In this document: positions 1 through 58,002 of the stretch, piece after piece | Layout: each line of letters opens with the position of its first letter | Numbering within the stretch: the first letter of the stretch is position 1 | The notes under the pieces: model-generated | Databases searched by the model: none | What the model saw: only the letters and a program-made list of their open reading frames with translations | What the model was told of the DNA's origin: nothing | Assembly: GCA_913049555.1 (NCBI GenBank) | Contig: CAJWYM010000011.1 | Span: forward strand, 1 to 58,002 | Direction of reading: 5' to 3' | Origin: an uncultured Opitutia bacterium | Lineage (GTDB): Bacteria; Verrucomicrobiota; Verrucomicrobiia; Opitutales; CAJWYM01 | Length of the DNA stretch: 58,002 nt | Translations under genes and position numbers: made by a program

Positions 1-78
1 GAGAATGTTAGCTTCAATCAAAATTCAAAATCAGTTTCAATGATGTCGGATGCCTTTATAACAAGACGCTTGAGTTGA
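1..78 (+). pseudogene. 3' end of a cassette gene cut by the window edge
   Basis: An open frame runs from the first base to a TGA at 76-78 and encodes 25 residues (ENVSFNQNSK...ITRRLS). The same C-terminal peptide, slightly diverged, recurs at 4211-4288 in front of a near-identical attC site, so this is very probably the end of a real cassette gene whose start lies left of the window. Function is unknown. The stop codon lies inside the attC site that follows, as often happens when cassette genes run into their recombination site. Confidence 0.45.
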
Positions 79-186
79 CAGAACCAGAAATCGAAAATTT
101 GAACTTTAAATGAGAAATCTAACTATTAACTTTAATTTAAACCAAATCCAGTTGTCTTGGTTCTGCTACTCAGCTTAGCGTTCAGC
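56..186 (+). other. attC site A (integron recombination site)
   Basis: The left end reads TTATAAC (56-62) and the right end GTTCAGC (180-186). Between them two imperfectly complementary arms, GCTTGAGTTGACAGAACC and GGTTCTGCTACTCAGC, would fold into a hairpin with unpaired bases, as attC bottom strands do. The recombination point would be after G180. The site is almost the same as site G at 4266-4396. Folding and HattCI-type scoring were not run. Confidence 0.7.
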
Positions 187-190
187 GAGA

Positions 191-1300
191 ATAAAGAAAC
201 CCCTAATCACACTGTTGATCGGAATTGCGATCGGGTCGGTTGGAACATTTACAACACTGCTCTATTTTGCGTCTAAGATGCAGGACTCTCCCTCGCCGGA
301 TGCGGAAGCAACCGATATCAATAATATTTTCCTCCCGGAAGGGACCGGAATATCGGGTGCCATTGTTTCCTCAACAGCTGTCATATATTTCCAGAGAGGT
401 AATCCGCAGCTAAATGAAGAAACTATTTATGAGATAGGGTCGATAACCAAGGTGTTCACCGCTCTTGCGATGGCCCTACACGACTCAAGAAACCCTGGCT
501 ACTTGTCTAAGTCTGTTGGAGAGATATTACCTAAACTCTCTGACTCGCAGATTTCCGACACAGCAATTAACTATCTACTGAACCATTCATCCGGACTCCC
601 TAGACTAGCTACCAGTTTCAGTGTTCTACACGTTTTGATGAATCGTTCTGATCCATATACCGACTACTCAAGGGACGATCTTTACGACGATTTACAAGCC
701 ACCGAATTAAGCGAAGAAGGATCGTACGAATACTCCAACTACGCATTCTGGGTAGCAGGCCTTTGTCTGGAGCAATCGACTTCGGTTGAGTACAAGGAAT
801 ATGTTACAAATGAACTGCTATCCCCGCTAGGGATGGCGAGTTCCTTTGTAGGAAACAACAGCAGTGCCAATGTCATTCTCGCCCAAGGCCACGACAAAAA
901 AGGAAAACGAACCAATTACTGGGAAAAGGATGCTGCCTCACCCGCCGGATCAATCAAAAGTTCGACTGAGGACATGAGCAGGTTTATTACAGCTTACATT
1001 CAAGGGACACATCCCGAATTGAAAGAAGCACTCGAAGTGATCACTAAGCCCACACTCGATGTAAACGATAACCACTCAGTTGGACTTGGCTGGCAGATTC
1101 GAAAGACAGATTCCGTTATATGGCACAATGGAGCAACTGGTGGATTTCGAAGTTTCATCGCGATATCTCCCGAAAACAATATTGGAGTTGTCTTGTTATG
1201 CAATTACGCGGGAGTCGAAGGGCTCGACAGATCAGGTTTCGATCTCCTAACAGGAAAAACCAAAATTGTTGAACAAGGCGGTGGATACAACTCCGGATAG
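191..1300 (+). CDS. Serine beta-lactamase-like hydrolase (class C / esterase EstB type), cassette 1
   Basis: This is a penicillin-binding-protein-like serine hydrolase (Beta-lactamase, PF00144 type). Numbered from TTG 215, the SxxK motif is S76-I-T-K79, the YxN motif is Y173-S-N175, and the third box is H304-N-G306. That set fits class C enzymes, D-aminopeptidases and esterases; the substrate cannot be read from sequence. The N terminus is a signal anchor. TTG 215 is the first usual start codon, but the frame is open back to ATA 191, which gives IKKPLITLLIGI, a typical signal start, so ATA 191 may be the true or a mutated ATG start. The last codons lie inside attC site B. It is the gene of a cassette spanning about 181-1334. 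A role in drug resistance should not be assumed. Confidence 0.75.
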   Translation: MKKPLITLLIGIAIGSVGTFTTLLYFASKMQDSPSPDAEATDINNIFLPEGTGISGAIVSSTAVIYFQRGNPQLNEETIYEIGSITKVFTALAMALHDSRNPGYLSKSVGEILPKLSDSQISDTAINYLLNHSSGLPRLATSFSVLHVLMNRSDPYTDYSRDDLYDDLQATELSEEGSYEYSNYAFWVAGLCLEQSTSVEYKEYVTNELLSPLGMASSFVGNNSSANVILAQGHDKKGKRTNYWEKDAASPAGSIKSSTEDMSRFITAYIQGTHPELKEALEVITKPTLDVNDNHSVGLGWQIRKTDSVIWHNGATGGFRSFIAISPENNIGVVLLCNYAGVEGLDRSGFDLLTGKTKIVEQGGGYNSG

Positions 1301-1340
1301 CGCTCCGCGCTAACCTCCACGCATCACCTAGACGTTATGA
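1268..1340 (+). other. attC site B
   Basis: A short site of 73 bp, from GTTGAAC (1268-1274) to GTTATGA (1334-1340). Its left arm, AACAAGGCGGTGG, matches the left arm of site E (AACAAGGCGGTGC), and the right end has the ACGTTA core. The last ten codons of the hydrolase gene, with its stop, overlap this site. Confidence 0.55.
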
Positions 1341-1355
1341 AAATTAAAAAATACT

Positions 1356-1961
1356 ATGAATGATATAATTGAAGTTTTTCCCTATATTTTCTTATTAATG
1401 GCGTTGTTCTTTTTTCTGATAGGCGGATCTGTTATATTTAAGAATAGAGCCATAGTGTTTTCAGCCAGATGGTTCTATGGTTTTATGGTATTTTCCTTTT
1501 TACCAAGTATAATTATGTCTATGGGAAGGTTTTTCGATGACAGACCTACAGATATATTGATCATGGATTTGGTTAGTACAGTTATGTATATAGTTATACT
1601 GTTTGTATTTTGGAAGCAAATGAAGGGAGCTATAATCATTGGTGTGACTGATGACTCCTTAAGGAAATCAATACATTTCACTTTAAAAGAATTGAACGAA
1701 GATTTCGAAGAGGCATTATCAAAAGTTATATTAAAACACAGAGATAATGAGTTGAACGTATCTATACAATCATGGATGGGGTCTGGCCAAGTTAAAATGA
1801 AAAAGAGCGATAACCAATTCATGAAAGATTATATATCTCTATCGAATCGATATTTTATGACTAGTGTTACTTCCGTAAATAGATTTACAGCATATTTTTA
1901 TATAATTATGGGAGGATTGATGGTCGCTTCTAGTATAGGAATGTTCTCTCTCTCAAATTGA
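1356..1961 (+). CDS. Cassette 2: membrane protein of unknown function
   Basis: The 201-residue product is not recognised. Hydrophobic stretches at about residues 8-28, 40-55, 65-83 and 175-197 suggest four membrane helices, with a soluble middle part of about 90 residues (85-175) rich in charged residues. The gene starts 21 nt after the attC core of site B and its stop is just before site C, so it fills one integron cassette. No Shine-Dalgarno is seen. Single membrane-protein cassettes of unknown role are common in integron arrays. I can offer no function. Confidence 0.6.
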   Translation: MNDIIEVFPYIFLLMALFFFLIGGSVIFKNRAIVFSARWFYGFMVFSFLPSIIMSMGRFFDDRPTDILIMDLVSTVMYIVILFVFWKQMKGAIIIGVTDDSLRKSIHFTLKELNEDFEEALSKVILKHRDNELNVSIQSWMGSGQVKMKKSDNQFMKDYISLSNRYFMTSVTSVNRFTAYFYIIMGGLMVASSIGMFSLSN

Positions 1962-1968
1962 AAATGAA

Positions 1969-2082
1969 GCACAACCAGACGGTGCTAATAACTCCTTTAC
2001 GCATCGCCGAGTCACTTCCGATGTAGAGCATGGAACCGTTCCTATCCGACGCTCCACTACGTAACAGACCTTAACGTTATGC
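1969..2082 (+). other. attC site C
   Basis: 114 bp from GCACAAC (1969-1975) to GTTATGC (2076-2082). The left arm GGTGCTAATAACTCC pairs imperfectly with the right arm around GTAACAGACC. Long stretches match site E (GGTGCTAATAACTCC, then TTACGC, then CGAGTCACT), so sites C and E belong to one attC family. Confidence 0.75.
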
Positions 2083-2090
2083 TAAATAAA

Positions 2091-2124
2091 TTGACATAAG
2101 GCACACATTGGATTCAATTTAAAT
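2091..2124 (+). promoter_or_regulatory. Possible cassette-borne promoter for the BrnT-type module
   Basis: A consensus -35 TTGACA lies at 2091-2096, just inside the cassette after the attC core, and an AT-rich stretch (TTTAAATT, to 2125) precedes the ATG at 2126. The -10 is not clear. The VapBC cassette also begins with TTGACA at nearly the same distance from its attC core (3364-3369). Toxin-antitoxin cassettes are known to carry their own promoters. Confidence 0.4.
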
Positions 2125-2125
2125 T

Positions 2126-2419
2126 ATGAGGCGTCATGATTGGAGTGAAGAAAAAAACCAGCTCATACAAAAAGAACGAAGTATCTCATTTGAAGATGTC
2201 TTATTCCAAATCGAATCAGGTGAGCTTATCGGTATAATTCCTCATCCTAACCAAAAAGATTATCCACATCAAAAAGTATACTTGGTGAATATTGATGATT
2301 ATGTTTACCTCGTTCCATTTGTAGAGGATGACGAAAAAATCTTCATGAAGACAATAATACCCAGTCGTAAGGCAACCAAAAAGTATCTAAAGGAAAGATC
2401 TGAAAATGAAATTAAATAA
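2126..2419 (+). CDS. BrnT-family toxin (type II toxin-antitoxin), cassette 3
   Basis: The 97-residue protein has the BrnT/RelE-fold layout: an N-terminal W-x-E-x-K-N motif (residues 5-10), an I-S-F-E-D box (19-23), a central strand region ending in a YLVPFV strand, and a C-terminal basic helix (SRKATKKYLK, about residues 81-90). BrnT proteins are ribonuclease toxins that block translation. The gene overlaps the next gene by 14 nt, and the toxin-first order fits BrnTA modules. It is diverged from typical BrnT, so family assignment is moderate. In an array, such modules are thought to stabilise the cassettes. Confidence 0.6.
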   Translation: MRRHDWSEEKNQLIQKERSISFEDVLFQIESGELIGIIPHPNQKDYPHQKVYLVNIDDYVYLVPFVEDDEKIFMKTIIPSRKATKKYLKERSENEIK

Positions 2420-2669
2420 AGAAGAAAAAAACATACTTGATCATTTCAATTCTAATGATTTCGAATTAGATGATAGCAAAAATGATATTCATGTGTCATA
2501 TGCGAAGAACACACTCAAAAAGGACAAAAGGATTAACATTAGAATCTCTTCTCGTGATTTAGAAGGAATCCAAAGAAAAGCCATTAAAGAGGGTCTTCCT
2601 TATCAATCATTAGTTTCAAGCGTATTGCATAAGTATGTAAGTGGGCAACTCACCGAAACAAGAGGATAA
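2406..2669 (+). CDS. Ribbon-helix-helix antitoxin (BrnA/CopG-like), cassette 3
   Basis: The 87-residue partner of the upstream toxin starts inside the toxin's 3' end. The C-terminal half has the ribbon-helix-helix pattern: a short strand (INIRIS, about 47-52), then two helices (DLEGIQRKAIKEG and YQSLVSSVLHKYV). The N-terminal half is acidic and probably flexible, as in antitoxin toxin-binding tails. It should neutralise the toxin and repress its own promoter. The stop codon falls within attC site D. The specific family (BrnA versus a generic CopG-like antitoxin) is not certain. Confidence 0.7.
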   Translation: MKLNKEEKNILDHFNSNDFELDDSKNDIHVSYAKNTLKKDKRINIRISSRDLEGIQRKAIKEGLPYQSLVSSVLHKYVSGQLTETRG

Positions 2670-2770
2670 CAAACCGATGGGCATTAACTGGGTATAGCAC
2701 CTGGGATGTCATGACTTATGCGGGGCATGAGATCCTGCCACACACCGCTACTATAACCAGTAAGTTATCT
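2664..2770 (+). other. attC-like site D
   Basis: 107 bp bounded by GGATAAC (2664-2670) and GTTATCT (2764-2770), which form a perfect outer inverted repeat GATAAC/GTTATC. Inside it, ACTGGGTATAGCACC pairs with GCTACTATAACCAGT. The inner sequence is unlike the other attC sites, and the end is not the usual AGCGTT or ACGTTA, so this is the least certain of the seven. Confidence 0.5.
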
Positions 2771-2773
2771 ATA

Positions 2774-3238
2774 ATGAAAAGGCTAATTCAACTCTTACTA
2801 CTAATAACAGTTCTACCTTTATATCCAACTCCTAATAGTGATGATATATTGATAGCTATAAGTAATATAAGATCCAATTTTATCAGTTCAGATACGCTCG
2901 AAGAAGGAAAATCTGTATTAGCGTTTGCTGAAGAGTCGGATGAAGTAATACTTGCTTTAAGCGTATCAACTATACCATGGATTGAAGAGGAATGGTTAGC
3001 TGATAAAGAAATGGAAGGCACTTTAAAAAATCTGATTTTAATAGCATATTTAGCAGGTAATATCCAAAGTCAGATACAAACAAAATCTTCAAAAGATGAT
3101 CCTTATTCAGGTTGGCTATTAGTTTGTGAAGGTTATGAACAACTTATAGAGAAACGAGAATTCAAAAGTGAGTCTATCGAGAAGTTTATTCAATTGAGAA
3201 ATGAAGGAAGATTAGTCGACTATGCGAATCAATTATAA
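2774..3238 (+). CDS. Cassette 4: small secreted protein of unknown function
   Basis: I chose ATG 2774 rather than the in-frame ATG 2711, because the upstream codons lie in the attC site and 2774 gives a clean signal peptide (MKRLIQLLLLITVLPLYPTP). The mature part, about 135 residues, is acidic and largely helical in appearance, with no recognised motif. The start lies only 4 nt past the attC core, so no promoter or ribosome site belongs to the cassette itself and expression would depend on read-through. The product is probably periplasmic. Function unknown. Confidence 0.55.
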   Translation: MKRLIQLLLLITVLPLYPTPNSDDILIAISNIRSNFISSDTLEEGKSVLAFAEESDEVILALSVSTIPWIEEEWLADKEMEGTLKNLILIAYLAGNIQSQIQTKSSKDDPYSGWLLVCEGYEQLIEKREFKSESIEKFIQLRNEGRLVDYANQL

Positions 3239-3239
3239 A

Positions 3240-3354
3240 AAATAACAAGGCGGTGCTAATAACTCCGTTACGCTTCGGCGAGTCACTCTCTTTAGCTTCG
3301 CAAAGAACCGTGCCAAGCCGAAGCTTCACTCCGTATCAGACCTAAACGTTAGTG
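3240..3354 (+). other. attC site E
   Basis: 115 bp from AAATAAC (3240-3246) to GTTAGTG (3348-3354). The inner arms CGTTACGCTTCGGCGAGTCA and GCCGAAGCTTCACTCCG are complementary over most of their length, and the outer arms GGTGCTAATAACTCCG and CCGTATCAGACC pair with gaps. This is a textbook attC shape and the clearest in the window. Confidence 0.8.
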
Positions 3355-3363
3355 AAATAAAAT

Positions 3364-3399
3364 TTGACATATGCATTAAATATACAGACATTAATGCAT
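3364..3399 (+). promoter_or_regulatory. vapBC -35 element and operator palindrome
   Basis: TTGACA (3364-3369) is followed by a perfect 9-bp inverted repeat, ATGCATTAA (3371-3379) and TTAATGCAT (3391-3399), with an 11-nt spacer. The right half overlaps the vapB start codon at 3398. VapB-type antitoxins bind such palindromes with VapC to repress their own operon, so this is a good operator candidate. No clear -10 is seen. Confidence 0.6.
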
Positions 3400-3580
3400 G
3401 AGAACTACACTTAATATTGACGACGAGATGCTTGAAAAGGCATCGAAACTAACGGGTATAAAAGAAAAAACATCACTTCTACATGAAGGATTGAAAGCTC
3501 TAATTGCAAAAGAAAGTTCAAAAAGATTAGCACTTCTTGGAGGAACCGCACCAGAAGTGAAAGATATTCCAAGAAGATAA
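3398..3580 (+). CDS. vapB: VapB-type antitoxin, cassette 5
   Basis: The 60-residue protein matches the VapB family with an N-terminal strand (MRTTLNIDDEML) and the helix pair KASKLTGIKEKTSLLHEGL. It should bind the palindrome over its own start as a dimer, and its C-terminal tail (from about residue 45, with LGGTAPEVKDIPRR) should block the VapC active site. Its stop TAA overlaps the vapC ATG by one base (A3580). The start ATG sits inside the operator half-site, so translation and repression are closely linked. Confidence 0.85.
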   Translation: MRTTLNIDDEMLEKASKLTGIKEKTSLLHEGLKALIAKESSKRLALLGGTAPEVKDIPRR

Positions 3581-3936
3581 TGATACTTGCAGACACATCT
3601 GTATGGATCGATTTCTTACGTAAGGGCAATGGACTACTTCAAGACCTTTTAGAGCAAGGGGAGATTTCAACTCATTCTTTAATCATTGGCGAACTCCATG
3701 TGGGTAACATCCCCAAACGAGATGCATTTTTATCATTAATGAGTGAATTACCAAGAGTGAAAGAAGCATCCTATAATGAAGTAATACACATGATTAATAC
3801 TCACAATCTATATAGTAAAGGTGTGGGCTTTTTTGATATGCATATCTTAGCTTCTTCTATTATAAGTAATACCACTCTTTGGACATTGGATAAGAGACTT
3901 GATAAGCTTTCAAAAGAGTTTAATATTAAGCACTAA
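3580..3936 (+). CDS. vapC: VapC-type PIN-domain ribonuclease toxin, cassette 5
   Basis: The 118-residue PIN domain begins MILADTSVWIDFL, typical of VapC. The acidic metal-binding residues can be assigned as D5, E38, D86 and D104. VapC toxins are Mg-dependent endoribonucleases, often cutting tRNA or rRNA; the target here is unknown. The gene follows vapB directly and its stop falls within attC site F, so the pair makes one mobile cassette. All four key acids are present, so the toxin is probably active. Confidence 0.85.
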   Translation: MILADTSVWIDFLRKGNGLLQDLLEQGEISTHSLIIGELHVGNIPKRDAFLSLMSELPRVKEASYNEVIHMINTHNLYSKGVGFFDMHILASSIISNTTLWTLDKRLDKLSKEFNIKH

Positions 3937-4043
3937 CAAGTCGATAATTCTATACAGATATAGCCTCCTTTGTCACGATTCCAGCTGAGGCTGGTAGTCC
4001 CGCCAAAAGTGTCTATATTTAGTATCATATCTTAGCGTTGTAT
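3931..4043 (+). other. attC site F
   Basis: 113 bp from CACTAAC (3931-3937) to GTTGTAT (4037-4043), with the common TTAGCGTT end. Inner arms CTATACAGATATAGCC and GTGTCTATATTTAGTAT pair imperfectly, and a GCTGAGGCTGG loop lies at the centre. It closes the VapBC cassette. Confidence 0.7.
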
Positions 4044-4288
4044 TAAATGAAACAATTGGAAGTCTGAAAAGTTGAAGTTTTACTCAATACATACCAAATC
4101 TACAGACAGAATGCACTCCTTTCTAATGTTGGATTAAAATGACTATTACCTCTGTAGACATAAAAAAACTGAGGTTGCAACATAAAGGTTTTTAAGGAAG
4201 AATTACCAATGAGAATGTTAGCTTCAATCAAAATTCAAAGAGGTTTTCAGTAGGATCAGATGGCTATATAACAAGCCGCTTGAGTTGA
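4044..4288 (+). pseudogene. Cassette 6: decayed cassette with a conserved gene tail
   Basis: Cassette 6 (about 4038-4390, 353 bp) has no intact gene. All frames across 4044-4195 are broken by stops. From 4196 to the TGA at 4286-4288 a 30-codon frame encodes a tail, GRITNENVSFNQNSKRFSVG and so on, homologous to the peptide encoded at 1-78. The two tails agree at most positions and end in the same SRLS/RRLS. This looks like a copy of the gene left of the window that lost its 5' part. Confidence 0.5.
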
Positions 4289-4396
4289 CAGAACCAGAAA
4301 TCGAAAATTTGAACTTTCAATTAGAATTCTAAATACTAATTTTAATTAAAACCAGATCCAGTTGTCTTGGTTCTGCTACTCAGCTTAGCGTTCGAT
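4266..4396 (+). other. attC site G (last of the array)
   Basis: 131 bp from ATATAAC (4266-4272) to GTTCGAT (4390-4396). The stretch from CGCTTGAGTTGACAGAACC to CAGCTTAGCGTTC nearly repeats site A, with a diverged loop. No further attC is seen to the right, so this marks the distal end of the array. Sites A and G together with the flanking coding tails make a roughly 180-bp imperfect direct repeat, 4.2 kb apart. Confidence 0.7.
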
Positions 4397-4801
4397 AAAA
4401 AATGATTATTCCAAAATAGTATATAAATTATACTATTGAGTTTGAGTATGGTGAGTGTAAAAGCCAGTCTAATTTTAAGAAGCACGGTATCGATTTCGAA
4501 GCTGGAAAAGAATTATGGGTGGATCCAATAGGTATTGATCGATGCCCGAGTTCAAGATACTTTAGATAAGCTCAAATTGAAGTTCATGGATAGAACTTGA
4601 TAATGATATTACATCTCCTATTGTTATGGACGGCAGGATTCAATTACCACGAATATCTTAAAAAATTATCTTAAATCAAATCATGTTTAATATGCTCCCT
4701 TATTTAATAACAGTTGGATATATTGATTTTCAACGTCTGATTGAATAGACTGAGCAAAAATTGTAGGAAAAAATATGTTAGAGTAATTGGGGGTTAGATT
4801 T
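4397..4801. other. Gap after the array, with a decayed brnT
   Basis: No intact gene is seen. The region contains a remnant of a BrnT toxin gene (listed separately) and, at its right end, the upstream region of the methyltransferase gene. No further attC site, tRNA or insertion sequence is visible. Confidence 0.5.
4426..4620 (+). pseudogene. Decayed brnT toxin gene
   Basis: The frame ending at TAA 4567-4569 encodes EFEYGECKSQSNFKKHGIDF followed by EAGKELWVDP, a clear match to the start of BrnT toxins (the F-E-W-D-x-x-K-x-x-x-N-x-x-K-H-G-I-x-F-E pattern). After the VDP motif the match moves to another frame (DARVQDTLDKLK), as BrnT proteins have an A-R-x-x-D motif there, so a frameshift is likely. 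There is no ATG at the expected start. It lies outside the last attC and may be an old cassette that lost its site. Confidence 0.6.
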
Positions 4802-5689
4802 ATGATTTATTGCAATTCTGTTAGTAAAACTGCTCTAGTGGTAGCAAAAAATCTGATCTTTTTCCACCGAGAGTATCCGCAAATTGATTTATCGGATCCT
4901 GCAACAGTGCAGTGGACTGAGTTATTATTGAATGAACTCAATCAAGGGAATCTACTGAATCGAAAATGGTATAGAGGATTGTTTCGAATCTTAGAAAAGT
5001 TAAGCATCCATGGACTTGCATTTCACCATGCTATCAGAAAAAAAATAATATTAGAATTTTACAATCAGTTTACTGATGATGAATTGGACAATTTAATTAT
5101 TGTGGGAGGTGGATTTGATGTTCTCTCTTTAATAGCAATAGAAAATGAAAAAACCAAAAAAATTACAGAACTAGATTCACCTGCTACCCAATTTGTTAAA
5201 GTTTCGATGTTAAAGAATCTTGGGTTAGATATATCCAAGTGCAATTATTTGGGTTTAGACTTAAATAATGAGCGGCTTAGTCACAAATTTAATGAAATGA
5301 ATGAACCTATTAAAGAAGCCTCCATTATTGTTTGTGAGGGGGTTTTAATGTATTTAACTGAAGAAAAGATTAGAGAATTTCTGATCGATTTATCCTTTCA
5401 TTTCAATGGCTCTAAGTTTATTTTTACTTTTATGAATAATCATGAGGGTTCATTTCATTTTGAAGGAACCTCTGTTTTAGCTAAAATTTGGCTTAGTCTG
5501 GTGGGTGAGCCATTCTTGTGGGGTATCAAACCAATTCATTTAAAATTGTTTTTAGAATCTTGTAACATGAGGCTTTTGGAGATAATAGATACCAGTGAAT
5601 GGGTGAATGATAATTTAGTTGAAGTGAAAGAGAAAGTCGCAGTTGGAGAATTTATTGCAGTGGCAACCCCGTTCAAAAAATCATGCTAG
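4802..5689 (+). CDS. SAM-dependent methyltransferase, leucine carboxyl methyltransferase (LCMT) type
   Basis: I start at ATG 4802, 8 nt after a GGGGG ribosome site (4789-4793), which gives 295 residues; the longer TTG start at 4787 lies on that site. The fold is that of the PF04072 family: a glycine-rich SAM loop (VGGGFDVLSL, about residues 100-110), an acidic ELDSPATQ motif, and CEGVLMYL before the later strands. Members of this family methylate carboxyl groups, and the substrate here cannot be told. The 3' end overlaps the next gene by 7 nt, so the two are co-translated and probably act on one substrate. Base composition is AT-rich, like the cassettes to its left. Confidence 0.75.
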   Translation: MIYCNSVSKTALVVAKNLIFFHREYPQIDLSDPATVQWTELLLNELNQGNLLNRKWYRGLFRILEKLSIHGLAFHHAIRKKIILEFYNQFTDDELDNLIIVGGGFDVLSLIAIENEKTKKITELDSPATQFVKVSMLKNLGLDISKCNYLGLDLNNERLSHKFNEMNEPIKEASIIVCEGVLMYLTEEKIREFLIDLSFHFNGSKFIFTFMNNHEGSFHFEGTSVLAKIWLSLVGEPFLWGIKPIHLKLFLESCNMRLLEIIDTSEWVNDNLVEVKEKVAVGEFIAVATPFKKSC

Positions 5690-7080
5690 AGGATAAGAAT
5701 AAATCGGGTGTCATTGTTAATGATGCTCAGTCTAAATTAAATTCTACATGGATGAAACGATTGCTTGTTCCCAAAGATATAAAAGAAATCAAGGATGCAC
5801 TGGTTGAGGCAGAAAATGAGGGTCTTATGATTTCTATCGCTGGAGGGCGCCATGCAATGGGTGGGCAGCAATTTGTTTCAGAGGGTCTGCTCTTAGATAT
5901 GAGTCATTTTAATAAAGTTATCCATTTTGATTCTAAGAATGGATGGATTGAGGTTCAAAGTGGCATTGAATGGAAGGAGTTGATCGAACATATTCACAAG
6001 ATAAAAGATAGTGAAATTCAATGGGCTATTCGGCAAAAGCAGACAGGGGTAGATGAGGTTAGTATTGGAGGTTCCATCTCCGCAAACATCCACGGTAGAG
6101 GTTTGAAGTTTTCACCCTTTGGTAGTGATATTGAATCTTTTAAATTGTTGAATGCAAAAGGAGATTTACTCAACTGCTCTAGAAGTGAAAACAAAGAACT
6201 TTTTTCTCTAGTAATTGGTGGTTATGGATTGTTTGGTATAATTACTCAAGTCGTTTTGAGGTTGGTTCCTCGTCATAAGGTGAAACGTGTTGTTGAAATT
6301 ATTAAAGTAAAGGATCTTGTTCAGAAATTTGAAAGCAGAATTCAGGATGGCGCTATTTATGGGGATTGCCAATATTCAATCGATTTATCAAGTGATTGGG
6401 GTGAGCACAAAGGAGTGTTTTCTTGTTATTACAACATAAGTAATGAAATTCCTGTGCCAAGAGGTCAAAAAAGGATCTCTAAAGAAAAATGGTCTGAATT
6501 GTACAAATTGACTAGAACAGATAAAGCGAAAGCATTTGATATTTATTCTAAGTTTTATCTGACTACAAATAACCAAATCTATTGGTCGGATACTCATCAA
6601 TTATCCAACGTATTTGACGGCTATCTGGAGAGTGTTGATGGCAATGAAGCAACAGAAATGATTACGGAGTTGTATATAACCAGAGACAAATTGATTCCTC
6701 TACTCACCGAGATTAAAAAAGACTTTTTAAAAAATGATGTGGATGTAACCTATGGAACGATTCGCTTGATTGAGAAAGATGATGATAGCTTTCTGGCATG
6801 GGCAACGGAACCCATGGTGTGTGTTGTATGCAATCTACATATAAAGCACTCCGCTGAGGAAATTAAAAAAGCCAAAGATAATTTTCAAAGAATGATTGAC
6901 CAAGTGATTTCCTTTGGTGGAAGATTCTATTTGACGTATCATCGTTGGGTCACAAGGCAACAGCTTGAGTCATGTTATCCACAATTTAAAGAGTTTCTGA
7001 AATTAAAATTAAAATATGATCCTCATGAAAGATTTCAAAGCACATGGTATCAATATTTTAAAGAGTTGATTGAAAATTGA
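5683..7080 (+). CDS. FAD-binding oxidoreductase (PCMH / VAO-type flavoprotein)
   Basis: This 465-residue flavoprotein has an N-terminal PCMH-type FAD domain: the strand-loop SIAGGRHAMGGQ (about residues 50-60), LLLDMSHFNKV, and the second FAD loop DEVSIGGSISANIHGRGL (about 124-141). The C-terminal half is the substrate-binding cap, ending in FQSTWYQYF, as in sugar-lactone oxidase and decaprenyl-ribose oxidase relatives. It should oxidise an alcohol or amine; substrate unknown. No signal peptide is present, so it acts in the cytoplasm. It overlaps the methyltransferase gene, and the pair looks like a small tailoring module. A possible terminator hairpin starts at its stop codon. Confidence 0.75.
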   Translation: MLEDKNKSGVIVNDAQSKLNSTWMKRLLVPKDIKEIKDALVEAENEGLMISIAGGRHAMGGQQFVSEGLLLDMSHFNKVIHFDSKNGWIEVQSGIEWKELIEHIHKIKDSEIQWAIRQKQTGVDEVSIGGSISANIHGRGLKFSPFGSDIESFKLLNAKGDLLNCSRSENKELFSLVIGGYGLFGIITQVVLRLVPRHKVKRVVEIIKVKDLVQKFESRIQDGAIYGDCQYSIDLSSDWGEHKGVFSCYYNISNEIPVPRGQKRISKEKWSELYKLTRTDKAKAFDIYSKFYLTTNNQIYWSDTHQLSNVFDGYLESVDGNEATEMITELYITRDKLIPLLTEIKKDFLKNDVDVTYGTIRLIEKDDDSFLAWATEPMVCVVCNLHIKHSAEEIKKAKDNFQRMIDQVISFGGRFYLTYHRWVTRQQLESCYPQFKEFLKLKLKYDPHERFQSTWYQYFKELIEN

Positions 7081-7110
7081 GGCTTTTCAGAAAAAGTGCC
7101 TCTGCTTTTA
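7079..7110 (+). terminator. Possible intrinsic terminator after the oxidoreductase gene
   Basis: GAGGC (7079-7083), overlapping the stop codon, pairs with GCCTC (7098-7102), extended by CTTTT/AAAAG pairing, and is followed by TGCTTTTA. The T-run is weak, so confidence is limited. Confidence 0.4.
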
Positions 7111-7452
7111 GCTCAAAGAGCTGTTAAAAATTCATAAAAATACATGAAGAATTACTGTTGGGAAGCTGAATCTTTTAGAGATCTATCTAGATAAAAGTCT
7201 TATAAGAGGGATTCCGGGATTCACTTTCGATCCGCTGTTGCAATCATTTTTAATTTCATCAATTGTAGGTGCTTATGATCTCTCCTTTCACTTTCAAAAA
7301 CGATGTGCGTTGATGTATATATAATTACAGGCACAGGCATTGTGAAATAAAATCTCAATTGCAAATTTTTGTTTCACTAATGCCTGTGGTCTTTGGGGAT
7401 CGTTATTTTTTCACATTTAACACAATGAATTTATTTCAAACAATTCTTTAAT
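7111..7452. other. Gap between oxidoreductase and pqiA-like gene
   Basis: No gene is seen. The main structure is a long inverted repeat at 7332-7388, listed separately. The rest is AT-rich without open frames of note. Confidence 0.5.
7332..7388. repeat. 16-bp inverted repeat upstream of the pqiA-like gene
   Basis: CACAGGCATTGTGAAA (7332-7347) is complementary to TTTCACTAATGCCTGTG (7372-7388), except for one extra T, across a 24-nt loop. It ends 64 nt before the pqiA-like start. A T-rich run (TTATTTTTT) follows 15-20 nt later. It may be a terminator for upstream RNA, an mRNA leader hairpin or a protein site. No second copy was found in the window. Confidence 0.5.
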
Positions 7453-7923
7453 ATGATCAATCATATTTTATTAGCCATCCATGCAATCTCCTTGGGAATT
7501 GGTATATTTGCCCCTATGATGACCTTTCAGAAGTTCTGGATATTTTCTAATAAATACTCTTTATTCAGTGGGATCTTTGAAATGCTAAAGGAGGGAGAAA
7601 TCTTTATGTTTTTCATAATTTTATCGTTTAGCATCTTATTTCCCATTTACAAATTGATCACATTGTATCAGGTCCAATTTGCTAAGGTTCAGTGCGTAAA
7701 GTTTAAGAAAAAATTAGATCGCTTATCAGCTTTAGGAAAGTGGTCCATGATGGATGTTTTTGTGATCGCCTTTCTCGTTATGACAGTAAAGCTTGGAGGA
7801 ATTGGTAAAGTGGATGTTCATATTGGAATTTTTGCCTTCAGTATCTCAGTAGTTGTATCTATGATTTTAACCCATCGAATCCAAAAAAAAATTGAATCCA
7901 TCGAAGATGTAGACTTGGTTTAA
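7453..7923 (+). CDS. PqiA-like inner-membrane protein (paraquat-inducible protein A family)
   Basis: The 156-residue protein has about four membrane helices (8-28, 52-70, 103-118, 125-143) and the family motif LGKWSMMDVFVIAFLVMTVK (about 97-116). PqiA/YebS proteins are half-modules here joined to the membrane and, in enterics, work with MCE proteins in lipid transport between membranes. Only a single PqiA module is present and no MCE gene lies next to it, so its partner must be elsewhere. It starts at ATG 7453 with no clear Shine-Dalgarno. Confidence 0.75.
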   Translation: MINHILLAIHAISLGIGIFAPMMTFQKFWIFSNKYSLFSGIFEMLKEGEIFMFFIILSFSILFPIYKLITLYQVQFAKVQCVKFKKKLDRLSALGKWSMMDVFVIAFLVMTVKLGGIGKVDVHIGIFAFSISVVVSMILTHRIQKKIESIEDVDLV

Positions 7924-8135
7924 TATTGGTATTATTATTTGTTAGGTCTATTTGTGACTAGGAGCAATCTATGATCCCATCGATGCGAAAAGGAAAGGTT
8001 AGAAATTTTAATTCGATTGCACTTTACTGAATTTTCAACTTCTCTTTTTATTAAAAATCGATTCGGGACTCCCTCTAAGTCTTTGACTTTGTTGCGTTGA
8101 TTCCAAGTTTTACCAATTATATTCTCGAAAAACCT

Positions 8136-8945
8136 ATGAAATTAGAAAAATTAGTCCGTGACCTATCACTTAGAATGATTGTGTTCCTTGTAATTTTAAT
8201 ATTGTTGTGGGCCGTAATTTTAATGATCGGAGTTTCCTTTGAATGGTCTTTTTTAACCAGTAAAGTTGAAACTGCATTTTATTTGGGCGGTTTTATAGTT
8301 GGATTATTAATTTTTGCTTTATCATTCTCGAATATTACCTCGAATTTGTCCATTATCTCAAAAGCTCAAAACAAAGAAATTACTGAATCAAAGAACTTAT
8401 TCAAACAAATAGGATCCATGATAGGTCTCTCCTTATCAGTCATCGTTCTCATTGTTGGTGGACTTTGGTTTGCAGAGTGGAAAGTATATCAAAAACTATC
8501 TGAAGAGGCTTGGAATACAGTTCTTACAATCTCAGAAAAAAATCAATTCAAAGCCTTGGCTAAAGAAATCCAGATCGATGGCAATATAAAAGAGATATTG
8601 AATTATCGAGATGCACTCTCTTATGACGTTCGTTCTAACGGCAAGCTGTCTTTTTTAATTCCTAAGACAGTCGCAGGCGTAAAAATATACTATGAGATCA
8701 CTCCATGGTTTCATAAGCCAACTAAGGATAAAAATCTTTCCGAAGTTGATTTGAACCGCTTTAAACCAAATCAAAGAGAGAGAAAGGAATTTTATCTTCT
8801 TTCTCAGGGTAAACTGGACTCTTTTAAAGTTCCTGTAATAAACCAGAATTTAAGAGTTTTTTACTCTAAAAAAATCGGGGATCAAGAGATTGTGATTCTT
8901 TTAGATACTTCAAGGAAATTGGAAAGTTACAACAGTGATCGATGA
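8136..8945 (+). CDS. Two-helix membrane protein of unknown function
   Basis: I chose ATG 8136 (MKLEKLVRDLSLRM) over TTG 8097, because it gives a normal basic N terminus before the first membrane helix. The 269-residue product has three hydrophobic stretches (about 14-36, 52-70 and 99-117), then a soluble C-terminal part of about 150 residues. The pattern, with EKNQFKALAKEI and a later FYLLSQGKL, suggests a periplasmic or cytoplasmic sensing-like domain, but I do not recognise a family. It stands alone, and its neighbours give no clue. Confidence 0.6.
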   Translation: MKLEKLVRDLSLRMIVFLVILILLWAVILMIGVSFEWSFLTSKVETAFYLGGFIVGLLIFALSFSNITSNLSIISKAQNKEITESKNLFKQIGSMIGLSLSVIVLIVGGLWFAEWKVYQKLSEEAWNTVLTISEKNQFKALAKEIQIDGNIKEILNYRDALSYDVRSNGKLSFLIPKTVAGVKIYYEITPWFHKPTKDKNLSEVDLNRFKPNQRERKEFYLLSQGKLDSFKVPVINQNLRVFYSKKIGDQEIVILLDTSRKLESYNSDR

Positions 8946-9519
8946 TTGAAAACTGCAGGATCTGTTTTCTCCAGTGCATCATTTTTTTGTTTCGATTTTG
9001 GATGGAAACCTAAAATTGAAATTCTATGGAGTCCGATAAATTGCCCAAGCCAATGCCTAGCGAATTGGATTCGTTCGCTTATCCAAAAGCTTTAAAATCA
9101 AAAACGGCAATGAAGAAAAATTCTTTGTTAGCGAAGTGTCTTATGTATTTAATAAATGGGGAATCCAGACGGTTTATGCAAACCCTGATGAATATTTAAG
9201 AATGGTTTTGGACAAGGGTTTGATCCGGTCTAAAAATTGCGCTAAAAATAGAAGCTTCTCCAAAGAAAATATAAAAAATTTTATAATCAATTTGGTGGAA
9301 CCTTTGAGATGAATTAAGAATTGAAATGCCTCAGAAAAGGATTCTGATTGCTTGTTTGGATCCAAGTGAATCATTCAATCCATTGTTGACAGAGCAGACT
9401 AGAAGTCTTTTTCATAAGATTGGTTGTCTTGGATTTCAGACCCGTTCTCAAAAGCTTAAATAAAGACCTATGGATTGGATAGTGTTCCAAGAAACCTCCA
9501 CTAATCTTATTGATTTTTC
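8946..9519. other. Long gap with degraded coding remnants
   Basis: No intact gene of normal size is seen over 574 bp. The region holds an open frame without a proper start (9061-9312) that overlaps a short ATG frame (9026-9199), listed separately. The rest is AT-rich sequence between two converging genes. No tRNA or insertion element is visible. Confidence 0.5.
9026..9312 (+). pseudogene. Possible decayed small gene
   Basis: An ATG frame (9026-9199) encodes a 57-residue peptide starting MESDKLPKPMPSELDSFAYP. The next frame, 9061-9312, has no start codon but reads like a true protein (NGNEEKFFVSEVSYVFNKWG, then QTVYANPDEYLRMVLDKG). One reading is that the ATG start and the second frame belonged to one gene split by a frameshift near 9090. 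I do not recognise the protein. Either frame could be chance. Confidence 0.3.
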
Positions 9520-11499
9520 TTATCCATTGGATCCAATAGAAACCATCTGATGCAATTCTATCTTTGGTATAGTGAAAGAACAGATTCCCTCATTAAATTC
9601 AAAAACCAATTCTTTATTTTCCGGAACCATTCTTACGAAATCTACAGACTTTGTTTTCAAAGAGATCGAGAGGTCATACAATGGAAGAATGTCCTCAATC
9701 ACTGGAACTTCTCCTCTCATAATTGGATTCGCATATAAAATATGCAGCACTTTGTTGCCATTGCTTTGTTCATTCAAGGCAATCTGCGCACCAGATGGCA
9801 AGTCTACATGAATGGACTTCTTGGGAAGTAGAAGGTCTATGCAATTTCTGACAAGGTCTCTATGCAACTTCATGCCTTTCTTGCGATACATGGAAAATAC
9901 CTTCGGACCTATGTAAATAATATTGCCATTCTGGATGACAGATGGATATCCGGCATCGGGACCTGGAGGAGTATTGCCATGGGAACAAAAGGTTTTTAAG
10001 GTGCGGTTGAAATGGGGTGCAATAGTATCCGCCAAAACTGTTGCACTCGTAAGCTTTAACTTTGGTCCAGGAAGAAAATTGAAGTAAGGCGCTTTTACCA
10101 TGTTTTTAGAAATCGCTTCGCTTACTTTTGTAAAATCAATGTACCATTCAGATTCTCCTCCATATTCGACCCCATAATCCAAGTTGAAGGTTTGATTTTC
10201 CTGACTGAAACCACTCTTTCCTGAAGCAATCAAAGCTCCACCATTTTTTAAGAAAGCATCCAACTTCACTTTTAAATCGGGTAAAATCACAACTTCATCC
10301 GGAAGTATCAAGAGCTTGTATTTTAATAAATCTGCTTGTTGATCTACCATATCATAAAGCATATGATTCTCACTCAATATCATACTGGCTCCAATTTCAG
10401 GATCTTCGAGTTCCACATTTTTCATAATAGCACTTGGACATAAAACCGCAATTTCAGCTATATTTTTAATATCGTCACACCAAGGCTCTTTTTCTTCAAC
10501 TTCTGCATAGGCCTCACCAATTCTTTTGTAAGTATCAAGGTCCAAAGTTCCCTCTGGAAGCATTTGATCCCCGACAGAACATTTACCTCCATACATGATC
10601 ATTCGCATGGCCTCAAAACGCAGAGCATCCGAACTTTTATATCCCCCAAACTCTCCCCAAGATTGATGAAATTTACCGGTCATACCTAAAAACTCGGAAA
10701 CCTTGTATTTGTAGTAGCGAGCTTTCTGAGGAAAGGATTCATAACCCCCACACCAAGACGTTGTGGGCAATGACTCTATTTCATGATGACTGTAATAGGG
10801 TTTGGTATCATCACGTCCTTTTTTGTCCTTGCCATTGTGGTAGACACGAGTGTTTGGATTCTTGGACCAAATCACTTCAGTGATTGTTTTGAAGTAATTT
10901 ACATACACTTCTCTGGCAAATTTAAAAACTGCAGCATCATCCTTCACATCTATGCCTCTTTTGAGCATGGATTCCATGCATGATTCACAGTAACAGGGTT
11001 TTTCCCAAACGATATCATAAAAGAGACCTACAGGATTGAAACGATCCATAACCTCTGCCGTCTGATTTACTAATTCTTCCAAATAAGGAGTGTTTAAACA
11101 AATCCGCATCCACCCTTTTCTCACACCACTAGAGGTATCTCGAACACTGCAAATACTGCCATCCTTCTTTTTGACAACCCACTCTGGATGCAAACGTCCG
11201 ATTCTCTCGTTCCAACCAACTGTGAGATAGATAGGCGTTTGAACCCCAATTTCATTAGCAGCCTCGATCATTTTTGGGAGCAAAGGTTCTTTCATGTTGG
11301 GGTGCATGTCGCAAACTTTTGAATCGTAATAGGCCCAACCGTGGTGACAGGTTGCAAAAGAAGTGACAGAATTTACATGACCCAGCTGTAGGCATTGCTG
11401 AAAAGAATCTTTATCAAAATCCCGTCCAATATTTTTTAAATGTTCAGAAGTGTGGAAATCTAGATGAATTTGACGGAATGGTAATTTTACATTTTTCAT
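9520..11499 (-). CDS. Glycoside hydrolase-like protein (GHL6 / alpha-L-fucosidase-like) with beta-galactosidase trimerisation domain
   Basis: The N-terminal part (about 1-340) is a TIM barrel of the putative glycosyl hydrolase 6 type. It carries FATCHHGWAYYDSKV (about 48-62), a strand ending in LFYDIVWEKPCYCESC (about 159-174), and YHNGKD. The part from about 350 to 540 resembles the glutamine-amidotransferase-like beta-galactosidase trimerisation domain (KLLILPDEVVILPDLK, GGALIASG). No signal peptide is present, so it should act on imported oligosaccharides in the cytoplasm. It follows an araC gene on the same strand and faces a sulfatase gene, which suggests a sulfated, possibly fucose-containing glycan. 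The exact activity is unknown. Confidence 0.65.
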   Translation of the reverse strand: MKNVKLPFRQIHLDFHTSEHLKNIGRDFDKDSFQQCLQLGHVNSVTSFATCHHGWAYYDSKVCDMHPNMKEPLLPKMIEAANEIGVQTPIYLTVGWNERIGRLHPEWVVKKKDGSICSVRDTSSGVRKGWMRICLNTPYLEELVNQTAEVMDRFNPVGLFYDIVWEKPCYCESCMESMLKRGIDVKDDAAVFKFAREVYVNYFKTITEVIWSKNPNTRVYHNGKDKKGRDDTKPYYSHHEIESLPTTSWCGGYESFPQKARYYKYKVSEFLGMTGKFHQSWGEFGGYKSSDALRFEAMRMIMYGGKCSVGDQMLPEGTLDLDTYKRIGEAYAEVEEKEPWCDDIKNIAEIAVLCPSAIMKNVELEDPEIGASMILSENHMLYDMVDQQADLLKYKLLILPDEVVILPDLKVKLDAFLKNGGALIASGKSGFSQENQTFNLDYGVEYGGESEWYIDFTKVSEAISKNMVKAPYFNFLPGPKLKLTSATVLADTIAPHFNRTLKTFCSHGNTPPGPDAGYPSVIQNGNIIYIGPKVFSMYRKKGMKLHRDLVRNCIDLLLPKKSIHVDLPSGAQIALNEQSNGNKVLHILYANPIMRGEVPVIEDILPLYDLSISLKTKSVDFVRMVPENKELVFEFNEGICSFTIPKIELHQMVSIGSNG

Positions 11500-11505
11500 A
11501 ATTTG

Positions 11506-11534
11506 AGATTACACGTCCCCACTGCAGGCAACAA
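11506..11534 (-). promoter_or_regulatory. Promoter of the glycosidase gene, predicted leaderless
   Basis: On the minus strand TTGTTG (11534-11529), a 17-nt spacer and TAATCT (11511-11506) are followed by 6 nt and the ATG (11499). With normal -10 to start-site spacing, transcription would begin at or near the A of ATG, giving a leaderless mRNA. No Shine-Dalgarno is present. Confidence 0.5.
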
Positions 11535-11553
11535 TCTACGATAATGAAAAGTT

Positions 11554-11580
11554 TATCCGAAGATATGAATTGTTCGGATA
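11554..11580. promoter_or_regulatory. Palindromic operator candidate upstream of the glycosidase gene
   Basis: A perfect 8-bp inverted repeat, TATCCGAA (11554-11561) and TTCGGATA (11573-11580), with an 11-nt spacer, lies just upstream of the predicted -35 box. The position fits an activator site. The half-site spacing, 19 bp start to start, is about two helical turns. The binding protein is unknown; AraC proteins more often use direct repeats. Confidence 0.5.
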
Positions 11581-11757
11581 TTAAACGTGAATTTAAATTC
11601 TATGATTCATGAATTCGTTGTATCTCACTCATTGTTGAAATACTATTGAAATGCAAATCTGGCAAATTGAATACTGAAGGGAAATTTCAAAAAATGGATT
11701 TTTCTAAAATACTTCACTTTTGATGGAAGTTGAATTTAAGCTGCTATCAAAATCGTT

Positions 11758-12537
11758 TTAAGATCGGATCCGATTTCTAAAGGCCAAAGGGGTTTCTCCT
11801 GTTTTTTTCTTAAACAAGCGCGAAAAATAATAGGGGTCTTCAATCCCTACTTTCACTGAAATTTCATACACTTTATAATCTGTATTGGTTAAAAAGTTTT
11901 GGGCACTTTCGATTCGTTTTTTTATCAAATATTGATTGATGGGCAATCCAACTGTGGAAGAAAATAAATTAGCAAAATACACTGGATCTAATCCTTCTCG
12001 TTTCGCCAAGTATTCAATATCCAATGCCTTGAAATAATTCTCATCTAAGTATTGAAGCGTTTCTTTGAGCCGATGCCTCTCAAAGTCCTTTTGCACCCCG
12101 TCTTTTAAAAAATAAGAAGTCAAAATAGCCAAACTTCCTTGCGCTTTAAAATAGTGATGGATTCTTTTGTCCTTAGTATAGCGAATACAAGATTCAAACA
12201 ATCCAATCACTCGATCCTCTACCCTGAGTCCCTGAGCCATCAAATTACTAAACATCCATTGGATCTTTTTAGAATCCGAGGTAAAATGAATGTATAAGTG
12301 ATCCAAGGATTTTTTGCACTCAGACTCAACAATACAATATGCGGGGATGAAATAAAGGTATCCAGGTTGTAAAACAATCTGTTTGTCCAAAGTCTTTAAA
12401 AGGGCCTCTCCAGAAAGGACATAGTAGAATCTGTGATCAGCAAAGGAATAATGTTTTTTTGACCACGTCTCATGGACGAGGATTTGACCCGCTCGGATAA
12501 TTTGATATTCGATACTAAGTGATTTTGAATGTAACAC
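11758..12537 (-). CDS. AraC-family transcriptional regulator
   Basis: The 259-residue regulator has an N-terminal cupin-like sensing domain (strand pattern HRFYYVLSGEALLKTL, about 36-51) and a C-terminal AraC DNA-binding domain (about 160-257). The second helix-turn-helix ends in the family signature IEDPYYFSRLFKKKTGETPL. It starts with GTG. It lies between the glycosidase gene, on the same strand and downstream, and the divergent sulfatase gene, so it is very probably their sugar-responsive activator. The ligand cannot be told. A TATACT hexamer directly abuts the GTG, so the true start may lie further in. Confidence 0.85.
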   Translation of the reverse strand: MLHSKSLSIEYQIIRAGQILVHETWSKKHYSFADHRFYYVLSGEALLKTLDKQIVLQPGYLYFIPAYCIVESECKKSLDHLYIHFTSDSKKIQWMFSNLMAQGLRVEDRVIGLFESCIRYTKDKRIHHYFKAQGSLAILTSYFLKDGVQKDFERHRLKETLQYLDENYFKALDIEYLAKREGLDPVYFANLFSSTVGLPINQYLIKKRIESAQNFLTNTDYKVYEISVKVGIEDPYYFSRLFKKKTGETPLAFRNRIRS

Positions 12538-12552
12538 AGTATATGAGCTTTA

Positions 12553-12616
12553 TCTATGTTTTGTCTATGAATCAAAGCTAATATCCATTTATTTATTATA
12601 CTTTGTCTTGTATAAT
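12553..12616 (+). promoter_or_regulatory. Sulfatase promoter with direct-repeat regulator site
   Basis: A perfect -10 TATAAT (12611-12616) lies exactly 6 nt before ATG 12623, so the mRNA should be leaderless. The -35 region is poor (TTTATT at 12588-12593), as expected for an activated promoter. Two direct TCTATG repeats (12553-12558 and 12564-12569), 11 bp apart, lie upstream and fit AraC half-sites on one face of the helix. Confidence 0.55.
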
Positions 12617-12622
12617 CCTCTC

Positions 12623-14374
12623 ATGAAAAGACCCAATATCGTATTTATACTGACGGATGATCAAGGCTACGGAGACTTAGGTTGCCATGGAAATGAAATC
12701 ATAAAAACACCCCACATCGATCGTTTTTATGAGGACTGCATTCGAATGACAGATTACCACGTCGGCCCAACATGCGCACCTACCCGAGCAGGCTTGATGA
12801 CCGGCCACTATGCAAACAGCACAGGAGTTTGGCATACAATCGGAGGCCGTTCTTTGTTGAGAGCCAATGAATGGAGTTTGGCCAATGCATTGCAGGAGTC
12901 CGGTTATAAAACAGGCCTTTTCGGTAAATGGCATCTTGGAGATAGCTATCCCTACAGACCCCAAGATAGAGGCTTTGATAAAGTGGTCACTCATGGTGGA
13001 GGAGGAATCTCTCAAACCCCTGACTTCTGGGGAAATGACTACTTTGATGATACCTACAAGGAAAATGGCAAAAATAAAGAATTCAAAGGATACTGCACGG
13101 ATGTTTTTTTTCATGAGGCAATCGAATTTATCAAAAAGAATAAGAACCAACCTTTCCTCTGTTTTATACCTACAAATGCTCCCCACTCTCCGTTCAATGT
13201 GGAGGAAAAATACCGGACTCTTTACTCTGAAAAAGTTCCATCTCCTAGAGATCGATTTTATGGGATGATTACAAATTTGGATGAGAATTTTGGGACACTA
13301 AGATCTACCTTGCAGGAACTGGGCTTGGAAGAAAATACGATTCTTATCTTCATGACAGACAATGGAACTGCAGCCGGTTGCCAGTTAGATCATGAGGGTC
13401 AGCTTGTAGGAGGTTTCAATGCAGGAATGCGCGGTAAAAAATGCAGTCCTTACGAGGGAGGACATCGGGTTCCTTTTTTTATCCGTTGGCCCGAGGGCAA
13501 CCTGAGCGGAGGAAAAGATTTTAATTCCCTCTGTGCAAATGTTGATTTTATGCCGACTCTCCTTGATTTATGTTCCATCTCAGTTTCTGATGAACATCGT
13601 TTTCATGGAAAGAGCTTGGCTCCTTATTTGAATGGCACTCTCGTGGATCCTGAAGATCGAGCCATTGTCACTGACTCTCAAAGAGTGACCCGCCCTGAGA
13701 AATGGAAGGACAGTGCTGTGATGTTAAAACAATGGCGACTCATCAACGGTAGAGAACTGTATGACTTGAAGAAAGACCCAGCCCAAAAAAAAGACCTCCA
13801 TGCTGAAAATAAAGAAATCGTTGCCAAACTAAGAGAAGAATATGAGTTGTGGTGGGATCTAGTTTCCTCAAATTTTGAAGAGGAAATCCCTCTTTACATT
13901 GACCCCAAAAAAACGACGACTCTAAACACGCACGATTGGAGAAATGAAGATTGTTCCTGTGCTTGGAATCAAGCGATGATTAGAGAGGGTTTGAAATGCA
14001 ACGGTTATTATGAAATTTTCGTTGAGAAAGCTGGGATTTATCAGGTATCTCTTAGAAGGTGGCCCAACGAAACCCGGCATGGAATCTCGAAGTCGATTGA
14101 TCCAGATCAAGACATTGAATGGAATCATGAATCGATCGATGAAGGAGATAGCAATCACTATTCAGGATCTAAGGCTTTGAATATAAGTTCTGCAAAATTA
14201 GAGATCGATCCCATGAAATGGGAAAAAAAAGTGGACGGGGAAAAGGACCAAGTAAACTTTGAGGTTCATTTAAATCGTGGCCTCGGTCGACTCAAGTCTT
14301 CTTTCTCAGGTCCTGAAATCGAACTCGGTGCCTATTATGTGGTGATCCATCCTATTGGAAATCTGAATACTTAA
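12623..14374 (+). CDS. Sulfatase (formylglycine-dependent arylsulfatase family, S1)
   Basis: I start at ATG 12623 (MKRPNIVFILTDDQGYGD), since TTG 12608 lies in the predicted -10 region. The signature C51-A-P-T-R55-A-G is the Cys-type site that a maturase converts to formylglycine. D12 and D13 and the later FMTDNG motif give the calcium ligands. The 583-residue length and the C-terminal domain, with HDWRNEDCSCAWNQ and LRRWPNE, fit sulfatases of Planctomycetes and Verrucomicrobia. No signal peptide is seen, which is unusual and suggests cytoplasmic desulfation of imported sugars. It is divergent from the araC gene and probably controlled by it. No maturase gene is in the window. Confidence 0.9.
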   Translation: MKRPNIVFILTDDQGYGDLGCHGNEIIKTPHIDRFYEDCIRMTDYHVGPTCAPTRAGLMTGHYANSTGVWHTIGGRSLLRANEWSLANALQESGYKTGLFGKWHLGDSYPYRPQDRGFDKVVTHGGGGISQTPDFWGNDYFDDTYKENGKNKEFKGYCTDVFFHEAIEFIKKNKNQPFLCFIPTNAPHSPFNVEEKYRTLYSEKVPSPRDRFYGMITNLDENFGTLRSTLQELGLEENTILIFMTDNGTAAGCQLDHEGQLVGGFNAGMRGKKCSPYEGGHRVPFFIRWPEGNLSGGKDFNSLCANVDFMPTLLDLCSISVSDEHRFHGKSLAPYLNGTLVDPEDRAIVTDSQRVTRPEKWKDSAVMLKQWRLINGRELYDLKKDPAQKKDLHAENKEIVAKLREEYELWWDLVSSNFEEEIPLYIDPKKTTTLNTHDWRNEDCSCAWNQAMIREGLKCNGYYEIFVEKAGIYQVSLRRWPNETRHGISKSIDPDQDIEWNHESIDEGDSNHYSGSKALNISSAKLEIDPMKWEKKVDGEKDQVNFEVHLNRGLGRLKSSFSGPEIELGAYYVVIHPIGNLNT

Positions 14375-14818
14375 ATCATTCTTGTTTCAACCAAGCAGGT
14401 GTTTTCTGCTACTTGTGAACTTTCAAAACCAAAATATCCTCAATTGGAACCCTTAAATTGCATCTAAATAAATGACATCAAACTTCATGTCTAAGTCTCC
14501 AATGTTTTATAAAATGGATCTATTGTTCGTTTTAGATTTCTACCTTTCTTTTAGAAATTTTTCGCAAACTTTTGTGTGGAAATCCCAGTTTCAGTTTAAT
14601 TGATAGAATGAATACTCAGTCAAAATATTAAAAACGAATTCGATCTATTTAAAATAAAGACCTAAAGAGCACGCATTTCACGATCCTAATTCATGGGTGA
14701 ATGAATTTATCTTGTGGCTCAGAAATAAAGAACTTATGTTTGGAAGGATCACTTATATAAATCCCCAATTTGCATTCCCAGACAAAGCCCAATTTCTTAT
14801 TTTTGCCGCAGCAAAACC
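14375..14818. other. Gap between sulfatase and the transporter-like operon
   Basis: No gene is seen over 444 bp. A weak hairpin, CAAGCAG/CTGCT-TTG near 14391-14414, and ATTTCTA/TAGAAAT (14536-14558, followed by a T-run) are the only structures; either might end transcription of the sulfatase gene. The promoter of the next operon should lie here, but I cannot assign it. Confidence 0.4.
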
Positions 14819-16873
14819 ATGAGTATTTCCCAAGAAAATCATAAAGCATTTACATTTAAATCTCTGCTTGGTGGAATTTTAGGGGCTCTATTTATTTCCA
14901 GTTTTGCTGGTTTTAATGACAATGTCCTAGAACAAACCTTACTAGTAGGGAATCACTTTCCAGTAGGGGGTTACTTTTACTTCTTTTGTTTGGCCTTCGT
15001 ATGGAATTTCTTTTTAGGAGGCATGTTCCCGAAAATTGCTTTCAACCCAAAGGAATTAGTGGTTTGCCTTGGCATGACCTTAGTTGCGTGCTGGGTCCCA
15101 ACATCTGGATTGTTTCGTTACTTTCATAGGCAGTTGATCCTCCCATGGTTTTACGAGAACAATATGCCTGTCTGGCAAAAAACAGGCGTTTTGGATTATT
15201 TACCCAAGAAAATATTTCCAAACGAGGCTGAAGTAGATGACTCTGTATACCTTGGATTCGTTCAGGGGGTTGCCAAAGGCAATGAAACCGTTCCTTTTGT
15301 CGACTTACCTCTTGCGGAATGGTTGCCTGCTCTTGCGTATTGGGGTCCCTTATTTATATTTTTTGCAGTGGCTACCATTGCCCTATCCCTTGTAATCAAT
15401 AGACAATGGGCCCACCACGAACAACTCAGTTACCCACTTGCATTTGTAGCCAATTCCCTAATTAAAAGAACAGGTGACAAACCCTACGCAGATATTTTTA
15501 GGAACAAACTTTTTTGGTTAGGAGTTCTGCCTGTGCTAGGGATCTACATGATCAATTATCTGTCGGTTTGGTTTGGATCTTACATTCCAAGAATTCCAAT
15601 GGATTGGAGTATTTTGGGTTTTTACAATCATTTTCCATCGCTTCTTCAAGCGGGAGCAGGAGGGATTGGTATAACCAACGGGAGCTTCTATTTTATTGTA
15701 ATAGGAGCCACTTACTTTATTTCCTCCTCCATTGGTCTCAGTATGGGTTTGTCTCAGATTTTACTCGCGGGTCTCTTTGTCCAATTCTACCTTATTACTG
15801 GAGAAAGGGTGAGCGCGGAAAATATGGAAATCGCCCGAGGAGGCGCCTATTTTGGATATGCAGCAATTCTATTGTATACGGGTTGGTCCTTTTATTCTCG
15901 AATCATGATCTCTGCTCTAACATTCAGGAGAGACAGGAACCCAGAGGCCGTTTTTGCTGCAAGGTTGTTGATTGTTTCATTTTTAGGAATGACTGGGATG
16001 TTGGTTTCGATGGGTCTAGATTGGTTGATTGCGACGCTGTTTTGTTTGACAATGTTGACCTTATTCATCGTTCTGACAAGGGTGGTTTGTGAATCTGGAA
16101 TCCCGTTTATTCAAGCCTCATGGTTCCCGGGAACTTTACTCACCCATTTATTTGGAGCGACTGCAATAGGAGCTGCGCCCCTAGTATTTATCAGTTATTT
16201 AAATACGATTTTTACTCAGGACCCTCGAGAGTGTCTAGCTCCCTATGTGGCAACCAGTTTAAAAGTTGCGGATGAAAATAAAATACCGCTCATGAAATAT
16301 GCCTTTGTTTTGATGGGAGCAGTTATTTTAGCGATGGTAGTTGGATTTGGCGTCACTTTTTACAATCTTTACAATTTTGGTGGGATCAATTCTGACATTT
16401 GGGCCTCTGTGCATGTCCCCAAAGGAGCTCTCAATAAAGCAGCCAATGAATTGAATTTCTTGGCGGAATCTGGAAGCTTACAAAAAAGCATCGATGCAGT
16501 TGGTTTAGGAAAACTCGGAATGATGCAATTTGACTCTGAGGTATGGGGATGGTTTTTGTCCATAATGACTCTGGTTGTATTGCTCTCTGTTTTGAGGTTT
16601 CGTCTTCCAAATCTTCCCATTCACCCGATCCTCTTCCTCGTTTGGGGAACGTTCCCAATTATGAAAACTTGGTTCTGCTTTTTGGTGGGATGGGCGATCA
16701 AAGAACTCATCGTTCGATTTGGCGGAGGCAAATCTTACAACACGCTTAAGCCCCTATTTATTGGCTTAATCATGGGAGAATTGATTGCGGTAGCGATCAC
16801 AATCATTGTTGGGGCTGTCTATTACTCAATTACTGGGGTCACAACTCCATACTTTCAAATCCTGCCCAACTAA
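14819..16873 (+). CDS. Large polytopic membrane protein, OPT-like (DUF6785/DUF6784 family), copy A
   Basis: The 684-residue protein has about fourteen hydrophobic helices and no signal sequence. The layout, with an N-terminal block ending in RQWAHHEQLSYPLAFVANSL (about 198-217) and a C-terminal block with ILFLVWGTFPIMKTWFCFLVG, matches what I recall of DUF6785/DUF6784 proteins, distant relatives of oligopeptide transporters. No transport substrate is known to me. A paralogue (651 residues) lies at 23923. It is the first gene of a tight six-gene operon with ABC components: the next start is 4 nt away. The association with FtsX-type permeases is the main clue to its role. Confidence 0.7.
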   Translation: MSISQENHKAFTFKSLLGGILGALFISSFAGFNDNVLEQTLLVGNHFPVGGYFYFFCLAFVWNFFLGGMFPKIAFNPKELVVCLGMTLVACWVPTSGLFRYFHRQLILPWFYENNMPVWQKTGVLDYLPKKIFPNEAEVDDSVYLGFVQGVAKGNETVPFVDLPLAEWLPALAYWGPLFIFFAVATIALSLVINRQWAHHEQLSYPLAFVANSLIKRTGDKPYADIFRNKLFWLGVLPVLGIYMINYLSVWFGSYIPRIPMDWSILGFYNHFPSLLQAGAGGIGITNGSFYFIVIGATYFISSSIGLSMGLSQILLAGLFVQFYLITGERVSAENMEIARGGAYFGYAAILLYTGWSFYSRIMISALTFRRDRNPEAVFAARLLIVSFLGMTGMLVSMGLDWLIATLFCLTMLTLFIVLTRVVCESGIPFIQASWFPGTLLTHLFGATAIGAAPLVFISYLNTIFTQDPRECLAPYVATSLKVADENKIPLMKYAFVLMGAVILAMVVGFGVTFYNLYNFGGINSDIWASVHVPKGALNKAANELNFLAESGSLQKSIDAVGLGKLGMMQFDSEVWGWFLSIMTLVVLLSVLRFRLPNLPIHPILFLVWGTFPIMKTWFCFLVGWAIKELIVRFGGGKSYNTLKPLFIGLIMGELIAVAITIIVGAVYYSITGVTTPYFQILPN

Positions 16874-16877
16874 TATT

Positions 16878-18350
16878 ATGGGATCCAAACGAATCATAGA
16901 TGTTCGACCACAAGTTCGCTTATCGGCACAAAAGACATTTGCAATCTGTCTAAGCGGTATCAAACATCGGCTTTTTAGGTCTACTTTGACTTTATCTGTG
17001 ATCACTTTAGCAGTTTCTTTTTTTATGTTTCTTTTATCGGAGAGCGCCTACATACAAAGCATTAGCGCGGGAGTAAAAAATGAAATTTACCGAGATAGAA
17101 TTGGTAACCGATGGCTTTCCACTTACTTCGTGCAACCTTCCAATCTTGAATTTGCCCACAGGTTGAGTGAGGCTTATGAATCGGATGAGAAACGAAAAAT
17201 ATTTCAAGAGGTGAACCTTTTTCAGCAAAATGAATTCAACCAACTTTTGGAAGATGCAAATTTAGAAATCACCTATTTGAATTATTTCAAAGATTTAAGA
17301 CCCGGGAAAAAAATCAATCTATTGGGAAGTACCACTGGTAGGAAAATTTTTGAGGAACTTGCAGATGAAAAGAATTGGCAGCTTTTCAATCAAAGAATGC
17401 AACCCATGATTTCAGTCAAACTTCCCACTCCAGTGCAACAGTTTAAAAGTTTTATCGAAGACTTTCAAGAATACAAAAAAAGACTGGATCTTGCACACAG
17501 CCAATGGAATCAATTTATACTCAACTTTTCCACTGCGCTCGAAGAACTGATTGGAACGCTTACCATCAATCAATGGATGGTTGAAGCCAATGACGAAAAA
17601 TTAGCGCAACTCGTTGTCTATTTTTCTAAATCTGGATTTGAGGTTCCAATGTCTGATCTTCAATCGATTACAGAGAGTTTAGTCTACAATCACAACCGCT
17701 CTGCTATATTCAAACAGCTCAACAAACCTGAGCTTGTCTCTGCTTGGAAAAAAGCATTCCTTAAAAATGATGAAATCTCAGACAAAATGAGGAATTTAGG
17801 AAATTTAAAAGTTCAAGAGTTATTGTACAATCAATACAGTCAAGAAGAACTTCAAAAATTATCCAATACGATCTTGTATCAGGAAAGACTAGCCAGTCTG
17901 GAGGCTGTCTTAAAAGGAAAAAACGAAAACAAATCTGGAAGCCTTTTAAGCGGAAGACAGCTCTTTTTGCTTTCAGTCTCTTTTCTTGTCTGCATGGTTG
18001 GGATTACCAATGCTATGCTGATGGCCATTACAGAGAGATTTCGAGAGATTGCCACCATGAAATGTTTAGGAGCTAAGGATAGCTTTATACTCGCCCAATT
18101 TATGATGGAGGCTGGACTCCAAGGAATGGTGGGAGGAATTTTAGGGAGTCTCATTGGACTTTTTATGGCTCTTTTAAAAGGGAGTGTCCTCTTTGGGTCT
18201 TACTTTTGGTCTTACCTCCCCTTGAATGGATTTATGAGCAGCTCCCTAATTGCATTTTTAGCAGGAATTTTTCTTTCTGTCTTGGCATCTATCTACCCAT
18301 CATGGTCGGCTTCTAGAATGGCCCCCATGGAAGCAATGAGAGTCGAATAA
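16878..18350 (+). CDS. FtsX/MacB-type ABC permease subunit
   Basis: I start at ATG 16878, 4 nt after the previous stop. The longer frame from 16806 would overlap the upstream gene by 68 bp. The 490-residue protein has a membrane helix at about 35-56, a long periplasmic part with coiled-coil character (about 57-350), and three C-terminal helices of the FtsX domain (from about 365: LFLLSVSFLVCMVGITNAML, then AGLQGMVGGILGSLIGLFMA), ending in YPSWSASRMAPMEAMRVE. That ending is typical of LolCE/MacB permeases. Proteins of this type move lipids or peptides, or transmit force to periplasmic partners, rather than pass substrate through a channel. The ATPase gene follows 10 nt later. Confidence 0.85.
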   Translation: MGSKRIIDVRPQVRLSAQKTFAICLSGIKHRLFRSTLTLSVITLAVSFFMFLLSESAYIQSISAGVKNEIYRDRIGNRWLSTYFVQPSNLEFAHRLSEAYESDEKRKIFQEVNLFQQNEFNQLLEDANLEITYLNYFKDLRPGKKINLLGSTTGRKIFEELADEKNWQLFNQRMQPMISVKLPTPVQQFKSFIEDFQEYKKRLDLAHSQWNQFILNFSTALEELIGTLTINQWMVEANDEKLAQLVVYFSKSGFEVPMSDLQSITESLVYNHNRSAIFKQLNKPELVSAWKKAFLKNDEISDKMRNLGNLKVQELLYNQYSQEELQKLSNTILYQERLASLEAVLKGKNENKSGSLLSGRQLFLLSVSFLVCMVGITNAMLMAITERFREIATMKCLGAKDSFILAQFMMEAGLQGMVGGILGSLIGLFMALLKGSVLFGSYFWSYLPLNGFMSSSLIAFLAGIFLSVLASIYPSWSASRMAPMEAMRVE

Positions 18351-18360
18351 GGATCCTTTT

Positions 18361-19128
18361 ATGCCATTCAACGAAACAGAATATGGAAAAGGGCGCGACA
18401 TTTTAGTCCGTGCCAATGGGGTTAAGAAAATTTACGGAGAAGAACCCAATCAGACCTTCGCTCTACGTGGAGTGGATCTTGTAATTTATAAAGGAGAGTA
18501 TCTATGTGTCATGGGTCCGTCTGGCTCAGGCAAATCCACTTTCTTCAATATGCTTGGAGGATTGGACAGTCCTACCAATGGAAGAGTCTTTATGGATGAA
18601 GTGAATATGGCGCAACTCAACGCGCACGAATTGGCTTTTTTAAGGTGTCGCAAAATAGGATATGTTTTTCAAGCCTACAACCTCAATCAAACAATGACCG
18701 CTCTAGAAAACGTTACCCTTCCCATGATATTTTCCGGGATGCATCCAGATGATGCCAGAGCGAAAGGGATCAATCTCTTAGAAAAAGTAGGTTTGGGTTC
18801 TCGCTGGAGCCACCGCCCTAAAGCCATGTCAGGAGGACAACAGCAACGGGTTGCGATTGCAAGATCCTTGGCAAACAATCCACAACTGCTTTTGTGTGAC
18901 GAACCTACAGCCAACTTGGACCACAAAACAGGAAAAGAAGTTCACAAAATATTGTTTGATTTGAATAAAAAAGAAGGCGTGACGATTATTTGTGCCACTC
19001 ACGATCATGATATGCTTAAGGTTAGTGACCGAATGATATGGATCGAAGATGGGAAAATTGCCAGAATTGATCGCTCTTCAGATATTGAGATCAAAAGTGC
19101 CACAATGGGCAAAAAGGAGCATGAATAA
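18361..19128 (+). CDS. LolD/MacB-type ABC ATPase, copy A
   Basis: The 255-residue nucleotide-binding subunit has Walker A GPSGSGKST (about 57-65), signature MSGGQQQRVAIARSLANNP, Walker B LLLCDEPTANLD, and the switch histidine in ATHDHDM. This is the LolD/MacB/FtsE subgroup that pairs with FtsX-fold permeases. It should drive the permease encoded just upstream, and possibly the large one downstream. Its stop overlaps the region of the next start. A second, clearly paralogous ATPase lies at the end of the same operon (25891), with the same motifs. Confidence 0.9.
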   Translation: MPFNETEYGKGRDILVRANGVKKIYGEEPNQTFALRGVDLVIYKGEYLCVMGPSGSGKSTFFNMLGGLDSPTNGRVFMDEVNMAQLNAHELAFLRCRKIGYVFQAYNLNQTMTALENVTLPMIFSGMHPDDARAKGINLLEKVGLGSRWSHRPKAMSGGQQQRVAIARSLANNPQLLLCDEPTANLDHKTGKEVHKILFDLNKKEGVTIICATHDHDMLKVSDRMIWIEDGKIARIDRSSDIEIKSATMGKKEHE

Positions 19129-19129
19129 T

Positions 19130-22100
19130 ATGGTTTTAAAGAAACTTGCATTGAAAAAACCATTCCAATTCATTGGTGTTCTCTTTTTGATCCTTTTTTG
19201 GATGCCTGGAATTTTGTTTTCTCAGGAAAATGAAGCCTATAAAACCGTTTATCAACAACTTTCTAAATTGAATCACCGGCAAGCAGGTAGCCAAAATTTC
19301 CAAATTGCCGCGAATGTCATCAAAGAGACTCTTGCAAAAGAAGGAATCCAAGCAATCGAGCAGAGCTTTGAAACGGTTTTGCCTCACACCCATGAAAGTT
19401 CTCTGATCATTGATGGGATGACGGTTCCGGCTATGGCCTTCTCACCCAACGGGGTGGGTTTGGCAACCACTTCTGGGAATGCATTTCAAGGGCCACTGGT
19501 CTATTGCGGAAATGGGGATCTTAATGAATTGAGGGGGCTTCAATTGGAGAATTCGATCGCAGTATTAGAAATGGGAAGCCCCCATGGAAATCGAGTTTTT
19601 CAAGAAGGAGCTTTGGCGATTTTATATGTTGGAAATGAATCCTACAATCTCTGGACAGTCAGGAAGTCTTTTACTGAAATTCCTCTTCAACTCCCAAGGA
19701 TGTTCGTAGAAAGGAAAGTGGCTCAAAAATACAATCTTCTCAACAACCAAGAAAATCAGGAAGCCGTGGTAAAAATTTCTTCCTCGATGAAAGAGACTAC
19801 TGCTAAAAATCTTTGGGTGCATATTCCGGGAAAAAGGGGAAAGACCTTCAATTTGGAAGAAGAAGAACTCATTTTGCTCTCTTCTCAATTAGATACATTT
19901 GGAGCCGTTCCGGACTTATCTCCTGATGAAAGACAAGTAGCAAACACGGCTTTGTTAGTAGAAAACTTGATTGCCCTCAACAAGGAAGAATTAGACAGAG
20001 GCGTTTTAGCTGTTTTTCTTGGGTCCAGATTCAGCCAACAGGATGGAGCCAGAAACTTTTTTTATGCTTATGAAAAATCCCAAAAATCTGTTCTAAACAA
20101 GGACCCGCTTCCACTGAGGCTTGAATATTACCAAACTGAATTGGCTCAAATTTCAGGCTGGGAAAATCGACTCCAGATCCAAGACTTCTACAGTGGCGAA
20201 CAAAATGATGACTTCTTTGAAGTCAACAAACAGATTCGTCAAGGGATTAAAAACAAACAAAATGATATCAATATTGGGATTCGCGATCTCGTTTTGAGAG
20301 TTAAATACAAAAACGACAAATCCGCTGCCGATGGAATTAAAACCTTAGAAATCAAAAAGAGGCTTTGGAATGAGTTGCTAAGACAAGTTCACAACTTGGA
20401 AATTGAAAACCAGCCCAATGCAGAATTTGAGAAACTGAGATCTCAAATTCAAGCAGAGATCACCCACAGAAAAGACACTCTCAATCGGTTCATTGAAAAC
20501 AACGCAAGCTACAGAGAATTATCAAAAGTATTTGAGAACAAAAAAGTCGTCTCTTACTTTCATTATGACTTTGCCAGTGATTCTCTTCCTTGGATGTTCA
20601 ATGTCATTACGAATTATGATTTTCTATTGAAAAAAGATTCTAGTTTAGAAGCTGGAACCTACATCAAACATTTATCCCTATTTACTAAATTGTTTGAAAA
20701 ATTGCCCCAAAAAATTCAAGGGGAAATGAACTTTATTTCCTCCGAAACTTTAGGGGGTACCAAGATGGATGGGTTGACAACTCCTGTTGAAAGACGATTG
20801 CCCATTGTCATTGGATTTGCAAACGGGATCCCCTCCTTCTCTTTCACAACAGCAGGAGATTATTCTCAGTTTGATGATGTTCCTCGAAGACAAGCAACCA
20901 ACCTTGAAAGTCTGGTAGAAACCCTGCCTGTCTATCTAAAGATACTGATCAATGACGAAGGCTTGTCTACTCGATCTCCCACAACAGCCAGTCGATTCAA
21001 CAGTCAACTGATTTATACTTTAAACGGGGATAAGCCCTACGGGGATCGGTATCTGATCCAACAACAAGGAGGCTCTGAAATTGAAGGGCCGGCCAAAGGG
21101 GCGATTGCATTTGCCTACCATATCGGCATCGGAACTCAACATGCAATGCCTGGCTATGCAACCTCTCCTATGGGCATGGTCAATGCCAATGGGAACTTTT
21201 TTATTCCTCAATCCACAGCAGAAAAATACACCAAGTCATTGCTCTCTTTGGGATATGATGAATCTGGAAGAATCAATCGAATCCTTCAGGACAATGATTG
21301 GGAACGGTTGTTCTATTCCTACGGAGGGGGCTATTCCATCTCCTACAACCCAGTCAATTATAATTTTTTAAGTGGCCATCTGATTATCAACGCTCGGGGA
21401 AATTCTCGACCCCGAAACTATAGAAATTTAATTACTTACAATCACGCTAGCTTATTTGTAGATAAGGAAGAGCCCCTCAAAATTATTACCGACGACTATA
21501 TTGTTACCAATGCCCTCAATAAAAGTGAGAAAGCGGCACTTGGTGTTGGATTCCAAAAAGACTTAGATTTATTGCACACCTTAAATGCGGTGCGCGCCTC
21601 CGCCAATGATTTTACCTTCCTGAATGAAAGTCGTTTGGAACGATTGCGAGCCAAAAATATTATCAACGACTCGATTGAGGTTTTGCACCTAGGAGCCGTG
21701 CAGCATGTAAAAAAATCCAAAGAAGCTAGGGAAAATGGGGATATTGGCTTAGCAAGAGCGCACGAATCTTTTGCTGCCTCTTTAGCACAAAGAGCCTACA
21801 CTCCTCTCAAACAGATGTCGAATGACATGGTTTATGCAGTTGTGATCTTACTCATTCTTAGTATGCCTTTCGCATTTGCGATGGAACGCCTGACAATCGG
21901 TGCCACCACCATTTACAGGCAGATCGCTTATTATCTAGTCTATTTTACAGCTACTTTCACAACCTTATACATTGTTCACCCAGCTTTCTCCTTAGCGAAA
22001 TCCCCGATTGTCATCTTGCTGGCATTTGCCATCGTACTGATGAGCGCGATCGTCATCTACCTAGTCATGGGAAAATTCAAACAAGAGATCAAAGCACTTC

Positions 22101-23926
22101 AAGGCCTTGGATCTGCAAGCCATGGTTCGGAGAGTGAGAGCAGCACAGCTATGGCTGCTATCTTAATTGGAATTGCAGGATTGAGGAATCGACCTCTCAA
22201 AACTTTTCTAACCTCGGCAACGATAGTCTTGCTGACCTTCACCATCTTAGCTTTTGCAGCTTTCAGTAGTAAAACCGAAGTTACAGAGACTTATCTTGGA
22301 CCCAGAAATGGAATGGACAGAATAGAAGTTCACCAAAAAACATTTCTTAATATTCCAAACGAACTCGTAGAGTCTATCAGAACCTTATACGACCCAGACT
22401 TTCATACCATGGAAAGAAGGATTGTTTCCTACGACCCAACCAAGAAAATCAATTATTCTCCCTCCCTGATTGCCATCAACCCCTCCAACAATGAGATCGT
22501 TAAACTCGATTCCATCATGGGATTTGATTCCTTGGAATTCCAACTCAACAGTTCCCTACAGGAAATCGTTCCCAATTTTAAGATCTTCTCTTCTTTCGAT
22601 TATCCAGGTGCCTTTTTATCTGAATTCATTGCCGAAAGGACCCAATTAAAAAAAGGAGATCCATTTGCAGTGAATGGGAAAAAATTCTCTCTCGCTGGCA
22701 CCTATAAAAGTGAAAAACTGTCTGGGAGTTCCTACTTAGACAACAGCACCCTATTACCGATTGATTTTAAAGCTGTCATTGAAAACTCCAATGGGGTTCA
22801 AACTCATTCTGCAGAGGATTTAGAACAGATGGATACCAGTTCATTCCGATGGTCCGAACCGACCTTAGTTTTAATTACAAGCAATCAGCATTTGTCAGAA
22901 TTTGAATATGCCACCTCCAGCCTCCAGCTTTACCCTAAAGGAGGTTCCTCAGAGATCGACACCGCCGCTGAAGACATCGCACAAATTTTTGTAGATCCTG
23001 TCTACAGCTCCAGTTCCTCTGGGAGCAAGCAATTTTTCTTTGGGGATGCCATTTCTGGCTCTGGTTTTTCAGAGGTTCTCGTGCCTCTACTTTTGGGAGG
23101 CCTGATTATCTTTAGCTCTCTAATGGGTTCCATCGTGGATCGTGAAAAAGAAATTTTCACCTACAGCGCACTGGGGCTTTCCCCGCCAGATGTTGGCATG
23201 CTATTCTTTGCGGAATCAGCAATTTATTCAGTCATTGGAGGTATGGGCGGCTATCTCTTCAGTCAAGTGGTTGCAAAATTATTGTCCCTAGCTGGACATT
23301 TGGGGATCTTCACGCCTCCCGAGATGAATTTCTCCTCTTTGAGTTCCATACTCACAATTTTAATTGTCATGCTGGTTGTTATGTTGTCTACGATTTATCC
23401 GGCACTCAAAGCAGGAAAAAGCGCCAACCCTGGGGTTGCTAGAAAATGGAGAATGCCACCCCCGAGAGACAATCAAATCGAGTTTTTGTTCCCCTTCACT
23501 GTTTCAAGTTTAGACATTGAGGGCGTTCTGGCATTCATAAAAGAGCACTTCGACAACCACCAAGATGCATCTTTGGGACTCTTTGCAGCTCAGAACACAA
23601 AAGTCACCCAAGATACCATTGAGGGCAAATCCTCTCTTGGAATTGAAGCAACGGTTTCTCTGGCTCCTTTTGATCTTGGGGTCAATCAACACTTTAAACT
23701 CTATTCAAAACCCTCTGATATTGATGGGATTGAAGAGGTTATGGTCCGATTGAATCGAGTAAATGGATCCATGGGTGCATGGAAGCGAGGAAACCTAGAT
23801 TTTATTAATGACTTGAGAAGCCAATTTCTACTTTGGAGATCTTTGCCTGAGGAAACCGTCCGATACTACAAAGAAGTCACTTCCACTGAAATTAAACATG
23901 CAATTGAGAAAGGGATGGCCCAATGA
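19130..23926 (+). CDS. Giant FtsX-type permease with M28-peptidase-like domain that has lost catalytic residues
   Basis: I start at ATG 19130, with AAGGAG 10 nt upstream (19114-19119). The 1598-residue protein has an N-terminal signal anchor, a region of about 30-330 with a PA-like insert and M28-like metallopeptidase fold, a long middle part, a three-helix block at about 900-985, a helix at about 1015 followed by a MacB-like periplasmic core, three FtsX helices (about 1305-1425) and a soluble C-terminal tail. In the peptidase-like part, the expected H-x-D is Q253-L-D255 and the catalytic E-E is Q303-Q304, so hydrolysis is unlikely and a binding role is more probable. It overlaps the next gene by 4 nt (ATGA). 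Confidence 0.75.
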   Translation: MVLKKLALKKPFQFIGVLFLILFWMPGILFSQENEAYKTVYQQLSKLNHRQAGSQNFQIAANVIKETLAKEGIQAIEQSFETVLPHTHESSLIIDGMTVPAMAFSPNGVGLATTSGNAFQGPLVYCGNGDLNELRGLQLENSIAVLEMGSPHGNRVFQEGALAILYVGNESYNLWTVRKSFTEIPLQLPRMFVERKVAQKYNLLNNQENQEAVVKISSSMKETTAKNLWVHIPGKRGKTFNLEEEELILLSSQLDTFGAVPDLSPDERQVANTALLVENLIALNKEELDRGVLAVFLGSRFSQQDGARNFFYAYEKSQKSVLNKDPLPLRLEYYQTELAQISGWENRLQIQDFYSGEQNDDFFEVNKQIRQGIKNKQNDINIGIRDLVLRVKYKNDKSAADGIKTLEIKKRLWNELLRQVHNLEIENQPNAEFEKLRSQIQAEITHRKDTLNRFIENNASYRELSKVFENKKVVSYFHYDFASDSLPWMFNVITNYDFLLKKDSSLEAGTYIKHLSLFTKLFEKLPQKIQGEMNFISSETLGGTKMDGLTTPVERRLPIVIGFANGIPSFSFTTAGDYSQFDDVPRRQATNLESLVETLPVYLKILINDEGLSTRSPTTASRFNSQLIYTLNGDKPYGDRYLIQQQGGSEIEGPAKGAIAFAYHIGIGTQHAMPGYATSPMGMVNANGNFFIPQSTAEKYTKSLLSLGYDESGRINRILQDNDWERLFYSYGGGYSISYNPVNYNFLSGHLIINARGNSRPRNYRNLITYNHASLFVDKEEPLKIITDDYIVTNALNKSEKAALGVGFQKDLDLLHTLNAVRASANDFTFLNESRLERLRAKNIINDSIEVLHLGAVQHVKKSKEARENGDIGLARAHESFAASLAQRAYTPLKQMSNDMVYAVVILLILSMPFAFAMERLTIGATTIYRQIAYYLVYFTATFTTLYIVHPAFSLAKSPIVILLAFAIVLMSAIVIYLVMGKFKQEIKALQGLGSASHGSESESSTAMAAILIGIAGLRNRPLKTFLTSATIVLLTFTILAFAAFSSKTEVTETYLGPRNGMDRIEVHQKTFLNIPNELVESIRTLYDPDFHTMERRIVSYDPTKKINYSPSLIAINPSNNEIVKLDSIMGFDSLEFQLNSSLQEIVPNFKIFSSFDYPGAFLSEFIAERTQLKKGDPFAVNGKKFSLAGTYKSEKLSGSSYLDNSTLLPIDFKAVIENSNGVQTHSAEDLEQMDTSSFRWSEPTLVLITSNQHLSEFEYATSSLQLYPKGGSSEIDTAAEDIAQIFVDPVYSSSSSGSKQFFFGDAISGSGFSEVLVPLLLGGLIIFSSLMGSIVDREKEIFTYSALGLSPPDVGMLFFAESAIYSVIGGMGGYLFSQVVAKLLSLAGHLGIFTPPEMNFSSLSSILTILIVMLVVMLSTIYPALKAGKSANPGVARKWRMPPPRDNQIEFLFPFTVSSLDIEGVLAFIKEHFDNHQDASLGLFAAQNTKVTQDTIEGKSSLGIEATVSLAPFDLGVNQHFKLYSKPSDIDGIEEVMVRLNRVNGSMGAWKRGNLDFINDLRSQFLLWRSLPEETVRYYKEVTSTEIKHAIEKGMAQ

Positions 23927-25878
23927 GTAAAGCCGATAAAGAAATCGAGCAATTCAGAGGGTTGATGGAAATTCCGTCACGCTTTGAAGATGGCTTCAGT
24001 GTCTCCTCTTTCGTGGGAGCGCTTTTCGTTGCTCTAGTTATGATTCCTGGGGCCATTTATATGAACCTTATTGCTGGAATGGGGGTTGGACAAGCGGCTC
24101 AGTGGGTAACTGTCATCTTGTTCATTGAAATTGCCAAAAGAGCCAATCAGAAACTTTCTAGAGCACAAATATTTATTCTCTTTTACATGGCTGGTTCCAT
24201 TGTTGGAGAAACGGCCCAAGAAACAATCCTGTTTGCCCAGTTTTTGATTCAAAGTGACGCAGCGGCTTCCTTCGGAGTTGCAAGCGAACTTCCAAAATGG
24301 TTTGCCCCCAGCGACCCAGATGTTTTAGCGGTTCGGTCCTTTTTTCAAGTCGCTTGGCTCCCAGCTCTTGGACTTTTCATCTTTAGAAAATTCTTTTCAG
24401 AAATTGACAGTGCCGTTTTGGGTTATGGTCTTTTTCGCTTAACGAGTGATATTGAAAAGTTGCCTTTCCCTATGGCACCAATCGGGGCTCAAGGAATCTT
24501 AGCACTCAGTGATGATCTTGAAGGAAAGGGAAATGAGCCTTGGAGATGGAGAGTCTTTAGTATTGGTGGAGCGATTGGCCTTATTTTTGGTTTTATCTAC
24601 ATGGGGCTTCCTGCACTGACTGGAACTTTTTTCGATGCCAGTATTTCGATGTTACCGATCCCTTTTGTGGATTGGACTTCTTACACGGAAGAGTTTCTCC
24701 CTGGAGTTGCAACAGGCCTAAGCTTTGACCTAGGTCAATTGATCATTGGGATGGTTATGCCTTTCTTTGCGATTGTCGGCAGCTTTATTGGAATTATTGT
24801 CTCCTACATACTCAACCCCATTCTCCATCAATCGAACCAATTGCCCTCTTGGACCCCCGGTCAAAATACAGTCGAAACCCTATTCAATACCAATATAGAT
24901 TTTTACTTCAGTTTCGGTATCGGTCTATCTATGGCAGTCGCTTTGATCGGGATTGTATCCGCGGTTCGTAAAGGAAGAGACAAAGATTCATCCCAGTTAG
25001 TTAAAAAGGAACCCAAGATCCATGAAAGTCGTGGGGATATCTCTACAAAATGGATTGCAATTACCTACCTTTTTTGTGTGGCTGCTTACATCGGAATGTC
25101 CGGTTACCTCATCGAATGGCATCCTGGGGTGATGGCAGTTATGTTTTTCTATGCATTTTTATACACTCCCTTAATGTCCTATGTAACTGCAAGATTAGAA
25201 GGACTGGCTGGACAAGTGGTAGAAATCCCATTTATTCGGGAAATTACTTTTATCTTATCAGGCTATAAAGGAGTTGCTATTTGGTTTTTGCCCATTCCCA
25301 AAAAAAATTACGGTATCAAAACCGTTTTTTATAAACAAGCAGAGCTTACTGGTACCAGTTTTCGATCTGTTTGGAAAACCGATGTGATTTTGTTTCCAGT
25401 TATTATTTTGAGTGTTGTGGCTTTTTCCAGTTATATTTGGAGCTTGGCCGAAATTCCCTCTTATATTTACCCTTACACGCAAGAGATGTGGGAATTTGAG
25501 GCTAAAAATGCCTGTTTGGTCTACTCCTCAACCTTGGAGGGTTATTCTCCATTTTACGAAGCCTTAGATGGAGCTAAAGTCGCAATTGGATTCGGGGCCG
25601 GAATGACCCTATTTGGATTTATGTCCATTGTCGGGGCACCTGTTTTGATGGTTTATGGAATTGTTAGGGGTTTGGGCAATAGCTTACCACACACAATTAT
25701 ACCCAACTTTATCGGGGCCTTGTTGGGCAAATACTATTTTGAAAAAAAATTGGGCATTAAATGGCGGCAATACGTTCCAGTTATGTCTGCAGGATTTTTC
25801 TGTGGATCCGGATTGATCGCTATGTTTTGTATTGGTTTGGTATTCCTGATCAAAGCCGCAAGCGACCTTCCTTACTAA
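23923..25878 (+). CDS. Large polytopic membrane protein, OPT-like (DUF6785/DUF6784 family), copy B
   Basis: This 651-residue paralogue of the protein at 14819 has the same layout of about twelve to fourteen helices. An N-terminal cytoplasmic stretch, RGLMEIPSRFEDGFSVSSFV, precedes the first helix. It differs from copy A in lacking a large loop after the second helix and in having a charged loop (about 348-375). The start overlaps the giant permease stop, and the ATPase follows 12 nt after its stop, so it is translationally coupled to an ABC pair, just as copy A is. Each OPT-like protein therefore travels with one FtsX-type permease and one ATPase. Substrate unknown. Confidence 0.7.
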   Translation: MSKADKEIEQFRGLMEIPSRFEDGFSVSSFVGALFVALVMIPGAIYMNLIAGMGVGQAAQWVTVILFIEIAKRANQKLSRAQIFILFYMAGSIVGETAQETILFAQFLIQSDAAASFGVASELPKWFAPSDPDVLAVRSFFQVAWLPALGLFIFRKFFSEIDSAVLGYGLFRLTSDIEKLPFPMAPIGAQGILALSDDLEGKGNEPWRWRVFSIGGAIGLIFGFIYMGLPALTGTFFDASISMLPIPFVDWTSYTEEFLPGVATGLSFDLGQLIIGMVMPFFAIVGSFIGIIVSYILNPILHQSNQLPSWTPGQNTVETLFNTNIDFYFSFGIGLSMAVALIGIVSAVRKGRDKDSSQLVKKEPKIHESRGDISTKWIAITYLFCVAAYIGMSGYLIEWHPGVMAVMFFYAFLYTPLMSYVTARLEGLAGQVVEIPFIREITFILSGYKGVAIWFLPIPKKNYGIKTVFYKQAELTGTSFRSVWKTDVILFPVIILSVVAFSSYIWSLAEIPSYIYPYTQEMWEFEAKNACLVYSSTLEGYSPFYEALDGAKVAIGFGAGMTLFGFMSIVGAPVLMVYGIVRGLGNSLPHTIIPNFIGALLGKYYFEKKLGIKWRQYVPVMSAGFFCGSGLIAMFCIGLVFLIKAASDLPY

Positions 25879-25890
25879 AAGAAAAACAAA

Positions 25891-26619
25891 ATGAATAAAT
25901 CAGAGGTAGTTGTATCGATTCAAAACGTTGACAAAATTTATAAAACTGGGGATGAGGTTGTCTATGCATTGAAGGATATCAATCTCGATATTTACCAAGA
26001 GGAGTATATGTCCATTATGGGACCCTCTGGCTCAGGGAAGTCTACGCTCTTCAACACAATCGGTGCCCTTGACAAACCCAGCAATGGACAAGTTCTGATC
26101 GGGGATGTTTGCTTGCCAGATCTATCATCCAGCGAACTTTCTTACCTAAGATGCAAGCATATTGGCTATGTTTTTCAGGCTTACAACCTCATCCCCTCTC
26201 TTACGGCCCGAGAGAATGTAGCCCTGCCCCTGACTTTTTTAGGAAAATCCGAGGAGGAGGCCAATGCAAGGGCGGAAGAGATCTTAAAATTTGTAGAACT
26301 GGGTCATCGAATGGACAACACTCCGGGAAAAATGTCTGGAGGGCAGCAGCAGCGAGTCGCAATCGCCAGAGCCTTGGCAAACGACCCATCCATATTATTA
26401 GCTGACGAACCTACAGCCAATTTGGATTTGAAGACGGGGGAACTGATTATAGAAATCTTCAAAAACCTAACCGTTGAGTTTGGAGTCACAGTTATTTCAG
26501 CAACCCATGATCATAAAATGCTCGCGATTTCAGATCGAATTTTATGGGTCAAAGCTGGCCAAATAGATAAGATTGAAGACGTGAAGGATATGGATATATC
26601 AGTCGGATCGATTGGTTAG
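25891..26619 (+). CDS. LolD/MacB-type ABC ATPase, copy B
   Basis: The 242-residue subunit has Walker A GPSGSGKST (about 46-54), signature MSGGQQQRVAIARALANDPS, Walker B ILLADEPTANLD and switch ATHDHKM. It is paralogous to the ATPase at 18361, and is the last gene of the operon. It should serve the giant M28-like permease encoded two genes earlier, though mixed complexes with the first pair are possible. A 91-bp gap follows before the next gene, so the operon probably ends here. Confidence 0.9.
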   Translation: MNKSEVVVSIQNVDKIYKTGDEVVYALKDINLDIYQEEYMSIMGPSGSGKSTLFNTIGALDKPSNGQVLIGDVCLPDLSSSELSYLRCKHIGYVFQAYNLIPSLTARENVALPLTFLGKSEEEANARAEEILKFVELGHRMDNTPGKMSGGQQQRVAIARALANDPSILLADEPTANLDLKTGELIIEIFKNLTVEFGVTVISATHDHKMLAISDRILWVKAGQIDKIEDVKDMDISVGSIG

Positions 26620-26710
26620 GGAATCTAGGTCCCATTTTATAATAAATATCTATTCATTTCTTGCTCTTTAAGTTTGAAATGGATGGCCCCCTATTTTACT
26701 TTAGAAAGTT

Positions 26711-27178
26711 ATGAATACTTTCGTGAAGCAAATACTAGGAATCGTTATATTCGTTTGCCTATTATCAGGGGGATTTTACGGCTTCTACAAATACCAAACT
26801 ACTGGTCGACCCTATGGTGCCTATGAATTTGAGAGTGAGCGCCTTCACTTTGGTTTTGATTTCAATCAAAAAGTTTCTTGGAGAATGTATCCAGGTGTAG
26901 ATGAGTATCCAATCGATGCCAATGGAGAGTATAAAACAAACAACAAAGGTCAGTACATTGCTAGATTCCAGCATTTGATTGATCCACCTAAAGATTCAGA
27001 AGGCAAAGGAGGTCGATATTATCGAGAGATTTTCTATACTTTGGATTACAATAAGAAACAAGACAACCTGCGCCTTCGACACATCAAGATAAATATTAAA
27101 AGAAATATTAAAGTCCAAAAGACAAACTCAAAGGTCATCACTAAAAAAATGATTTATAAAAAATCGAAGCAGGGCTGA
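26711..27178 (+). CDS. Small membrane-anchored protein of unknown function
   Basis: The 155-residue protein begins with a membrane helix (about 6-27: ILGIVIFVCLLSGGFYGFY) and then a soluble part with a basic C-terminal end (after about residue 125, many Lys). No Cys follows the helix, so it is an anchor or signal peptide rather than a lipobox. I do not recognise the family. It lies after the ABC-OPT operon and just before a small lipoprotein gene (6-nt gap), so the two may be co-expressed envelope proteins. Confidence 0.55.
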   Translation: MNTFVKQILGIVIFVCLLSGGFYGFYKYQTTGRPYGAYEFESERLHFGFDFNQKVSWRMYPGVDEYPIDANGEYKTNNKGQYIARFQHLIDPPKDSEGKGGRYYREIFYTLDYNKKQDNLRLRHIKINIKRNIKVQKTNSKVITKKMIYKKSKQG

Positions 27179-27184
27179 TTTTTC

Positions 27185-27559
27185 ATGCATCCCTTTTTTA
27201 ATATCAGTGCTCTTCTTATTTTATGCACCATTCTGACAAGCTGTACAAAAAAACCGCAAGGTAAATACGTGGGTATATTTTCAACTCTTCTTTATGAATT
27301 TCAATTCTCGAAAGATGGAACGGTAACCCAACAGGACATGAGAAATCGTGAAAACTTCTTTAAGGGAACCTGGGAAACGTATGCAGGTGAAGTAATCGCC
27401 TCTATTGATAGCAAAAATGGAAACAAAACCTATACCTCTTATTTTAAATGGTCGGAGGATAAGCGAGATTTGATCTTAACCCGATTTTTCCTCACCTCTA
27501 AAGTGGGTAAAAACGGAAAACACTTTTTAAAAGAGCCTGCCATTTTTAGACAAAGATAA
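27185..27559 (+). CDS. Small lipoprotein of unknown function
   Basis: The 124-residue product has a lipoprotein signal: a hydrophobic stretch to about residue 16, then L-T-S-C with Cys at about position 20. The mature part is about 105 residues, beta-rich in appearance, with YVGIFSTLLYEFQFSKDGTV and FKGTWETYAGEVIASI. That pattern is found in many small lipocalin-like or META-like lipoproteins. The gene follows the previous one by 6 nt. Position after residue Cys is Thr, so sorting to the outer membrane is plausible. Confidence 0.65.
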   Translation: MHPFFNISALLILCTILTSCTKKPQGKYVGIFSTLLYEFQFSKDGTVTQQDMRNRENFFKGTWETYAGEVIASIDSKNGNKTYTSYFKWSEDKRDLILTRFFLTSKVGKNGKHFLKEPAIFRQR

Positions 27560-27609
27560 ACTTCCAAACAAAGAATTTAAAAACAAAATCAATCAAAGAA
27601 AATCAAAAA

Positions 27610-29238
27610 ATGATATCCTGGATACAAACAATCATTGAGAGAAAAGGTCGCTGGATCTTTATATTATTATTAGCAGTCATAATCGTTGCCTTCGTATTTA
27701 CAATCGGAAACACTCCGGGTTTTGTAGGTTCTGAAACGAGCACTACCTTTTATGGACACAAGTTAAGTCGCAACTCAAAAGACGTTCGAGAGTTGAGTAA
27801 CAATGCAATTATGAGCAGTTATCTGCATTACGGTCGTGCCCCGTTTTCAGATCAATTTTTGCAAGTCGAAATTTATCGCAGGGCCTCTTATCTTCATTTG
27901 GCGGATCAACTCAACCTCCCAAGTCCTAACAAAAAGCAACTCCAAACTTTTATCAAAACATTCCCCGCTGTCAATAACAGCGATGGAGAGTTTGACTCCG
28001 GTGAATTCAATCGAATTCTGGATCGAATCAGCACAGATACCTCTCTAGATCCCAATAAGGTAGAAAGTGTTTTGGCAGAAGATTACAGGATGGAAAAAGT
28101 TTTGAAACTTGTTGGGGAGGGTTCTTTTGTACTTAAGTTAGAAGCTCAGTGGGATGCAATCCGAGCGGAAACCAAACATGATTTGGATCTTGTCACTTTT
28201 GACAAAACAAATTTCAATCCCGAAATAAAAATCGAGGAGACTGCTTTGGAAAATTATTACAAAGACAACAAAGTGTCTTTCAGAGTGCCAGAGAAAATCA
28301 AGTTGAGTTACCTAGTGATTCCAGATTCAAATTTTGGAATTGCTCCCACCTCTCTGACTCAAGAGCAGATAGATCAGCATTTTGATCGCAACAGCTTTCG
28401 TTATGTGGATGCCAATGCGGAGCCAAAAGTCACTTCTTTTGGAGAACTCACTGAGGATATTCAAAATCAGCTGAAAGAAAACCTGATTCAAGAATTGCAG
28501 CAAGAAAAGTCCAGTGAATTTTCAAACAATTTTGTTCTTAATTTGTTTCAATCTGAAATTGTCAACGATTCCGAAGCCTATCGTGCTTATCTTGAGAAAA
28601 ACGATTTACAAGAAATTGCGCTGGAATCTTTTTCTCGCGAAGGGATGATTTCACACCCAGTGGTCCCTCAACAGGAACTTAGAAATGCTTTTTCCCTTTC
28701 TGAGAAAAAATATTTTTCCTCTCCTTTCCGAGTAGCTGAAGGACAAGGGATCTTGATTTTTAAAGGGAATGAAAAGCCTTACATCCCTGAGTTCAAAGAA
28801 CTCTCAAAAGAGGTAGAAGAGTCCTATTTATCCAGTCAGAAAAACAAACTTTTCGTCACTAATGGAAATAAATATGCAACAAAGATCAAAGAATTGTCTG
28901 CTCTCGAGGACGAGGAAAAAGCGCTTGATGACTTCCTCAATACAGAGGGACTTGTAAGAAAGAAAATCGAAAGTGCGACCTTGTCTTCATCCAGTGCTCA
29001 AATCCCAACGAATGTTTTCAGTGCTGCGGTACGATTGAAACCAAACGCCTACTCCTCATTCATTGCTGGATCCGATGAAGGGCACATTGTCCGAATTCTA
29101 TCATCGACCCCGCCTGAGGGCGAAGAGTTAGATACACTCATAGAGAGTCAATACGAACAACTTAAAAGCACATATAATTACATCTTTGCCCAAAGTTTAT
29201 TCAGTGAATTGGTAGACAAAGGCCTTGATTCTAAATAA
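27610..29238 (+). CDS. PpiD/SurA-like periplasmic chaperone, membrane-anchored
   Basis: The 542-residue protein has an N-terminal anchor (about 14-35) and a SurA-N/PpiD-like helical domain. The layout (anchor, short conserved G-x-x-F-x-G turn, helical chaperone region from about 60 to 210) fits PpiD. A recognisable parvulin (PPIase) domain is not clear between about 220 and 400, so the prolyl isomerase activity may be absent or degenerate. It should help outer-membrane or secreted proteins fold in the periplasm, anchored to the inner membrane. It precedes pyrB by 26 nt but a functional link is unlikely. Confidence 0.65.
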   Translation: MISWIQTIIERKGRWIFILLLAVIIVAFVFTIGNTPGFVGSETSTTFYGHKLSRNSKDVRELSNNAIMSSYLHYGRAPFSDQFLQVEIYRRASYLHLADQLNLPSPNKKQLQTFIKTFPAVNNSDGEFDSGEFNRILDRISTDTSLDPNKVESVLAEDYRMEKVLKLVGEGSFVLKLEAQWDAIRAETKHDLDLVTFDKTNFNPEIKIEETALENYYKDNKVSFRVPEKIKLSYLVIPDSNFGIAPTSLTQEQIDQHFDRNSFRYVDANAEPKVTSFGELTEDIQNQLKENLIQELQQEKSSEFSNNFVLNLFQSEIVNDSEAYRAYLEKNDLQEIALESFSREGMISHPVVPQQELRNAFSLSEKKYFSSPFRVAEGQGILIFKGNEKPYIPEFKELSKEVEESYLSSQKNKLFVTNGNKYATKIKELSALEDEEKALDDFLNTEGLVRKKIESATLSSSSAQIPTNVFSAAVRLKPNAYSSFIAGSDEGHIVRILSSTPPEGEELDTLIESQYEQLKSTYNYIFAQSLFSELVDKGLDSK

Positions 29239-29264
29239 TTGACTTATCTTTACCGTAGGCTCGT

Positions 29265-30209
29265 ATGAATTTAAATAGGTGGAAGCGAAAAGATCTTTTT
29301 GGAATTGAAGTTCTCGAAAGAGACGAACTTGAATTTATTTTCGAAATAGCTTCTGATTTTCGAGCTAAAATGGATGCTAAAGATAAAAGTCTCCCTTCGT
29401 TGGAGGGACAATCCGTAGTCAACCTGTTTATGGAACCAAGCACCCGAACTCGAGTCGCTTTTGAAATGGCTGCGACTCGGCTTCAGGCGGATGTTATAAC
29501 AATCAGCCAAGGGGCAAGCAGCTTAGTGAAGGGAGAAACCTTGCGAGATACTGCAATGAATATTCAAGCTTTAGGTGCAGATATTATAGTCATTAGGCAC
29601 AGTTCTGCAGGTTCAGCTAAGTATTTAAGCAAGATTGTAGATATTCCAGTAATAAACGCTGGAGACGGGGCTCACGAACATCCTACACAGGCTCTTTTGG
29701 ATTGTTTTACCCTTAAAAAACATCTAGGGGATTTGAATGGTAAAAAAGTCACCATATTGGGTGATATTCTTTTCAGTCGAGTCGCTCGTTCCAACATTTG
29801 GGCACTGAGAAAGCTCGGTGCTGATGTTACAATAGCGGGTCCAGCAACCCTGGTTCCTAAAAGCTTTGAAACAATGGGAGTCACGGTTTGTCACAAACTT
29901 GAAGAAGCCTTGTATGGTGCAGACGCAGTTATACTCTTGAGGATTCAACATGAAAGACAAACTTCGACCCACTTCCCATCGCTCGGGGAATACACAAGTA
30001 TGTTTGGCCTCAATGAGAAAAGGGCTTCCTATTTAAAAAAGGGTGCCCTAATTATGCATCCCGGTCCTTTGAATAGAGGTGTGGAAATCGATTCTAGCTT
30101 AGCAGATTCAGGAAGGTCGGTCATTTTGGAACAAGTAACCAACGGAATTGCTGTAAGAATGGCCGCTCTCTACCTTTGTTCTATCGCTAACAAAAATTCT
30201 ACTTTTTGA
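29265..30209 (+). CDS. pyrB: Aspartate carbamoyltransferase catalytic subunit
   Basis: The 314-residue enzyme makes carbamoyl-aspartate from aspartate and carbamoyl phosphate, the first committed step of pyrimidine synthesis. The carbamoyl-phosphate loop S59-T-R-T62, the loop HEHPTQALLD (about 131-140), and KVTILGDILFSRVARSN are typical. A dihydroorotase homologue begins 1 nt after its stop, and that neighbour lacks all catalytic residues, so this PyrB may need it as a structural partner, as in the class A aspartate transcarbamylase of Pseudomonas. No pyrI regulatory gene is seen. No PyrR-type leader is visible in the 26-nt gap upstream. Confidence 0.95.
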   Translation: MNLNRWKRKDLFGIEVLERDELEFIFEIASDFRAKMDAKDKSLPSLEGQSVVNLFMEPSTRTRVAFEMAATRLQADVITISQGASSLVKGETLRDTAMNIQALGADIIVIRHSSAGSAKYLSKIVDIPVINAGDGAHEHPTQALLDCFTLKKHLGDLNGKKVTILGDILFSRVARSNIWALRKLGADVTIAGPATLVPKSFETMGVTVCHKLEEALYGADAVILLRIQHERQTSTHFPSLGEYTSMFGLNEKRASYLKKGALIMHPGPLNRGVEIDSSLADSGRSVILEQVTNGIAVRMAALYLCSIANKNSTF

Positions 30210-30210
30210 A

Positions 30211-31515
30211 ATGAAAAAACCTATATGGATTCAAGGCGGAACAATCATTGATCCAATCAACAATCGTGAAGAGGTTGCTGATTTATATGTAAATGATGGT
30301 AGGATTGTTGAAAACTTATCTACGGAACAAAAAGAAAAAGCTTTTATTATTGAGGCTCAGGACAAAATAGTATCCCCGGGCTTCATAGATATCAATGTAT
30401 CCTTCTGCGAACCAGGTGGTTCTCACAGAGAGGGAATTCGCTCTGGATCGAAAGCAGCGGCGGCAGGAGGTTTCACCTGTGTAGTAGCCATGCCTAACAC
30501 CAATCCTCCTTGTGACACCGCGGGAACTATTCAATTCATTAAAGATGCAGTTGAAAGGGAGTCCATTATTAAAATAATGCCTTCCGGTTGTCTTACAAAA
30601 GCGCGCGAAGGTGAATTTCTTGCATCCATGGGCTCGTTGAAAAAAGCTGGGATTTGTGCGGTTACTGATTCTGGTAGAAGTTTGCAAAACAATGCCCTTA
30701 TGGAGAGAGCTGCAGAATACGCCAAGATGTTCGATTTGGTTGTTTTAGATCCATGCATTGATGACAACTTAACCGAGGGATCCTCAATGAATCACGGACC
30801 AACTGCTCTAAAACTTGGACTTAGAGGCTCTCCTAGAGCTGCCGAGGATATTATGGTATCTCGGAATGTAATTTTATCCACCTACAGTGAAGCTAGGATT
30901 CACTTGCAGAGTATATCTTCAGCATATTCCGTGGAGATCATTCGCAGGGCTAAACAAAGAGGAGTAAAGATCACAGCAGACACTACACCGCATCACATAT
31001 TTTTTACGGATGATTGTATTGAAGGGTATGACACTCGTTATAAAACCAATCCTCCAATCCGTGAGAAATCTGATATTGAGGCGCTATTAGAGGGTTTGAA
31101 AGATGGCACGATTGATTGCATCGCATCCAATCACAGACCTTACACAAGAGACGAAAAGGATATTGAATTTGACCTCGCGCCTGCTGGTATAATTGGCCTT
31201 GAAACTGCGCTTCCTGTGGTGCTTGACAAATTACATTTTAAGAATGCTTTTAGTCTCACCGAAGTCGTCAACCTTTTATCCATTATGCCCTCAAAGGTTT
31301 TAAACATGAAGCCCCCAGAACTATCTATTGGTTCTGAAGCAGACCTTACTGTTTTTGACCCCAATGCCCAAAAATCAATCACTGAAGAAACCTTGTTTAG
31401 CAAATCTAAAAATTCGCCTTGGTTAAAAAGTTCTTTACCTGGAGTCGTAGAGGCCACTTGTGTCTCAGGGGAAGTAGTCTTTTATAAAGGCAAATTTCCC
31501 ACGGTATCCATCTAA
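30211..31515 (+). CDS. pyrC': Dihydroorotase homologue that has lost all metal ligands (PyrC'-like, non-catalytic)
   Basis: The 434-residue protein aligns along its whole length with class I dihydroorotase, but the six metal ligands are replaced: the HxH pair is N62 and S64, the bridging Asp (TDDG) is S154, H178 in family numbering is P181, H231 is S234, and the catalytic Asp of TDHAPH is N307. The substrate Arg in HVHLRE is C66. Other family motifs (AMPNT, TPHHI, GIIGLETALP) are well kept, so the fold is under selection. In Pseudomonas a similar inactive PyrC' is required for PyrB assembly. A catalytic dihydroorotase must be encoded elsewhere. Confidence 0.85.
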   Translation: MKKPIWIQGGTIIDPINNREEVADLYVNDGRIVENLSTEQKEKAFIIEAQDKIVSPGFIDINVSFCEPGGSHREGIRSGSKAAAAGGFTCVVAMPNTNPPCDTAGTIQFIKDAVERESIIKIMPSGCLTKAREGEFLASMGSLKKAGICAVTDSGRSLQNNALMERAAEYAKMFDLVVLDPCIDDNLTEGSSMNHGPTALKLGLRGSPRAAEDIMVSRNVILSTYSEARIHLQSISSAYSVEIIRRAKQRGVKITADTTPHHIFFTDDCIEGYDTRYKTNPPIREKSDIEALLEGLKDGTIDCIASNHRPYTRDEKDIEFDLAPAGIIGLETALPVVLDKLHFKNAFSLTEVVNLLSIMPSKVLNMKPPELSIGSEADLTVFDPNAQKSITEETLFSKSKNSPWLKSSLPGVVEATCVSGEVVFYKGKFPTVSI

Positions 31516-31606
31516 GAGGAATAATTGTTCTTTTTAAACCCCCTAATAACTGATGAATTTTATCTGGATAAACGGAACCTATCGTATTTTTTAAAAATAG
31601 AAACCA

Positions 31607-31729
31607 ATGAATGAAAAGACAAAAAAAGTTATTAAATGGGCAGTGATTTTATCGCTCAGTGCAGTGTTTGCTTACTGTTGGTTGATCTCTCACTACAACA
31701 TGGCATTTTTGCGTGCAATTGATAAATGA
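31607..31729 (+). CDS. Small single-helix membrane protein, 40 residues
   Basis: ATG 31607 opens a 40-codon frame encoding MNEKTKKVIKWAVILSLSAV followed by FAYCWLISHYNMAF and a short basic tail. A basic N terminus before about 20 hydrophobic residues is a normal membrane segment. The stop overlaps the queF start by 4 nt (ATGA, 31726-31729), the same coupling used by other gene pairs in this window, which argues that it is translated. Family and function are unknown. Confidence 0.5.
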   Translation: MNEKTKKVIKWAVILSLSAVFAYCWLISHYNMAFLRAIDK

Positions 31730-32151
31730 ATAATAAAACACAATACAAAGACCTGGAGGGGCTTTCAGATCTGGGAAAAGGAAAAACAAAACCATGCAAA
31801 AACTTGGAAGTATTTCCCAACCACCACCCAAATCGTGATTATATCATCGAACTGTACACCGATGAATTTACCTGCCTTTGCCCAGCAACAGGACAACCAG
31901 ACTTTGTATCTATCAATATAAAGTATATTCCGGAACAAAAAATAGTAGAATCAAAATCGCTCAAACTCTATTTTTGGTCTTATCGAAATGAAGGTTGTTT
32001 CCACGAACACCTTGCAAATGTAATTTTAGATGACCTTATAATCGCTCTCGATCCAAGATGGATGAAGGTGGAGGCAAAGTTTGCAGCACGTGGAGGCATA
32101 GGTTTTACAATCCATGCAGAACATCAAAATAAAAATTACAAATCATCATGA
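31726..32151 (+). CDS. queF: NADPH-dependent 7-cyano-7-deazaguanine reductase
   Basis: The 141-residue enzyme reduces preQ0 to preQ1 in queuosine synthesis, in the cytoplasm. The active-site cysteine is C52 in FTCLCPATGQPDF and the family motif is ESKSLKLYF (75-83), followed by a conserved FHEHLAN. The length fits the unimodular (type I) QueF. Its 3' end overlaps the RmlD-like gene by 4 nt, and a small membrane-protein gene overlaps its start. No preQ1 riboswitch is visible in the short upstream region. A tRNA-Tyr gene, one of the tRNAs that receive queuosine at G34, lies 1.3 kb downstream. Confidence 0.93.
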   Translation: MNNKTQYKDLEGLSDLGKGKTKPCKNLEVFPNHHPNRDYIIELYTDEFTCLCPATGQPDFVSINIKYIPEQKIVESKSLKLYFWSYRNEGCFHEHLANVILDDLIIALDPRWMKVEAKFAARGGIGFTIHAEHQNKNYKSS

Positions 32152-33047
32152 TTCTCATCTTAGGAGCAAACGGATATGTGGGTTCTGCATTTAAAGAACT
32201 TTTAAAATCTTCAAATCGAGCCTTCAAAGGATTTTCAAGAGCAGAGATAGATTATACCCAATTAGAAACACTGAAAGAGATCCTTGAAGAAACAAAACCG
32301 GAATTTTTAATCAATGCTGCTGGTTATACTGGTAAACCCAATGTAGATGCTTGCGAAACAAACAAAGCAGATTGCTTGAATGGAAATGCGCTTTTACCTG
32401 GAACGATCAAAAAAGCCTGTGAGACCTTTGATATCTCTTGGGGTCATGTTTCCTCAGGTTGTATTTACACTGGGGACCGGGACGGTGGTGGTGGTTTTAC
32501 AGAAGAATGCACGCCCAACTTTTCCTTTAGAACTAACAATTGTTCTTTTTACAGTGGAACCAAAGCGCTTGGAGAAGAATTACTCGTTGATGCCCAAAAA
32601 TGCTACATCTGGCGTCTAAGGATTCCTTTCAATGATGAATCCTCCCCAAGAAACTATTTAAACAAATTGATCACTTATAAATCTCTATTAGAAGCTGAAA
32701 ATTCAATTTCTCATCTAGAGGAATTTGTAGCCGCTTGTGTGTCCTGTTTTGAAAAAGAAGTTCCATTTGGGACTTACAATCTGACAAATCCTGGCTACAT
32801 TACCACAAGAGAGGTGACTCAATTGATGATTCAAGAAGGAAAACGAAGAGAATCCAAGGGTCAAAAAAACCCATTCCCGAAAGATTTCAATTTTTTTGAG
32901 GATGAACATGATTTCATGAAAAAAGCAGCAAATACTCCTCGCTCCAATTGCATTATGAATACAAGTAAAATGGAAAAAGCAGGGATTTTTATGAACCCAG
33001 TTCAAGTAGCCCTTGAAAATTCTCTAAAAAATTGGAAATCTACCTAA
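32148..33047 (+). CDS. NAD(P)-dependent sugar-nucleotide reductase (RmlD-like SDR)
   Basis: The 299-residue extended short-chain dehydrogenase begins with the nucleotide-binding loop LGANGYVGSAF (5-15), and carries NAAGYTG, the SGCIYTGDRDG stretch around the active-site region, and a Y-x-x-x-K motif (YSGTKALGEELL). It resembles RmlD (dTDP-4-dehydrorhamnose reductase) and related sugar epimerases. The substrate cannot be told, and rmlABC genes are not here. It is translationally coupled to queF (4-nt overlap), although no shared pathway is obvious. Confidence 0.75.
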   Translation: MILILGANGYVGSAFKELLKSSNRAFKGFSRAEIDYTQLETLKEILEETKPEFLINAAGYTGKPNVDACETNKADCLNGNALLPGTIKKACETFDISWGHVSSGCIYTGDRDGGGGFTEECTPNFSFRTNNCSFYSGTKALGEELLVDAQKCYIWRLRIPFNDESSPRNYLNKLITYKSLLEAENSISHLEEFVAACVSCFEKEVPFGTYNLTNPGYITTREVTQLMIQEGKRRESKGQKNPFPKDFNFFEDEHDFMKKAANTPRSNCIMNTSKMEKAGIFMNPVQVALENSLKNWKST

Positions 33048-33440
33048 AGGACCCTAAATTCAAACACACAACTTTTGATTTCCTCCTTTTTAGTTATAAA
33101 GCCCGTAGACCAAAAAAACCAGATCTTTTTGGGTTGTTAATCTTTATTGGAATTTAACATTTTTAATTGCTTTAGACTCTATGGAAACCACAAACCGTTA
33201 ACTCGAGAATTTACAGAAGAAAATCTCGTAACTAATTGATTTTGTCAGATCGTTCCGGGTTCAAAATCATTCCTCAGTGATTCATCTGTCCAATTTAAGG
33301 CACGGATCTTAAAATTTATTAAAGGATCTTTTTCAAAAAATTGGGCCCTATTTTAGAGGTCCATTATGAAAGATGTGCTGATCCATGATAAACTAAATGG
33401 ACCATTTAAAAGATCTTGAATATAAAACAGCAATAAAAAG
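33048..33440. other. Gap between RmlD-like gene and tRNA-Tyr
   Basis: No gene is seen over 393 bp. It lies downstream of the converging reductase and tRNA-Tyr genes. An 8-bp inverted repeat, GGTCCATT (33358-33365) and AATGGACC (33396-33403), is the only clear structure; its loop is long (30 nt) and it may be chance. Confidence 0.45.
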
Positions 33441-33527
33441 TGGTGGTAAGAGAGGGATTCGAACCCCCGAACGCACGAAGCGAGCTGATTTACAGTCAGC
33501 GTCCTTTAGCCACTTGGATATCTTACC
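33441..33527 (-). tRNA. tRNA-Tyr (anticodon GTA)
   Basis: Read on the minus strand, the 7-bp acceptor stem GGTAAGA/TCTTACC closes the molecule. The anticodon arm has GTA flanked by CTGA/TCAG, a long variable arm (GCTCGCTTCGTGC) follows as in type II bacterial tRNA-Tyr, and the T arm contains GGTTCGAATCC. The discriminator is A, and the CCA end is encoded. It is a standard single-copy tRNA with no intron, lying alone between two protein genes. Confidence 0.97.
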
Positions 33528-33587
33528 GAAGAACTTAATACAAAGTATCCATCTTAGGAACACAACCCTTTATGCCAAGCTTAAAAT

Positions 33588-34184
33588 TTAAAATCCAAAT
33601 ATTTTACCCCTCTCTTCTCTATTATTACGGGTCTCCAAATAAATCACATCTCTGACAACCAACCGATCCTCAATTCTTGTCCCTTTCCTTTTGCGAGACA
33701 CCTCATGAATTCCAACCGTGAATTTAAGATTAAGAATAGATCGAGAATTTGCTAAAAATAAATCCGAGGCCTTCTCGATTTTTGCAAAAACTTTGGGGTC
33801 TAGTTCTGAATCTACTCTCCAATCTCCCCGGTTCGGAGTAATTAATTCACCTAAAACCGAACACCTGCCCCGTATGAAAGGATCTCCTTTTACATGGTTT
33901 TTTCCTGGGAAAAAAATATTCACCTTGTCTAAACTTGGTTTTGGCTCTTCTGCTACTCTAAAAATAACATGTTTTTCAGAGGCAATCCATTCGCTCTTCA
34001 CCTCTGTTAATTGAACTGGATCGATCATTGTCTTAGTGTAACCACGAACGTCTCCCTGAATTTCGTAGATCATTCTGGACCAATCTGCATGTCCTTCAAA
34101 AGAACAAATCTCACTTTTAAGAACCACTTCAGTAACATTGAGTTCAAATTTCCAGTGTTCGTATATATTGTCTTCTTCTTTCAT
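33588..34184 (-). CDS. Conserved-looking hypothetical protein, 198 residues
   Basis: The protein is not recognised. It lacks a signal peptide and membrane helices, has an N-terminal acidic stretch (MKEEDNIYEHW), a beta-rich middle (WKFELNVTEVVLKSEICSFE, then GRCSVLGELITPNRGDWRV), and a basic C-terminal tail with KRKGTRIEDRL. It is flanked by tRNA-Tyr and ligA, on the opposite strand to ligA. The frame is long and free of a competing frame on the plus strand of equal quality. Function unknown. Confidence 0.55.
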   Translation of the reverse strand: MKEEDNIYEHWKFELNVTEVVLKSEICSFEGHADWSRMIYEIQGDVRGYTKTMIDPVQLTEVKSEWIASEKHVIFRVAEEPKPSLDKVNIFFPGKNHVKGDPFIRGRCSVLGELITPNRGDWRVDSELDPKVFAKIEKASDLFLANSRSILNLKFTVGIHEVSRKRKGTRIEDRLVVRDVIYLETRNNREERGKIFGF

Positions 34185-34249
34185 AAATGGATTTGTTAAA
34201 GATAAAAAAAATCTTCACTATTTAGAAACAAAATTTAAAAATAGATTCA

Positions 34250-36268
34250 ATGAGCCAAAGTTTAAATCAAAGCGACCCACAAAGTAAAATCAATGCACTA
34301 AGGTCAGAAATTGAAAAGCACAATCAAAATTATTACCAAAACGCAAAAACGGAAATCTCTGATTACGAATACGACCAACTTAAATATCAACTAGAAGACT
34401 TAGAAAGTAAATATCCAGAATTTTCATTCAAAAATTCTCCAAGTCTAATTGTTGGCGATGATCGAAATCAAGGATTCGAAAGACACACTCATCTAGAGCG
34501 TATGATGAGTTTGGACAATACCTACAATCAAGAGGAACTCTATGCATTCAACGATCGATTGATAAAAGTTCTGGATAAAAAAAAGCTTTCCTACGCAGTA
34601 GAACCAAAAATTGATGGCGTTGCGATCAGCTTGACTTATACAAATGGAAATTTAATTCGAGCAACAACGCGAGGAAATGGAATAGAAGGAGATGATGTTA
34701 CTAGAAACATCAAAAACATTCCCACATTGCCCCCATTCCTTTTGGGTTCTAATCTTCCTCAATCCATTGAAATTAGAGGTGAAGTGTTTATGAACAGAGA
34801 GGAGTTTATAAGAATCAATACACTCAGAGAAGAGCAGGGACAAGCCACCTATGCAAACCCTCGCAACTTAGCGGCTGGAACTTTAAAACTTTTAGACCCA
34901 AAACAATCAGCAGATCGAAGTCTGCAAATTGTTCTCTATGGAATTGGCTTTTTAAAAGGTCCAAGCCACGAAAGTCAAATAGATTGTTTGAAACAAATTA
35001 AACAATGGGGACTCCCCAGTTTAGAAAAATTCTGGGAAAGCGATTCTATAGAAAGTGCCTGGCAAGGAGTTCAAGAGTTGGATAGAATCAGGCGAAATTT
35101 CTCTTATGATACGGATGGAGCAGTCATCAAACTCAATGATATCCAAAGTCGATCCCTTGTTGGGGAAACAGCCAAATCTCCAAAGTGGGCGATATCCTAC
35201 AAATTTGAATCAGAGAAAGCGGAAACACTCTTAAAGAAGATTGAGTTGCAAGTGGGTAGAACAGGTGTGATTACTCCAGTAGCTCATCTAGAACCCGTTT
35301 TGATTTCGGGTTCCACAGTATCTAGAGCAACCTTGCACAACGAGGATGAAATTAAAAGAAAAGATTTAAGGATTGGAGATCGAGTCCTAATAGAAAAAGC
35401 GGGAGAAATCATTCCTCAAGTCGTTCAGTTCATCCCTGATTCAAGAAAAGACCAAAAAGCCTATACCTTTCCAAATTTATGCCCATCTTGTAACAACCCA
35501 TTAAAAAAAGCAGAGGGAGAGGTGGCTTGGAGATGTCATAACATTGCTTGTGGCCCGCAAATTAGAGGAAGAATTATTCACTTTGCATCCAAAAATTCCA
35601 TGGATATAGAAAATCTTGGAATAGCAATCGTTGATCAACTCGTATCCAAAAAATTAATAAACTCGATTGCCGACTTGTATAGCTTAGAAATATCTTTATT
35701 AAAAAAACTAGATAAATTTGCTGAGAAATCAGCTAAAAACCTCCTGGACGCTTTAGAAAAAAGTAAAAATAAAGAGCCTTGGCGCCTTCTTCATGGATTA
35801 GGAATTCCAGGAGTCGGTATGACAACCTCCAAAGACTTGATTCGAAAATTTAAGAATATTGATACCCTAATCCAGCAAACTCAGGAATCCTTACTAGCAA
35901 TCGATGGGATTGGTCCCATTTTGGCAGATAACTTAATCGCCTTTTTCGAAAATGTTGAGAACATCAAAGTGATGAATCTCCTAAAAGCCCATGATCTTAC
36001 AGTTGCCCTTTCTGAGGAAACAAATTCTTCCAATCTTGTTTTCGAAAATTTAATAATTGTTTTAACCGGCACTTTGCCAACTCTATCACGAGCTGAGGCA
36101 ACTGAAATGATTGAGAACGCAGGGGGCAAAACCTCAGGGTCTGTAAGTAAAAAAACTGCATTTGTCTTGGCGGGAGAAGCTTCAGGATCGAAATTTAAAA
36201 AAGCGGAGAAGCTTGGAATTCCCATTATGGACGAAGAGAGTTTTCTAAATACTCTGAAACCAAGTTAA
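34250..36268 (+). CDS. ligA: NAD-dependent DNA ligase
   Basis: The 672-residue LigA seals nicks in replication and repair using NAD. The Ia domain is at about 8-60, the adenylated lysine is K120 in the motif EPKIDG, the OB fold follows at about 325-400, and the zinc finger (C-x2-C ... C-x5-C: LCPSCNNP, WRCHNIAC, about 414-437) has all four cysteines. The HhH domain (about 510-580) and a C-terminal BRCT domain (about 595-672) complete it. The length is normal. It stands alone with no operon partner. Confidence 0.97.
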   Translation: MSQSLNQSDPQSKINALRSEIEKHNQNYYQNAKTEISDYEYDQLKYQLEDLESKYPEFSFKNSPSLIVGDDRNQGFERHTHLERMMSLDNTYNQEELYAFNDRLIKVLDKKKLSYAVEPKIDGVAISLTYTNGNLIRATTRGNGIEGDDVTRNIKNIPTLPPFLLGSNLPQSIEIRGEVFMNREEFIRINTLREEQGQATYANPRNLAAGTLKLLDPKQSADRSLQIVLYGIGFLKGPSHESQIDCLKQIKQWGLPSLEKFWESDSIESAWQGVQELDRIRRNFSYDTDGAVIKLNDIQSRSLVGETAKSPKWAISYKFESEKAETLLKKIELQVGRTGVITPVAHLEPVLISGSTVSRATLHNEDEIKRKDLRIGDRVLIEKAGEIIPQVVQFIPDSRKDQKAYTFPNLCPSCNNPLKKAEGEVAWRCHNIACGPQIRGRIIHFASKNSMDIENLGIAIVDQLVSKKLINSIADLYSLEISLLKKLDKFAEKSAKNLLDALEKSKNKEPWRLLHGLGIPGVGMTTSKDLIRKFKNIDTLIQQTQESLLAIDGIGPILADNLIAFFENVENIKVMNLLKAHDLTVALSEETNSSNLVFENLIIVLTGTLPTLSRAEATEMIENAGGKTSGSVSKKTAFVLAGEASGSKFKKAEKLGIPIMDEESFLNTLKPS

Positions 36269-36456
36269 AGAATTCTAATTTTATTTTAGAGACTACTTGC
36301 AGTAAAAAATGCAAAAACGATTCACAGAATAGAAACCAATTTTAGGATGGATTCCATTGAATTCTTAAAGGTATTTTTTAAAATTAAAACAACGCTTTGT
36401 TTAATATAAATACTGGTTGTTCATGAAAAATACTTGATAGAATTGAATCCGATTAA

Positions 36457-38406
36457 TTAACTTCCAATGTATGGGTATGGCTCGTCAAGTCGTTTGTCTA
36501 AATCTTTAAGTTGCCCTTTAAGCCTGCTAACCATATTATGAAGTTGCTTGAAACGAATTTCTGAATTGTTCTTTTTGAAGGAAAGCATCCGAATATTGGG
36601 ATCCCCTTCAACTTTTAAATCCTCTTCCTGTTTCATTTCGAGAGTTTTATCGAAATCAGTATTGTCTTGAACCTTCTTCTGCTTTTTTAGAGGGCCAAAA
36701 GCACCATAGACAATGATAGCAATCCCGAATAATACATTCAGTAAAGAATAAGCACCTGGATAGATTGCTGTAATTAAAACGATCGCAACCCCTAAAATCT
36801 GATAAAGCATACCTGGAAATTTGGTTTTTGAGGATTTATCAATTCGAGATTTGAGAAAATCTATTTTTCTTTCACGATCTAAAGCTTCAACAACTTTTTC
36901 ACGATGAGATTCTACTTGAATCTTCAACTCCTCAATTTCCTCACGTGCAATTTTCATGTCACGTTGTCCAATAATCATCTCCTTTTCAAGGCTTTCTTTT
37001 TTATCGAGCGCTTCGGTCTTTATGAGATCCCATTCCTTTTTTACTTGGATTTCAAATACCTTGTGATGATCTTCAATCAATAAATCCCTGTAATTGGATA
37101 TAAAATTGCGATGCTCTTTGTTGATTCGATGATTGAACTGTCCTGAATCGAAAAATTCTGGAATTCGGCGAGTCAGTTCTAAATAAGGTTTTTCATCCGC
37201 CTTTAAAACTCTTCGTATTAGGTCCCCATTGAAGTAATTAAATACAGACAAGTCTGTTAACATAACCCTTGCTTGAGGTTGGGGAATTGCGTCGACGAAT
37301 TCATTGTATTTTTCGGCAATATTCAATAACCTACCAAATTCTTCTTTTTCAAAACTCTTAAGCCATCGAAGAATCCTTTTGGACATATCTAAATCCATAA
37401 GAAGCCCGTAACCCAAATTTTGAAAGTCTACTCCTGAGGATCCTTTCAACCACTCTAGAGCTTTTGAAACTTCTTCATGGGGACAAAACAAAGCTAAACT
37501 TTCTTCATTGCAGACACTTAGATGCGCCGCGGCTTTTAACCAATACTTTTGGCGAGTAGTTTTACCGGTCAGTAAATTAGTAATCTCTTTACGAACAGAG
37601 TCGCTGACGGGCTGTTTCTCTTGCTTTTCAATTTCAAGAACAACGTCCGCAGGATAACCCCCTGTTTTTTCCAAAATCTTTGAAGAGGAAATCTCAGGAG
37701 TTCCTCTTTTTCGTAGAAAATCATGGATTTCATCTACATTGAAAGTTTTAAGATAAGTATCATGTCTTACAAAATCAAACCCATCTAGGTATTGCTCCAT
37801 ATCTGAATCCATGGATATGGGTTGAGCACTTGTAAAAACAAATTGAAAATGTGAAAGTAAATTCGTTTCGGCTAAGCCGAAGATGAAAGTCTCTTTAAAC
37901 CAAGTTCGCACCGAATTTGGGTATCGAGTAAAATCATCTAATACTAATACAATTCTTGGAGCTTTTGTAGGATCAGATTTGTTAATTTCTGTGTCCGAAT
38001 AGAAATGATTTTTGAGCAATTCCAACCAAACTTCAAGAACCCCTTGGCTGGGCATCGCAACCTCTTGGTTTTGAAATTCAAAAGAGGCTGTTCCAAAAGC
38101 TCTAGCAAAAGACCCAATTTTTTTTATTAGGTTTTGCTTGTTTGAGTCCATAGACTGAACTAATTTTTCAAGCCTTTGATGTTCGGGTTCTTCCCCTGAC
38201 ATTTCCGGGATACTCGACCAAATAAAGCTTCCTCCGGATTCTACTAGTTTTTCCCATAATTGCGAAACGAGGGCCGTTTTACCAACTTTTTCTTCTCCCT
38301 CTATGTAGAAAAGTTTGAAAGCATCTTCTTCATTGGGGTCACGAAGTAACTCTTGAGTTAGAATATCTAGCTCTTTGTACCTTCCTACAAAAATATCACG
38401 ACTCAT
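36457..38406 (-). CDS. Membrane-anchored STAND-like AAA ATPase of unknown function
   Basis: The 649-residue protein starts with FVGRYKELDILTQEL, as in AAA_16/ORC-like NTPases, then Walker A G37-E-E-K-V-G-K-T44 and Walker B IVLVLDDF (D157, D158). A winged-helix-like part lies at about 230-340. From about 420 to 520 it has heptad-rich helices (EEIEELKIQVESHREKV), then two membrane helices (about 530-575: YQILGVAIVLITAIYPGAYS and VLFGIAIIVYGAFG) and a charged C-terminal tail with a final coiled coil. This looks like a signal-transducing NTPase tied to the inner membrane. No effector domain is seen. Function unknown; defence or cell-envelope roles are both possible. Confidence 0.6.
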   Translation of the reverse strand: MSRDIFVGRYKELDILTQELLRDPNEEDAFKLFYIEGEEKVGKTALVSQLWEKLVESGGSFIWSSIPEMSGEEPEHQRLEKLVQSMDSNKQNLIKKIGSFARAFGTASFEFQNQEVAMPSQGVLEVWLELLKNHFYSDTEINKSDPTKAPRIVLVLDDFTRYPNSVRTWFKETFIFGLAETNLLSHFQFVFTSAQPISMDSDMEQYLDGFDFVRHDTYLKTFNVDEIHDFLRKRGTPEISSSKILEKTGGYPADVVLEIEKQEKQPVSDSVRKEITNLLTGKTTRQKYWLKAAAHLSVCNEESLALFCPHEEVSKALEWLKGSSGVDFQNLGYGLLMDLDMSKRILRWLKSFEKEEFGRLLNIAEKYNEFVDAIPQPQARVMLTDLSVFNYFNGDLIRRVLKADEKPYLELTRRIPEFFDSGQFNHRINKEHRNFISNYRDLLIEDHHKVFEIQVKKEWDLIKTEALDKKESLEKEMIIGQRDMKIAREEIEELKIQVESHREKVVEALDRERKIDFLKSRIDKSSKTKFPGMLYQILGVAIVLITAIYPGAYSLLNVLFGIAIIVYGAFGPLKKQKKVQDNTDFDKTLEMKQEEDLKVEGDPNIRMLSFKKNNSEIRFKQLHNMVSRLKGQLKDLDKRLDEPYPYIGS

Positions 38407-38498
38407 GCTTTGGAATAATTTTTAGATGGGGTTGAACAGTCACTTAGTAAAAGAGATTCAGTAAAAATGTCGAATTAAATTGATAACATTTTGAGGTT

Positions 38499-39080
38499 CT
38501 ATCCTTTTTTCTTCTTGATATTTTGTTTTGTAACCCTTTTCAAACGATTGATTTCCATTTGCAAGGGAGCAAGCTCTGATTTCTTCATGCGATCAATATA
38601 GAGGACCCCATGCAGGTGGTCATATTCATGCTGAAAACACTTGGATAACAGTCCTTCGCATTCCATTGTATGTAAGTGGCCTTGAAGATCTTGAAACTCA
38701 ACCTTAATATGATCCGGCCTGAAGACCTCGCCATGAATGTCTGGAAAAGACAAACACCCTTCTTCGTAAGGGGTCTCTAGCTCTGACAAAGGTATAATTT
38801 TGGGATTTATAACCACTAAGGGCATTATGAGGTCGAGAGGTACAAAAGAACCATCATATTTATGGTTAAATTCGTCACCACCATTGACTGGAATTAACTC
38901 GATCACGCACATTTGAATCGCTCTACCTACTTGTTGCGCAGCCAATCCAATCCCCTCTGCCTCCCGCATCGTATCCACCATATCGGATGCAAAATTGTCT
39001 AATTCCTTATCAAAAACGGCTACCTCTTTGCCTTTTTTTCGAAGAATCGGTTCTCCATACTTTGTAACTCTCAATTCCAT
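38499..39080 (-). CDS. def: Peptide deformylase
   Basis: The 193-residue metalloenzyme removes the formyl group from new proteins. All three motifs are present: GIGLAAQQ (43-50), EEGCLSFP with metal ligand C109, and QHEYDHLHG with H151, E152 and H155. The C-terminal basic tail (KQNIKKKKG) is longer than usual. It is the last gene of a run DUF2851-hemF-hemE-def and starts 18 nt after hemE. It is typical in all other respects. Confidence 0.95.
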   Translation of the reverse strand: MELRVTKYGEPILRKKGKEVAVFDKELDNFASDMVDTMREAEGIGLAAQQVGRAIQMCVIELIPVNGGDEFNHKYDGSFVPLDLIMPLVVINPKIIPLSELETPYEEGCLSFPDIHGEVFRPDHIKVEFQDLQGHLHTMECEGLLSKCFQHEYDHLHGVLYIDRMKKSELAPLQMEINRLKRVTKQNIKKKKG

Positions 39081-39098
39081 AGTATACGCCCCACCCTT

Positions 39099-40121
39099 TT
39101 AACTATTAACGACTGCATTCACCATGGTCTCTACGTTCTCAATTTTGGACTCTGGAGTCAATCCATGACCTAAATTGCATATGAAACCTCGGTAGGGTTT
39201 CATTTCTCCTAATAAATGGTTGGTAGCCTTAAGCATAGCACCGGAATCTCCAAATAATAGATCTGGATTTAAATTTCCTTGCAAACAAACATTGTGCTTT
39301 AAAGAAGCTTTTATATCAGCCAAGCGTACCGTCCAATCTAAGCTTAGGGCTTTTGCACCGGTATGAAGCAATGCTTCGACTCGATCTGAAACCCCCTTAG
39401 CATACAGAATAATTGGGAAATCCTTTGGTAGTTCATCAATGATTCTAGCAACCCATTTCAAGGACATATTCCAATATTCTTTTTCAGGACAAATCCCTGC
39501 CCAAGAATCAAAGATTTGAATCGCATCTGCACCCTTCTCAATTTGCATTTTTAAATAACCAATGTTCGCTTCCGTTAATTTGCTCAGCAAGTTCTCAAAT
39601 AGGGCTCGATCTTCTCTGTAAAGATCTAATATTCTAGAAAAATTCTTGCTAGATCCTCCTTCTACCATATAGGTTGCCAGTGTCCAAGGAGATCCAGAAA
39701 AACCAAGAAGGGATTCGTTATTAGGCAAATTTTCTCCAATCACCTCTAATGCTCTCGCAACATAATCTAGGTTATCCACGGCATCTGATGCGATCAACTG
39801 ATCCACATCTCTTTTAGACTGTATCCTGTAGTCCATACCAATTCCACCAACGTCTCTAAAATAAAAACCCTGTCCCATAGCCTCTGGTATCACTAAAATA
39901 TCAGAAAACAAAATAGCTGCATCCAAAGGAAATCTTCTAAGAGGTTGCATGGTTACCTCACAAGCCAGATCCGGGGTTTTAATCATTTCTAGGAAAGAAT
40001 ACTTCTTTTTCAGGGCTCGATACTCAGGTAGATATCTACCCGCCTGTCTCATCAACCAGATTGGAGGCCTGTCCACCTCTTCACATTGTAAGGATTTACA
40101 AACTCTCTCTTTTCCTGTCAT
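39099..40121 (-). CDS. hemE: Uroporphyrinogen decarboxylase
   Basis: The 340-residue cytoplasmic enzyme converts uroporphyrinogen III to coproporphyrinogen III in heme synthesis. It carries the signature R-P-P-I-W-L-M-R-Q-A-G-R-Y-L-P-E-Y near residues 18-34 and the GFSGSPWTLATYMVEGG stretch (about 138-154). Its start overlaps the hemF stop by 4 nt (ATGA), so the two steps of heme synthesis that follow one another are translationally coupled. Confidence 0.96.
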   Translation of the reverse strand: MTGKERVCKSLQCEEVDRPPIWLMRQAGRYLPEYRALKKKYSFLEMIKTPDLACEVTMQPLRRFPLDAAILFSDILVIPEAMGQGFYFRDVGGIGMDYRIQSKRDVDQLIASDAVDNLDYVARALEVIGENLPNNESLLGFSGSPWTLATYMVEGGSSKNFSRILDLYREDRALFENLLSKLTEANIGYLKMQIEKGADAIQIFDSWAGICPEKEYWNMSLKWVARIIDELPKDFPIILYAKGVSDRVEALLHTGAKALSLDWTVRLADIKASLKHNVCLQGNLNPDLLFGDSGAMLKATNHLLGEMKPYRGFICNLGHGLTPESKIENVETMVNAVVNS

Positions 40122-41050
40122 CGCTTCAGCCAGTTTTGTTTTTTTAAATAGTTATTATAAAGTTCAGCCTCCGCACTGTTAGGTTCTGGATGCCAATCAT
40201 ATCGCCACTCTGCTTTAGGGGGCAAGGACATTAGTATCGACTCTGTTCGACCCCCAGACTGAAGACCAAAGTGAGTCCCTCGATCCAAAACCAAATTGAA
40301 TTCCACATAACGCCCTCGGCGATAGGCCTGAAAAGATTTTTCTCGTATCCCATAGTTTGAATCTTTTCTTCTATCTACAATGAAAAAGTATGCGGGTATG
40401 AAAGCATCACCAATCTGTTTTAATAATTGAAAACAATCTTGGAAATCCCATCGATTGAAGTCATCAAAAAACAAACCACCAACCCCACGGGTCTCATCCC
40501 GATGCTTTAAGTAAAAATAATGATCGCAGGCTTCTTTGAATTCTGTATACAAATTCTTATTTAAAGAAGGGAAATCACAGGATTCACGAGCAACGGTATG
40601 CCAATGAACCACATCCTCAATAAAAGGATAGTAAGGAGTCAAGTCAAAGCCCCCACCAAACCACCAAGCCAATACTTTTCCGTCCCGAATAGCCTCAAAA
40701 TATCGAACATTCATATGGCTGGTCGGAACAAATGGATTGTCTGGATGAATGACTAAAGAAACTCCCATTGCTTGGAAACTGGCACCTTTTAAATCCGGCC
40801 TTGAATTCGTTGCTGATGGAGGCAAATGACCTCCAAAAACGTGAGAAAAATTCACTCCTGCTTTTTCAAAAATTTTTCCATCCTCAAAAGCGCATGTAAT
40901 TCCACCTCCACCATTAGGGCGATCCCACGGATCTCGAACCTTTTTCAACTTTGAGTCTCGCTGAGTAAGCTCATCACAAATTTGAAATTGCAAAGAAAGT
41001 AAATAATCTTTAACGCTGTCAATTCGTTGAGAATTTATCATTTTATCCAT
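40118..41050 (-). CDS. hemF: Oxygen-dependent coproporphyrinogen III oxidase
   Basis: The 310-residue enzyme performs the next heme step after HemE. The motifs VLAWWFGGGFDLTPYY (about 125-140), then RGVGGLFFDDF, are the family signature. HemF needs oxygen, which supports an aerobic host. A radical-SAM HemN is not seen here. Its start lies 8 nt inside the end of the DUF2851-type gene, and its stop overlaps hemE. Confidence 0.96.
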   Translation of the reverse strand: MDKMINSQRIDSVKDYLLSLQFQICDELTQRDSKLKKVRDPWDRPNGGGGITCAFEDGKIFEKAGVNFSHVFGGHLPPSATNSRPDLKGASFQAMGVSLVIHPDNPFVPTSHMNVRYFEAIRDGKVLAWWFGGGFDLTPYYPFIEDVVHWHTVARESCDFPSLNKNLYTEFKEACDHYFYLKHRDETRGVGGLFFDDFNRWDFQDCFQLLKQIGDAFIPAYFFIVDRRKDSNYGIREKSFQAYRRGRYVEFNLVLDRGTHFGLQSGGRTESILMSLPPKAEWRYDWHPEPNSAEAELYNNYLKKQNWLKR

Positions 41051-42170
41051 TTCTGGCGTTTAAAATAAATAATTGTAAGATTCCTTGAATAAGCCCATTA
41101 CTCAAGACTTGATCCTCTAATCTAGCATATAATTTTACCTCTTTAGGACAATTTCCCGGAAACCAATGAAACCAATAAGCATAAAACTGCTCTCGCTCCA
41201 TTTGAGAAGCAATCATTGGCAGCAATACATCACAAACAACAGTATTCAACAAGTTTTCTGAAAAAACGTTGGCAAAAACCTGATGCTTTAAATGTTCTTG
41301 TAATTTCTTCAGACGAACCTCTTTTCGAAAAGAGCTTGTGTCTCCTTCCGTTGGTAGATTCTTCAAAAAAAGATCCTTAAGGCTTTCCTCAAAATTTACA
41401 TCCTTTGATCGAATGAGTCGAAGATAGGCATCCAATCTTTTTTTAGGGTGAGCGGGTGGCAAGACCCCTCTTAATCTCCAAGTCTTTTGACTTTTAAATA
41501 GAAATTCCGCATCCCACAATTCATTTTTTTGCAAATCATCTAAAGTAAATTGATGAGAGATCGCTGACATGCTTTCTTTATTTTTGCGAGCTCCCAAAGC
41601 TTCCAGAATCAATTGATGAAAAGAAGTCTTCCAACCAACCGAATCGATTTTTTGGGAGCAGTTTTCACACTTTTGAATCCATCGAGTTCTGGAGCAATCT
41701 TGGATCAAAGAAGCATTCAACTCCAAAGATAAAGGATCCTCCAATCCCTTAGCAAGCGCGCGAATCCCGTAATCCTCAATAGTCTCATCCAAACTATCCT
41801 CTAAATATGGTAAAAGGATAAGAAGAGGAAGCTTGTCTGATTTTCTTTGCAAATTTACCTCAGGAAAAACCGCCACTTGAAGTATTATATCTTGGAAATT
41901 AAAATCCAAACAGTCATTAGGATAAATATGGACGGATACCTTTCCACAAATTTCTTTTTCATCCAATTTAAATTTTGCTTCACGGAAAACTGAAAAATTT
42001 TGAGGATCCTTATCACCACAATCCAAAATTAAAATCTTCCTACCATCCTCCAAGCGCAAAGCATCCGAGTTAAAAAAACCTTCCTGCCAGATGTAGTGGA
42101 TAAACTCTACAGGAACATTCACAGTCCCATGAGGCCCCATATATTCAGCCACTTTTAATTTCCCATCCAT
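41043..42170 (-). CDS. DUF2851-like protein
   Basis: The 375-residue protein resembles DUF2851 in its N-terminal part: EICGKVSVHIYPNDCLDFNF followed by QDIILQVAVFPEV, a strand pair typical of that family (G-D-V-E-I-H-L ... V-I-L-H-V-V). ALGARKN in the middle matches the L-G-Y-x-x-N region. The biochemical role of DUF2851 is not known to me. A pair of Cys (CENCSQK, about 170) is seen but no second pair, so no zinc finger is claimed. It is the first gene of the hemF-hemE-def run, overlapping hemF by 8 nt, which hints at a shared regulation rather than function. Confidence 0.6.
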   Translation of the reverse strand: MDGKLKVAEYMGPHGTVNVPVEFIHYIWQEGFFNSDALRLEDGRKILILDCGDKDPQNFSVFREAKFKLDEKEICGKVSVHIYPNDCLDFNFQDIILQVAVFPEVNLQRKSDKLPLLILLPYLEDSLDETIEDYGIRALAKGLEDPLSLELNASLIQDCSRTRWIQKCENCSQKIDSVGWKTSFHQLILEALGARKNKESMSAISHQFTLDDLQKNELWDAEFLFKSQKTWRLRGVLPPAHPKKRLDAYLRLIRSKDVNFEESLKDLFLKNLPTEGDTSSFRKEVRLKKLQEHLKHQVFANVFSENLLNTVVCDVLLPMIASQMEREQFYAYWFHWFPGNCPKEVKLYARLEDQVLSNGLIQGILQLFILNARNG

Positions 42171-42232
42171 AAAAAAAGAGTTCAGGCAATCTTTAGATCA
42201 CACTGAACTCCAGAATTTTCAAACTTTAAATT

Positions 42233-43129
42233 TTACTTTTTAATCAAAGGATCTCCAATATTCATCAATGGTAGTGGAGACGAACTTTGGTTATCGATGA
42301 AATAGATTTTTGTAGATGGGTCTTTAGAAATTTCTTTGAGGGCTTCCAAAGCCTGCAATTGAACATAAGCTGGATTGCTTGAGATTGCTTCATTTAACTT
42401 TTGAATTTCATAAGCCTGTGCATCTGCTAGAACTCTTCTTTTTTCAGCGTCTTGCTCTGCCGCTGCTCTTTCTGATTCAGCCTGCTTCACAACTTGTTGA
42501 AATTCGGTACTCTTTAGTTCTAACTCCGCTTTTTCTTTTTCAACTGCTTGTTCGCGCTCTTTCTTTTCTTCAATCGCTTTTCGTAGAGAAGCAGGCAATC
42601 GAATGTCACGAATTAAAACGGCTTTTACATGAATCCCTATAGGCTGCAAATATTCTCTTAATTTATCTAAAATACTGATTTGTAAATTTTCTTGGGTTTC
42701 TTCATTAAAGAAATCCTCGGCTCTTTTAACCGTCTTTCCCTGCTCTCTAATTGTTGAACGTAATTTAGGAATCAAATGAACTTGAACCGCACGAGAAGTA
42801 CTCCCAGATTCCCTGAGTATAGTTGGGGTCAACTCACCAATCAAACGGTATTGAACACTTACGTCAATCTCAGTAATCTGTTGATCTTGTGAGGGAACAT
42901 TCGCTTTTTCCATCAAAGTGTTTTCTCGAACATCATAATGCTCGAATTCGTAGAGAGGATTGACCGGAAAGGTTAAACCCTCTTTGAAATGAATTTCTTG
43001 GACTTCCCCAAACAATGTTGCCACAGCCGTATGACCAGCTGGCACACTGATGAAGAGACGTGATCCGAAAATCAACGTAAGCATTAATCCTATTATTAGA
43101 CCGATGAATTTTAAAGGTATTCCTTGCAT
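42233..43129 (-). CDS. SPFH/prohibitin-family membrane protein
   Basis: The 298-residue protein has a single N-terminal membrane anchor (about 8-28) and an SPFH domain (about 29-205), with the strand RLFISVPAGHTAVATLFGEV typical of the family. A long coiled coil (about 190-250, rich in E, K, A and Q) follows. Such proteins form ring-like membrane scaffolds that control proteases or organise lipid domains (prohibitin, HflK/HflC). No HflK partner lies next to it, so the prohibitin or stomatin-like class is more likely. A good sigma-70 promoter precedes it (see 43136-43163). Confidence 0.85.
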   Translation of the reverse strand: MQGIPLKFIGLIIGLMLTLIFGSRLFISVPAGHTAVATLFGEVQEIHFKEGLTFPVNPLYEFEHYDVRENTLMEKANVPSQDQQITEIDVSVQYRLIGELTPTILRESGSTSRAVQVHLIPKLRSTIREQGKTVKRAEDFFNEETQENLQISILDKLREYLQPIGIHVKAVLIRDIRLPASLRKAIEEKKEREQAVEKEKAELELKSTEFQQVVKQAESERAAAEQDAEKRRVLADAQAYEIQKLNEAISSNPAYVQLQALEALKEISKDPSTKIYFIDNQSSSPLPLMNIGDPLIKK

Positions 43130-43135
43130 AAATTT

Positions 43136-43163
43136 AAACTATCGATCTGGTGAATGCTGTCAA
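43136..43163 (-). promoter_or_regulatory. Promoter of the prohibitin-like gene, predicted leaderless
   Basis: On the minus strand a consensus -35 TTGACA (43163-43158), a 16-nt spacer and TAGTTT (43141-43136) are followed by exactly 6 nt and the ATG (43129). The fit of both boxes and the fixed 6-nt distance suggest transcription starts at the ATG. Confidence 0.6.
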
Positions 43164-43304
43164 TAAACTAGTAGAGACTTCGAGTTAGAAATAAATACCC
43201 AGATTCTTCTAGAAAATGCACGAATTATGTTCCATACTAGTATTCAATTCCAATTTTAAAAAAAGTTTTAAAATAAGAATCATAAGCGGACTAAAATCCA
43301 TTAA

Positions 43305-43880
43305 TTATCCATTTTCAAGGAGTTCCAATTGAGACAATTCTTGTCTTGTATTTACGTTGATTAAAGCCTCCGGGGAATCTATCGAAACAGACTTTACGCT
43401 TCGCGTTTGGAGATATCTAAAAACAGAACAGTGATCCAAATCCAGAGAATCCTTAATAAATAAAAAATTAGAGGGCTCCCAAATACCACAAAGGGGTTCT
43501 ATTGTCTGACGAAGTTTGTTAAAGGCAAAGGTTCCATCCATTGAAGGATCTCTCTTTTGAATCAATTCCTCAATAACCTCCATTTTTAATCCATAGAGAT
43601 CACAAGAAAGGATCAACCAAGGGTCATTAGGAGCAAAATGCATTGCGGAGTAAATTCCTCCTAAAGGCCCCTTGTTCTCGTGCTTATCAAGAATGACCTT
43701 CGAAGAAGTTAAGGGATCAAAGGCGCTTTGATTTTTGGAACGAGATATAAATACTTCAAACTTTTTCTCAAGCAAGATCTCAATCATAGGAGATACAAGG
43801 AACTGGCTATTCCTCATTAACAAAAGCTTGTCGGTCTTCATGCGGCGACTTTTTCCACCCGCTAGAATTAGAGCTTTCAT
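43305..43880 (-). CDS. mobA: Molybdenum cofactor guanylyltransferase (MobA-like)
   Basis: The 191-residue nucleotidyltransferase has the N-terminal GTP-binding signature LILAGGKSRRMKTDKLLL (4-21) and a downstream D residue in SCDLYG (about 92). MobA attaches GMP to molybdopterin to make the guanine dinucleotide cofactor; MobA-like enzymes can also use CTP. The family is short at about 190 residues, and this fits. It lies 34 nt downstream of pgpA on the same strand, probably in one transcript with pgsA and pgpA, although the pathway is unrelated. Confidence 0.85.
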   Translation of the reverse strand: MKALILAGGKSRRMKTDKLLLMRNSQFLVSPMIEILLEKKFEVFISRSKNQSAFDPLTSSKVILDKHENKGPLGGIYSAMHFAPNDPWLILSCDLYGLKMEVIEELIQKRDPSMDGTFAFNKLRQTIEPLCGIWEPSNFLFIKDSLDLDHCSVFRYLQTRSVKSVSIDSPEALINVNTRQELSQLELLENG

Positions 43881-43914
43881 CTGGAGATTCTATTATAAAA
43901 ATCACGAATTCCAG

Positions 43915-44430
43915 TCATCCATGAGTCATCCAAAACAGAATTTGCAGTACTAGATTTGTGAAAATAGCTGCAACCACATCATCAATAACAACTCCAAAAC
44001 CCCCTCCAATTTCTTGTAATCTTCCTATAATCCAAGGCTTTGTAATATCTAGAATACGAAACAAAATAAAACCTAAAAGTAACCAAACCCATAAGGTGTA
44101 AGAACTTTCAGAGCCTTCAGGAAAAAGAAAAATAAAACAAAATGGAATCGCAATAATCTCATCCAATATGACAAAACCTGGGTCCTTTGTATTGAATCTA
44201 ATTTCTGCCTCGTTGCATATTCCCATAGTCAAATAAGTCCCGACCAAAAGGGTTGATATATAAGCCCAATTCGGTAATTCTTTAAAAAAGAAAACATACA
44301 AAAAGAGACCCAATACACTGCCCCAAGTTCCCGGTGCTTTTAGCAAAGTCCCGACGGGTCCAAAGGTGCTTAAATTAATTATGATAGCTCTGGGGATATA
44401 AGCGGCCCAGTAAAAATTTTTTCTATTCAT
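43915..44430 (-). CDS. pgpA: Phosphatidylglycerophosphatase A
   Basis: The 171-residue membrane enzyme dephosphorylates phosphatidylglycerol phosphate to phosphatidylglycerol. It carries the family motifs KAPGTWGSVLGL (about 32-43), a conserved DEIIAIPF, and RILDITKPWIIGRLQEIGGG, and ends with DDVVAAIFTNLV. Three to four membrane helices are expected. The start overlaps the pgsA stop by 4 nt, so the synthase and the phosphatase of phosphatidylglycerol are made as a pair. Confidence 0.9.
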   Translation of the reverse strand: MNRKNFYWAAYIPRAIIINLSTFGPVGTLLKAPGTWGSVLGLFLYVFFFKELPNWAYISTLLVGTYLTMGICNEAEIRFNTKDPGFVILDEIIAIPFCFIFLFPEGSESSYTLWVWLLLGFILFRILDITKPWIIGRLQEIGGGFGVVIDDVVAAIFTNLVLQILFWMTHG

Positions 44431-45092
44431 TCTTTATTTTTTTCGGGAGTCTTTCCAGTAAACAAATCCCAATATTTAATCACATAGGAAGCCCCGGAAC
44501 TCACAGTAAGCAAACTAGCTAAAATAAATAATAAGATTCCTAATTGTTCCAATCTCTGAACCCATAGGCTATCCCAAAACCCAAGGTCATTTTTGAATGC
44601 CTGAGCAAGTAAAATAGCACCTGCAGAGATAATTTGAAAAACTGTTTTATATTTGCCTGATTTCTCAGCAGCCAATACTTGTCCTGTAGCAGCTGCAACC
44701 AATCGCAGGCCAGTGATCAGAAACTCCCTAGATAAAATCAATAAGATTAAAAATAAAGACCAGAATGGATAAAGCCCAAAGGCAAAAAGAGTTATAAATA
44801 CTCCAACCATCATAACTTTGTCTGACAATGCATCCATCAGTTTGCCATAGTCCGAAATCTGGTTTAATTTTCTAGCTAAATACCCATCCAACCAATCCGA
44901 CAAGCCCCCAATTACAAAGATCACAAAAGCGGCAGAGCACATCCAATTCTCGGTGGGGCTCTTAGCCACTTGGAATTGAGTCAAAGAACCAGTCATACCA
45001 ATCCAAAGAACCAATGTTATGGCAAAAAGAATTGGGATCCGGCAAAGACTGAGTGTATTAGGAATGTTCACGGTTGTTATAGATAGAAGCAC
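44427..45092 (-). CDS. pgsA: CDP-diacylglycerol--glycerol-3-phosphate phosphatidyltransferase
   Basis: The 221-residue CDP-alcohol phosphatidyltransferase makes phosphatidylglycerol phosphate. The signature D-G-x2-A-R-x8-G-x3-D-x3-D is present (DGYLARKLNQISDYGKLMDA, then LSDK, about 68-91). It has about five membrane helices. GTG 45092 opens the frame, and a TAGTGT hexamer lies 6 nt before it. An alternative GTG at 45071 would give the more usual start MNIPNTLSL, so the N terminus is uncertain by 7 residues. It overlaps pgpA and stands divergent from coaD. Confidence 0.92.
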   Translation of the reverse strand: MLLSITTVNIPNTLSLCRIPILFAITLVLWIGMTGSLTQFQVAKSPTENWMCSAAFVIFVIGGLSDWLDGYLARKLNQISDYGKLMDALSDKVMMVGVFITLFAFGLYPFWSLFLILLILSREFLITGLRLVAAATGQVLAAEKSGKYKTVFQIISAGAILLAQAFKNDLGFWDSLWVQRLEQLGILLFILASLLTVSSGASYVIKYWDLFTGKTPEKNKE

Positions 45093-45161
45093 TAAAATAC
45101 ACTAGAATCAAGCATTTGAATTGATCTGTCTTGAATCCACTGCTTAACTCCTAATTGAACT

Positions 45162-45641
45162 ATGAAAACTGCTATCTATCCAGGCACATTTGATCCAGTA
45201 ACAAATGGGCACCTTGACGTTCTCGAAAGAGCTTCCAAACTTTTTCCAAAAGTAATTATTGCGGTTAGCGAAAATAGTGAAAAGAAGACCTTATTTGATT
45301 TAGAAGAAAGAATGTTTTTGATAAAAAAAAATGTTTTAAAGTATAACAATGTTTTTATTGGAAGTTTTAAAGGACTTTTAGTTGAGTATGCTCTCGAGCA
45401 AAATGCCTCTGTAATCATTCGAGGTTTGCGCGCTGTGTCGGACTTTGAATATGAGTTTCAAATGGCCCAGATGAATCGTCACTTAGAAGAGGATTTAGAA
45501 ACGCTCTTTTTAATGCCCAATGAAAAGTATTTTTTTACGAGTTCCACGTTAGTAAAACAAGTTATGAAATACACAGATCGACCCTTGCAACTGATTCCCT
45601 CAAACGTTCTAGAAGCTCTAAAGAAAAAACTACACAATTAA
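45162..45641 (+). CDS. coaD: Phosphopantetheine adenylyltransferase
   Basis: The 159-residue enzyme joins 4'-phosphopantetheine and ATP to make dephospho-CoA. The nucleotidyltransferase motif T9-F-D-P-V-T-N-G-H17 is complete, and the second motif [11 protein letters not shown] is present near residue 127. A conserved [12 protein letters not shown] segment (about 87-98) completes the family pattern. A 69-bp gap separates it from divergent pgsA. An MFS gene follows 9 nt later. Confidence 0.97.
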
Positions 45642-45650
45642 TAGGAATTC

Positions 45651-46970
45651 ATGGAAGATAAAGACAGAAAAAAAGTTCTTGGAGTTGTATTTCTTACAAT
45701 TTTCCTTGATTTAGTGGGATTCTCAATCATTTTTCCACTTTTTCCAGAAATGATAGAATTCTACTTTGGGAACGAACTGCCTGCATGGATCAGGAGCATG
45801 CGAGTTGCAATTTTAGAGTTAGTAGGTCCTGCGGAATCTATCAGTGAACACTTTTTAATTATTGTTTTTTTTGGGGGTGTTCTCGGTTCGATTTACTCAT
45901 TACTACAATTTCTCTTTGCACCGGTTTGGGGTCATTTTTCTGATCTTTATGGACGCAAACCAATTATGATTCTAACGGTCTCTGGAATCTTCATAAGCTA
46001 TATTCTGTGGATCTTTGCAGATGCCTTTGCTGCACTTATCTTAGCTAGAGTAATTGGAGGAATTATGAGTGGCAATTTATCGGCTGCAACCGCTTCCGTT
46101 GCAGATATTACTACAAGAAAAAAGAGAGCCTCAGGCATGGCTATTGTTGGAATTGCTTTTGGACTTGGATTTATGGTAGGTCCTGCAATAGGTGGGCTTT
46201 CCGCTATGATAAACCTGCTAGAATGGAATCCAGCTCTGGCAGAATTCGGGATCAATCCTTTTTCCTTTCCAGCGATGATCAGTGCGCTTCTTGCCGGTCT
46301 AAACCTTTTGTGGGTTGTTACCAAATTTCCTGAGACCTTGCCTCCTGAAAAAAGAAAAAGATCGGAAGCAAGTCGAATTGTATACCCGATTTTTGGGATT
46401 ATGGATCAGCCACATGCTGGGGTCCAAAGAAGTATTGTTTTGTATTTAATATTTATGATTTCATTCAGTGGAATGGAATTTACTCTAACTTTTTTAGCCG
46501 CTGAAAGACTTAGTTTTAAATCTTTAGAAAATGGTCTTATGTTCTTACTGATTGGATTTGTTCTGATGATTGTTCAAGGGGTTGTCGTTCGACGAATGGC
46601 TCCTCGAATTGGGGAGAAAAAGTTGATGATGTTTGGATTTATAATAGCCATTCCCTCTTTCTGGATATTATCGATGAGCCAAAACTTGACCTTCTTTCTT
46701 TTCGGCATAACAGGAATGTCTACCGCCGTAGCATTAGTAAGCCCATCGATTACTTCACTTGTATCTCTTTACTCTGATGAAAGAGAGCAAGGACTCAATC
46801 TTGGCGTCTTTAGATCTGCGGGATCATTAGCTAGAGCGATCGGTCCTGTTCTCGCAGGAATTGCATATTTTGGACTGAACTCAGAAAATACATACAGGAT
46901 AGGTGCCATTCTGATGATTGTCCCCTTTTTCCTTTGTATGAGTTTACCCACTCCACCAAAAAGAGAATAA
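45651..46970 (+). CDS. MFS transporter, TetA/TCR-like
   Basis: The 439-residue protein has about twelve membrane helices and the MFS motifs of the DHA1/Tet group: FLDLVGFSIIFPLFPEM (about 15-31) and the loop DLYGRKPIMIL (about 98-108, the G-x-x-x-D-R/GRKP motif). A long non-conserved loop of about 30 residues after the first helix (about 38-62) is unusual. Substrate is unknown; the Tet-like group holds drug and also sugar or metabolite exporters. It has a Shine-Dalgarno-like AGGAA and is joined to coaD with a 9-nt gap. Confidence 0.85.
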   Translation: MEDKDRKKVLGVVFLTIFLDLVGFSIIFPLFPEMIEFYFGNELPAWIRSMRVAILELVGPAESISEHFLIIVFFGGVLGSIYSLLQFLFAPVWGHFSDLYGRKPIMILTVSGIFISYILWIFADAFAALILARVIGGIMSGNLSAATASVADITTRKKRASGMAIVGIAFGLGFMVGPAIGGLSAMINLLEWNPALAEFGINPFSFPAMISALLAGLNLLWVVTKFPETLPPEKRKRSEASRIVYPIFGIMDQPHAGVQRSIVLYLIFMISFSGMEFTLTFLAAERLSFKSLENGLMFLLIGFVLMIVQGVVVRRMAPRIGEKKLMMFGFIIAIPSFWILSMSQNLTFFLFGITGMSTAVALVSPSITSLVSLYSDEREQGLNLGVFRSAGSLARAIGPVLAGIAYFGLNSENTYRIGAILMIVPFFLCMSLPTPPKRE

Positions 46971-47026
46971 TCAACCTTTGTTAAAGCCGCTTTGATAGAA
47001 ATCAAATAATTGGATCGGACACACAG

Positions 47027-47815
47027 TTAAGTATTGAAATCGGACACCCAACTACAAGTAATTTCACCATAGCAACTCTTCTGATGCATTCTAAGCTTTT
47101 GTAATCGACTCAATTCAAGCAAAGCAAAAAAGGTAATTACCAGATAGGACAAAGGGGTCTTATCTAGAATTAGATCGGAAAACAGAATTTCTTTTTCCTG
47201 CTCAAATTGAGCGCTTACAAACGCCATCTGATCGGCTACAGTAATGGTTTCTAAATGGATTTCCATTGAGTGCCTTCGATCGGTAAAACGCTGAAGCGCT
47301 TTATTAAATACATTCCATATTTCATTTTCAGTGCTTCCAACTAGTGTGGATTCTGGAATCTCAGTTGAGACAACTTCGCGGGCAATCATGGAAGACTTTG
47401 AAATCATCAAAGAATCGATATCCTTAGCCGCCTCTTTCATTCCTTGATACTCGACTAATTGTTGAACCAATTGCCAGCGCGGATCCATTGGCTCCTCCAC
47501 ATATTCATTAAGAGTATGCGCAGGTTCTCTTTTCGGCAAGAGCATAGAGCTCTTAATTTGCATCAAGGTTGCTGCCATAAAAAAGAATTCTCCCGCCAAA
47601 TCTAAATTCACTTCTTCCATTGCATAAAGAACCTGCAGGTATTGGTTCGCTACCAGTTCAATGGGTATGTCGTAAATATCGATTTCATTTTTACGAATTA
47701 AAAACAACAATAAGTCCAATGGACCATCAAAAATTGGGAGCTTCACCCCAGGAATGCTATCTTCCAAAATAGAATCTTTAAAAGACAACGGGTTCTTCTC
47801 CTGTCTAGAAGTCAT
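47027..47815 (-). CDS. scpA: Segregation and condensation protein A
   Basis: The 262-residue kleisin subunit of SMC-ScpAB links the SMC heads. The N-terminal pattern FDGPLDLLLFLIRKNEIDIY (about 29-48), followed by IPIELVANQYLQ and FFFMAATLMQIKSSMLLP, is the family hallmark. The C-terminal winged-helix segment, with TFFALLELSRLQKLRM near 220-240, is also present. No scpB lies next to it. It converges on the MFS gene and is downstream of lptD on the same strand with a 78-nt gap. Confidence 0.93.
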   Translation of the reverse strand: MTSRQEKNPLSFKDSILEDSIPGVKLPIFDGPLDLLLFLIRKNEIDIYDIPIELVANQYLQVLYAMEEVNLDLAGEFFFMAATLMQIKSSMLLPKREPAHTLNEYVEEPMDPRWQLVQQLVEYQGMKEAAKDIDSLMISKSSMIAREVVSTEIPESTLVGSTENEIWNVFNKALQRFTDRRHSMEIHLETITVADQMAFVSAQFEQEKEILFSDLILDKTPLSYLVITFFALLELSRLQKLRMHQKSCYGEITCSWVSDFNT

Positions 47816-47893
47816 TTATAAAAATTGAACGGAATGTTGGATTGCTTTATTAATCTTACAACTTGATAAGGTACAATACAAAAATCATGAAAC

Positions 47894-49972
47894 CTAAAAG
47901 CTCAGTAAGCGAAGGTTCATATCCAGTCGCCAATTTCCTCTTCGCTCCGAATTCTGTTGATAACCAAAGGAGGAAGCAATTTTCCAATATCTACCCAGCA
48001 TCGTATCGAGTCCTCCAATCAACTCCGACCACTCCTCATCCTCAGCGTCGAAGGTGATTTTTGTTGAGATCCCAAAATTCTGATTAATCCGAACATTAGC
48101 TCGGACAAAATACTCCTCAATCTCGTTTTGAAGAATTTCTGTTCCAAACTGGATACTTCGCACATCTCCATCTTTTAGAGTCAAAGCAGAGGAATAGTTT
48201 TTCAGAGTCAAATCCTCCGTTTTTAAACGAGATAAAAAGTCTAATTGTAGCCAGTCAGCAGGAGTCAATTCTAGATCACTGTAAAAAGAGTCAAAAGTAT
48301 TTTCCTCGATTCCTTTTGCAAACAAAAGATCTTGATACAAATTCAATCGTAACAAAGTTCGAGATCCATATTCTTGCGATCTAGTTTGAACCGTATTCTC
48401 CAAACCAAAGCGAGTAGTATGAATTTTCTTTATCTGATCTATCGATGGGTTTTGACCCAAACCCAATGGATTCACTCGAGCCAATCGAATCCCTCCATTA
48501 TCAATCTCCCTAATTCTCCCAGAACCATTTTCCTTTCCTGGTAAAGCTCTGTATTGTATAGTAGGTTTCAAGACATGGCGAATCCCATTGATGGCCCAGA
48601 CTGGCTGTTCTACCTCCCAAGATGCATAAGATTTAATCTCCAGATCAAAACCAATCTCTCCTACAACCCGAGCGTAGGATTCAGAAGAATCCAAAGTTTC
48701 TAAGTAGTGGGTGATCTGACTACCAATAAGGGGTGTAAAACTGAACCAATCCTCAAAATATAGGGGACGAGAAAGTTTGTAATAAGAATCCACTCTTTTA
48801 GAATCGTTATTCCCTCCAAAGATCGATTCTTGAGGGTGCTTTAAATATGAAAATTGAAGTTTTGCTTCCTGAACGAAATTTGTTTCATACAAAGGAGTGG
48901 GCAAGTAGCTAAAAGTCAACTCGGGCAATCTTTGAATAACAGGCTCAAACGAATTGGGACGAAATCTACCAAAAATAGAGACCACGGAATTTTCAGTCAA
49001 ATAATTGGATTCAATGAATGTGTCTGAATCTTGATTGTTCTCAAAAAAGCGGTAGTCAAAATCTCGAAAAAACTCCTTATCAGATCTCCAATCTAATTGT
49101 GCCAAGAAATCAAAACCATCTCTAAAATTCTCTTTATGAAAACCTTTTATATAATAGCGGTTTTTATCTATTGCATCTCCCGATCGATCAAAACCAGGAT
49201 CATTCCAATCATGAATATGACCTAGACTCCAATCCCCAAATCTTTCTGACAATGAACTTTTCTTGCCATATCTAAATTTGGGTCCAATTAACAGACCTCT
49301 TTTGGTGTATGAATTTATAAAACCACCCACACTTGATTCCTCTCCAGACTGAAACCACAAATCCGCTTTTGTAAAAGCTCCTAAGTGCGTTGCATAACCC
49401 AAAGATAAACCTGGATCGTAAGGAGTCACTCCGGTTTTAAACTCAAAATTGGGCAAATAAAAGAAGGGAACTTTTCCCGCTCGAAAAACAGCCCCCTCAA
49501 CCCGAATTTTTTCTGCATTTCGATCGAAAAATAGTCTTTTTACTTGAATATTAGGCTCGAAACCATCGGGTTCATTGTAATAAATGACCGCTCTTTTTCC
49601 CTCAACATGATCGCCACTCGCAAAAAACTCCTGACCTGAGAGATACAAGGGTGAAAAACCAAAACGAAACTGATCCGCAGAAATTTGTTTGTCATTGAAA
49701 CGATATTCAGCTCGGTCCGTAGTCAATCTCATCCCTGATCGGGTGATTTTGACATTTTTTTTGGCTTCTATGAATCCTTTGTTTTTGACGAATCTTATCT
49801 TTTCTGACTCGATCAAAAATCCCTTGCCTTCCAATCTTGCATTTCCTTCAGCAATCATGCTTTGGTCGTCTTGATTGAACTGAATGGGTAAGTCTGAACT
49901 TAAATTAGGCTGAACTGCCTGCAGGCAAGATAAAAAACAATGAAACGTGATAAAATAGAATAAATTGCGCAC
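47894..49972 (-). CDS. lptD: LPS-assembly protein LptD-like outer-membrane beta-barrel
   Basis: The 692-residue protein begins (GTG) with a signal peptide (MRNLFYFITFHCFLSCLQA) and an OstA/LptA-like beta-jellyroll (about 25-150: IQFNQDDQSMIAEGNARLEG). The rest is a beta-barrel-like pattern with alternating short strands. LptD with LptE inserts lipopolysaccharide into the outer membrane, so an outer membrane with LPS is implied. The disulfide-forming Cys residues known from E. coli are not seen (few Cys beyond the signal). A weak -10-like AATACT lies 5 nt before the GTG. The call rests on domain layout. Confidence 0.75.
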   Translation of the reverse strand: MRNLFYFITFHCFLSCLQAVQPNLSSDLPIQFNQDDQSMIAEGNARLEGKGFLIESEKIRFVKNKGFIEAKKNVKITRSGMRLTTDRAEYRFNDKQISADQFRFGFSPLYLSGQEFFASGDHVEGKRAVIYYNEPDGFEPNIQVKRLFFDRNAEKIRVEGAVFRAGKVPFFYLPNFEFKTGVTPYDPGLSLGYATHLGAFTKADLWFQSGEESSVGGFINSYTKRGLLIGPKFRYGKKSSLSERFGDWSLGHIHDWNDPGFDRSGDAIDKNRYYIKGFHKENFRDGFDFLAQLDWRSDKEFFRDFDYRFFENNQDSDTFIESNYLTENSVVSIFGRFRPNSFEPVIQRLPELTFSYLPTPLYETNFVQEAKLQFSYLKHPQESIFGGNNDSKRVDSYYKLSRPLYFEDWFSFTPLIGSQITHYLETLDSSESYARVVGEIGFDLEIKSYASWEVEQPVWAINGIRHVLKPTIQYRALPGKENGSGRIREIDNGGIRLARVNPLGLGQNPSIDQIKKIHTTRFGLENTVQTRSQEYGSRTLLRLNLYQDLLFAKGIEENTFDSFYSDLELTPADWLQLDFLSRLKTEDLTLKNYSSALTLKDGDVRSIQFGTEILQNEIEEYFVRANVRINQNFGISTKITFDAEDEEWSELIGGLDTMLGRYWKIASSFGYQQNSERRGNWRLDMNLRLLSF

Positions 49973-50348
49973 AATTGAGTATTCATTGATTACATCTAAT
50001 ATTAAGCCTTAGATCAAGCAACAATTCAGAGTTTCTTGGAATAGAATTAAAGAAATCAAGACCTTGAATCTAAGATTTTTCAACCATTTAATCCCTGGTT
50101 TATCGGCCATTTATATTTTTATTAGATTTTTAACAGGTCATGAAAGAGAAAAGCAAAGAGCTGTTAATTCTTTTCAATATAAGAGAGAAATATCAGTTAG
50201 GATACCCAATTTCTAAAGCCAGAACAGATTTTTTCGCACCATTGAAGAAAGCATCAAGGAAATCTTGATTATTTAATTCCAATTAGATCGATTGAAATTA
50301 GGTTTTTAATCTATCCATCTTAAAAGGGACTCCAAAAACAAAAAACTG
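49973..50348. other. Gap between rpoD and lptD
   Basis: No confident gene over 376 bp. Two short frames overlap: ATG-initiated on the plus strand (42 residues near 50140-50267) and a 29-codon frame on the minus strand near 50198-50285 starting TTG. Neither has a ribosome site or a recognised product. No terminator or RNA gene is clear, although the rpoD transcript should end here. Confidence 0.45.
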
Positions 50349-52346
50349 TTACTTCTTCAATTCCTCCACTGGTTTTTGAGTAAAACTCTCAGCGCCTGGG
50401 CCTTTATGAGAGGGTTCTGACTCAAAAAATCCATGCAATTGACGAATTCGAGTAGGGTGTCTCATCTTTCTCAGAGCTTTTGCTTCAATTTGCCGAATTC
50501 TCTCTCGGGTAACGTCAAACTTTTTACCGACTTCTTCAAGCGTTCGACTGTAACCATCCGTCAAACCAAATCTTAGGGACAAAACATTGCGTTCTCTTTC
50601 TGTCAAACTGTCCAATACATCAATAATTTTCTCCTTCAACAAAGAATAAGCAGTTTGATCATACGGGTTTTCTGCACCTTTGTCTTCTATAAAATCCCCG
50701 AAATTCGTGTCATCTCCATCCCCAACAGGACTTTGTAGACTAATGGGTTGTTGAGCCATCTTCATAATTGTTTGAACTTTATCAATGGGCATTCCCATTT
50801 CTTCAGCGACTTCCTCCGCAGTCGGCTCATGGCCTAATTCTTGCAACAATTGCTTTTGAACTTGCATCACTTTGTTGAGAGTTTCAATCATGTGAACTGG
50901 GATACGAATCGTCCTTGCTTGATCCGCAATCGATCTGGTAATTGCTTGACGAATCCACCAAGTAGCATAGGTGGAGAATTTGTACCCTCTCCGATATTCA
51001 AATTTCTCCACAGCTTTCATTAAACCCATATTTCCCTCTTGAATAAGATCCAAGAAAGACAATCCTCTGTTTGTATACTTCTTAGCAATACTAATGACCA
51101 AACGCAAATTAGCCTCAACCATTTCCGTTTTGGCTCTGTGAGCTTTCCGCAAAGCAATACGAATTTTCTTAACGAGGTCTAGAAAGCTAACTACGTCCAT
51201 TCTAAACTTCTCTTCTAGCATACTTAATTCTGCTTCAGTTTTAGTCGTGTCTGCTGGAGTTCTTCCTCTAGAAATACTTTTTTGCGCTTGAGCCCTGCGA
51301 TCTAAACCAAACTGTGCCGTTTTAATGTCACGCTCGATAAGCTCCAAATACTCCTCAAAAACTTTTAATTTGAAACAAAATTTCTTAAAAATGGGTTCGT
51401 ATTGAGAATCGTATTTTAGGAATCTTTTGTGAGCTCTTTTCTTAGTTGCTTCATCTTTCGCATCGACATAATGATTCCAAGCTTTCATCGCCTTTTTGTT
51501 AATCTCTTTAGCGTCCTCAATAAGGGACGGGATCGCTTTGAAATAATTTTCTCGATTGTCGATCTTTTTGTCTAAAACAACTCGATCAAATCTTTCTTCC
51601 CGTTTAAACAACTTCTGAGCAATTTCCCCCTGATAGTCATAGGTGAGTCCCACTGAAAAAAGAACAGACTGAGCCTCTTGCTCAGCCTTTTCAATCCGCT
51701 TAGAAATAGCAACCTCTTGCTCCCTGGAGAGTAAAGGAACTTGTCCCATTTGCTTCAAATACATTCTGACTGGGTCGTCTAACAAATCTGCTTGAGCTGC
51801 CTTCAGATCATCCTCATCGGTGATGTCTTTTTTTTCTTTGTAAGCCTCGACCTCTTTGGTGTCTATAATGTCAATTTCTAGGTTTTCCAAAATAGAAATC
51901 ACATTATCAATTTCTTCAGGATTGTTGAATTTATCGGGCAGGGAATCCCCGATATCTTTGTAAGTCAAATAACCTTGATCCTTAGATTTGTGAATAAGCT
52001 CTCGGATTCTTTCATTTAACTTTGTTTGCTCTTCGAGAACCTTTTTCTCACTGGCAGACTTGGTTGTTTTTTTGACGACAGACTTCTTCTCAACACCGCT
52101 TTGCACTTTTTTAAGGGAAGTTTTTTTAGTGGACGCAGCAATCTTTGTGTCTGAAGCTTTCTTGGATACTCTGGTCTTTTTCTTGGCAACTTTCCTCGAT
52201 CCAACCTTTTTAGTGGCAGTCACTTTTTCTAGTTGAGGCGATTGGGTCTTCGATGCAGGTGTGTCTGATTTCTTAATAGACTTTTTCTTTGCAACTGAAG
52301 TCTTCGTTGTTTTCTTTTTAGCGGTTGTTTTTTTTGCTGGTGCCAT
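50349..52346 (-). CDS. rpoD: RNA polymerase primary sigma factor (sigma-70) with lysine-rich N-terminal extension
   Basis: The 665-residue sigma factor has region 1.1-like residues at about 105-185, region 1.2 ([22 protein letters not shown]), a non-conserved linker, region 2 ([20 protein letters not shown], and [14 protein letters not shown] for promoter opening), region 3, and region 4 ([34 protein letters not shown]). The first 105 residues are unusual: about one third lysine, with repeated KK-T/S/A, like histone H1 tails. The gene lies 15 nt after dnaG, a widespread dnaG-rpoD order. Confidence 0.97.
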
Positions 52347-52361
52347 TATAAGTTCACTTTA

Positions 52362-54209
52362 TTATGTTTGAAATTCTATTTGAGGGGGCGTTTTTTTTAA
52401 CTGCCTGAGGTGAATCCTCTCTTTTTGAACAAAATTGGATTCTTCCTGAGATAAACTTGGATCCTCACTCTTCTTTCTTAGTAAATTCTCCTGCCTCCTT
52501 AAAAATCGATTGAATAGATCTTTTAGACATTGATTGGCCTTCAAAAAAGGTTCTTCGTAGTTTGATTCTTGGGACAGCATTGTGTAGAGCGCATCCGTTT
52601 CTTCATCTCCCTCTAGTAATTCAGAAATTCCTCTTATACCCTCCCAAAGTCCCTCTTGCATTTCCAGAAGAACTCGGTGTAAGATGGATCCGTAAATTGA
52701 AGAGATATTAATCCATTCTGGATTAATAACTTGTGACATGTGTTCTTGTAGTTCTTCATGATGCAAAAGTAAGAACAAAATGACATATTCGATCGTTGTC
52801 AACTCCTTGCTTAACTTTTTATCCAAATTATCTTCTTTATTAGAAACACTTATAGTATTTCGACTAGAAATCTTCTTAAAACGATTGTTCACAAAACGAT
52901 CAAAATCCATTTGAACCGATGAAAGATCTAATCCTAATTGAGTGCTAAAAATTCTAATATATTCACTTTTTTTTATTTCAGATTCAACCAAGTCTATGTA
53001 GCTAAAAAATTCAATAGAAAGATTTTCTAACTCACCAGGACCCAAAGAATCCTCACCCTTTTTAGTCATGATTAAAAAATCAATCGGATTCACATTTCTA
53101 AATTTGAGATCCACCAATCCATTTTTGCCAGAGCCAGCGAATAAGGTATCAGGATCTTGTCCATTTTCCAGAGAGGTAAAAGTCAAATCGATCCCAGCCT
53201 TGAAGCCCAATGGGATCAAACGAATTGCAGCTTTTGTACCTGCTGAATCCCCATCTAATAAACACTCCACATATTTAGGGGAATACCTTTTCAACAATTG
53301 AAGCTGCTCTACTGTAACAGAGGTCCCTTGCGGAGCAATAGCGTTGTGAACCCCAACCGTCCAACACCGGATTGCATCCAACTGACCTTCAACTAAAATG
53401 AATGATCCCATTTCATTTACATGGTTTTTGGCATGATCTAAGCCAAAAAGAACTTTGCTTTTATAAAAAATAGGGGTTTCTGGGGAATTGATATACTTCG
53501 CATCTGAAGAAGGTGACTCTGGAGTAAAACCCGTCTTTCTTGCAGTAAAGGCTATAACACGCCCTTGGATATCCCTGATAGGAATCATGAGTCGACCAGT
53601 AAAGCGCGGAAAAATTGTATCATTTGAACGCCCATAATACAATCCACTCTCCACTAATTCCTTGTTGGAGTACCCTTTAGCAAACAAGAGCTCTTTTAAA
53701 GCTAGAGATTTTGGATCTGAAAATCCTATTTTATAATCTTTGGCATGATCTAAAGAAAAGGAGCGATTTTCTACCCAATATTTCCTTATTTCTACACTGA
53801 CATCGGCTTTAGAGAAAAAGCACTGATGATAATGACTCGCTGCAACCTCATGAATGTCTAATAGCCGTTTTTTTATAGATGGACTTTTTAAAGGTCTTCC
53901 ACTCGCTGATTGTTCGTATTCTAGGTGGATTTTGTAGCGATCGGCAAGCCACTCAATCGATTCAGGAAAGGTTAAATTCTCGATAAGTTGAACAAATCGA
54001 AATAAATTTCCAGCATGTCCACTGCTGAAACACTTGAAAATTTGGCTGTCTGGATAAACGACAAAAGAAGGAGTTTTTTCGGTATTAAATGGGCTTAATC
54101 CCTTATAAATTGTCCCAGATCGCTTCAAAGTAACATAAGATGAAGCAAGATCGACAAGATCTACTTTCTGCCGAATATCTTCTAAACAATTTTCAGTAAT
54201 TAAAGCCAA
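52362..54209 (-). CDS. dnaG: DNA primase with degenerate zinc ribbon
   Basis: The 615-residue primase has the normal order: CHC2-like zinc domain (about 1-100), primase core with Toprim (EGQLDAIRCW about 273-282; DGDSAGTKAA about 318-327), and a C-terminal helicase-binding part. The zinc ribbon has lost three of four ligands: the C and H of CPFH are S39 and N42, the third Cys is kept (C60) and the fourth is S63. The surrounding consensus (TPSFVVYPDSQIFKCF) is otherwise kept, so the domain remains but is unlikely to bind zinc in the usual way. It lies 22 nt after the TPR gene. Confidence 0.93.
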   Translation of the reverse strand: MALITENCLEDIRQKVDLVDLASSYVTLKRSGTIYKGLSPFNTEKTPSFVVYPDSQIFKCFSSGHAGNLFRFVQLIENLTFPESIEWLADRYKIHLEYEQSASGRPLKSPSIKKRLLDIHEVAASHYHQCFFSKADVSVEIRKYWVENRSFSLDHAKDYKIGFSDPKSLALKELLFAKGYSNKELVESGLYYGRSNDTIFPRFTGRLMIPIRDIQGRVIAFTARKTGFTPESPSSDAKYINSPETPIFYKSKVLFGLDHAKNHVNEMGSFILVEGQLDAIRCWTVGVHNAIAPQGTSVTVEQLQLLKRYSPKYVECLLDGDSAGTKAAIRLIPLGFKAGIDLTFTSLENGQDPDTLFAGSGKNGLVDLKFRNVNPIDFLIMTKKGEDSLGPGELENLSIEFFSYIDLVESEIKKSEYIRIFSTQLGLDLSSVQMDFDRFVNNRFKKISSRNTISVSNKEDNLDKKLSKELTTIEYVILFLLLHHEELQEHMSQVINPEWINISSIYGSILHRVLLEMQEGLWEGIRGISELLEGDEETDALYTMLSQESNYEEPFLKANQCLKDLFNRFLRRQENLLRKKSEDPSLSQEESNFVQKERIHLRQLKKTPPQIEFQT

Positions 54210-54231
54210 TTAAATCCTCAAGAATTTTTTT

Positions 54232-55950
54232 TCAATTACCCGAGCCTAAATTTTTAAGTCGAATTTTAACACTGGATGCCAATGGATGACTAGGATGCTT
54301 TTCCAAAAACTCTTGGTAGAGTAAAGCAGATACCCGAGGTTTTTGACGAATTGTCCTAAAAGCACTGGCAAGAGAAAGAGTGATCGTCGGATCATCCGGG
54401 AAATCTTCCTTACTTTTCAACAACTCATCTAAATATTTTTCTGAAGGTTGTAGTTTTTTCATTAATTTCAAATACTCGATTCTATATTGCAAGTTGCCTC
54501 TGTCATTACGAACCGCCTCCATAACAGTCATTTCGGCATTCTCCATTTCCGCCATTAAGAGATAAGCACGAGACAATGAAAACCAAGAACTGGCATTTTG
54601 TGAGTTGATTCCCAAGGCCTTCCAAAATGCCCCAACTGAATTGGAAAAATCACGCGATATTAGCAATTGGTTGCCTTCTTCAATATGTTCTAATTCTTGT
54701 TTCTGAAGATCTGATAACTCTACAAGCGATTCGATTGGGGTTTCTTCATCTGTTAAATCCACTTCTTTTGTTTTATCCAGAGGATTCGATAAATCACCCT
54801 CTTTCTTTTGATTCTGAGCCCCAACATCATCCTCTAGATTCGAATTTAAAGGATTCCTAGAAACGTCGGCTGCATCTGAAGAGTCATTATCCGTCAATTC
54901 CAATGACTGTTGGACGACCTGTTTTGTCGAATCCAATGAAGTTGGATCCACCCGAGCAGAATCCACTGGCAAATCCAAAGAATTTTTGACGGGTTCCTCT
55001 AAATTTGGACGCGCGATTTGTTTGCTTTGAGTAGAGATAAATTCTTCCTCCGTCATTGTTTCCTTTTTTTGAATCACAGAGGGTACCTCAAGTGGCAATA
55101 CCGAATCCTCTTTGCTCGATTGAGCAGATAAAGATTCCAATCTTTCCACTCCATTTGTTGCCTCAATGCTTGCTTGGGCAGCACGTGCATTTTCCCATTT
55201 GATAATCTTATTCCGAGTATTTGACACAATGGGATCCTCTAAAAATCGAGGAAATTCAGTCTCTATTTTAAGAATGACCTCCTCGGCCTTCAGCCAATTC
55301 TGGGTATTGCCATAAACTTCTAACAATCCGATCAATGAGGGGACTGGATAAGTAGATAAATCCCGAAGCGCCTCTTTAAAACGAAATTCTGCTTGTTCAT
55401 AGTTATTAATCTTTAAAAACAAGGATCCTAGCTTTGTTTCCTGTTCACTCGTAGGAATTTTATTTGCGATTTCTATACCTTTTAGATAAGTATCTAAGGC
55501 TGATTGGTATTCCTCCTTTTTTAAGAGAACTTCTGCAAATTCCAACCAAGCCTCCGAATCGTTTTGAAACTCTTTTAAATATTTTAAATAAGAAGAGCGA
55601 GCACTTGAGAGATCTTGGGCCTCTACAAAATTTTGGGCTGCATAAATAAACAACTGAGGGTCTCCAGACTTCATAGAAGCTGCAATATCAAAGAAAAAAG
55701 CTGCATCTGCAAAATTCAGCATCCTTTGATGAGCTATAGCAGTTAACTTAACCACCTCAATTTGATTGGAATGAGAGCTACTCAACTCATCTAAAATAAC
55801 AAGTGCTCTTGAATAACGGCCGGAATTAATAGCATCGTAGGATTCTTTCAGTCTTTTATCCAGATTTTCATCCAATTTTTCACAACCTGAAAAACAGACA
55901 ATCGACAAAAAAAGGGAGAAAATTAAAGTTAACGTACAAATTGTAGGCAT
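54232..55950 (-). CDS. TPR-repeat lipoprotein
   Basis: I start at ATG 55950 (MPTICTLTLIFS) rather than TTG 55974, because a TATAAA hexamer lies exactly 6 nt upstream of it. The 572-residue protein has a lipoprotein signal ending CFSGC (lipidated Cys at about 23). TPR-like helix pairs run from about 30 to 240 (ESYDAINSGRYSRALVILDE and similar) and again from about 420 to 565. The middle 250-420 is acidic, Ser/Thr-rich and low in complexity. It should be a periplasmic scaffold. Its place in front of dnaG and rpoD is odd for an envelope protein. Confidence 0.75.
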   Translation of the reverse strand: MPTICTLTLIFSLFLSIVCFSGCEKLDENLDKRLKESYDAINSGRYSRALVILDELSSSHSNQIEVVKLTAIAHQRMLNFADAAFFFDIAASMKSGDPQLFIYAAQNFVEAQDLSSARSSYLKYLKEFQNDSEAWLEFAEVLLKKEEYQSALDTYLKGIEIANKIPTSEQETKLGSLFLKINNYEQAEFRFKEALRDLSTYPVPSLIGLLEVYGNTQNWLKAEEVILKIETEFPRFLEDPIVSNTRNKIIKWENARAAQASIEATNGVERLESLSAQSSKEDSVLPLEVPSVIQKKETMTEEEFISTQSKQIARPNLEEPVKNSLDLPVDSARVDPTSLDSTKQVVQQSLELTDNDSSDAADVSRNPLNSNLEDDVGAQNQKKEGDLSNPLDKTKEVDLTDEETPIESLVELSDLQKQELEHIEEGNQLLISRDFSNSVGAFWKALGINSQNASSWFSLSRAYLLMAEMENAEMTVMEAVRNDRGNLQYRIEYLKLMKKLQPSEKYLDELLKSKEDFPDDPTITLSLASAFRTIRQKPRVSALLYQEFLEKHPSHPLASSVKIRLKNLGSGN

Positions 55951-55956
55951 TGTAAT

Positions 55957-55962
55957 TTTATA
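55957..55962 (-). promoter_or_regulatory. -10 element of the TPR-dnaG-rpoD operon, predicted leaderless
   Basis: TATAAA (55962-55957 on the minus strand) lies exactly 6 nt before ATG 55950. The -35 is not well defined. The spacing is the same as for the glycosidase, sulfatase, prohibitin-like and nuoA genes. Confidence 0.45.
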
Positions 55963-55997
55963 ATTAATACTCAATAATATAAAAATATTTCAGATAA

Positions 55998-57011
55998 GTG
56001 AAAGGCATTAATTTAAATTTTCTATTTTTAATCTTTATCCTTCCTTATTTGTGTCTCATAACTCGATTGTATAGCAGTAAACAAGACAGCACATTGTTTC
56101 TAACAGAAGCCTCCACAAATAATTTCACACTTCAAGTCAAAGAAATATTTGAGCTCGACATCACAAAGAATTTAAAAGCAAACAAGTTTAAGAAAACAAC
56201 CAAAATAGGCCTTAAAGTTTATACGAACAGTGGAGCTGGTATTTGTACACCTACCCACTTAACCAAAGATATTATAAATCAACTGATCGAAATCGGTTAT
56301 CTTCATGAAAATATTTTCATAACAGATCTTGATAGGAATAAACTTAGAGAGTGTGAATATCTACCTTCACTGAGCAATCCTGAGCTCTTCTTTCATGGAG
56401 TCCGAGTCATTCCCCTATTAGAGTCAAATACCTTGGACACTTCATGGAGCTATGAAAGCCCTCTTCCTCAGAATGAGAAAATGAACCATGAAATCCACTT
56501 GGAATCTTCTTTTTTGTTTCGGGCAGGTTTAGAATTAGATAGAAGAAGTCTTCTACCTGCTCCATTAATTTTGGATACAGACTTTTGGATCAATCTTCCC
56601 ATCTTTACGGATCACTACTCTTTGGGTTTGAATGGAGCGCTTTTAAATGGCACCCTTTGGAACATTAGCAACAATGATCGATTTTTCTTAAATCCTAATT
56701 CTGGGAATATAGGAATTGCTGAAATTGCAAGCATTCCAGAATTAAAAGACAAATGGATTTTAAACATAGGCTCTTTGATTCGATTGCAATACATTGGAGG
56801 TCCAGAATTCAATTCTCTCTACAACACAGATCTCAATAAATTAATTGTATCGACCAATCCTTTGTGTATCGATCATTACGTTTTAAAGCTGATGAATAAA
56901 AATAGAATTCAAAATGGTTTTCTCCCTTTTGAAGTTCCACCATACTTTAAATTTGCGAAAAACTTAGGTTATAAGTTCGAAAGCAGGGATCTTGTAATTA
57001 AAAAATTTTAA
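55998..57011 (+). CDS. Secreted DUF362-like protein
   Basis: The 337-residue product starts at GTG (no ATG in frame, stop at 55995) with a hydrophobic signal (LNFLFLIFILPYLCLITRLY). A stretch around residues 190-220, LPAPLILDTDFWINLPIFTD followed by HYSLGLNGALLNG, resembles DUF362 proteins (metal-binding candidates near a KxH-like site), and the earlier part has GLKVYTNSGAGICTPTHLTK, similar to their N-terminal nucleotide-like loop. No Fe-S ferredoxin motif is present. The role is unknown. It is divergent from the TPR gene, 47 nt from that start, so the two share a very short promoter region. Confidence 0.45.
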   Translation: MKGINLNFLFLIFILPYLCLITRLYSSKQDSTLFLTEASTNNFTLQVKEIFELDITKNLKANKFKKTTKIGLKVYTNSGAGICTPTHLTKDIINQLIEIGYLHENIFITDLDRNKLRECEYLPSLSNPELFFHGVRVIPLLESNTLDTSWSYESPLPQNEKMNHEIHLESSFLFRAGLELDRRSLLPAPLILDTDFWINLPIFTDHYSLGLNGALLNGTLWNISNNDRFFLNPNSGNIGIAEIASIPELKDKWILNIGSLIRLQYIGGPEFNSLYNTDLNKLIVSTNPLCIDHYVLKLMNKNRIQNGFLPFEVPPYFKFAKNLGYKFESRDLVIKKF

Positions 57012-57020
57012 ATAAATGAT

Positions 57021-57050
57021 TTGTAATAAGATTAAAACTTAGATTATTAT
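57021..57050 (+). promoter_or_regulatory. nuoA promoter, predicted leaderless
   Basis: TTGTAA (57021-57026), an 18-nt spacer and TATTAT (57045-57050) are followed by exactly 6 nt and ATG 57057. No Shine-Dalgarno is present in the 6 nt. Confidence 0.5.
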
Positions 57051-57056
57051 ACGTAA

Positions 57057-57431
57057 ATGGTTTACGCTGAATATTTGCCAATACTCATTCAAGTAATCTT
57101 GGCTCTAGGTATTGGAGTTGGGATCCTTGTTGCCAGTCACGCTTTTGGTCAAGGTCCCAGGACCAACAGCACCAAAGATTCAGCTTATGAGTGCGGTATG
57201 ATTAGCACTGGGCAAGCGCATGCAAAGTTTTCTGTTAAATTTTATGTGGTAGCGATGCTATTTATAGTTTTTGATATAGAGGCTGTGTTTTTTATCCCTT
57301 GGGCTATGATTTATCGGGACTTTTTGGCGAACGATATCCCCATTTTGTTACCTATTCTATTTTTCACCACAATTCTTGTAGTAGGTTTCATTTATGAATT
57401 TAAAAAAGGAGCCCTCGATTGGGAAAAATGA
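57057..57431 (+). CDS. nuoA: NADH-quinone oxidoreductase subunit A
   Basis: The 124-residue membrane subunit of complex I has three helices (about 7-28, 63-85, 92-112). The conserved segment YECGM (about 42-46, with the Cys of the loop near the quinone site) and KFYVVAMLFIVFDIEAVFFI (about 61-80, with the acidic D-I-E-A) are present. Normally nuoB follows; here a PTS EIIA-like gene follows after 66 nt. The rest of complex I must be elsewhere. A leaderless promoter is predicted. Confidence 0.95.
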   Translation: MVYAEYLPILIQVILALGIGVGILVASHAFGQGPRTNSTKDSAYECGMISTGQAHAKFSVKFYVVAMLFIVFDIEAVFFIPWAMIYRDFLANDIPILLPILFFTTILVVGFIYEFKKGALDWEK

Positions 57432-57497
57432 TTTTTAAACTTTTTTTCAATTCTTCTGTTTTTCAATTTCGCCTAATCCCTACCCTTACATTTTGTT

Positions 57498-58002
57498 ATG
57501 CGGCTTGATTCCTACATAAGTCGTTCCAGAATTATAGATATCGAAAGTCCTTCTATCAAAGGAGCTTTCAGAGAGTTACTCACTACCTTTAAATTTGCAA
57601 AATCTAGTCAGAAAAAAAATGCCTTGATTAAAGAGTTGTTAGTTAGAGAAAAAACAATCACTAGTTATCTTGGGGATGGAATCTCTTTGCCCCATATTCG
57701 TTCTAGTTATGTGACCAGATATATGCTTGCAATCGGTCGGTGCCCTGAGGGTCTAGACACTTTTGAAAGCAACAATTACTCTGAAGTTAAATTTATTTTT
57801 TTACTAATTGCTCCCTCCAATGCGAGACAATATTTGAACTGTTTGGCGTCTTTAGCCCGATGTTTTCAAAATAAAAAAGACATCACTCGTTTGAAAGAAG
57901 CGGCTGATCTAGGACAATTTAAAGTAGGTATTCAAAATCTTTTTACTGATGAAACTTGCAAATTAACAAGGCAGAGCACTCGTTTAAACCGCCTGATACT
58001 AA
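57498..58002 (+). CDS. PTS EIIA type 2-like protein (partial, runs off the window)
   Basis: From ATG 57498 an open frame runs to the last base, 168 codons so far. It matches the PTS_EIIA_2 fold: KELLVREKTITSYLGDGISL then the phosphate-accepting His in PHIR, followed by a strand IGRCPEGLDTF. The later SNARQYLNCLASLARCFQNK is the family's helix. Such domains occur in fructose/mannitol PTS, in PtsN-type regulators, and fused to transporters. The missing C-terminal part would decide. Its place after nuoA suggests a regulatory link, but this is a guess. Confidence 0.75.
   Translation, partial: MRLDSYISRSRIIDIESPSIKGAFRELLTTFKFAKSSQKKNALIKELLVREKTITSYLGDGISLPHIRSSYVTRYMLAIGRCPEGLDTFESNNYSEVKFIFLLIAPSNARQYLNCLASLARCFQNKKDITRLKEAADLGQFKVGIQNLFTDETCKLTRQSTRLNRLIL

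Follow-up and report, generated by a model that had tools for sequence, protein, structure and literature searches.

Gene content of the locus

The stretch of DNA analysed here (the window, 58,002 nucleotides) is the whole of contig C11, one of the 102 contigs of a 3.10 Mb genome that is 95% complete. The closest relatives of its hemE gene are Opitutales/Opitutia MAGs, which supports the Verrucomicrobiota host proposed by an earlier examination of the letters alone (the sequence-only reading). The first 4.4 kb of the window carry plus-strand genes separated by seven attC sites, named A to G. The window begins at the first base of the contig, and the leftmost cassette, cassette A, is thus truncated to a tail (1–55, plus strand) while the left flank is unreadable.

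Cassette 1 (215–1300, plus strand) encodes a 361-amino-acid serine hydrolase of the PF00144 (beta-lactamase) superfamily (Pfam E-value 1.5e-40), with a TTG start and an N-terminal hydrophobic segment. Its assignment to class C beta-lactamases was rejected, the NCBIfam model bla_class_C giving 93.5 bits against a cut-off of 415, and the annotation is kept at the level of the superfamily. The 201-amino-acid, membrane-like protein of cassette 2 (1356–1961, plus strand) is an orphan: it has no match in Pfam, NCBIfam or PADLOC and no homologue in plasmids or in any other of the 373 genomes sampled from the order. Cassette 3 carries an overlapping gene pair on the plus strand. The product of the first gene (2126–2419) is predicted to be a BrnT-like RNase toxin, with a full-length match to PF04365 (E-value 2.6e-5) whose 24.9 bits lie below the gathering cut-off of 34.5; its neighbour (2406–2669) encodes a CopG/BrnA-type antitoxin that scores above the cut-off (PF12441, E-value 1.5e-7), and the stop codon of this second gene falls within the outer box of attC D. 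Cassette 4 (2774–3238, plus strand, with a longer open reading frame from 2711) encodes a secreted-like protein of 154 amino acids. Homologues occur in seven further genomes of the order; in one of these, the IntI-bearing genome G271, the homologue lies directly upstream of three attC-like sites. Cassette 5 is a second plus-strand pair, composed of a VapB antitoxin gene (3398–3580, PF09957, E-value 6.6e-16) and a gene for a predicted VapC toxin of the PIN-domain family (3580–3936, PF01850, E-value 3.4e-7), whose stop codon sits within the outer box of attC F. Cassette 6 (4043–4265, plus strand) is related to the truncated cassette A; it has no plus-strand open reading frame of at least 40 amino acids and is taken to be decayed or non-coding.

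The Pfam matches bear out the toxin–antitoxin and hydrolase cassettes that the sequence-only reading had announced. Its further claim of one gene or gene pair on the plus strand between successive sites holds in general and fails for the F–G interval (4043–4265) occupied by cassette 6. In all the coding cassettes, the stop codon lies in or beside the 5′ outer box of the site that follows, and no more than about 60 bp separate the 3′ box from the start of the next gene; the cassette 1 open reading frame overruns into site B by about 30 bp. PADLOC returned nothing notable. Sigma-70-like sites number 16, against 17.8 in shuffled sequences, and for this reason no claim is made regarding cassette promoters.

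To the right of attC G, a frameshifted BrnT remnant (4430–4580, plus strand; PF04365 E-value 7.7e-5, 23.4 bits on a fragment) is followed by chromosomal genes, namely an LCM-family methyltransferase (4787–5689) and an FAD-linked oxidase (5683–7080). The remnant, located just past the last attC, looks like a decayed former cassette whose own attC is no longer recognisable.

The seven attC sites

All seven sites that the sequence-only reading had listed are present, with AAC...GTT outer boxes, lengths of 72 to 130 bp and a single orientation: the folding (bottom) strand is the minus strand in every case and the cassette sense is plus. The coordinates given here are refined and run from R-box to R-box. 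Sites A (56–185) and G (4266–4395), the latter being the last recognised site of the array, are identical at 118 of 130 positions, and the repeat extends 55 bp into the tails of their cassettes (88% identity over the common 183 bp). Sites C (1969–2081) and E (3240–3353) share 88 of 117 positions. The A/G and C/E families proposed before are therefore retained, as is the isolated status of D (2664–2769) and F (3931–4042, conserved boxes TAACAAGTCG/CTTAGCGTT). Site B (1268–1339), which had also been set apart, has its 5′ side in common with C and E and matches sites of an outside array. In most sites the outer boxes deviate from GTTRRRY, which we count against the integron reading. Site D is atypical, with perfect 6-bp outer boxes, a long inner stem and asymmetric spacers of 3 and 16 nt. 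It is the weakest of the seven and is located exactly in the inter-cassette gap where a site is required; we regard it as a divergent attC.

Scoring by covariance models

A first attC scan, based on stem score alone, found A, G and F together with many chance stems, and covariance models were adopted in consequence. The first model, R1, was built from 17 aligned attC sites (alignment A2) taken from arrays adjacent to integrases in other genomes of the order, all of these integrases scoring above the TIGR02249 cut-off, and its training contains no window sequence. The pairs assumed in R1 are 83% paired, and changes on both sides number 34, compared with 13 for shuffled sequences. When R1 was run without filters on both strands of the 58 kb window, its six best matches included B (20.1 bits), G (15.1 bits), A (15.0 bits), C (13.3 bits) and E (13.2 bits), all full-length, on the minus strand and with correct ends; a single match scoring that high was found in the remaining 53.6 kb, and sites D and F were missed. 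The per-site E-values are modest, from 0.007 (site B) to 0.38, and the result owes its strength to matches that cluster, share one strand and end exactly, rather than to any single E-value. The sequence-only reading had made scoring by covariance models one of its tests, and a model derived from IntI-linked arrays scores five of its seven sites. The outcome it had named against itself, sites left unscored by such models together with a genome devoid of integrase, is not the one observed, since the models score the sites.

The second model, R2, was trained on six window sites (all except D) together with four sites of relatives. In its alignment, pairing reaches 91% in the inner stem of 10 pairs, eight of which have changed on both sides, and the whole structure is 83% paired, falling to 29–50% when the partners are slid; these counts lean towards structure, as the pairs were picked by eye on a MAFFT alignment. 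Training-set members A, F and G score 75.4, 60.1 and 78.5 bits, respectively, while D, outside the training set, is matched at its exact expected position with 11.2 bits (E-value 1.5), in addition to its fold. In relatives, R2 detects dozens of sites in integrase-linked arrays, including about 18 in the array L052 of genome G363, which belongs to another family and is absent from the training. Site B is 67–74% identical to the IntI-linked attC sites of L052, and the letters of the inner arms change together between them (GGTGAT...ATCCACC vs AGCCAT...ATGGGCT), in a compensatory manner. Two further R2 matches in the window, at 11808–11867 (16.6 bits) and 41904–41978 (14 bits), lie inside chromosomal open reading frames and were rejected as chance matches. 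Compared with shuffles, folding energies are strong for A, F and G alone (z about -2.7; -2.69 for F), those of B, C and D being weak, and consequently we take covariation and homology, not stability, as the evidence.

A second attC locus interrupted by a group II intron

An eighth attC, outside the training set, was found by R2 on another contig of the same genome (C3:91921–92034, 42 bits, E-value 9e-7). It is identical to site E at 80 of 117 positions, and it is followed, after about 90 bp in the cassette sense, by the start of a sulfatase gene. On the bottom strand, this attC reads ...CTATTTGT and is then continued by GTGTGCC, the start of an intron; the interruption point is thus TTTGT/GTGTG, on the bottom strand and antisense to the cassette direction. 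The intron is recognised by Rfam RF02001 (117 bits) and carries a reverse transcriptase (RVT_1, 65 bits). The published target of group IIC-attC introns is TTGT/T in the bottom strand of attC sites, with the intron antisense to the cassettes (PMC7923331). The placement of the C3 intron fits this habit, and its insertion site, compared on the 5′ side, would make it a putative member of the group. The locus (C3:91921–93084, equivalent to L078:9922–11085) ends with the contig, the intron and its reverse transcriptase reading frame running off the end, and a search of the assembly for the remainder of the reverse transcriptase found nothing.

Nature of the array and state of its integrase

We conclude with high confidence that a chromosomal integron cassette array ends here, the locus being its distal (right-hand) part. 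This conclusion is carried by the sites themselves, their single orientation, their common structure and covariation, their homology to integrase-linked attC and the gene content. Each cassette would consist of a gene or gene pair and its attC, the bottom (minus) strand of which would form an imperfect hairpin bordered by the AAC/GTT outer boxes. A tyrosine recombinase, IntI, provided from the left or in trans, would recombine the folded bottom strand, and cassettes would in this way be inserted, excised or shuffled. Through addiction, the VapBC and BrnT-like/CopG cassettes would probably stabilise the array, and the hydrolase and the orphan proteins may represent adaptive cargo. From the sequence we infer that the sites recombine, that the left flank, which is not assembled, encodes IntI, and that the toxins have activity.

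The sequence-only reading had predicted an intI gene to the left of the array, a side on which C11 ends at base 1. The criterion for IntI was the TIGR02249 cut-off of 265 bits. No protein of the 95%-complete assembly reaches it, and no TIGR02249 match exceeds 80 bits; the tyrosine recombinases on contigs C44, C48, C34, C28, C38, C75 and C19 score at most 78 of the 265 bits and were rejected as IntI candidates, being XerC/D-like or fragments. A left continuation of the array was sought in the assembly through the A/G repeat, and the two copies on C11 were the sole matches. The assembly without IntI, and without attI or Pc at a locus cut off on its left, the failure of R1 to detect D and F and its modest E-values also speak against an integron. 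Two of the contigs with rejected recombinases show features of their own. On C34 (L013), the motif (g/c)acaggcaat(a/c)tatgct is repeated at 1320–1345, 1558–1580 and 3428–3445, near a C-terminal tyrosine-recombinase fragment and the end of an RHS-like gene, in an arrangement that resembles mobile-element debris. On C28 (L014), 9376–9627 encodes a lone C-terminal fragment (about 73 amino acids) of a phage-type tyrosine recombinase beside a divergent HTH regulator gene.

Could the elements be hairpin-forming repeats between genes (terminators, REP-like or MITE-like sequences) that resemble attC by chance? Sites B, C and D, whose folding is unexceptional against shuffles, would suit such repeats, but the elements are long, diverse and unidirectional, with conserved box and spacer motifs, they are scored by a model trained on integrase-linked attC, and site B is homologous to such attC. 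Moreover, a single terminator-like site was found, located within the cassette 1 open reading frame, and the only further copy found in the genome is the intron-interrupted attC of C3. We consider this explanation very improbable.

The state of the integrase leaves more room. A CALIN, in the working definition, has two or more attC spaced by no more than 4 kb and lacks an integrase in the vicinity; with seven attC in 4.4 kb and no IntI in the genome assembly, the locus is formally a CALIN. It could be a stable one, a relic array whose integrase was truly lost or never present and whose cassettes are mobile only with outside help; this would be a refinement of the integron-array interpretation, and both can hold. 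The absence from a 95%-complete assembly of any TIGR02249 match above 80 bits points in this direction, as do the decayed BrnT remnant and the cassette devoid of open reading frame at the distal end, and the fact that 294 of the 373 genomes sampled from the order lack an IntI that passes the cut-off. Against it, array sequence is plainly missing from the assembly: both attC loci, on C11 and C3, run off contig ends, the remainder of the intron reverse transcriptase is absent, and an intI gene adjoining such an array would drop out likewise. For these reasons the absence of IntI is not evidence of its loss, and with IntI present in the other 79 genomes, "lost" and "unassembled" are inseparable. 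We regard a stable relic as a possible, though less probable, state; the likeliest is a sedentary chromosomal integron broken by the assembly, which we favour with some reserve. It seems rather unlikely that the lineage has been permanently without IntI while keeping at least two attC loci, one of them colonised by an attC-specific group II intron. If that were true, the cassettes and the intron would be maintained and moved only by trans-acting integrases or by the intron itself.

Comparison with known systems

The closest parallels are the sedentary chromosomal arrays of other Opitutales (G163/L051, G251/L047 and G363/L052), which share with the C11 array the attC architecture, the box and spacer motifs, the single orientation and the small cassettes of one gene or gene pair, in addition to the resemblance of site B to L052. 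In those arrays intI adjoins the cassettes, whereas here the left flank is missing and intI is not assembled; the C11 sites are also more AT-rich, with less complementary outer boxes. CALIN elements likewise have at least two attC less than 4 kb apart and no integrase found, but its absence here may be an assembly artefact. In Halorhodospira halochloris, group II introns and BrnT/A cassettes occur together in a CALIN, in a genome without a detected intI (PMC7923331). The Opitutales genome has the same combination of BrnT-type toxin–antitoxin cassettes, attC-associated group II intron and undetected intI; in H. halochloris the introns lie within toxin–antitoxin cassettes of one CALIN, whereas here the intron splits an attC at a second locus.

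The array is real and belongs to a poorly studied family, and the kind of element is ordinary and already known. Cassettes that encode toxin–antitoxin pairs, contain two open reading frames or lack any are typical (PMC8618304), and they have already been documented along with Verrucomicrobiota integrons and CALINs (PMC8618304, PMC9668308). The understanding of integrons is unchanged by this array; what it contributes is one more array, together with a group II intron that targets attC, for an Opitutales family with one genome in the compared collection. In the integron literature searched, the order is little described, and integron integrases occur in about a fifth of its sampled genomes (79/373), several of which carry two to five copies.
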